A stretch of DNA of 32,651 nucleotides from an uncultured Lachnospira sp. (lineage in GTDB: Bacteria > Bacillota > Clostridia > Lachnospirales > Lachnospiraceae). Location: contig CAMZGB010000002.1 of assembly GCA_947306285.1 (NCBI GenBank), positions 1 to 32,651 on the forward strand, in the 5' to 3' direction. This document shows positions 1-32,651 of this stretch, in pieces. The notes below the pieces were generated by a model that had not been told where the DNA came from, made no database searches, and saw nothing but the letters and a program-made list of their open reading frames with translations. Every line of letters starts with the position of its first letter. Position 1 is the first letter of the stretch. A program made the translations under genes and the position numbers.

Positions 1-1588
1 AGTCACAATCAAATTCAAAGTAAAGAACGTTCGACTTAGGAAGTCCTGTCTCTGATTCTTCGCCAGTCTCGAAATTAGTAACTGTTCCAAACTTGTAATC
101 TTTAAATACCTTCGTTGGAATTCCACCGAGCTCTTTTGGAGGATTCTCGCGAAGTTTCTCAATTGTATTTTGAATCTTCTCTAATCCTTCTTTACCTTTA
201 AGAGTGATAGATTCTGTTCTATCTCTCCAGTATCCATATCTCCAGTATAATTCTTTAATCTTATCCCAAAGAGAAATGTCCCACTGTTTGTAGTATGCAG
301 CGGCCTCGGAGAAGACCATAGCAGCCACAACTGCGTCTTTATCTCTAGCATGTGTGCCAACTAGATATCCATAAGACTCTTCAAAGCCTGCGACGAATGT
401 GCCGTGTCCACTCTTCTCAAACTCAAGAATCTTTCCACCGATATATTTGAAACCAGTTAAAGTCTCAATACAATCTACATGGTAGTAATCAGCAATGTCA
501 TTTGCCATATTTGTACTAACTATAGTTTTGATGATAGCTCCATCTTCTGGAATTGTGCCATCCACATTCATAACATCAAGTTCGTACTCACAAAGTAGGC
601 AACCTTGCATATTCCCTGTAAGTGGAATGTATTCGCCACGTTCTTCGCCGCGGACGTAAATACCAATTCTATCTGCATCAGGATCTGTAGCCATTAGCAA
701 ATCTGCATCCACTTCAGTTCCTAACTTAACTGCCAATTCAAATGTCTGTGGATCCTCTGGGTTTGGATAAGGGCATGTTGGGAAATCGCCATTTGGCATC
801 TCCTGCTCCTTAACCACATAAATATTTGTGAATCCAAGTTCATCTAGCACACGACGCACTGGAATATTACCTGTTCCATGAAGTGGTGTGTAGACAATCT
901 TTGTCTTATCTTTAACTTTATCAATAGCATCCTGCTTCTTAACCTGAGTCTTGATAGCAGCGATGTACTTATCATCAATCTCTTTGCCAATCTGGATGTA
1001 AAGACCTTTCTCAATAGCCTCAGCCTTATCCATAGTCTTGGCTTCTGTAATATCGATAGCATTAACTTCTGCAGTAATTCCCTCATCGTGTGGAGGTGTA
1101 ACCTGCGCGCCGTCTTCCCAGTAAACTTTGTAACCGTTGTACTCTGCTGGGTTGTGGCTAGCAGTAATATTGATACCAGAAATACAACCAAGTTCACGAA
1201 CTGTGAATGAAAGCATAGGTGTTGGACGAAGTGCATCAAACACATAAGCCTTAATTCCGTTTGCTGCCAAGCAAAGTGCTGCGGCATCCGCAAACTCTGG
1301 TGACATATTTCTAGAATCATATGCTATAGCAACGCCCCTATCCTGTCCGTTTTGCTTGATTATATAGTTTGCAAGACCTTGAGTGGCTTTTCCAACTGTA
1401 TAAAAGTTCATACGGTTAGTACCAGCACCTATAATTCCTCTAAGTCCTGCCGTACCAAACTCAAGCTCTTTATAAAAGCGCTCTTCTATCTCTTTTTCGT
1501 CATTTTCAATGGCTCTTAATTCTTCCTTTGTTCCCTCGTCGAAGTAAGGATTCTCAAGCCATTCGTTATAAATATCTTTATAACTCAT
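1..1588 (-). CDS. pgcA: phosphoglucomutase / phosphomannomutase family protein (3' end outside window)
   Basis: Open minus-strand frame from ATG at 1588 (MSYKDIYNEWLENPYFDEGTKEEL...) to the window edge; contains ELEFGTAGLRGIIGAGTNRMN, the phosphoserine loop region GINITASHNPAEYNGYKVYW, and DPDADRIG. Missing from the ORF track because its stop is outside the window. Confidence 0.9.
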   Translation of the reverse strand, partial: MSYKDIYNEWLENPYFDEGTKEELRAIENDEKEIEERFYKELEFGTAGLRGIIGAGTNRMNFYTVGKATQGLANYIIKQNGQDRGVAIAYDSRNMSPEFADAAALCLAANGIKAYVFDALRPTPMLSFTVRELGCISGINITASHNPAEYNGYKVYWEDGAQVTPPHDEGITAEVNAIDITEAKTMDKAEAIEKGLYIQIGKEIDDKYIAAIKTQVKKQDAIDKVKDKTKIVYTPLHGTGNIPVRRVLDELGFTNIYVVKEQEMPNGDFPTCPYPNPEDPQTFELAVKLGTEVDADLLMATDPDADRIGIYVRGEERGEYIPLTGNMQGCLLCEYELDVMNVDGTIPEDGAIIKTIVSTNMANDIADYYHVDCIETLTGFKYIGGKILEFEKSGHGTFVAGFEESYGYLVGTHARDKDAVVAAMVFSEAAAYYKQWDISLWDKIKELYWRYGYWRDRTESITLKGKEGLEKIQNTIEKLRENPPKELGGIPTKVFKDYKFGTVTNFETGEESETGLPKSNVLYFEFDCD

Positions 1589-1666
1589 AAAAACTCCTAT
1601 CAACCAATTTTCCAAGTTATTATTATACAATAAATGGTTTTAAAATTAAACACTAAATTGGCATTT

Positions 1667-3022
1667 TTATAGCATTTTTTGGGCTATTTCTACTAGTTTT
1701 TCGTGGTTATTCAGTTCTGGTTCCGATAGAACTTTATCTAGCAGTTTTTCTAGTATTTCTCCTATCTTTTCACCGGGCTCAACACCCATATCAATCAAGT
1801 CCTGCCCTGTGATATCTAGTTCCTTAATGCTAGTGGCATAGCCTTTTTCCTTAATCTCGTCGAACTGTGCCTGACAGTACTCAAGCATTGGATAACCAAC
1901 TTCTCTAGCATAGTCGCTCTTACCCTCGTAGTCTGAGTATGAGAAGTCGATGAAGTACTGGTAAAAGTCCTTCCCAATCTCGTGAACACTTCGTCTGATT
2001 GTCTCTGGGTCTAGCGAGTATGGTCTGTCGTCGTGATGAAGAATTATGTGACTTACGGCTTTTATAGTCTTATTGTCCATCTTTAAGCGCTTCATAATCT
2101 CACGCGCTTTCTCAGAACCTGAGTCTGGATGATCTTTGAAGTGGTGATAACCGTCCTCATCCACCGACAACTCATCAGGTTTTGTGATGTCGTGAAGAAG
2201 CGCCGTCCATCTAAGAATTCTGTCTTTTCTAGTACTCTCCAAAACTTTGATTGTGTGTTCTCCCACATTGTGGTCATGATAAAGCGAGCGCTGCTCCTGA
2301 TTCATAAGCCTATCGAACTCTGGCATAATCACTTTTGTAATTCCAAGTTCATATGCCTTAATAAACATTCCAGGATGGTCAGACATAATTAGCTTCTCTA
2401 ACTCAGTCTGAATTCGCTCTGCGCTGATGTTTTTCAAATTTGGAGCAAGTTCCTTCATGGCTTTTTGCGTTTCTTCTTCTATTTCAAATCCAAGTTGCGC
2501 AGCAAAACGAACCGCTCTAAGAATCCTTAATGCGTCTTCGCTGAAGCGCTCGTAAGGATCACCCACGCATCTGATTGTTTTATTTTTTAAATCTTTGATG
2601 CCGTCAAATTCATCCACTAAACCTGCTTGGTTATTGTAGGCCATAGCATTTATCGTAAAGTCACGACGCATCAAATCTTCCTTCAAATCTGATGTAAACT
2701 CGACTGACTCTGGATGTCTTGAATCCTTGTACTCACCCTCAATTCGGTAAGTTGTAACTTCATATGATTCGCCACCCATTCGCACAGTAACTGTTCCATG
2801 TTCAATACCCGTGTCAAAGGTTCTATTAAAGATTCGCTTTACATCCTCTGGCTTCGCTGAAGTTGTGATATCCCAATCATCTGGGTTTCTATTAAGGATT
2901 GAGTCACGCACACATCCACCCACAGCAAAAGCCTCATAGCCCTCTTTGTCCAAGATGGATATGATTTTCTTCACGCTATTTGGAAGTTCGATATGAAGTT
3001 TTGATGTGTTTGTAATCTTCAT
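1667..3022 (-). CDS. cca: possible internally initiated stand-alone CCA tRNA nucleotidyltransferase (451 aa)
   Basis: In-frame ATG at 3022 (MKITNTSKLHIELPNSVKKIISILDKEGYEAFAVGG) lies where a normal CCA enzyme would start, with AAGGA (+ strand 3030-3034) 7 nt upstream on the minus strand. Confidence 0.5.
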   Translation of the reverse strand: MKITNTSKLHIELPNSVKKIISILDKEGYEAFAVGGCVRDSILNRNPDDWDITTSAKPEDVKRIFNRTFDTGIEHGTVTVRMGGESYEVTTYRIEGEYKDSRHPESVEFTSDLKEDLMRRDFTINAMAYNNQAGLVDEFDGIKDLKNKTIRCVGDPYERFSEDALRILRAVRFAAQLGFEIEEETQKAMKELAPNLKNISAERIQTELEKLIMSDHPGMFIKAYELGITKVIMPEFDRLMNQEQRSLYHDHNVGEHTIKVLESTRKDRILRWTALLHDITKPDELSVDEDGYHHFKDHPDSGSEKAREIMKRLKMDNKTIKAVSHIILHHDDRPYSLDPETIRRSVHEIGKDFYQYFIDFSYSDYEGKSDYAREVGYPMLEYCQAQFDEIKEKGYATSIKELDITGQDLIDMGVEPGEKIGEILEKLLDKVLSEPELNNHEKLVEIAQKML

Positions 3023-4450
3023 CTTCTTATCCTTAAACTTTGGTATGTCCTTAGTTCCTAGTTTGTCTAACTCTTCAGCCATTATCTCGAATGCATCTTT
3101 TAGTTTGCTCTCCTCCACCGCGGAGTAGTTGATTATGAATTGGTGTTTGTAACTCTTCGCTTTTTGATAACAATAGTCCGAAACACTTTTTAGCTTTATG
3201 CCTTTTTTCATCAAGGCCCTTAGGAAACGTTTGTCATCTACCGCCAAATCAATCTCTAATATAAAGTGAAGTCCGGAAGATGCCTCTCGTATCTTTATCC
3301 TGTCGCTCATCCTCGAGTTTTTAAGCTCGTCCATTATCACCTTCCGGTAATTCTTATAGTAGTTTCTCATTCTATTGATATGCCTTGAGTAATATCCGTC
3401 CGATATGAAGGTAGCCAATGTATATTGATCAAAACTTGAAACTGTGCTTGAGTAAAACGATAGTTTTTCGTTAAACACTTTCATCAAAACATCTGGGAGC
3501 ACCATGTATGCAATACGAATAGATGGAGCCAAAGTCTTAGAGAAAGTATTTAAATATATAACTTTATCTGGATTTAAACTCTGCAATGTAGGAAGAGGCC
3601 TTCCTTTAAATCTAAACTCACTGTCGTAGTCGTCCTCTATCACAAAGCCGTGGTTTTTGTTAATAAGTTCAAGTAGTTTTGTTCTATTGTTAATAGGCAT
3701 CACACATCCAGTTGGGAAATGATGCGATGGAGATAGGTGAACAACTTTCGCTTTGGATGATTCCAATATCTTTAAGTCTATTCCATCTTCAAGCACTGGA
3801 ACTGGTATGCATTTGACACCATTGCTCTCATAAACGCTTCCCACTTTCTTGTGCCCTGGATCTTCTATGGCAATCATATGGTTCTTGCCAAGGAGCTGAA
3901 CGATCAATCCATATAGATATTCCATTCCGGCTCCCACTACTATGTTGTCCGGGTTGACATTCATTCCACGAAAGTCCGCAAGATGGTTCGCGATTGCTTC
4001 TCTTAAGCCTTCCACCCCCACATGGTCAGGACTTGCTAAGAAATCTGACTCACTATCAGCGATAGTCCTTCTCATAATCTTCGACCAAGTGTTAAATGGG
4101 AAGCTATCGTACATTATGTGGTTTGATGAAAAGTCTACTAATGGTTTTGGTTCTTCTTTTTTCTTATGAACAGGTGCCTTCGGCGAAGACGATTGTTCAA
4201 AACCACCCTCCACTTCGGACGCGAAGTAGCCCTTCTTCTCCACAGCATAAATATAGCCCTCGACCAAAAGCTGCTCATAGGCGTTTTGCACCGTGATAAT
4301 ACTGATTCCATGATTAGAAGCCATCTCACGCTTGGACGGCAGCTTTTCATCAGGCTTAACTTTGCCCGATAATATATCTTCTCTTATGCAGTTGTACAAG
4401 TACTCATACATAGGAGTTTTACCCCTAGATGAGAAATCATAAGTTAGCAT
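1667..4450 (-). CDS. fusion protein: N-terminal MocR-type GntR regulator (wHTH + aminotransferase class I fold) and C-terminal CCA tRNA nucleotidyltransferase with HD domain
   Basis: N-term MLTYDFSSRGKTPMYEYLYNCIREDILSGKVKPDEKLPSKREMASNHGISIITVQNAYEQLLVEGYIY (GntR wHTH), then aminotransferase-like fold with YLNTFSKTLAPSIRIAY (PLP-Lys SK). From about residue 477: GGCVRDSILNRNPDDWDITTSAKPEDV, LMRRDFTINAMAYN, EDALRILRAVRFAAQLGF, LLHDITKPDE = class II CCA-adding enzyme. One uninterrupted frame. Confidence 0.9.
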   Translation of the reverse strand: MLTYDFSSRGKTPMYEYLYNCIREDILSGKVKPDEKLPSKREMASNHGISIITVQNAYEQLLVEGYIYAVEKKGYFASEVEGGFEQSSSPKAPVHKKKEEPKPLVDFSSNHIMYDSFPFNTWSKIMRRTIADSESDFLASPDHVGVEGLREAIANHLADFRGMNVNPDNIVVGAGMEYLYGLIVQLLGKNHMIAIEDPGHKKVGSVYESNGVKCIPVPVLEDGIDLKILESSKAKVVHLSPSHHFPTGCVMPINNRTKLLELINKNHGFVIEDDYDSEFRFKGRPLPTLQSLNPDKVIYLNTFSKTLAPSIRIAYMVLPDVLMKVFNEKLSFYSSTVSSFDQYTLATFISDGYYSRHINRMRNYYKNYRKVIMDELKNSRMSDRIKIREASSGLHFILEIDLAVDDKRFLRALMKKGIKLKSVSDYCYQKAKSYKHQFIINYSAVEESKLKDAFEIMAEELDKLGTKDIPKFKDKKMKITNTSKLHIELPNSVKKIISILDKEGYEAFAVGGCVRDSILNRNPDDWDITTSAKPEDVKRIFNRTFDTGIEHGTVTVRMGGESYEVTTYRIEGEYKDSRHPESVEFTSDLKEDLMRRDFTINAMAYNNQAGLVDEFDGIKDLKNKTIRCVGDPYERFSEDALRILRAVRFAAQLGFEIEEETQKAMKELAPNLKNISAERIQTELEKLIMSDHPGMFIKAYELGITKVIMPEFDRLMNQEQRSLYHDHNVGEHTIKVLESTRKDRILRWTALLHDITKPDELSVDEDGYHHFKDHPDSGSEKAREIMKRLKMDNKTIKAVSHIILHHDDRPYSLDPETIRRSVHEIGKDFYQYFIDFSYSDYEGKSDYAREVGYPMLEYCQAQFDEIKEKGYATSIKELDITGQDLIDMGVEPGEKIGEILEKLLDKVLSEPELNNHEKLVEIAQKML

Positions 4451-4465
4451 AGTTCCTCTTAATCT

Positions 4466-4507
4466 GGTATTATTATTTTTTCTATTTTTGGTACTTTCAA
4501 TAATACC
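4466..4507. promoter_or_regulatory. candidate MocR operator in divergent promoter region
   Basis: Perfect 9-bp inverted repeat GGTATTATT (4466-4474) ... AATAATACC (4499-4507), arm starts 33 bp apart, in the 109-bp gap between the divergent MocR-CCA and pdxY genes. Confidence 0.55.
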
Positions 4508-4523
4508 ACCATAGTATTATAAT
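4495..4523 (+). promoter_or_regulatory. putative sigma-A promoter of pdxY
   Basis: TTTCAA (4495-4500), 17-bp spacer, TATAAT (4518-4523); overlaps the inverted-repeat arm. Confidence 0.5.
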
Positions 4524-4559
4524 TTCAAACAATTTATAATCACTAAAAGGAGAGATATT

Positions 4560-5390
4560 ATGAAAAGAGTAATGAGTATTCAAGATGTATCTTGTATAGG
4601 TAAGTGCTCGCTTACTGTTGCACTTCCTATCATTTCGGCGATGGGCGTTGAGTGTGCAATCGTTCCAACAGCTGTGCTTTCAACCCATACACAGTTCAAT
4701 GATTTTACATTCCGCGATTTGACAGATGATATGGAGCCTATCAAGGAGCATTGGAAAAAAGAAGATTTCAAGTTTGATGCTTTGTATACTGGATACCTTG
4801 GTTCAAAGAGACAGATAGATATTGTGGCAGACTACTTTGACACATTTAAGACAGACGAAAATGTAATCGTAATGGATCCAGCTATGGCAGATAACGGAAA
4901 GTTGTATGTTGGCTTCGACGAAGACTTCGCCAAAGAGATGGCTAAGTTATGTTCAAAGGCTGACGTAATCCTTCCAAACATTTCGGAAGCATCACTAATG
5001 CTTGGCGTTGATTATCCTGGTGAGGATGCAAGTGTTGAGGAAGTCAAAGAACTTCTTTTGAAGCTTGCCGAACTTGGTCCAAAGCATGCGGTTATCACTG
5101 GTGTAGAGTTGGGTGATGGCAAGTTTGGATTTATGGGATATGACACGGAGAAGAAGGAATTCTACAGTTATGGAAATGATAAGGTTGATATGAAGTCACA
5201 CGGTACTGGCGATGTGTTTGCAAGCACATTCACAGGTGCTTTGATGAACGATAAGTCAATCTATGAGGCGTTGAAGATTGCCGCAGATTATACAAGAGAA
5301 TCTATTAAAAACACTTTTGATGATCCTAATGCTATTACATATGGCGTTAACTTTGAGAGCGAGATTCCATATTTGTTGAAAAGCTTATAA
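4560..5390 (+). CDS. pdxY: pyridoxal/pyridoxamine kinase
   Basis: MKRVMSIQDVSCIGKCSLTVALPIISAMGVECAIVPTAVLSTHTQF ... HGTGDVFASTFTGAL (ribokinase-fold anion hole); SD AAAGGAGAG upstream. Confidence 0.9.
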   Translation: MKRVMSIQDVSCIGKCSLTVALPIISAMGVECAIVPTAVLSTHTQFNDFTFRDLTDDMEPIKEHWKKEDFKFDALYTGYLGSKRQIDIVADYFDTFKTDENVIVMDPAMADNGKLYVGFDEDFAKEMAKLCSKADVILPNISEASLMLGVDYPGEDASVEEVKELLLKLAELGPKHAVITGVELGDGKFGFMGYDTEKKEFYSYGNDKVDMKSHGTGDVFASTFTGALMNDKSIYEALKIAADYTRESIKNTFDDPNAITYGVNFESEIPYLLKSL

Positions 5391-5412
5391 ACACATTTAA
5401 ATTTTGAAATAA

Positions 5413-5439
5413 AAAAGAGGATGTTTAACATCCTCTTTT
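5413..5439. terminator. bidirectional Rho-independent terminator between convergent pdxY and metK
   Basis: AAAAGAGGATGT-TTA-ACATCCTCTTTT, 12-bp perfect stem with A/T-rich flanks. Confidence 0.9.
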
Positions 5440-5451
5440 GTTTTATCTTTT

Positions 5452-6618
5452 TTAGTAATCTAAATCTATTACCTCTTCCCATGGTACGCTGATGTCGTCT
5501 CTTCCGAAGTGTCCATAGGCAGCTGTTTGCTTATAAATAGGTCTTCGTAAGTCTAGCATCTTTATTATTCCGTTTGGAGTCAAATCAAAGTTCTTATTAA
5601 TGATTTCAATCAACTCTTCTTCTGATTTCTTGCCTGTTCCAAATGTGTCAACTGAGATAGATGTTGGATGCGCAACGCCGATTGCATATGAAAGTTGAAT
5701 CTCACACTTATCAGCTAGTCCTGCTGCTACTATATTCTTTGCAACAAAACGCGCTGCGTAAGCTGCGGAGCGGTCAACCTTTGTGCAGTCTTTGCCGGAG
5801 AAGGCTCCACCGCCGTGCTTAGCATATCCACCGTAAGTGTCTACAATAATCTTACGACCAGTCAAACCACTGTCACCATTAGGTCCACCAATAACAAAGC
5901 GACCTGTTGGATTGATGAAAAGCTTAGTTTCATCATCTATCATATCGGCATCTACTACCGCATCTATTACCTGCTCTTTTATATCTTTCTTGATCTGCTC
6001 CTGAGTTACGTCCGGGTCGTGCTGAGTAGAGATAACGATAGTGTTAACTCTAACCGGTTTATCGTTTTCGTCGTACTCAATAGTAACCTGGGCTTTTCCG
6101 TCAGGACGAAGGTAATCCAAAGTTCCATCTTTTCTTACCTGCGATAATCTCTTTGTGAGTTTGTGTGCCAAAGCAATTGGATATGGCATGTAACTATCAG
6201 TTTCATTTGTAGCATAGCCAAACATCATACCTTGATCGCCAGCACCTGTTTCCATGTCTTCGGCCTGGTCGCCTTCTCTTGCTTCAAGCGCTTTATCAAC
6301 GCCCATGGCAATATCGCTAGACTGTTCATCAAGCGCCACCACTACTCCACAAGTGTCCGCGTCAAAACCAAACTTAGCACGAGTGTATCCGATATCACGA
6401 ATTGTGTCTCTAACCACTTTTTGGATATCAACATATCCTGAAGTTGAAACCTCACCCATCACTAAAACTAGACCAGTTGTGATGGCAGTCTCACAAGCCA
6501 CACGACTCTGTGGGTCCTGTCTCATCAACTCATCCAATATTGCGTCAGAGATTTGATCACAGATTTTATCTGGATGTCCCTCTGTAACTGATTCTGATGT
6601 AAATAATCTATTACTCAT
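5452..6618 (-). CDS. metK: S-adenosylmethionine synthetase
   Basis: [29 protein letters not shown] ... [12 protein letters not shown] ... [22 protein letters not shown]. Confidence 0.98.
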
Positions 6619-6654
6619 GTTAACTCCTTTAACCTCTTGTCATTATAACACTAA

Positions 6655-8643
6655 CTACTTAGAATTTCTAAACTGAACTGGTGTCATACCATATTTCTTC
6701 TTGAAAGTTCTAGTAAAGTTTTCAACATTCTGGTATCCAACCTCGTGCGCGATAGTTTCCACATTTTTGTTTCCACTCTTAAGCATCGCTCTAGCTTTCT
6801 TCATTCGCACGTTAGTCACTATATCGCCGAAGGTCTTTCCAGATTTATCTTTTATATACTTTGAAAGATATGTCTTTGTAAGCTTGAACTCTTCAGCCAA
6901 CTCATCAAGAGTTACTGTCAAATAATTAGTATTAATGTAGTTTAGAATCTCAGTTAATCTCTCATCCTGATCATCTTTATCCTTAAGCGTTGCCACATAC
7001 TGGTTAACCGCCGAAGTCAAAGCATTAATTGATGACTTAATAATATCCTCATCAATACCAACGCCCCAGAACATTGTTCCGTTGCAGCTAATGCCTACGT
7101 ATGAAACCGCCTTCGACGAAGAACCACGAGAAAGCGAATGTTCTTCGTAGAATGAAAGTTCGTAGCTTATATCAAAGAATGATTTAAACGCATTACTTAC
7201 CGCATCCAATCTTCCATTACCTGTGCTCTTGATAACACGCTTCTTATCTTTATAAATTAATGTGACATCTGAAGTGATTCCACGAGTCTGTTTGAAGTGA
7301 ACTTCTGGAACTGCAAATACTGATGTATTATTCACATACTTATCTTCAAAGATTCGATAAATAGTCTCAGGTGAAAGTTCAGCATGCTCTTTGTCGGAGA
7401 CGTCCTTAATCATGTAGCCAACTTCCTCGCGCATCTCCTGAGGAATTGAAAGACCATAGTTAGTCTTAAGAACGTAGCTTACTCCACCCTTACCAGACTG
7501 AGAGTTAATTCTGATTACGTCTGAATCGTAAGTTCTTCCAACGTCAACTGGGTCGATTGGAAGATAAGGAACATTCCACTTGCCTTCTGGATCTGCATCA
7601 CGACAAGCCATTCCTTTGGCGATAGCATCTTGGTGAGAGCCAGAGAATGCTGTAAACACAAGCTCGCCTGCGTATGGCTGACGAGGGCCAACCTTCATCC
7701 GAGTCACGCGCTCGTAAAGTTCACAAATGCGTGGCATATCACTAAAGTCTAACTTTGGATCTACGCCGTGCGAGAACATGTTCATAGCAAGTGTCACAAT
7801 ATCCACGTTACCCGTACGCTCTCCGTTTCCGAAAAGTGTTCCTTCTATTCTATCTGCTCCAGCAAGTACTGACTGTTCTGCAGTTGCCACTCCACAGCCT
7901 CTATCATTGTGAGGGTGAACTGAAATAGTAACCGCATCTCTGTACTTCAAGTGTTTGTGCATATACTCAACTTGTGTTGCAAATACATGTGGCATAGCAT
8001 TCTCAACTGTAGCTGGAATGTTAATGATTACTTTGTTATCTTTCTTTGGTTTCCAAACATCAAGCACTGCGTTACACACTTCCAATGCGTAATCAACCTC
8101 AGTACCAGGGAAACTCTCTGGAGAATATTCAAATGAGAAGTTGCCATCCACTTCTGAAGCAAGCTTGTTTAATAACTCTGCTCCATCCACAGCAATCTGT
8201 TTAATCTCTTCCTTACTCTTCTTAAACACCTGCTCTCTTTGAGCAACAGATGTTGAATTATAAAGGTGGATTACAGCATGCTTTGCACCTTTGACCGCTT
8301 CGAAGGTCTTCTTAATGATGTGCTCTCTTGCTTGGGTAAGAACTTGCACTGTCACATCATCAGGAATCATGTTTCGCTCAATCAAAGCACGCATAAAGTC
8401 GTACTCTGTCTGAGAAGCTGCTGGGAATCCAACTTCGATCTCTTTAAATCCTATATCTACCAGTAACTGGAAAAACTCCAATTTCTCATCAAGACTCATT
8501 GGCTCGATAAGTGCTTGGTTACCATCACGCAAATCTACGCTACACCAAATAGGAGCCTCTTCAATATACTCCTTCTTTACCCAATCGTACGTAGCTTCTG
8601 GTGGCATAAAGTATTGTCTCTTGTACTTCTTGAAATTTTTCAT
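6655..8643 (-). CDS. leuA: 2-isopropylmalate synthase with C-terminal AraC-family HTH domain
   Basis: [71 protein letters not shown] (LeuA catalytic motifs), LeuA-type regulatory region, then [97 protein letters not shown] (AraC double HTH). Confidence 0.93.
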
Positions 8644-8701
8644 AATGTTACCTCTTTTCTGTAATAATATTTGTCAGTTGATTTGACTCATATTACACAT
8701 A

Positions 8702-8730
8702 TTTATAACAAATAAAATAAGATTAGTCAA
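8702..8730 (-). promoter_or_regulatory. putative promoter of leuA-AraC
   Basis: Minus strand TTGACT (8730-8725), 17-bp spacer, TATAAA (8707-8702) with TG one base upstream (extended -10). The -35 lies in an arm of the palindrome. Confidence 0.65.
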
Positions 8731-8751
8731 GTTTTATTGACTAATCTTATT
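8716..8751. terminator. 15-bp perfect inverted repeat; terminator of the secreted-protein gene and/or operator
   Basis: AATAAGATTAGTCAA-GTTTTA-TTGACTAATCTTATT, with TTTTATTTGTT following on the minus strand. Confidence 0.75.
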
Positions 8752-8775
8752 CTAAAAATATAATTATTTAATTAT

Positions 8776-10011
8776 TTATTTTAATTTAACCTTTTTCTTA
8801 GCACTCCATGCACCTACAACATCATCGTCATTTCTTCCTCTAACTCTAAAGTAATAGGTCTTCTTTTTCTTAAGTCCACTAACTGTGAATTTTCTTCCTT
8901 CTGTGTATTTACTCTTTCCACCTTTAAAGTTACTCTTAAGTGCATAGTTTACTTGATATCTTGTAGCATTCTCAGCGCTTGACCATGAAAGAACAACTGA
9001 TCTCTTCTTAGCTTTCTTCTTAGCGCTTTTCTTCTTTGCCTTTAATCCTGTAACTTTAGCTACTGTATCTTCTTCCCAGTCGCTATCTCCACCTGGTGTA
9101 TATCTTCTAGTAGTTGTAGTCTCTGGAGGTATATTTTGATTTCCTTGAATTATATCGCAGTCCTCAATGTGAACTGTTCCATGCCAAACAACTTCTTCAT
9201 ATTTGATGATTGGTCCTTCCTTGAGGAAAGATCCATACATCATTTCAACAAACAATGAGTTGTTGTTTGAATCCATATCAAAGTTGAACATAAATGTCTG
9301 CTTCTGTGTAGTAATAGGGACATATCTTACAAATAAGATTTTTCCTTCGCCGTTCTTACCAACAATCTTACAATACTTAGTATCAACATCTACGTTTCCA
9401 CCAAGTTTTGCCATGTAAGCACCTTCGTCGATATATGCATCAAACTTCCAAGTATATGTTCTATTCTTCTTTAGCCCTCTAGCTGTAGTCCAAGCTCTAA
9501 GTGTATATGGGTTGTTGTCAATTAAGTATGGTACAAATGATGTAGTCTCTGGTGCCACTGTAGTAGGAACTCCCCACTTTGGTGGATCGTTGTCTGGTTC
9601 TACCTCGTCTGGCAACCATTTACCTGACCAACCATTACTCTCGATAGTAGCTACATAACCATGAGCCACACCCTTTACAGTAACTTCACGCTCTTCATCC
9701 TTGGCATGTGTACCTGCTGGACTATGAGCGAACCAGTTAGCATCTGTATACTCTCTTGGATTAAATTCACCACCAGGAGTAGAATCAGAATATTTGCCAC
9801 TATCATCAGGCAAGTATACTTTTTTATACGCAGATAATTCCCACTGATTCCAATCGTCAGTAGTTACACCTGTCTGCCAAAATGTCCATGGATCTAAAGT
9901 ATACTCTGCTCTATCTCCATAGGCAGCTTTAACATCTTTGGTTCCTGTGAAAACAAATAAACCAATTGCTATTAATGTTATAGGGACAATTAATAATGAT
10001 ATTTTTTTCAT
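8776..10011 (-). CDS. secreted protein with C-terminal fibronectin type III-like domain, possible carbohydrate-binding-like N-terminal region
   Basis: Signal peptide MKKISLLIVPITLIAIGLFVFTGTKDVKA; C-term VTGLKAKKKSAKKKAKKRSVVLSWSSAENATRYQVNYALKS...YYFRVRGRN...GAWSAKKKVKLK is Fn3-like. Confidence 0.75.
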   Translation of the reverse strand: MKKISLLIVPITLIAIGLFVFTGTKDVKAAYGDRAEYTLDPWTFWQTGVTTDDWNQWELSAYKKVYLPDDSGKYSDSTPGGEFNPREYTDANWFAHSPAGTHAKDEEREVTVKGVAHGYVATIESNGWSGKWLPDEVEPDNDPPKWGVPTTVAPETTSFVPYLIDNNPYTLRAWTTARGLKKNRTYTWKFDAYIDEGAYMAKLGGNVDVDTKYCKIVGKNGEGKILFVRYVPITTQKQTFMFNFDMDSNNNSLFVEMMYGSFLKEGPIIKYEEVVWHGTVHIEDCDIIQGNQNIPPETTTTRRYTPGGDSDWEEDTVAKVTGLKAKKKSAKKKAKKRSVVLSWSSAENATRYQVNYALKSNFKGGKSKYTEGRKFTVSGLKKKKTYYFRVRGRNDDDVVGAWSAKKKVKLK

Positions 10012-10090
10012 ATTAGTCTCCTTTTTTTCGCAAATGCAAACCGATTATCTAAAGTGATTGTAGTAAACAATTGTAATAGAAATTTGTTAT

Positions 10091-11383
10091 TTAACCTACT
10101 TTCAACTTAAACTTCTGTTCTTCTTGATCCGAACTAACTGTTGAGATAACAGCGCCAATTCCTTTAAGTTTTTCTTCGAAGCGCTCGTATCCTCTTCTTA
10201 TATAAACTATATCATTTACCGTAGTAAATCCGTTAGCTGCAAGTCCAGCAATAACAAGTGCTGCACCTGCTCTAAGGTCTGGTGCAGATACTTCTGCTCC
10301 CTGCAATCCACCAACGCCTGTAATGAATGCAGCGTTTGCCTCAACCTTGATGAGTGCACCCATTCTGTTTAGCTCATCTACATATTTAAATCTGTTTTCA
10401 AAAATACTTTCTGTAACAGTACTGTTTCCATTAGCCAACGCCAAAACAGTAGACATCTGTGGTTGCATATCTGTAGGGAAACCTGGATAAGGAAGAGTTT
10501 TAATCTTTGCTCCCCTAATAAAGTCTCCAGCTTTCACTCTAACTGCATCATCATATTCAATAACTGTACATCCCATTTCAATAAGCTTAGATGAAATAGA
10601 CTCCAAGTGTCGAGGGATGACATTCTTAATCAGAACTTCTCCTCCAGTAGCTGCTGCTGCACACATAAATGTACCAGCCTCAATCTGATCTGGAATTGTA
10701 CTATATACTGTGCTGTGAAGCTTACGCACACCTTGGATACGAATCTTATCTGTACCAGCTCCACGAATATTTGCGCCCATACTGTTAAGCATATTGGCAA
10801 CGTCTACGATGTGTGGCTCTTTAGCTGCGTTCTCAATGATAGTTTTTCCATCTGCCTTAACAGCTGCCAACATAACATTGATAGTTGCTCCTACTGAGAC
10901 CACGTCGAAGAAGATGTGGCTTCCAGTAAGTCTATCTGCCTGCGCATTAACCATACCATGATCAGTGATGATATCTGCACCCAATGCTCTGAAACCTTTC
11001 AAGTGCTGATCGATAGGTCTTGAACCGATAGCACATCCACCTGGAAGAGCAACCTCTGCCTTACTCATCTTTCCAAGTAAAGCTCCAAGCAAATAATAAG
11101 AAGCTCTAATCTTTCTCATCTGTTCATAATCAACAACATGAGATTTAATAGTGCTTCCATTTATTGTGACAGTATGTCTGTCGTCTCTAGTAACAGTTGC
11201 ACCGATGTTTTCTATAGCATCGATCAACTGATTTATATCACTAACGTCAGGTAAATTTTCAATTGTAACGTCTTCATCCGTCATTATAGCAGCGGCCAAA
11301 AGTCCAAGCGCAGCATTCTTCGCTCCACCAACTTCAACCTCACCACTAAGTGGTGTGCCACCTTTAATCACATAACGTTCCAT
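10091..11383 (-). CDS. murA: UDP-N-acetylglucosamine 1-carboxyvinyltransferase
   Basis: MERYVIKGGTPLSGEVEVGGAKNAALGLLAAAIM; PGGCAIGSRPIDQHLKGF retains the fosfomycin-target Cys. Confidence 0.97.
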   Translation of the reverse strand: MERYVIKGGTPLSGEVEVGGAKNAALGLLAAAIMTDEDVTIENLPDVSDINQLIDAIENIGATVTRDDRHTVTINGSTIKSHVVDYEQMRKIRASYYLLGALLGKMSKAEVALPGGCAIGSRPIDQHLKGFRALGADIITDHGMVNAQADRLTGSHIFFDVVSVGATINVMLAAVKADGKTIIENAAKEPHIVDVANMLNSMGANIRGAGTDKIRIQGVRKLHSTVYSTIPDQIEAGTFMCAAAATGGEVLIKNVIPRHLESISSKLIEMGCTVIEYDDAVRVKAGDFIRGAKIKTLPYPGFPTDMQPQMSTVLALANGNSTVTESIFENRFKYVDELNRMGALIKVEANAAFITGVGGLQGAEVSAPDLRAGAALVIAGLAANGFTTVNDIVYIRRGYERFEEKLKGIGAVISTVSSDQEEQKFKLKVG

Positions 11384-11420
11384 TTTTTTCTCCTAAGCAT
11401 ATAAAATACTGCGGATACAC

Positions 11421-11429
11421 TTATCCACA
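11421..11429 (+). promoter_or_regulatory. perfect DnaA-box sequence TTATCCACA upstream of murA
   Basis: TTATCCACA exact match; imperfect inverted partner TGCGGATA at 11410-11417. Confidence 0.4.
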
Positions 11430-11439
11430 ATGCAAAGAT

Positions 11440-11468
11440 ATTATATCATTTGCCCCATAAATACTCAA
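11440..11468 (-). promoter_or_regulatory. putative murA promoter
   Basis: Minus strand TTGAGT (11468-11463), 17-bp spacer, TGA-TATAAT (-10 at 11445-11440). Confidence 0.6.
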
Positions 11469-11472
11469 TATC

Positions 11473-12396
11473 TTATTTTTTATGGGTTTTTTTACTTTTT
11501 TCCTTATCTATTATCTTAAAATCAACCAGAGAAACATTGTCTCCGTCGAATCCGTATGTCAAAGTCATTACAGCCTTTCTATTGCCCTTCTTCTTATATA
11601 TATAACTATTGGACAAAGAAATATTAGTTGCCGACTTATACTTGTAATCGTAACTGTAAATTACTGTAAACTGTTTTTTCTTCGAATTATATTTATATGC
11701 CTTTTTTATTGAATTAATATTAATATCTTTGATAGCATATTTTTTAATCTTGCCGTTCTTCGAACCCTTAGTAAGAATCTTAATATTATTCTTGGCGGTT
11801 TTTCTAATTTTATTCTTTACTGCTTTTTTGTTTTTGAATAGTGATATCACATCATTACATTTTTTGTCTTCGTTTCTGACTGCTGTGTAATATCTATTCA
11901 TCACGCTATCAGCTGATGATCTTAGAGTATTCTGGTACTCGTTGGCCATCATCTCTTCATCTTCGTTTACCTTGCTCAAGTCAATTAAATATGTAGGGTT
12001 AAAAAATCCATGCTTTGTAAAATATACTGTGAACGCTTTTTTGCTTTTAGTCTGATCATCTACGCAAGTCATTGTAATCACTTTTGAGCCGTCTTTGTCT
12101 TTAACCTTTCCTATTTCATATGAATCTATTTCATATGTTTGACGAAGACTTCTCATTTTCTCAACAAATTTTTCTTTGCTAATTTTTGAAGTATCCTTGT
12201 CAATCATTTTGTACATCGTGTTGTAATCCTGCATTATAAAAGCACGAAGATATTTGGAACCTTCGTCAGTAGGATTATTCGCATGCTGATAGAAAGCAAT
12301 TCCCATTCCAATAAAAATGCAAACTGCTATCGCTATCAATATTATTATGAACGAATACAATCTAGTTTTTTTAAATGCTTTAAATTTTTCTTTCAT
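11473..12396 (-). CDS. membrane-anchored NTF2-like (MecA_N-like) protein without transpeptidase domain
   Basis: Single N-terminal TM (LYSFIIILIAIAVCIFIGMGIAFY) then AFIMQDYNTMYKMIDKDTSKISKEKFVEKMRSLRQTYEIDSYEIGKV, which resembles the NTF2-like N-terminal domain of some PBPs; lysine-rich C-terminus. Confidence 0.55.
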   Translation of the reverse strand: MKEKFKAFKKTRLYSFIIILIAIAVCIFIGMGIAFYQHANNPTDEGSKYLRAFIMQDYNTMYKMIDKDTSKISKEKFVEKMRSLRQTYEIDSYEIGKVKDKDGSKVITMTCVDDQTKSKKAFTVYFTKHGFFNPTYLIDLSKVNEDEEMMANEYQNTLRSSADSVMNRYYTAVRNEDKKCNDVISLFKNKKAVKNKIRKTAKNNIKILTKGSKNGKIKKYAIKDININSIKKAYKYNSKKKQFTVIYSYDYKYKSATNISLSNSYIYKKKGNRKAVMTLTYGFDGDNVSLVDFKIIDKEKSKKTHKK

Positions 12397-12521
12397 CGCT
12401 ATTTCCTTCGTCGAATTATCTCTGTTAAAATGTTACCCATATATCTTGATTTTTTCAAGGCTTTTATTTATCATTATATTATCTAATAGATTCGGATTGA
12501 TTTTAATAATGAGGAACAATT

Positions 12522-13151
12522 ATGGCAGAGACTAATAAAGAGTTAGCAGTTATTGAAATGTATATGAAAGATGTGGAAAACATCCCACAGATTTCAGACG
12601 AAGAAAAAGAAGATTTAATAATGCGATTAGCTGACGGAGATTCTTCAGTGGTCGAGGAATTAGTTAACGCGGAGCTTCTACATGTTGCTGAAATGGCTCA
12701 GGACTATCGCGATAAAGGCGTAACCTTTAGTGATCTGATTCAAGAGGGAAACGTAGCACTCACAGAAGTGATTTCTGATTATGATGGAGACGCCGATCTT
12801 GAATCATTTGACCAATTGGTCGATGAAGCCGTGACAGAAGCATTCGAAAGTGCTATAGAAGAGCAAGCTGCATCGGATAAGATTAGCCAACATTTGGCTG
12901 ACAAGCTTAATCTTCTAGACGACACTACAAAAAGGTTGACTGAAAAACTTGGTAGAGTACCAGAAGCCAGCGAATTAGCTAAGGAAATGGATATACCTGA
13001 AGAGGAGGTCGATAATCTATTAAAGATATCATTGGATGTGTTGTCAGTGAATGAAGATAGTCATTTAGTAGATGATATCGATGGATCAATTGACAATGTT
13101 GACGAAGATATGTCAGATGAAGATCCATTAGACTGGAGAATCAACAGTTAG
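12522..13151 (+). CDS. acidic sigma-70-like protein (regions 1.2/2/3-like, no region 4)
   Basis: VVEELVNAELLHVAEMAQDYRDKGVTFSDLIQEGNVALTEVI resembles region 2.1-2.2; KRLTEKLGRVPEASELAKEMDIPEEEVDNLLKISLDVLSVNEDSHLVD resembles region 3. SD AGGAA upstream. Confidence 0.8.
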   Translation: MAETNKELAVIEMYMKDVENIPQISDEEKEDLIMRLADGDSSVVEELVNAELLHVAEMAQDYRDKGVTFSDLIQEGNVALTEVISDYDGDADLESFDQLVDEAVTEAFESAIEEQAASDKISQHLADKLNLLDDTTKRLTEKLGRVPEASELAKEMDIPEEEVDNLLKISLDVLSVNEDSHLVDDIDGSIDNVDEDMSDEDPLDWRINS

Positions 13152-13154
13152 AAT

Positions 13155-13187
13155 AAAAGAAGCGGTGGGAAAACCACCGCTTCTTTT
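13155..13187. terminator. bidirectional Rho-independent terminator
   Basis: AAAAGAAGCGGTGG-GAAAA-CCACCGCTTCTTTT, 14-bp stem between convergent genes. Confidence 0.92.
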
Positions 13188-13222
13188 TATATTTAAATAT
13201 TTTTTATGTAAACCAATAATTA

Positions 13223-14161
13223 TTATGCTAACAACTCTTTTATAGTAGCACAGATACCCTCACCATCTAGTCTGTATTCGCTTAAGAGTTCTAGGGCTGG
13301 TCCTGAGTGACCATACTCATCATTGATACCAATCTTTGTTTGAACAGTTGGATGATATGAAACAAGTACATCTGATACTGCATCACCCAATCCACCAATC
13401 ACAGAGTGTTCTTCTACTGTTACTACTCTACCTGTCTTCTTCGCGGACTCAATAATGATATCCTTATCAATTGGTTTGATAGTATGGATGTTTATAACCT
13501 CTGCACTAATTGCATCTTTGGCCAACATTTCTGCTGCATCTAATGCCGATGAAACCATAAGTCCAGTAGCTATAATGGTAATGTCGCTTCCCTCTCTAAG
13601 TTTCACGCCTTTACCTAATTCAAATTTATATGACTCATCATTAATCACTGGTGCAGCTAAACGTCCAAATCTCATATAAACTGGTCCATCTATTTCATAC
13701 GCAGCCTTAACTGCTTGGAATGCTTCAATTGAGTCTGAAGGGTTTATGATTGTCATTCCAGGAATTGTTCTCATAAGAGCAATGTCTTCGTTACACTGGT
13801 GTGTGGCTCCATCTTCTCCCACAGAGATTCCTGCGTGTGTAGCACCAATCTTCACATTGAGATGTGGATAACCTATTGTGTTTCTGATTTGCTCATAAGC
13901 TCTTCCTGCTGCAAACATTGCAAATGAACTAGCGAATGGGACCTTGCCACAAGTTGATAATCCTGCTGCTATACCCATCATATTCTGCTCTGCTATACCA
14001 CAGTTGATATGTCTATCTGGAAATTCTTTTTGGAATTTATTAGTTTTGGTAGCGCCTGCTAAATCAGCATCAAGCACTATCAAATCATCATGCTCTTTTG
14101 CTAATTCTATTAAAGCATCACCGTATGCTTCTCTAGTAGCAATTCTTTTTTCTTCTGCCAT
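13223..14161 (-). CDS. transketolase, C-terminal subunit
   Basis: KRIATREAYGDALIELAKEHDDLIVLDADLAGATKTNKFQKEFPDRHINCGIAEQNMMGIAAGLS. Confidence 0.95.
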   Translation of the reverse strand: MAEEKRIATREAYGDALIELAKEHDDLIVLDADLAGATKTNKFQKEFPDRHINCGIAEQNMMGIAAGLSTCGKVPFASSFAMFAAGRAYEQIRNTIGYPHLNVKIGATHAGISVGEDGATHQCNEDIALMRTIPGMTIINPSDSIEAFQAVKAAYEIDGPVYMRFGRLAAPVINDESYKFELGKGVKLREGSDITIIATGLMVSSALDAAEMLAKDAISAEVINIHTIKPIDKDIIIESAKKTGRVVTVEEHSVIGGLGDAVSDVLVSYHPTVQTKIGINDEYGHSGPALELLSEYRLDGEGICATIKELLA

Positions 14162-14982
14162 TATGCTTCACCTCCCTCTAATTCATTAAGGGCTTGTTCG
14201 CACAACTCATCATCCGGAGCCTTTCCATGCCAACCGACTTGATCTTCCATGTATGAAACGCCTTTACCTTTAACAGTTCTCATAATGATAGCTGTTGGTT
14301 TATCTTTTACAGACTTTGCCTCATCGAGTGCTGCTTTTATTTCGTCGAAGTCATGACCATTTATATCGATCACATTGAAGTTGAACGCCTCAAACTTTTG
14401 CTCGATAGGATATGGTGAACAAACTTCATCCAAAGTTCCATCTATCTGAAGATTGTTGTTGTCCACTATCGCTACTAAGTTGTCTAACTTTCTATGTCCG
14501 GCAAACATCGCTGCTTCCCATATCTGTCCTTCTTCAATCTCTCCATCACCTAACACTGCATAAGTTCTGTAAGACTTATCATCCATCTTGGCAGCTAGCG
14601 CCATTCCCACAGCTGTTGAAAATCCTTGTCCCAAAGAACCTGATGACATTTCTACGCCTGGAGTATTTTTCATATCAGGATGACCCTGCAAGTATGATTC
14701 AGGTTTTCTAAGAGAATCCAAATCTTCCTTTGGAATGAATCCGCGTTCTGCTAGTACACCATAAAGCGCTGGTGCCGAATGTCCTTTAGACAACACAAAT
14801 CTGTCTCTGTCAGGATTGTTTAGATTATCCGGATCTACATTCATTTCTTCGAAGTACAAATATGTAAGCATATCTGCACAAGAAAGAGATCCGCCAGGGT
14901 GTCCCGACTTTGCTGCATGTGTCTGAACAATAATGCTCTTTCTCACTTCATTAGCAATGCTTTGAAGTTCTTTCTTTTCCAT
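14161..14982 (-). CDS. transketolase, N-terminal (ThDP-binding) subunit
   Basis: AAKSGHPGGSLSCADMLTYLYF, VLGDGEIEEGQIWEAAMFAGH...LVAIVDNNNLQIDG. Confidence 0.95.
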   Translation of the reverse strand: MEKKELQSIANEVRKSIIVQTHAAKSGHPGGSLSCADMLTYLYFEEMNVDPDNLNNPDRDRFVLSKGHSAPALYGVLAERGFIPKEDLDSLRKPESYLQGHPDMKNTPGVEMSSGSLGQGFSTAVGMALAAKMDDKSYRTYAVLGDGEIEEGQIWEAAMFAGHRKLDNLVAIVDNNNLQIDGTLDEVCSPYPIEQKFEAFNFNVIDINGHDFDEIKAALDEAKSVKDKPTAIIMRTVKGKGVSYMEDQVGWHGKAPDDELCEQALNELEGGEA

Positions 14983-14994
14983 CGTTTTTCCTCT

Positions 14995-17913
14995 CTACTT
15001 TAGATTTATATTGAAATCTGACTCGTCTAACAATTTGAGTCCTTCGTCATCTTTTTTTGAACCGAATAATTTCTTGCCAAATCTATCGCTTCTATCGATT
15101 GCTTTGTCGATGATTTCTTCCACATCAAGTTTGCTAATTCCCTTGTGTGCGCCGAAGGTATCATCAATTGATTTAAAGAGTGCTAGTTCTGCCACTTCGT
15201 CTAATTTGTAGCCTTGAGTTTTTGCGTACTCACTTCCGTAAGCGACCCACTCTCTAATGTTGTACTGTTTAATCTTAATAATATGTTTAAATATCTGTCC
15301 AAGACTAAATGTAGAAGATAGAAGTTCTTCCATAGGTTCTGTCTCGGCTTCCAAAATAATAATAGAATCTGTGGTGTTAGGTGACAATGCATTTACCATT
15401 TCTTGGATAGTTGTCACATGAATGTTTTGTGCATTCTCAACTATCAAATCACAGCCTTTGATTTTAGCAAGAACCTTAGTGAAACTCTTCTTGTTCAAAG
15501 TGTCTGCACTAATCTTTGCAACTTTTCGATTTCTTCTATCACTCTTCTTATTTACAAGTCTAACAATCTCGATAGCCATTGTAGTTTTGCCAGTCTTCTC
15601 GTCACCCATCACAATAACATTTGCGCTATTGTTTGGCTCTTTTCCTGTGAATTTCTTTATTAAATCATTGCACACATTTTTGATAGTGTCCTCTAAGCCT
15701 TCAACGTTTAGATAATTACCAAACACAGCCATGTCACTATCTTCCACATCAAACTTAACACGTTCAGTGTTTAGTTCTTTTTTCTTTTCCTTGCGTGCCT
15801 TTTGTTTTAATTCTTTCTTAGTAGGAACATCCACTTGTTTTGTAGCAGCTTGCTCTTCTACCTTCTCCTCAGTTTTGTTTTCTGGCTCCTCAGTTTTATT
15901 ATTAGGAGTTTCAACTTTACTTTCAGTAGTTTCAATTTTGTTTTCTGGAGCTTCGCCGGAAATCATATCAATCTTCGCCGAATTACCATTGCTCTCTTTT
16001 AACACTTTATTAATCTTTGGTTCTGGTTCTAGAGGGCCATCTGCCTTTGATTCACTATTATCCTGAGTAGTATACTCACCGGACAAATCAAACACAGGGA
16101 CTTCTTTTGCCGCCTCACTAGTAGGAGGTACTGCTTCATCCAAAACTTTTGCTGACTGATAGTCCTTCTTACTTTCTCTTTCAAGTTCATCGCTATTAGG
16201 CATTATCTCAGTTGGCTTTTGCAAAACATCGCCAATCTCTCTTGTATTGCCCTCCTCTAGCGGATCAATATCCGACTCGAAGTCATCTAACACACCTGCT
16301 TCTACAGGCTCCTTGTTTTCTTCAATTTCAATTTGCTCCTGGTCAACTACTCTATCATCATCAGCTTCCCACTTAGAGCCTATTTGCATAGTATGGAATT
16401 TACTATCATCCTTATCTTCCACTTCAGGAATGTCAGGCTGAGTGAAATCTTTTCCTTGAATAATTCTCTCTGCTACTTCATCATCGTCAGAGAAATTGTT
16501 TGCCATATCTGAAACAATAGGTACTATTTCTTCTGGCTCTTCTCTGCTATAGCTTTCTTGAGGTTTTGCATATTCTTCCGCAGGAGTTTCTAGTTCACTT
16601 TCTGGTTCTTCCAAAGTGCTATCTGTTTCTGGTTCGCTTTCTTGCTCTTCCACAATGCTATCTATTCCCGGTTCACTTGCCTGTTCTTCCGCAACGCTGT
16701 CTGTTTCCGGTTCACTTTCCTGTTCCTTCAATATGCTATCTACTTCTTCTTTTAGTTCCTCTTCAATTTGATGAGTATCACTATTTATTGCATTCACTGC
16801 TTTATCAACAGTATCTGATCCTAGGATACCTCTCTCCTGAAGACTCTTAAGCATATCTTCAACATCCTCTACACCTGGCAAAGACTCTTCTGGAGTTTCA
16901 GGTGCACTAGGAATATTTTCTTCTTTAAGAAAATCTGGTTTTTCAAAATTAGTTTTTGGCTCTGGTGCCTCATATTTATTATTTGATGGAGTATCATCAT
17001 TAAAGAAACTCATCTGCTGAGGTCCTTCTTCCACAGGCTGCGCCGTCAAAATACTTTCTGGCTCAATCTTTGGTTCATCTGCCACTTTGATTTCTGTAAT
17101 ATCAAATGAAGGTTTGTATTCCTGTGACAAATCAAGATTTTGTACACCACTTTCAAACTTAGACTCACCAAGCGGTTTATCCAAACCAGGTTTGATTGGC
17201 TTTGGAGTTCGCTCTGGCTGTTTTTCCATAATAGACTCAAGCGGACTCTTCGAAACATGAGGTTCACTCTTTGGTTTCTCAATTACTTCTTCCTCTTCCA
17301 CAGGATCATCTCTATCAAGTAACTGCTGTTGAGTGATATTCAAAGGTTGAATTGTTTTCTTTAGTTCCATAGCCTTTTTGATGTAACGACCCTCTGAGAA
17401 CCATAGTCCCATCTCATCACATAGTTCAACACACTTTTCAGTATCACCAGTTTCTTTGTATAACTTAGCAAGCTCGTAAGCCCACTTTTCTTCCATATCA
17501 ATATTTACATACTCTTCCAAAATCTTAATCAACTGACCCTTTGGCTCGTTCTTAGCTTGTGCCATCTCATACTGAAGCACATATCGACCAGTATCCTTTG
17601 GTGCCATTTCGACGAAGTCTTCGTAGAACTCTTCTGCTTCATCTAACTCACCATTTTTAATTGAAACAAGACATAGTCTGTAAGCCAGATGTCTTCCGGC
17701 TTTAGTATTTTCATAAGCGAACAGCAGAACTTGCTTTGCTAATTCATAATCGTTTGATAACTCATACGCATCGGCAACAAGACTAAGCAAATTGTTGTCT
17801 CTGATATGTTTGATATCTAGAGTGTCAGCAATCTGTACAGCCTCATCATAGTTTCTGCTATTCATAGCATTTTTAAAATCTTCAATTTTTCCGTCTTGTT
17901 CAACTTTTCCCAT
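14995..17913 (-). CDS. TPR-repeat protein with long acidic low-complexity linker and C-terminal P-loop ATPase-like domain
   Basis: TPR-like N-term (NYDEAVQIADTLD...AYELSNDYELAKQVLLFAYE); acidic repeats; C-term NVIVMGDEKTGKTTMAIEIVRLVNKK (Walker A). Confidence 0.7.
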   Translation of the reverse strand: MGKVEQDGKIEDFKNAMNSRNYDEAVQIADTLDIKHIRDNNLLSLVADAYELSNDYELAKQVLLFAYENTKAGRHLAYRLCLVSIKNGELDEAEEFYEDFVEMAPKDTGRYVLQYEMAQAKNEPKGQLIKILEEYVNIDMEEKWAYELAKLYKETGDTEKCVELCDEMGLWFSEGRYIKKAMELKKTIQPLNITQQQLLDRDDPVEEEEVIEKPKSEPHVSKSPLESIMEKQPERTPKPIKPGLDKPLGESKFESGVQNLDLSQEYKPSFDITEIKVADEPKIEPESILTAQPVEEGPQQMSFFNDDTPSNNKYEAPEPKTNFEKPDFLKEENIPSAPETPEESLPGVEDVEDMLKSLQERGILGSDTVDKAVNAINSDTHQIEEELKEEVDSILKEQESEPETDSVAEEQASEPGIDSIVEEQESEPETDSTLEEPESELETPAEEYAKPQESYSREEPEEIVPIVSDMANNFSDDDEVAERIIQGKDFTQPDIPEVEDKDDSKFHTMQIGSKWEADDDRVVDQEQIEIEENKEPVEAGVLDDFESDIDPLEEGNTREIGDVLQKPTEIMPNSDELERESKKDYQSAKVLDEAVPPTSEAAKEVPVFDLSGEYTTQDNSESKADGPLEPEPKINKVLKESNGNSAKIDMISGEAPENKIETTESKVETPNNKTEEPENKTEEKVEEQAATKQVDVPTKKELKQKARKEKKKELNTERVKFDVEDSDMAVFGNYLNVEGLEDTIKNVCNDLIKKFTGKEPNNSANVIVMGDEKTGKTTMAIEIVRLVNKKSDRRNRKVAKISADTLNKKSFTKVLAKIKGCDLIVENAQNIHVTTIQEMVNALSPNTTDSIIILEAETEPMEELLSSTFSLGQIFKHIIKIKQYNIREWVAYGSEYAKTQGYKLDEVAELALFKSIDDTFGAHKGISKLDVEEIIDKAIDRSDRFGKKLFGSKKDDEGLKLLDESDFNINLK
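16585..16740 (-). repeat. 4 x 39-bp coding tandem repeat (13 aa)
   Basis: DSILKEQESEPET / DSVAEEQASEPGI / DSIVEEQESEPET / DSTLEEPESELET, exactly 39 nt each. Confidence 0.9.
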
Positions 17914-17934
17914 TTTTCAATTCCTCTTAAGATT

Positions 17935-18531
17935 TTATATAGTAACACGTCCCTGCAAAGCACGAAGCAATGTAACATTGTCAATGCATTCTAAGTCTCC
18001 ACCTACGGGAACACCGCTGGCGATTCTTGAAACCTTAATACCCAAAGGCTTAACTACTTTGCTGATGTACATAGCTGTAGCTTCACCTTCCACGCTTGAG
18101 TTTGTTGCGATGATTACTTCGTTCACATCGTCCTTCAAGCGCTCGAATAATTCTTTTAAGCGAATATCATTTTGTGTAATGCCGGCCATCGGATTGATAG
18201 CGCCGTGCAAAACATGATAAACACCTTTGTATTCTCCTACGCTTTCGTAGGCCGCCATATCTTTTGTAGTCTCGACTACCATGATAGTCTTCTGGTCACG
18301 CTCGTCGCTCTTACAGATTGGGCAAATGTCTTGGTCTGTCAAAGTCTGACAGCACTTGCAGTACTTAACATTTTTCTTTGCCTCAACTAGAGCCTCAGCT
18401 AAACCTTCCACTTCATCCTGTGGCATATCCAAAATATGAAAAGCAAGTCTGCCCGCAGTTTTTGAACCAACTCCAGGAAGGCTTGATAATTCATCTATTA
18501 ACTTTGTAATATAACCACTATAGTAATCCAA
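17935..18531 (-). CDS. recR: recombination protein RecR
   Basis: LIDELSSLPGVGSKTAGRLAFHIL, CKCCQTLTDQDICPIC zinc motif, Toprim region. Confidence 0.98.
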   Translation of the reverse strand: MDYYSGYITKLIDELSSLPGVGSKTAGRLAFHILDMPQDEVEGLAEALVEAKKNVKYCKCCQTLTDQDICPICKSDERDQKTIMVVETTKDMAAYESVGEYKGVYHVLHGAINPMAGITQNDIRLKELFERLKDDVNEVIIATNSSVEGEATAMYISKVVKPLGIKVSRIASGVPVGGDLECIDNVTLLRALQGRVTI

Positions 18532-18566
18532 CTTTATCTCCTTGGAATATTATGTAAACCAATGTG

Positions 18567-18899
18567 TTAGAACAGGCCACCCATTCCTCCAGTAATCTTT
18601 GACATTTCTTCCTGGGTCTGCTCTTCCATTTTTCTGATAGCCTCATTGACTGCTGCTGTCACTAAATCCTCCAATGTCTCAACATCTTCTGGGTCAACCA
18701 CATCAGGATCTATCTTAATATTCTTAATCTCTTTATTTCCACTTACTGTTACTTCAACCACACCGCCACCGGCTGATGCTGTAATCTCACTAGCCTCTAG
18801 ATTCTCTTGAGCCTCTTCCATCTGTTTTTGCATCTTTTGAGCTTGTTTCATTAGGTTATTCATATTCATGCCACCTGGCATTCCACCTTTTTTAGCCAT
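18567..18899 (-). CDS. YbaB/EbfC family nucleoid-associated protein
   Basis: [75 protein letters not shown]. Confidence 0.97.
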
Positions 18900-20521
18900 T
18901 AAAAATCTTCCTCCTCAACTTCTAGATTTATCTTTGATGTAATCATTTGAAAATAATTATCGTTCTGATTTGGTTTCATCTGAGTCATCTCAATTTGAAC
19001 ATCTTTTTTAACCTGGTCTCTAATGATGGCATTAATCATTTCCATCATCTCGATAGTATTGCAATTATCATACATGATATCGTCCGCGTCGAAGACAATG
19101 AGTAATGTATCTTCGCCTTTTACCGCAAGCGATATTCTCTTAAACTTCGCCTTCTCCAAAGGGCTCATATGATTTAGAATCATATTCCAATTGTCAGCAA
19201 CATATTGAACGTCCTCTGGCACAGCTTTGTCCACTTCTTCCTCTTGAGCTGGTTCCTCTGCTGGCTCCTCTTTAGGATTGTCCTCTGTTACCTCTGGAAC
19301 TGGATTCCCATTTGTCACCACTTCAGCGTTTGCTCTGCGTACTGGAGCAGCATCAACTTTTATATTTCCACTTTCAATTTTGTTTTCCAAAACTGAAATT
19401 CTATTTACTATTGATTCATAATCACTTTCCATAGCTGGAGTGTTTAGTTTTATAAGCGCAATCTCAAGCAAGACTCTCTTCTGGTCTGAATATTTAATCT
19501 GAGCAGCTGTTTCTGATAAAACTCTTATGTATCTCATTACAGTTTCATTGTCTACCATCTCAGCCTCTTGTTTTAAAGCTTCGATTCTCTCTAGCGGAGC
19601 ATCGATTACTTCCATAGCATCTTCTGATCCTTTGACAAGCATAAGATTTCTTAGATACCAAATGAAATCGTTTACAAACTGACTAAGTTCTCGACCCTTT
19701 ATAACAACTTCATCTAAAATCTTCATGCTGCTTGCAACATCGCCTTGGATAATTGAACGAGTAAGTCTACTGAAAACTTCCTGATCTACTGCGCCCAAAA
19801 CTTCTAACACTTTTTCATATGTTAGTTCTTGATCTGCATAGAAGGCAATGCACTGGTCAAGCAAACTTAGTGCATCACGCATTGAGCCGTCAGCCACTTT
19901 CGCAATGTAACGAAGTGCCTTATCATCTACGCTAATTCCTTCTTTGTCCATCAATTCTTCGAGGCGGTCTACGATAGTTTCAATTGAAATTCTCTTGAAA
20001 TCATATCTCTGACATCTTGAAAGGATGGTTACTGGAATCTTGTGAGGCTCAGTTGTTGCAAGTATAAAAATAACATATGCTGGTGGTTCCTCTAGAGTCT
20101 TCAACAAAGCGTTGAAGGCTGGACCAGACAACATATGTACCTCGTCAATAATATATACTGTATATTTACCCACTGTAGGTGAGTACTGAATCTCTTCTAT
20201 GATTTGTCTAACATCATCAACACCGTTGTTAGAAGCGGCATCCATCTCGATAATGTTAGGCGCACTTCCACCGGCTGATGTCTTACAAGTTTCGCATTCG
20301 CCACAAGGACTTCCATCCTGAGGATTTTCACAGTTAACTGCACGCGCCAAAATTTTAGCTACACTTGTTTTACCAGTTCCCCTAGTACCACAAAAAAGAA
20401 AGGCATGTCCAATCCTCTCTGCGTTGATTTGATTTTTCAAGGTAGTTACAATATGGTCTTGACCCTTTACTTCATCAAATGTATTAGGTCTAAATTTTCT
20501 ATATAAAGCTTGATAAGACAT
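18899..20521 (-). CDS. dnaX: DNA polymerase III subunits gamma/tau
   Basis: [32 protein letters not shown]...[22 protein letters not shown]...[24 protein letters not shown]. Confidence 0.98.
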
Positions 20522-20549
20522 CTGTCTCTCCCAAAAGATTTTTCCTCAA

Positions 20550-20818
20550 TACATCGCGCGACTTGCTTTGTGAATACCCCATAAGCGTTACCTCTACAGC
20601 CAACTCGGTCTAGGCACCCTCATGGCACTTGAGATGATCTACTTAGTGCTGCTTCATTCCTGACCTGACACGGTTCATAGAGTCTCAATGCATGAGACCC
20701 AAACGTCAACATCGCTTATAAAGGGCAGCCTTACAAAATATACCCGAGGCAAATCATCACCCCTGCTAAAGCGGACTTCAGGTAAAGGGCTCCGCTACTT
20801 CCCCGGCTGCGCGACATT
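20550..20818 (-). ncRNA. ffs: large-type bacterial signal recognition particle RNA
   Basis: Minus strand: GCCGGGGAAGTAGCGGAGCCCTTTACCTGAAGTCCGCTTTAGCAGGG (Alu domain, similar to Bacillus scRNA) and GTGTCAGGTCAGGAATGAAGCAGCAC (domain IV tip). Synteny tadA-ffs-dnaX-ybaB-recR. Ends are approximate. Confidence 0.93.
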
Positions 20819-20890
20819 TTTATTATAAACTATTTAGGCTCAAAACTCTATATTTTATCGGAGATTTTTGCAAAAAAACGCATAAAAATA

Positions 20891-20915
20891 GAGCGACTGT
20901 ACAATACAGCCGCTC
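20891..20915 (-). terminator. terminator after the small lipoprotein gene
   Basis: GAGCGACTGTA-CAA-TACAGCCGCTC (one mismatch), T-rich tail on the minus strand. Confidence 0.75.
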
Positions 20916-20930
20916 TTTCAATATTTTTAT

Positions 20931-21296
20931 TTATTTTTTCTTCTTTAGGACCATATAATCTTTCTTGTCGTATAGTTTTATAATGCCTTTGTCAGCGTCG
21001 TAAGTAAACTTATCCTTTTCTCCATCAAGTTCCATAATCATTTTGTCGACGTCCACTTTACCCTTGCTAACATCATCGCCCAATGTCAAATAAGCATTTC
21101 CATCTTTCTTAATTTCAAAGCCCATTTCTACTAAACCATTAAGCTTATCAATGTCTTTCTTATTATAAACATCTCCATCTTGTTTTAGCTTAATAAAATC
21201 ATATTGGCCAACTAAATCATCAACTTTAATTCCACCGCAAGCAACAAGGCCAATAGACATTACTGCAACTAACAATAAACATAATATTTTTCTCAT
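20931..21296 (-). CDS. small putative lipoprotein of unknown function
   Basis: MRKILCLLLVAVMSIGLVACGG lipobox; short beta-rich hydrophilic remainder. Confidence 0.75.
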   Translation of the reverse strand: MRKILCLLLVAVMSIGLVACGGIKVDDLVGQYDFIKLKQDGDVYNKKDIDKLNGLVEMGFEIKKDGNAYLTLGDDVSKGKVDVDKMIMELDGEKDKFTYDADKGIIKLYDKKDYMVLKKKK

Positions 21297-21354
21297 ATCT
21301 TCCTCCTAAAAATATTATCCGAAATACTGTATCTGTATTATATCATTTACTCTA

Positions 21355-21804
21355 TTATTTGGCACGAAGTTCCTTAAAATACTCTGTCAGCATATTGCTG
21401 CACTCTTCTTCTAATACACCGCTTTCAATCTCAACTTGATGGTTGAACTCATCCACCTGAAGAAGATTCATAATAGATCCAGCACATCCAGCTTTTGGAT
21501 TCATACAACCAATGTAGACTTTTTTTATGCGTGCCTGCACAATAGCTCCTGAACACATCTGGCATGGTTCAGTTGTCACATACATCTCGCAGTCATCCAA
21601 ACGCCAATCTTTTAGTTTCTTGCTTGCCTTCTTGATGGCATTTAATTCAGCATGAGAAAGTGTGTTTTTGTCTTTCATCCTACGGTTGTAACCACGTCCA
21701 ATGATCTTGTCATCTTTCACAATGACACAACCAATCGGAACTTCATTTATTCTTTTTGCTTTCTCGGCTTCCTTTAAAGCCTCTCTCATATATGTTTCTT
21801 TCAT
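21355..21804 (-). CDS. tadA: tRNA-specific adenosine deaminase
   Basis: NEVPIGCVIVKDDKIIGRGYN, HAELNAI, TTEPCQMCSGAIVQARI. Confidence 0.97.
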   Translation of the reverse strand: MKETYMREALKEAEKAKRINEVPIGCVIVKDDKIIGRGYNRRMKDKNTLSHAELNAIKKASKKLKDWRLDDCEMYVTTEPCQMCSGAIVQARIKKVYIGCMNPKAGCAGSIMNLLQVDEFNHQVEIESGVLEEECSNMLTEYFKELRAK

Positions 21805-23576
21805 TATTGATTATCCACTATTACTTGCCAGATGCTATCCTTCTCTTGTCCTAATGCCCAGTAAGCATTTCCACCAAGTTTATATTTCTTTGTAAGTTGG
21901 AGTCTTTCTGCAATTGAGGTTTCATCTTCTAGCCACATCTCATATGTGGTAGGTTTATCCTCCCAAGTTACAAAATTCTGTTTTGTTTCTTTATCGAATG
22001 ATGGTTTCGCTTTAGCTTTCTTGTATGCCTTCTCCGCCAAAGTCATTCCTAAAGCCTGTGAGTTTAGATAATAGTTTCCATCCACTGCATCTTCCACATA
22101 TTTTCCTTTGTTAGAACCTTTGCCTTCAGGAGTCATTTCCCAAAGTCTTGTGAAGAATGGCATTCCGTTTACTATTCTCTTTGAATCACCAATCTGCTCA
22201 ATTGCAGTATTGATAGCATTCTCCATAAAGTCTAGTGAAGAAACTGATCCTGCTTCCTCGTCACCAGCATTGTGCTCGTCATAATTCATAAATACAACAT
22301 AATCAGCAATTTTGTACTGCTGCTTCCAATCATAGTATGCTGTATGACCTGCTGCCGCATAGTTATCTATAGACAAAGTAATTCTTTGTTTTCTACATGC
22401 AACAGACATCTCTCTTAGGAATTGAAGATAATCTTTTGCTATACCTTGAGTAACATATTCGAAGTCAATATTAACTCCGTCTATTCCAAGTGCATCTACG
22501 CTATCCATCAATCTTGTGATTAGTTTTTGACGAGCACTTGTGTGAGTCAAAACATAACGGTCAACTTTCTTACTCTTAAAGTCATCCAAAAGTGCCCAAA
22601 CTTCCATTCCCTTTTTATGAGCTGTTCCAATATAATCTTCGTCTGCTCTTGAAGTGAGTCCGCCATCTTTGCTCTCTATCTCAAACCATGTAGGGACCAA
22701 AACATTTGCACCCTTCACATGCTTAATTTCATTGTTAAGGTTGGCATTTGCAGTCTGATTATAAACTGCATCCCAAACCATATTCACACCATCTTTGATT
22801 AAGTGATGATTGTATGTATCTTCGTCGTCATTATAAACTGATTCAAATTTATGAATATCATCAATATACTTTTCTGGAACATAACCGATAATTCCGCCTA
22901 CCGCTTTTACCTTGTCCCAGTTTTTACCTTCTTCTATAATCTTAACTTTTGTGCCCTCTTTTAAAGTTGTTACGATAAGGTTTTGGTAATCGCCATTTGT
23001 TCTCATTTCGATTTCATCATCTAAAGCACCCTCTTTAGCTTTTCCGTCTTTGTAGTTTAGGCTTATGATTGTAGGACACTTTTTCTTTGCCTCAAACAAT
23101 TTGTATTCGACGCTAGTATAGTCCGATACGAATTCCATATTTATATAGCAGTTGTTATCCTCCACAAATGAAATCTGGTAGTCTTTTGTCTCACCATCTT
23201 CAGTTTTACTCTCGCCCACCTTAGAGATAATAATATCCTTAGCATTTGTAAACATCACAAGTTTTTCATTTTTATCATAGTAGAATCTGTCGTCAACATT
23301 TGCTTTGATGCTGTCTATGTTTACAAAGCAATCTCCGTCTTTCACAATGCCATACTCATCTGCATATTTGTCTTCTAAAGCCACAGCTGCCACTTCGCCT
23401 TCTTTTGATGTGAACTTAACTTCTTTTCCGCCTTCTTGCTCTTCAGTCAAATTCATATACCAGTAAAGATCAGTGTGACCTTTATTTGTCTTTTTGAAAA
23501 GGTCGCAGCCTGATATGCCGATAACCATCGACATTGCCAATACAACTACTATTGTTCTTTTAATTATTTTTCTCAT
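21804..23576 (-). CDS. lipoprotein with SH3-like and glycoside hydrolase family 18 (YaaH-like) domains
   Basis: Likely start is ATG 23576 (MRKIIKRTIVVVLAMSMVIGISGCDLF, SD GGAGG) rather than the listed 23636; SH3 region TLKEGTKVKIIEEGKNWDKVKAVGGIIGYVPEKYI; catalytic motif LGIDGVNIDFEYV. Confidence 0.9.
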   Translation of the reverse strand: MRKIIKRTIVVVLAMSMVIGISGCDLFKKTNKGHTDLYWYMNLTEEQEGGKEVKFTSKEGEVAAVALEDKYADEYGIVKDGDCFVNIDSIKANVDDRFYYDKNEKLVMFTNAKDIIISKVGESKTEDGETKDYQISFVEDNNCYINMEFVSDYTSVEYKLFEAKKKCPTIISLNYKDGKAKEGALDDEIEMRTNGDYQNLIVTTLKEGTKVKIIEEGKNWDKVKAVGGIIGYVPEKYIDDIHKFESVYNDDEDTYNHHLIKDGVNMVWDAVYNQTANANLNNEIKHVKGANVLVPTWFEIESKDGGLTSRADEDYIGTAHKKGMEVWALLDDFKSKKVDRYVLTHTSARQKLITRLMDSVDALGIDGVNIDFEYVTQGIAKDYLQFLREMSVACRKQRITLSIDNYAAAGHTAYYDWKQQYKIADYVVFMNYDEHNAGDEEAGSVSSLDFMENAINTAIEQIGDSKRIVNGMPFFTRLWEMTPEGKGSNKGKYVEDAVDGNYYLNSQALGMTLAEKAYKKAKAKPSFDKETKQNFVTWEDKPTTYEMWLEDETSIAERLQLTKKYKLGGNAYWALGQEKDSIWQVIVDNQ

Positions 23577-23596
23577 GATATCCTCCAATATCCTTA

Positions 23597-23620
23597 AAGT
23601 GCCGGCGCTTTTGCACCGGC
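23597..23620 (-). promoter_or_regulatory. GC-rich hairpin in the 5' leader of the GH18 gene
   Basis: Minus strand GTGCCGGTGC-AAAA-GCGCCGGCAC, 10-bp stem with one U-G wobble, followed by TTTAAGG, just upstream of the SD. Confidence 0.6.
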
Positions 23621-23728
23621 ACAAACTAGTTATCATAATTCGCAGGGAACTTCTTATAGAAGGCCAAGTCCGTAATGTATTAAACCTTCTAGTTGTTGTT
23701 CACCTTTAGAGTTGTTCTGTTCCGATTC

Positions 23729-23757
23729 AGTATATCATATAATATTCACATATACAA
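23729..23757 (-). promoter_or_regulatory. putative promoter of the GH18 gene
   Basis: Minus strand TTGTAT (23757-23752), 17-bp spacer, TGA-TATACT (-10 at 23734-23729). Confidence 0.5.
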
Positions 23758-23769
23758 TATGTGAATGTA

Positions 23770-24576
23770 TTATCTGTATATTAGTATTGCTGTAGCAACG
23801 GCAGCATTTAAAGATTCTACTTCACCTTCCATTGGAATCTTTATTTTTTCATCAGCTTCGTTTGCTATTTCTTCGCTTAAACCGTTTGCTTCATTTCCGA
23901 TTAAAAATGCACGGTCATCTGCTAAATCAACCGTCGAAATATCTTTTCCATCCAAATGAGCTGCATAAGTCTTTACACCACTCGACTTGATTGTTTCAAC
24001 AGCATTCGCCAAATCATCCACCACTACGCAAGGTACTCTAAAAATAGAGCCCATAGTGGAACGAATTACTTTTGGATTGTAAAGGTCAACTGTGTCACTA
24101 CTCATCACCACGCCAGTGATGCCAGCACCCTCTCCAGTTCTAATAATAGTTCCAAGATTTCCAGGGTCTTGGATTTTATCTAAAACTACAATGCAACTGC
24201 TATCTTTGTCGCGCGCATCCAACATCTCCTCCAAAGTGTAGTCTTGCATTCTAACCACAGCAAGAACACCCTGTGGAGTTACTGTGTCAGACAGTTTCTT
24301 AAAAACATTATCTGCAACCACAGTGTAATCCACTCTATTAAATAAGTCAGGAATGTTATCGTATTTGTTGTCCGTTATATCCTTTGGTTCAACATCAATA
24401 TTATTTTCAACAAAACTCTCAGACACAAAGACAGAATCAATATCCATAGCTGGAATCTCTTTGAAAATTCTAATTCCTTCTACCACGAATAAGCCCTCAG
24501 CCTTTCGCTCCTTGGACTTCTCTCTTAGCTTAACAATTCTTTTTATTTGCTCATTGCTAGTTGATGTGATTATCAT
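23770..24576 (-). CDS. TrmH/SpoU-family RNA 2'-O-methyltransferase
   Basis: VVLDKIQDPGNLGTIIRTGEGAGITGVVMS, RAFLIGNEANGLSEEI, KIPMEGEVESLNAAVATAILIY. Confidence 0.95.
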   Translation of the reverse strand: MIITSTSNEQIKRIVKLREKSKERKAEGLFVVEGIRIFKEIPAMDIDSVFVSESFVENNIDVEPKDITDNKYDNIPDLFNRVDYTVVADNVFKKLSDTVTPQGVLAVVRMQDYTLEEMLDARDKDSSCIVVLDKIQDPGNLGTIIRTGEGAGITGVVMSSDTVDLYNPKVIRSTMGSIFRVPCVVVDDLANAVETIKSSGVKTYAAHLDGKDISTVDLADDRAFLIGNEANGLSEEIANEADEKIKIPMEGEVESLNAAVATAILIYR

Positions 24577-27500
24577 TTCACATTCTCCTCGCCAAATTTT
24601 TCTTTCAGTTCATTTATGAATTCCGGAGTTCCTCGAACACTCAATTTGCTGTCTAATTGTTTAACTTGTCTCTCCTCCATAAGAACAATCATCACTATAT
24701 CATTGCCGTGATTTGCCCAGAGTAGTTTTTCCAACTCGTCTTGCTTTTCAAAATATTCATTTTTGTTTTTAAAACTAATCCAAATCTTCGATGGCATATT
24801 TTCAAAAGAAGAAATATTGTTAGCAATAATCTTGCCATCGTTGTTTTCTTCTATCTGAGCTTCACCTGTAACAAATATTTTCTCGCCCTCTTCCATCAAA
24901 GTTCTGTACTGTTCATACTGTCTTGGAAAAACAATCACTTCAACAGTTCCAACCAAGTCTTCTAATGTTATGAAAGCCATCTGCTGACCTCTCTTGGTAA
25001 ACTTCTTCGTCAAAGTATTGATAATTCCGCCCACAGTCACCTTGCTCTTATCTTTAACCTTAGGGTCTTCACCCTCTTCAGGCTGATTGAAATCAACAGA
25101 TATATTTGTAATGTGACTCTTCCACTTGTCTTCTAATTGATCAAGAGGATGACCACTAACATAAATTCCAATAATCTCTTTTTCGAACTCAAGCATCTGG
25201 TCTTTATCAAACTCGCCACAGTCAGGCATTCTTACCTTGTATGACTCTTTTGTTTCTTCGTCGGCAATATCGAAAAACGAAACTTGTCCTTCCATTGCCG
25301 TCTTTCTCTCTTGTGAAACGCTGTCGCAGATGTCATTGTAGACCATCATCATCTGTTTTCTGGTTGCATCAAAGCAATCAAATGCTCCACATTTAATAAA
25401 GTTTTCAATCGCACGCTTATTCACACCGTGGTCTGTAGTTCTCACGATAAATTCATCTATATCTTTAAACTTTCCATTCTTCTCGCGTTCTTCGATAATC
25501 GCCGAAATGATTGGACGACCTACACTCTTAATAGCAGTCAATCCATATCTAATATCATCGCCTGCCGCTGTGAAATCGCCAAATCCTTCGTTGATGTTTG
25601 GAGGCAAAATTTCAATTCCCATTGATCTACATGAGTAAATGTATTCTGCCACCTTCGATGTATTATCCATAACAGACGAAAGCATTGCTGCCATAAACTC
25701 TGTTGGGTAATAATATTTTAGATAAGCTGTCTGGTACGCAACTACTGCATAAGCTGCTGCGTGAGATTTGTTGAAAGCGTACTTTGCAAAGTCCGTCATC
25801 TCATCATAAATCTTTGTGGCAACTTCTTCGCTTATTCCATTTTTGATACAACCTGGCACGCCCTCTTCCTCGTTTCCGTAAACGAAACTCTGACGTTCCT
25901 TCTCCATAACTGCTGCCTTCTTCTTACTCATCGCACGTCGAAGAAGATCGCTTCGACCAAGTGAATATCCAGCTAAGTCACGCACTATTTGCATAACTTG
26001 CTCCTGGTAAACAATACAGCCGTATGTTGGTTTGAGAATAGGCTCTAATTCTGGGCAGTCATATGTAACTGCATTAGGATTATTCTTGCCTTCCAAATAT
26101 TTTGGAATGAAGTCCATTGGACCTGGACGATATAAGGAGATTCCCGCAATTACATCCTCCAAAGTCTCTGGCTTTAGTTCCTTCATAAAGTTCTTCATAC
26201 CAGCACTCTCTAACTGGAAGATTCCTTCCGTGTTACCTGTGCCAATGTATGACAAAACTTTTTTGTCATCGTAATTTATATTTTTAAGGTCAACTTCGTC
26301 GCCTCTGTTTGCTTTTATTAGATCTATTGTATTCTGAATAACCGTTAGGTTTCGAAGACCTAAAAAGTCCATCTTCAGTAGTCCAAGTTCTTCTAGTGTA
26401 GTCATAATATACTGAGTTGTAACTGAACCATCACTCGCCAAAGACAATGGAACATACTCATCCACTGGCTTCGCACAAATAACTACACCTGCCGCATGCA
26501 TTGATGCATGACGTGGCAAGCCCTCAAGTCTCATTGACATATCAATCAGATATTTTACTTCAGGGTCATTATCATACTCTGTCTTCAACTCATTGCTAGT
26601 TGCAAGTGCTTCCGCCAAAGTAATATTTAACTCGTTTGGAATCATTTTTGCGATTTGATCACATCTAGCATAAGGCATATCAAGAACACGACCAACATCG
26701 CGGACAACACCCTTTGCCTTAAGTGTTCCAAACGTAACAATTTGAGCTACGTGGTCTTTGCCATACTTCTCTGCAACATAATCGATCACTTCCTGGCGTC
26801 TCTCGATACAGAAGTCGATATCAATATCGGGCATTGATACACGCTCTGGATTTAGGAAACGCTCAAACAGCAAAGCATAGCGAACTGGCTCAATATCTGT
26901 AATCTCCAAACAATAAGAAACAATACTTCCTGCTGCCGAACCTCGTCCTGGGCCTACTGGTATTCCATTTCTTTTCGCATAATCTATAAAGTCCCAAACA
27001 ATCAAGAAATACTCAATGTATCCCATGTCCTTGATTGTGTTTAATTCAAAATTAAGTCTTTCCTGCAATTCCTCTTTTGTGGCGTTGCAATTTGGATCTT
27101 CCTCTCCCCTCATAACTGGGTAGCGTTTCTCAAGACCCTTCTCACAAAGCTCCTTTAGATATGTCCAAGGAGTGTATCCATCTGGCACATCAAAGTTAGG
27201 CAACTTTGTCACGCCAAACTCAAACTCAACATTACATCTATCTGCAATCTTCTGAGTATTCTCTAGAGCCTGTGGTGCATACTTAAATAGCTCCGCCATC
27301 TCCTCTGGGCTCTTCAAATAGTACTGGCCACCCTCGTAGCGCATTCTGTCCTCATCGCTTTTGAGTTTGCCAGTCTGAATGCAAAGCAAAATGTCATGTG
27401 CTTCCACATCGTCTTTATATGTGTAGTGAACATCGTTCGTACAAACTAAGTCCACGCCAATATCTTTACTTAGTCTTAATAGTTGCTGGTTTACAGTCTG

Positions 27501-28049
27501 CTGCTCAGGAATTCCGTGATCTTGCATCTCAAGGAAATAGTTTCCTTCGCCGAAGATGTCTAAATACTTAAGTGCTGCTGCTTTTCCCTCCTCATAGTTT
27601 TCCTGTGCCAAATGTCTTTGTACTTCACCAGCAAGACATGCACTTAAGCATATGATTCCTTCGTGGAACTCGCGAAGAACTTCGTAGTCCACACGAGGTT
27701 TATAGTAAAATCCATCCACAAAACCTTTTGAGACAATCTTACAAAGATTCTCATAGCCCTTATTGTTTTCCGCAAGCAAAATGAGGTGATAGTAACGATT
27801 CTCGTTCTCACCCGCTTGCTTTTCAAACCTAGAACCTGGAGCCACATATACCTCGCAGCCGATGATAGGTTTAATTCCAACATCTTTTGCCGCACGATAA
27901 AAATCAATCGCGCCATACATCACACCGTGATCTGTAATGGCGAGACTGTTCATTCCAAGCTCTTTGGCCTGCTTTGTTATCTCTTTAATTTTACTTGAGC
28001 CGTCCAAAAGAGAATACTCTGTATGGACATGCAAATGTGTAAAATCCAT
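24573..28049 (-). CDS. dnaE: DNA polymerase III alpha subunit
   Basis: MDFTHLHVHTEYSLLDGSSKIKE (PHP), GPGRGSAAGSIVSYCL, MPDIDIDFCIERR, C-terminal OB-fold. Confidence 0.98.
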   Translation of the reverse strand: MDFTHLHVHTEYSLLDGSSKIKEITKQAKELGMNSLAITDHGVMYGAIDFYRAAKDVGIKPIIGCEVYVAPGSRFEKQAGENENRYYHLILLAENNKGYENLCKIVSKGFVDGFYYKPRVDYEVLREFHEGIICLSACLAGEVQRHLAQENYEEGKAAALKYLDIFGEGNYFLEMQDHGIPEQQTVNQQLLRLSKDIGVDLVCTNDVHYTYKDDVEAHDILLCIQTGKLKSDEDRMRYEGGQYYLKSPEEMAELFKYAPQALENTQKIADRCNVEFEFGVTKLPNFDVPDGYTPWTYLKELCEKGLEKRYPVMRGEEDPNCNATKEELQERLNFELNTIKDMGYIEYFLIVWDFIDYAKRNGIPVGPGRGSAAGSIVSYCLEITDIEPVRYALLFERFLNPERVSMPDIDIDFCIERRQEVIDYVAEKYGKDHVAQIVTFGTLKAKGVVRDVGRVLDMPYARCDQIAKMIPNELNITLAEALATSNELKTEYDNDPEVKYLIDMSMRLEGLPRHASMHAAGVVICAKPVDEYVPLSLASDGSVTTQYIMTTLEELGLLKMDFLGLRNLTVIQNTIDLIKANRGDEVDLKNINYDDKKVLSYIGTGNTEGIFQLESAGMKNFMKELKPETLEDVIAGISLYRPGPMDFIPKYLEGKNNPNAVTYDCPELEPILKPTYGCIVYQEQVMQIVRDLAGYSLGRSDLLRRAMSKKKAAVMEKERQSFVYGNEEEGVPGCIKNGISEEVATKIYDEMTDFAKYAFNKSHAAAYAVVAYQTAYLKYYYPTEFMAAMLSSVMDNTSKVAEYIYSCRSMGIEILPPNINEGFGDFTAAGDDIRYGLTAIKSVGRPIISAIIEEREKNGKFKDIDEFIVRTTDHGVNKRAIENFIKCGAFDCFDATRKQMMMVYNDICDSVSQERKTAMEGQVSFFDIADEETKESYKVRMPDCGEFDKDQMLEFEKEIIGIYVSGHPLDQLEDKWKSHITNISVDFNQPEEGEDPKVKDKSKVTVGGIINTLTKKFTKRGQQMAFITLEDLVGTVEVIVFPRQYEQYRTLMEEGEKIFVTGEAQIEENNDGKIIANNISSFENMPSKIWISFKNKNEYFEKQDELEKLLWANHGNDIVMIVLMEERQVKQLDSKLSVRGTPEFINELKEKFGEENVK

Positions 28050-28066
28050 AAGTCTCCTATTTGAAA

Positions 28067-28094
28067 AAACTTCCGGAATGTTTTCCGGAAGTTT
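28067..28094 (-). terminator. Rho-independent terminator between the membrane protein gene and dnaE
   Basis: AAACTTCCGGAA-TGTT-TTCCGGAAGTTT, 12-bp stem, TTTTTT tail on the minus strand. Confidence 0.85.
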
Positions 28095-28104
28095 GTACTT
28101 TCAA

Positions 28105-28737
28105 TTATCTATTTCTTCGTACCGACGCCTCCAAAATGAATGCCTCAAAAACAAATATCGCTATGGTTGGCAACGCTGTTATCAATCCAAATGCTAGTGT
28201 CATTTTCGACGAACCATTTGCTAAAAAGCCATTTGATACTATTTGTCCTATGATTGGTAGCAACAATACCGCTGACAGTTTGTCTATAACTCTCACTAGC
28301 CCTAGTTCTCTCAAGATAAATATAAACATCATTATCAACAAAATCGATTCTGAGATTAAGTAGATAAGCAAGTTCGTCTTTTGTGCATTAGAATGAATAT
28401 ACTTAGTTAGAGTATAAATCATTATACATGCAGCTATTTGAATAACGTAATATACCGCCATAAAAATATATGCAAACTTGAGAAGTCCTTTTGACCTACC
28501 ACCTATTAAATCAACAATCATAAATAATAGACCAATACAAGCTATTAGACATACAACACCAACTGTAATATGTGCTAAATGTCTTACTCTGTCTACTTTT
28601 TCAAGCTGATTACCACCTGTAATCAACATAATAAAATATGTTCCTGTACATTTTGTAGGCTCTTTTGCTTGGAAAATAAGTCCACATTCTGCGATTCCTA
28701 CTAGAATATACACAATTATTGCTCTAATTCTACTCAT
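28105..28737 (-). CDS. multi-pass membrane protein of unknown function
   Basis: Start likely at ATG 28737 (MSRIRAIIVYILVGIAECGLIF); several hydrophobic segments. Confidence 0.7.
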   Translation of the reverse strand: MSRIRAIIVYILVGIAECGLIFQAKEPTKCTGTYFIMLITGGNQLEKVDRVRHLAHITVGVVCLIACIGLLFMIVDLIGGRSKGLLKFAYIFMAVYYVIQIAACIMIYTLTKYIHSNAQKTNLLIYLISESILLIMMFIFILRELGLVRVIDKLSAVLLLPIIGQIVSNGFLANGSSKMTLAFGLITALPTIAIFVFEAFILEASVRRNR

Positions 28738-28814
28738 AAAAATCATCTCCGATTCCAATAATCTCAAATACAATTTTACTACACTATAATAACCTTTGTC
28801 AAAAGAATACAAGC

Positions 28815-29774
28815 CTATTTAGGGCTCTCTTCTTCCCTTAGTTTATTAGCAATTTCACTGATTTTTCTTAGTCTATGGTTCACTCCAGACTTGCCGAGAG
28901 GTGGATTCATCAAATCTCCAATCTCCTGAAGCGAAGCCTCTGGATTTTCCACCCTAATTTTTGCAATCTGTTGCATTTTCTCTGATAAATAGGATAATCC
29001 AACCTCATTATCTATATATTTTATATCCTCAATTACTCTCTGAGCCGCGCCAACTGTCTTGTTTGTATTTGCTAAATCACAATTCATCTGTCTGTTGACC
29101 ATATTGTTCATCTCTTTGTCCACTTTAATAGTCTCAACTTCCAAAAGTGCTACTGGCGCCTCCATAATATTTAGTGCGTCCACAACTTTTTCGCTGTCTT
29201 TCAAATATACAACAAACTTATTCTTTCTATTTATAGTCTTCGCGTCCACGTCGAAGGTCTTTAATATATCTACAATCTGATTGGCCTTGTTCTCGTTTGT
29301 ACACTTTATTTCAAAATGATATGACTTTTCAGGATCACTAATAGATCCAGATGCCAAAAACGCTCCTCTTAAGTAAGCCCTTTTACAACAGTCCTTTTTT
29401 ATTATCTCATTTTTACTAACATTCATCTGCTCTTCTATTTCATTTTGCTTATTCATGATTCTTGTCTCGTTCAAAACTAAAAGAGCATCTTCACTATTTT
29501 TAATGTTTACCAAATATGATTTCTTCGAGTGAGATAATTGATTGTCCTTTTCTTCTACATCAGTATCTATATGGAAAGTTTTCCAAAGCAATTCTCTAAA
29601 TTTCTTTGCTGTCACTTCAGTATCAGTCTGCACGCATACCTTATAGTTGTCATCCTCATCTATCAAAACATTTCCACACATTGAAATCAGGGCAGCAATT
29701 TCTGCTACCCTGCAATGTTTTGCATTACTAATGCGATCTGCTAATTCAGTTTTTACTTTTGAAGTAAAACTCAT
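28815..29774 (-). CDS. whiA: DNA-binding protein WhiA
   Basis: MSFTSKVKTELADR..., CCKRAYLRGAFLASGSISDPEKSYHFEI, ASLQEIGDLMNPPLGKSGVNHRLRKI. Confidence 0.97.
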   Translation of the reverse strand: MSFTSKVKTELADRISNAKHCRVAEIAALISMCGNVLIDEDDNYKVCVQTDTEVTAKKFRELLWKTFHIDTDVEEKDNQLSHSKKSYLVNIKNSEDALLVLNETRIMNKQNEIEEQMNVSKNEIIKKDCCKRAYLRGAFLASGSISDPEKSYHFEIKCTNENKANQIVDILKTFDVDAKTINRKNKFVVYLKDSEKVVDALNIMEAPVALLEVETIKVDKEMNNMVNRQMNCDLANTNKTVGAAQRVIEDIKYIDNEVGLSYLSEKMQQIAKIRVENPEASLQEIGDLMNPPLGKSGVNHRLRKISEIANKLREEESPK

Positions 29775-29776
29775 AA

Positions 29777-30637
29777 TTATCTATCTATATCACGATGTGC
29801 TTTTCTCAAACCGTAATTGCTGTCATCTGTTGATAGTTTGTCGTAAAGTTCGTTTGCCACAGTAACTGATCTGTGGTGTCCGCCTGTACAACCAATTCCT
29901 ATAACTAATTGATTCTTTCCCTCATCTATATAATTTGGAATCAAGAACTCAATCATATCAAACAGTTTGTCTAAGAAAATCTCTGACACCGGCGAATTAA
30001 GAACAAAATCTCGCACTTCCTTGTCCTTACCAGTTTTCTTTTTCAACTTTGGTTCGTAGTATGGATTTGGTAGGAATCTTACGTCGAATACCAAGTCACA
30101 ATCTGCTGGTACACCAAACTTAAATCCAAAAGAAAGTATTGTAACAAATAAATTGTTGTAATCCTTATTCATTACAAAAATATTTTCTATTTCTTTTCGC
30201 AAATCTCTAATCAAAAGATTGCTTGTATCTATAATATAGTCTGCTTGTTCTTTCAAGAAAGCAAGCTTTGTTCTTTCCTCTTCAATTTCATTGTAAACAC
30301 TATCCTGGTCTCCCATTGGATGAGAACGCCTTGTCTCTTTAAATCTCTTAACTAGTGTATCATTGTCGCAATCTAAGAATAGAATCTCGTATTCTTGATC
30401 CTTTTCTTTCAACTCTGCAAGAACATCGTTCATTTTATCAAGACGAGCACCAGATCTTATATCGACTCCAATTGCCACTTTGTTCTTTTCACTATTCTCT
30501 GCAAATACTAAATCTGCAAAGTTGTTTATTAACTCAATAGGCAAATTATCGGCACAATAAAAACCACTGTCCTCAAAAATCTTTAATGCTGAAATTTTTC
30601 CTGCTCCAGAAATACCTGTAACGATTACAAAACGCAT
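29777..30637 (-). CDS. rapZ: RNase adapter RapZ / YvcJ-family nucleotide-binding protein
   Basis: MRFVIVTGISGAGKISALKIFEDSGFYCADNLP, RRSHPMG, DVRFLPNPYY, IGIGCTGGHHRSV. Confidence 0.96.
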   Translation of the reverse strand: MRFVIVTGISGAGKISALKIFEDSGFYCADNLPIELINNFADLVFAENSEKNKVAIGVDIRSGARLDKMNDVLAELKEKDQEYEILFLDCDNDTLVKRFKETRRSHPMGDQDSVYNEIEEERTKLAFLKEQADYIIDTSNLLIRDLRKEIENIFVMNKDYNNLFVTILSFGFKFGVPADCDLVFDVRFLPNPYYEPKLKKKTGKDKEVRDFVLNSPVSEIFLDKLFDMIEFLIPNYIDEGKNQLVIGIGCTGGHHRSVTVANELYDKLSTDDSNYGLRKAHRDIDR

Positions 30638-30671
30638 ATTATCACTCCATTTTTATGTAAACCAATTTATT

Positions 30672-31571
30672 CTATCCGATAATTCTTACTTCTGTCTCTA
30701 AGTCCACGCCAAATTCTTCTTTGACTTTTGCCTGTACATCTTTTATAACCTGAATCACTTCTGTGGCGCTGGCCTCTCCACAATTAATTACGAATCCACT
30801 ATGTTTCTCAGAAACCATAGCATCTCCTACTCGGTAACCTTTCATGCCAGAGTCTTGAACTAATTTTCCTGCATAATAACCTTCAGGTCTTTTAAATGTA
30901 CTTCCAGCACTTGGATATTCAAGCGGCTGACTTGCTTTTCTCTTGCTCATAAGAAGTGCCATAACCTCTGCAATCTCACCCATCACTCCAAGTTCTAGTT
31001 TGATACAAGCCTCAAGAACAATCATCTTCTCTTTCATCACGCGGCTTGTTCTATATCCTAATTCTAATTCTTCATTCTCTAAAGTTTGGATTTCACCATT
31101 TTGATCTACTACCTTCACCCACTTAAGAACATCTTTCATCTCTCCACCGTAGGCTCCGGCATTCATCACGACAGCTCCACCCATGTTTCCAGGGATGCCG
31201 TGCGCAAATTCGAAACCAGCTAAATCATTTTCCATAGCAATAGTTGCTACTTTTGATAGTTTAGCTCCTGCTTCCACAATTATTTCTTCGCCGCGGACAT
31301 CAATCTCTGAAATCTTTTTATCTACTTCCACAATGGCTCCATCGTAACCTTCATCTTTCACAAGCAAGTTGCTTCCGTTTCCGATAACCATATATGGATA
31401 GTTTGCTTCTCTTAAAACTTTTAGAACTTCGACAAGTTCATCTGTAGAATTTGGCGCAATATAAAGACTGGCATTTCCACCACACTTAAATGTAGTGTGT
31501 TCTGCCATGTTTTCATTTTCTTTGACGCTGTCAGCGCCCACAATTTGTTTTAGTTTCTCTATCATTACCAA
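30672..31571 (-). CDS. murB: UDP-N-acetylmuramate dehydrogenase
   Basis: VIGNGSNLLVKDEGYDGAIV, AHGIPGNMGGAVVMNAGAYGGEM, YPSAGSTFKRPEG. Confidence 0.97.
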   Translation of the reverse strand: MVMIEKLKQIVGADSVKENENMAEHTTFKCGGNASLYIAPNSTDELVEVLKVLREANYPYMVIGNGSNLLVKDEGYDGAIVEVDKKISEIDVRGEEIIVEAGAKLSKVATIAMENDLAGFEFAHGIPGNMGGAVVMNAGAYGGEMKDVLKWVKVVDQNGEIQTLENEELELGYRTSRVMKEKMIVLEACIKLELGVMGEIAEVMALLMSKRKASQPLEYPSAGSTFKRPEGYYAGKLVQDSGMKGYRVGDAMVSEKHSGFVINCGEASATEVIQVIKDVQAKVKEEFGVDLETEVRIIG

Positions 31572-31578
31572 ATTCCTT

Positions 31579-32544
31579 TTAGTCCAAAATTACTGTTTCT
31601 TCTGATCTAGTAACCAAAGCTGCTGCTCCAATAATTCCTGCGTCATTACCAAGCTCAGCAAGTCTCACTTCTGCGTTACTACAAGGAGCAAAACAGTTAT
31701 CTCTATAATATCCTTCAATATTGTCAATCAAGTACTGACCAGCCTTACTAACTCCACCGCCAATAACAAAAGCTTGTGGATTTACAACACTTGCAATAAT
31801 GCCAAGGCCTTTGCCCATGTACTCAGCCATTTGCTTAACTACTTCTATAGCAGCTGCATCTCCTTCTTTTGCCAAATTGAATACATCTCTACATGCAAGA
31901 GGATTCATATCTCGCATCTTTGTTGGCTCACCGTGAGCCTCCATATATCTTTTTGCAAGTCTAACTACGCCAGTCGCTGAACAATACTGCTCAAGACAAC
32001 CTTTTCTTCCGCAGCCACACTCTTCAGTTTCTTCTTCATTTAAAGTAATGTGTCCCACTTCGCCGGCGCCTCCGTTGAAGCCCTGAACAATTCTATTATT
32101 GATAACGACTCCACCGCCAACACCTGTACCAAGTGTAAGCATTACGATACTGTCGAATTCTTTTCCAGCTCCAAGCCAGTCTTCGCCCAACGCTGCCACG
32201 TTTGCATCATTGTCAGCCTTCACTGGGACACCGTGGAATAACTGAGACAATTTTTCTGAAACATTAAAAGTTCCCCATCCCAAGTTTACACAATTTAAAA
32301 CTGTGCCGTTAGATAGAACTGGACCTGGCAAACCAATTCCAACACCTTCAATATCATTTGGAGTCATATTCCACTGCTCCATCTTTTCATCCAAAGATGC
32401 ACAAATATCACTCAAAATATTTTCACCATTATTACTAGTGTCAGATGGAATCTCCCATTTCTCCACTATCTCGCCATTAGTTCTTATTAATCCAATTTTA
32501 ACTGTGGTGCCACCGACATCCACACCAAAACAATACTCTCTCAT
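31579..32544 (-). CDS. glk: ROK-family glucokinase
   Basis: FGVDVGGTTVKIGLI, GIGLPGPV, LTLGTGVGGGVV, CGCGRKGCLEQYCSATG zinc motif. Confidence 0.93.
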   Translation of the reverse strand: MREYCFGVDVGGTTVKIGLIRTNGEIVEKWEIPSDTSNNGENILSDICASLDEKMEQWNMTPNDIEGVGIGLPGPVLSNGTVLNCVNLGWGTFNVSEKLSQLFHGVPVKADNDANVAALGEDWLGAGKEFDSIVMLTLGTGVGGGVVINNRIVQGFNGGAGEVGHITLNEEETEECGCGRKGCLEQYCSATGVVRLAKRYMEAHGEPTKMRDMNPLACRDVFNLAKEGDAAAIEVVKQMAEYMGKGLGIIASVVNPQAFVIGGGVSKAGQYLIDNIEGYYRDNCFAPCSNAEVRLAELGNDAGIIGAAALVTRSEETVILD

Positions 32545-32651
32545 TTATTTATCCTCAGCGAAACTCTCTTCCACTCTTTTTTCTAATTCTTGAGCTGCAT
32601 TGTAACCAAGCATCTTCTGTCTGTGGTTAACTGATGCAGACTCAACTATAA
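32545..32651 (-). CDS. hprK: HPr kinase/phosphorylase, C-terminal end only
   Basis: Minus frame IVESASVNHRQKMLGYNAAQELEKRVEESFAEDK* matches the HprK C-terminal pattern (NxRxKxxGYNAA); runs off the window. Confidence 0.75.
   Translation of the reverse strand, partial: IVESASVNHRQKMLGYNAAQELEKRVEESFAEDK

Follow-up and report, generated by a model that had tools for sequence, protein, structure and literature searches.

How does a transcriptional regulator of vitamin B6 metabolism come to share one reading frame with a CCA-adding tRNA nucleotidyltransferase, and what might the joint product do? The question is raised by a single long ORF in the window, the whole 32,651-nt stretch of DNA from an uncultured Lachnospira sp. 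that was analysed here. We consider it quite probable that the locus is a pdxR-cca fusion born by stop loss, giving one polypeptide in which the enzyme is carried on its own regulator and the domains most likely act independently.

A regulator and an enzyme in one frame

The ORF is a true fusion: a PdxR-type MocR regulator runs without a frame break into a class II CCA-adding enzyme, itself complete (Table 1). Six Pfam domains, all over cut-off, succeed one another in the order GntR wHTH, Aminotran_1_2, PolyA_pol, PolyA_pol_RNAbd, HD and tRNA_NucTran2_2. The frame also scores well above the NCBIfam cut-offs for the PdxR equivalog (524.8 bits; cut-off 320) and the CCA tRNA nucleotidyltransferase (PRK13299, 326.2 bits; cut-off 290), and it falls below that for GabR. 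The initial annotation had described a MocR protein and a complete CCA enzyme in one 927-aa frame, and the domain order and these cut-offs bear it out. The MocR type can now be refined to PdxR, the strand, which had not been given, is minus, and the junction lies at about 3000-3061, in agreement with the earlier placement near 3020-3060.

Residues 11-455 of the fused protein align with the PdxR structure 7pq9. The PLP lysine motif claimed for the aminotransferase fold is present as well: Lys305, in TFSK, matches the PLP lysine of both 7pq9 and GabR and is invariant in 10/10 fused proteins aligned. By analogy, the PdxR half would sense PLP and bind DNA; no second PdxR copy was found in the genus genomes. 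The CCA half, aligned to solved structures, has the main class II motifs (GGxVRD, DxD, RRD and EDxxR) together with the HD domain. Each of the 11 genomes tested contains exactly one PolyA_pol gene, the same search finding no second, free CCA copy, and of 37 distinct tRNA genes, sampled via loci in three fused genomes, no more than one ends in an encoded CCA. CCA addition is therefore needed and the fused gene is the sole candidate for it; by these gene counts, the fused CCA enzyme must function.

Comparisons inside the fused clades give a dN/dS of 0.03-0.06 for PdxR and, in most pairs, 0.03-0.07 for CCA (0.13 for the CCA half of the close pair G016/G001, in which the G001 C-terminus looks recombined), a level as in split species, the ratios of more distant pairs being rough because dS nears saturation. 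These values point to strong purifying selection on both halves and, with the complete domain order, rule out a chance open frame. AlphaFold2, run on the single chain with 66 sequences, modelled both halves confidently (mean pLDDT 85.6, pTM 0.51) and left two stretches disordered: residues 82-101, which belong to PdxR, and the linker residues 467-483 (pLDDT <50). No fixed mutual arrangement of the halves is predicted, which makes allostery less likely.

Table 1. Features of the pdxK/pdxR-cca locus (positions in the window)
Feature	Position	Strand	Basis
Fused ORF, PdxR (MocR) + CCA-adding enzyme, 927 aa	1667..4450	-	ORF + domain profiles
GntR-type winged helix-turn-helix, PF00392	4223..4408	-	Pfam
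Aminotransferase-like PLP/effector domain, PF00155	3194..4144	-	Pfam
Codon of Lys305 in the TFSK motif, the lysine expected to form the PLP Schiff base	3536..3538	-	alignment
Linker between the domains, residues 464-485, with disorder predicted for 467-483	2996..3061	-	alignment + AlphaFold2
Weak Shine-Dalgarno-like AAGGAT ahead of Met477	3029..3034	-	anti-Shine-Dalgarno score
Met477 codon, ATG, vestige of former stand-alone CCA start; lost in six-species subclade	3020..3022	-	alignment
Nucleotidyltransferase head domain (PolyA_pol), motifs GGCVRD, DDWD, RRD	2570..2929	-	Pfam + motif alignment
PolyA_pol_RNAbd domain	2309..2491	-	Pfam
HD domain	2021..2227	-	Pfam
tRNA_NucTran2_2 C-terminal domain	1685..2116	-	Pfam
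Predicted fusion promoter, TTGAAA-17-TATTAT, extended TG	4500..4528	-	consensus match only
Operator box 1, TGGTATTATT, opposite in orientation to boxes 2 and 3 and overlying the predicted -10 hexamer	4499..4508	-	sequence
Operator box 2, TACCAA	4488..4493	-	sequence
Operator box 3, ATAATACCAGA, repeats box 2 in direct orientation, 24 bp apart	4463..4473	-	sequence
Divergent pyridoxamine/pyridoxal kinase pdxK	4560..5390	+	domain profiles + neighbourhood

Origin and retention of the fusion in the genus

The gene order pdxK<->pdxR-cca, with pdxK divergent beside pdxR, is common to 23/23 genus genomes (in G013, a frame break and contig edges leave pdxK in pieces). pdxR and cca form one open frame in 11 of them (G000, which is the genome of the window, G001, G003, G004, G005, G006, G011, G013, G016, G018 and G021; G011, with a contig edge inside cca, is counted as fused because its junction is spanned) and are separate genes in 12. 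The GTDB-named relatives are uncultured Lachnospiraceae or Eubacterium, several of them from the gut of ruminants and other herbivores.

On a tree of both proteins the state must change twice, and a monophyletic fused group is rejected (AU test, p = 5.7e-5). Two changes also fit one gain and one loss; the codon detail at the junction favours separate gains, and we read tree and codons together as a fused state that arose at least twice. In the split sisters of G018 and G021 (G002, G007, G008 and G009), a TAG or TAA stands immediately ahead of the cca ATG and in frame with it, and the ribosome site GGAGGA (GGAGGAC in G002) lies just upstream of that ATG. In G018 and G021 a sense codon takes the place of the stop, GGAGGAATCAATG and GGAGGAAGCAATG (TCA and GCA-type), with GGAGGA and ATG unchanged. 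Judged from these codons, the origin in this pair is the loss of one stop codon directly ahead of the in-frame CCA start. A stop at the junction in relatives, which the initial annotation had named as the sign of two separate genes, is present in 12 congeners; all 12 sit outside both fused clades, and their stops trace how the fusion was formed and do not make it false.

The other fused clade differs at the junction. G000 keeps the ATG with a weak AAGGAT, G004 has a GTG at the former CCA start position, and G001, G005, G006, G011, G013 and G016 have a Lys/Thr-rich linker at the junction. In these six K-linker species no ATG, GTG or TTG occurs between the last MocR helix and GGCVRD, bar a GTG at the motif itself. 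The genus keeps apparent stages (genes separate; genes abutting; stop lost and internal start kept; internal start lost) along which one can trace how an obligate fusion comes into being.

Why has the fusion been retained? It may have no role beyond that of two separate proteins, if both ends tolerate the fusion and streamlined genomes leave the lost stop unrepaired. One or two substitutions separate the split relatives from the fusion, the assemblies of fused clade-A members are of small size (1.1-1.7 Mb, some incomplete), the linker between the halves is disordered with no fixed contact predicted, and in two other genera a CCA gene ran into an unrelated downstream gene. These points fit a neutral stop loss. 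Against it, the fusion has been kept throughout clade A, down to 61% identity to G003, it has arisen twice, and its linker has grown into a stretch rich in Lys from which the internal start has gone. We see the chances of neutrality as evenly balanced; it concerns the retention of the fusion and is compatible with the anatomy of the stop-loss fusion that we favour.

Expression of the fusion and a possible link between B6 and tRNA ends

pdxS exceeds its cut-off in only 1/23 genus genomes, so that salvage is the probable route to B6. The box consensus in the intergenic region between pdxK and pdxR is TGGTATTAT(T/G), (T/A)ACCAA and ATAATACCAGA, with a spacing fixed at 38/24 bp in the eight clade-A genomes and the same pattern in many split genomes. 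The clade of G018 and G021 has a weaker box 3; in G003, where the scan ended at the ATG and missed it, it is visible in the sequence. The predicted -10 of the fusion promoter, a consensus match, falls within box 1. Two direct boxes plus one inverted box, as here, are reported to be the commonest MocR operator structure; apo-PdxR is reported to activate the B6 genes divergent from it and to repress itself, PLP serving as anti-activator (PMC5320631). If the fusion behaves likewise, scarce PLP would be expected to increase pdxK expression and to keep that of the fusion low. Because the pdxK-pdxR operator has been kept and one of its boxes covers the predicted -10, the supply of CCA enzyme probably depends on PdxR autoregulation.

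In the mechanism that we propose, adjacent in-frame pdxR and cca genes, probably co-transcribed beforehand, would have lost the stop between them. The product would be a single polypeptide with PdxR at the N-terminus, a flexible linker and a fully equipped CCA-adding enzyme at the C-terminus, in which the PdxR half, as in other bacteria, would sense PLP and act on its own promoter as well as on pdxK, the salvage gene divergent from it, and the CCA half would mature the cell's tRNAs. Translation as one protein and autoregulation are both suggested by the open frame and its operator. Every CCA enzyme made would then be one more autoregulator, and since the enzyme would be part of the regulator acting on its own promoter, CCA supply would be capped by the PdxR loop and shift with PLP. 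Most likely the domains would work independently and B6 would not switch CCA activity allosterically, the fusion being either tolerated or of slight benefit; proteolysis of the linker could release both halves. An essential housekeeping enzyme would now be fixed onto a one-locus metabolic regulator.

Might the frame be open, yet internal initiation yield a free CCA enzyme as the main form? In G018 and G021, whose GGAGGA and ATG are identical to those of the split sisters, the ribosome site at the junction scores -9.3 kcal/mol, reached by just 0.4% of internal ATGs. G000 also keeps an ATG with AAGGAT, but this site scores -4.9 kcal/mol against the anti-Shine-Dalgarno (about as good as the PdxR start, at -5.7), which is equalled or bettered by 16% of internal ATGs in the genes of the window. 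No promoter-like site was found near the junction on the coding strand. Because the linker of the six K-linker species has no start codon, the CCA enzyme is not plausibly started alone there and dual products are not general. From ribosome-site scores and start-codon status, a free CCA product is likely in G018 and G021 and uncertain in G000; for the K-linker species it is implausible. That free enzyme is the main form we find rather doubtful.

The initial annotation had suggested that B6 status could be coupled to tRNA maturation, physically or through translation. At the level of expression the sequence is consistent with such coupling, since cca lies behind a presumably PdxR-autoregulated promoter and has no plausible start of its own in six fused species; an action of B6 on CCA activity through the protein is not supported. 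It is improbable, in our view, that the fusion serves as a B6-responsive device for tRNA maturation, in which PLP, via PdxR conformation or operator binding, would set the activity or free amount of the sole CCA enzyme. Slightly less credible still is gating in which PLP binding alters CCA-adding activity or DNA binding keeps the enzyme from tRNA. The CCA enzyme is physically joined to a PLP sensor, the PLP lysine and CCA motifs are intact, the genus apparently depends on B6 salvage and the fusion has two origins, all of which would suit such gating. The linker is disordered, however, with no interface predicted; no nucleotidyltransferase is reported among the members of the PdxR regulons of PMC5320631; and the adjacency of cca predates the fusion, so that expression linkage alone can explain the pairing. 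Two independent tethered domains are likelier than direct B6 control of CCA activity. If the PdxR half did affect tRNA finishing, it would be a direct link from cofactor to translation. Finally, an assembly or sequencing artefact (a missed stop or frameshift), conceivable in a source draft that is 60% complete in 146 contigs, can be rejected with hardly any reservation, because ten further genus genomes of diverged sequence (57-88% identity) have the same open junction.

Distribution and comparison with known systems

Searches of related genomes find the fusion in congeners only: outside the genus no PdxR-CCA fusion was found among 397 family-level and 291 class-level genomes, two sets that overlap a little and are samples, not a census. 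One family match spanning both halves (G150) is not a fusion, given its stops and weak MocR match. Nor did the open-access literature yield a paper pairing PdxR with a CCA nucleotidyltransferase or a description of the architecture, in keeping with the initial annotation, which took it to be undescribed. We regard PdxR-CCA as a new arrangement of two well-known proteins, one that has evolved twice.

Other features of these loci deserve mention. Downstream of the fusion, the window holds a 158-aa ORF (844-1320, minus strand) with no Pfam or NCBIfam match. At 6655-8643 (minus strand), a 662-aa frame joins LeuA, the 2-isopropylmalate synthase, to an AraC-type HTH at the C-terminus; it is full length in 22/23 genus genomes (the G016 match covers residues 1-328 only) and occurs also in G023, G027, G029 and G031, of other genera, most other relatives matching the LeuA part only. 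In the CCA half of G001 (L007), the last ~35 residues are nearer to distant species than to close relatives and look recombined.

How does the fusion compare with known proteins? In G333 and G045, of two other genera, long CCA frames are joined, like the fusion, in an open frame to a neighbouring gene, but there the partner is downstream, unrelated and seemingly membrane-anchored. We rejected them as cases of the same fusion because the extension is C-terminal and lipoprotein-like: both frames (L148:1190-3883 and L149:2411-4975, minus strand; 897 and 854 aa) run from the CCA enzyme into in-frame PEGA-domain lipoprotein-like sequence, which might anchor the enzyme at the membrane in those genera. 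With PdxR, of the MocR/GabR subfamily of GntR regulators (7pq9 and the divergons of PMC5320631), the fusion shares the wHTH, the aminotransferase fold and the PLP lysine and, at its locus, the divergent B6 gene with direct-plus-inverted operator boxes; it differs in the additional C-terminal CCA enzyme of 450 residues. With the class II CCA enzymes 6ibp/6qy6 and 1miv it shares the head, RNA-binding, HD and C-terminal domains and their four motifs, and it differs from them in bearing a transcription factor on the CCA N-terminus and, in six species, in having lost the enzyme's own start.
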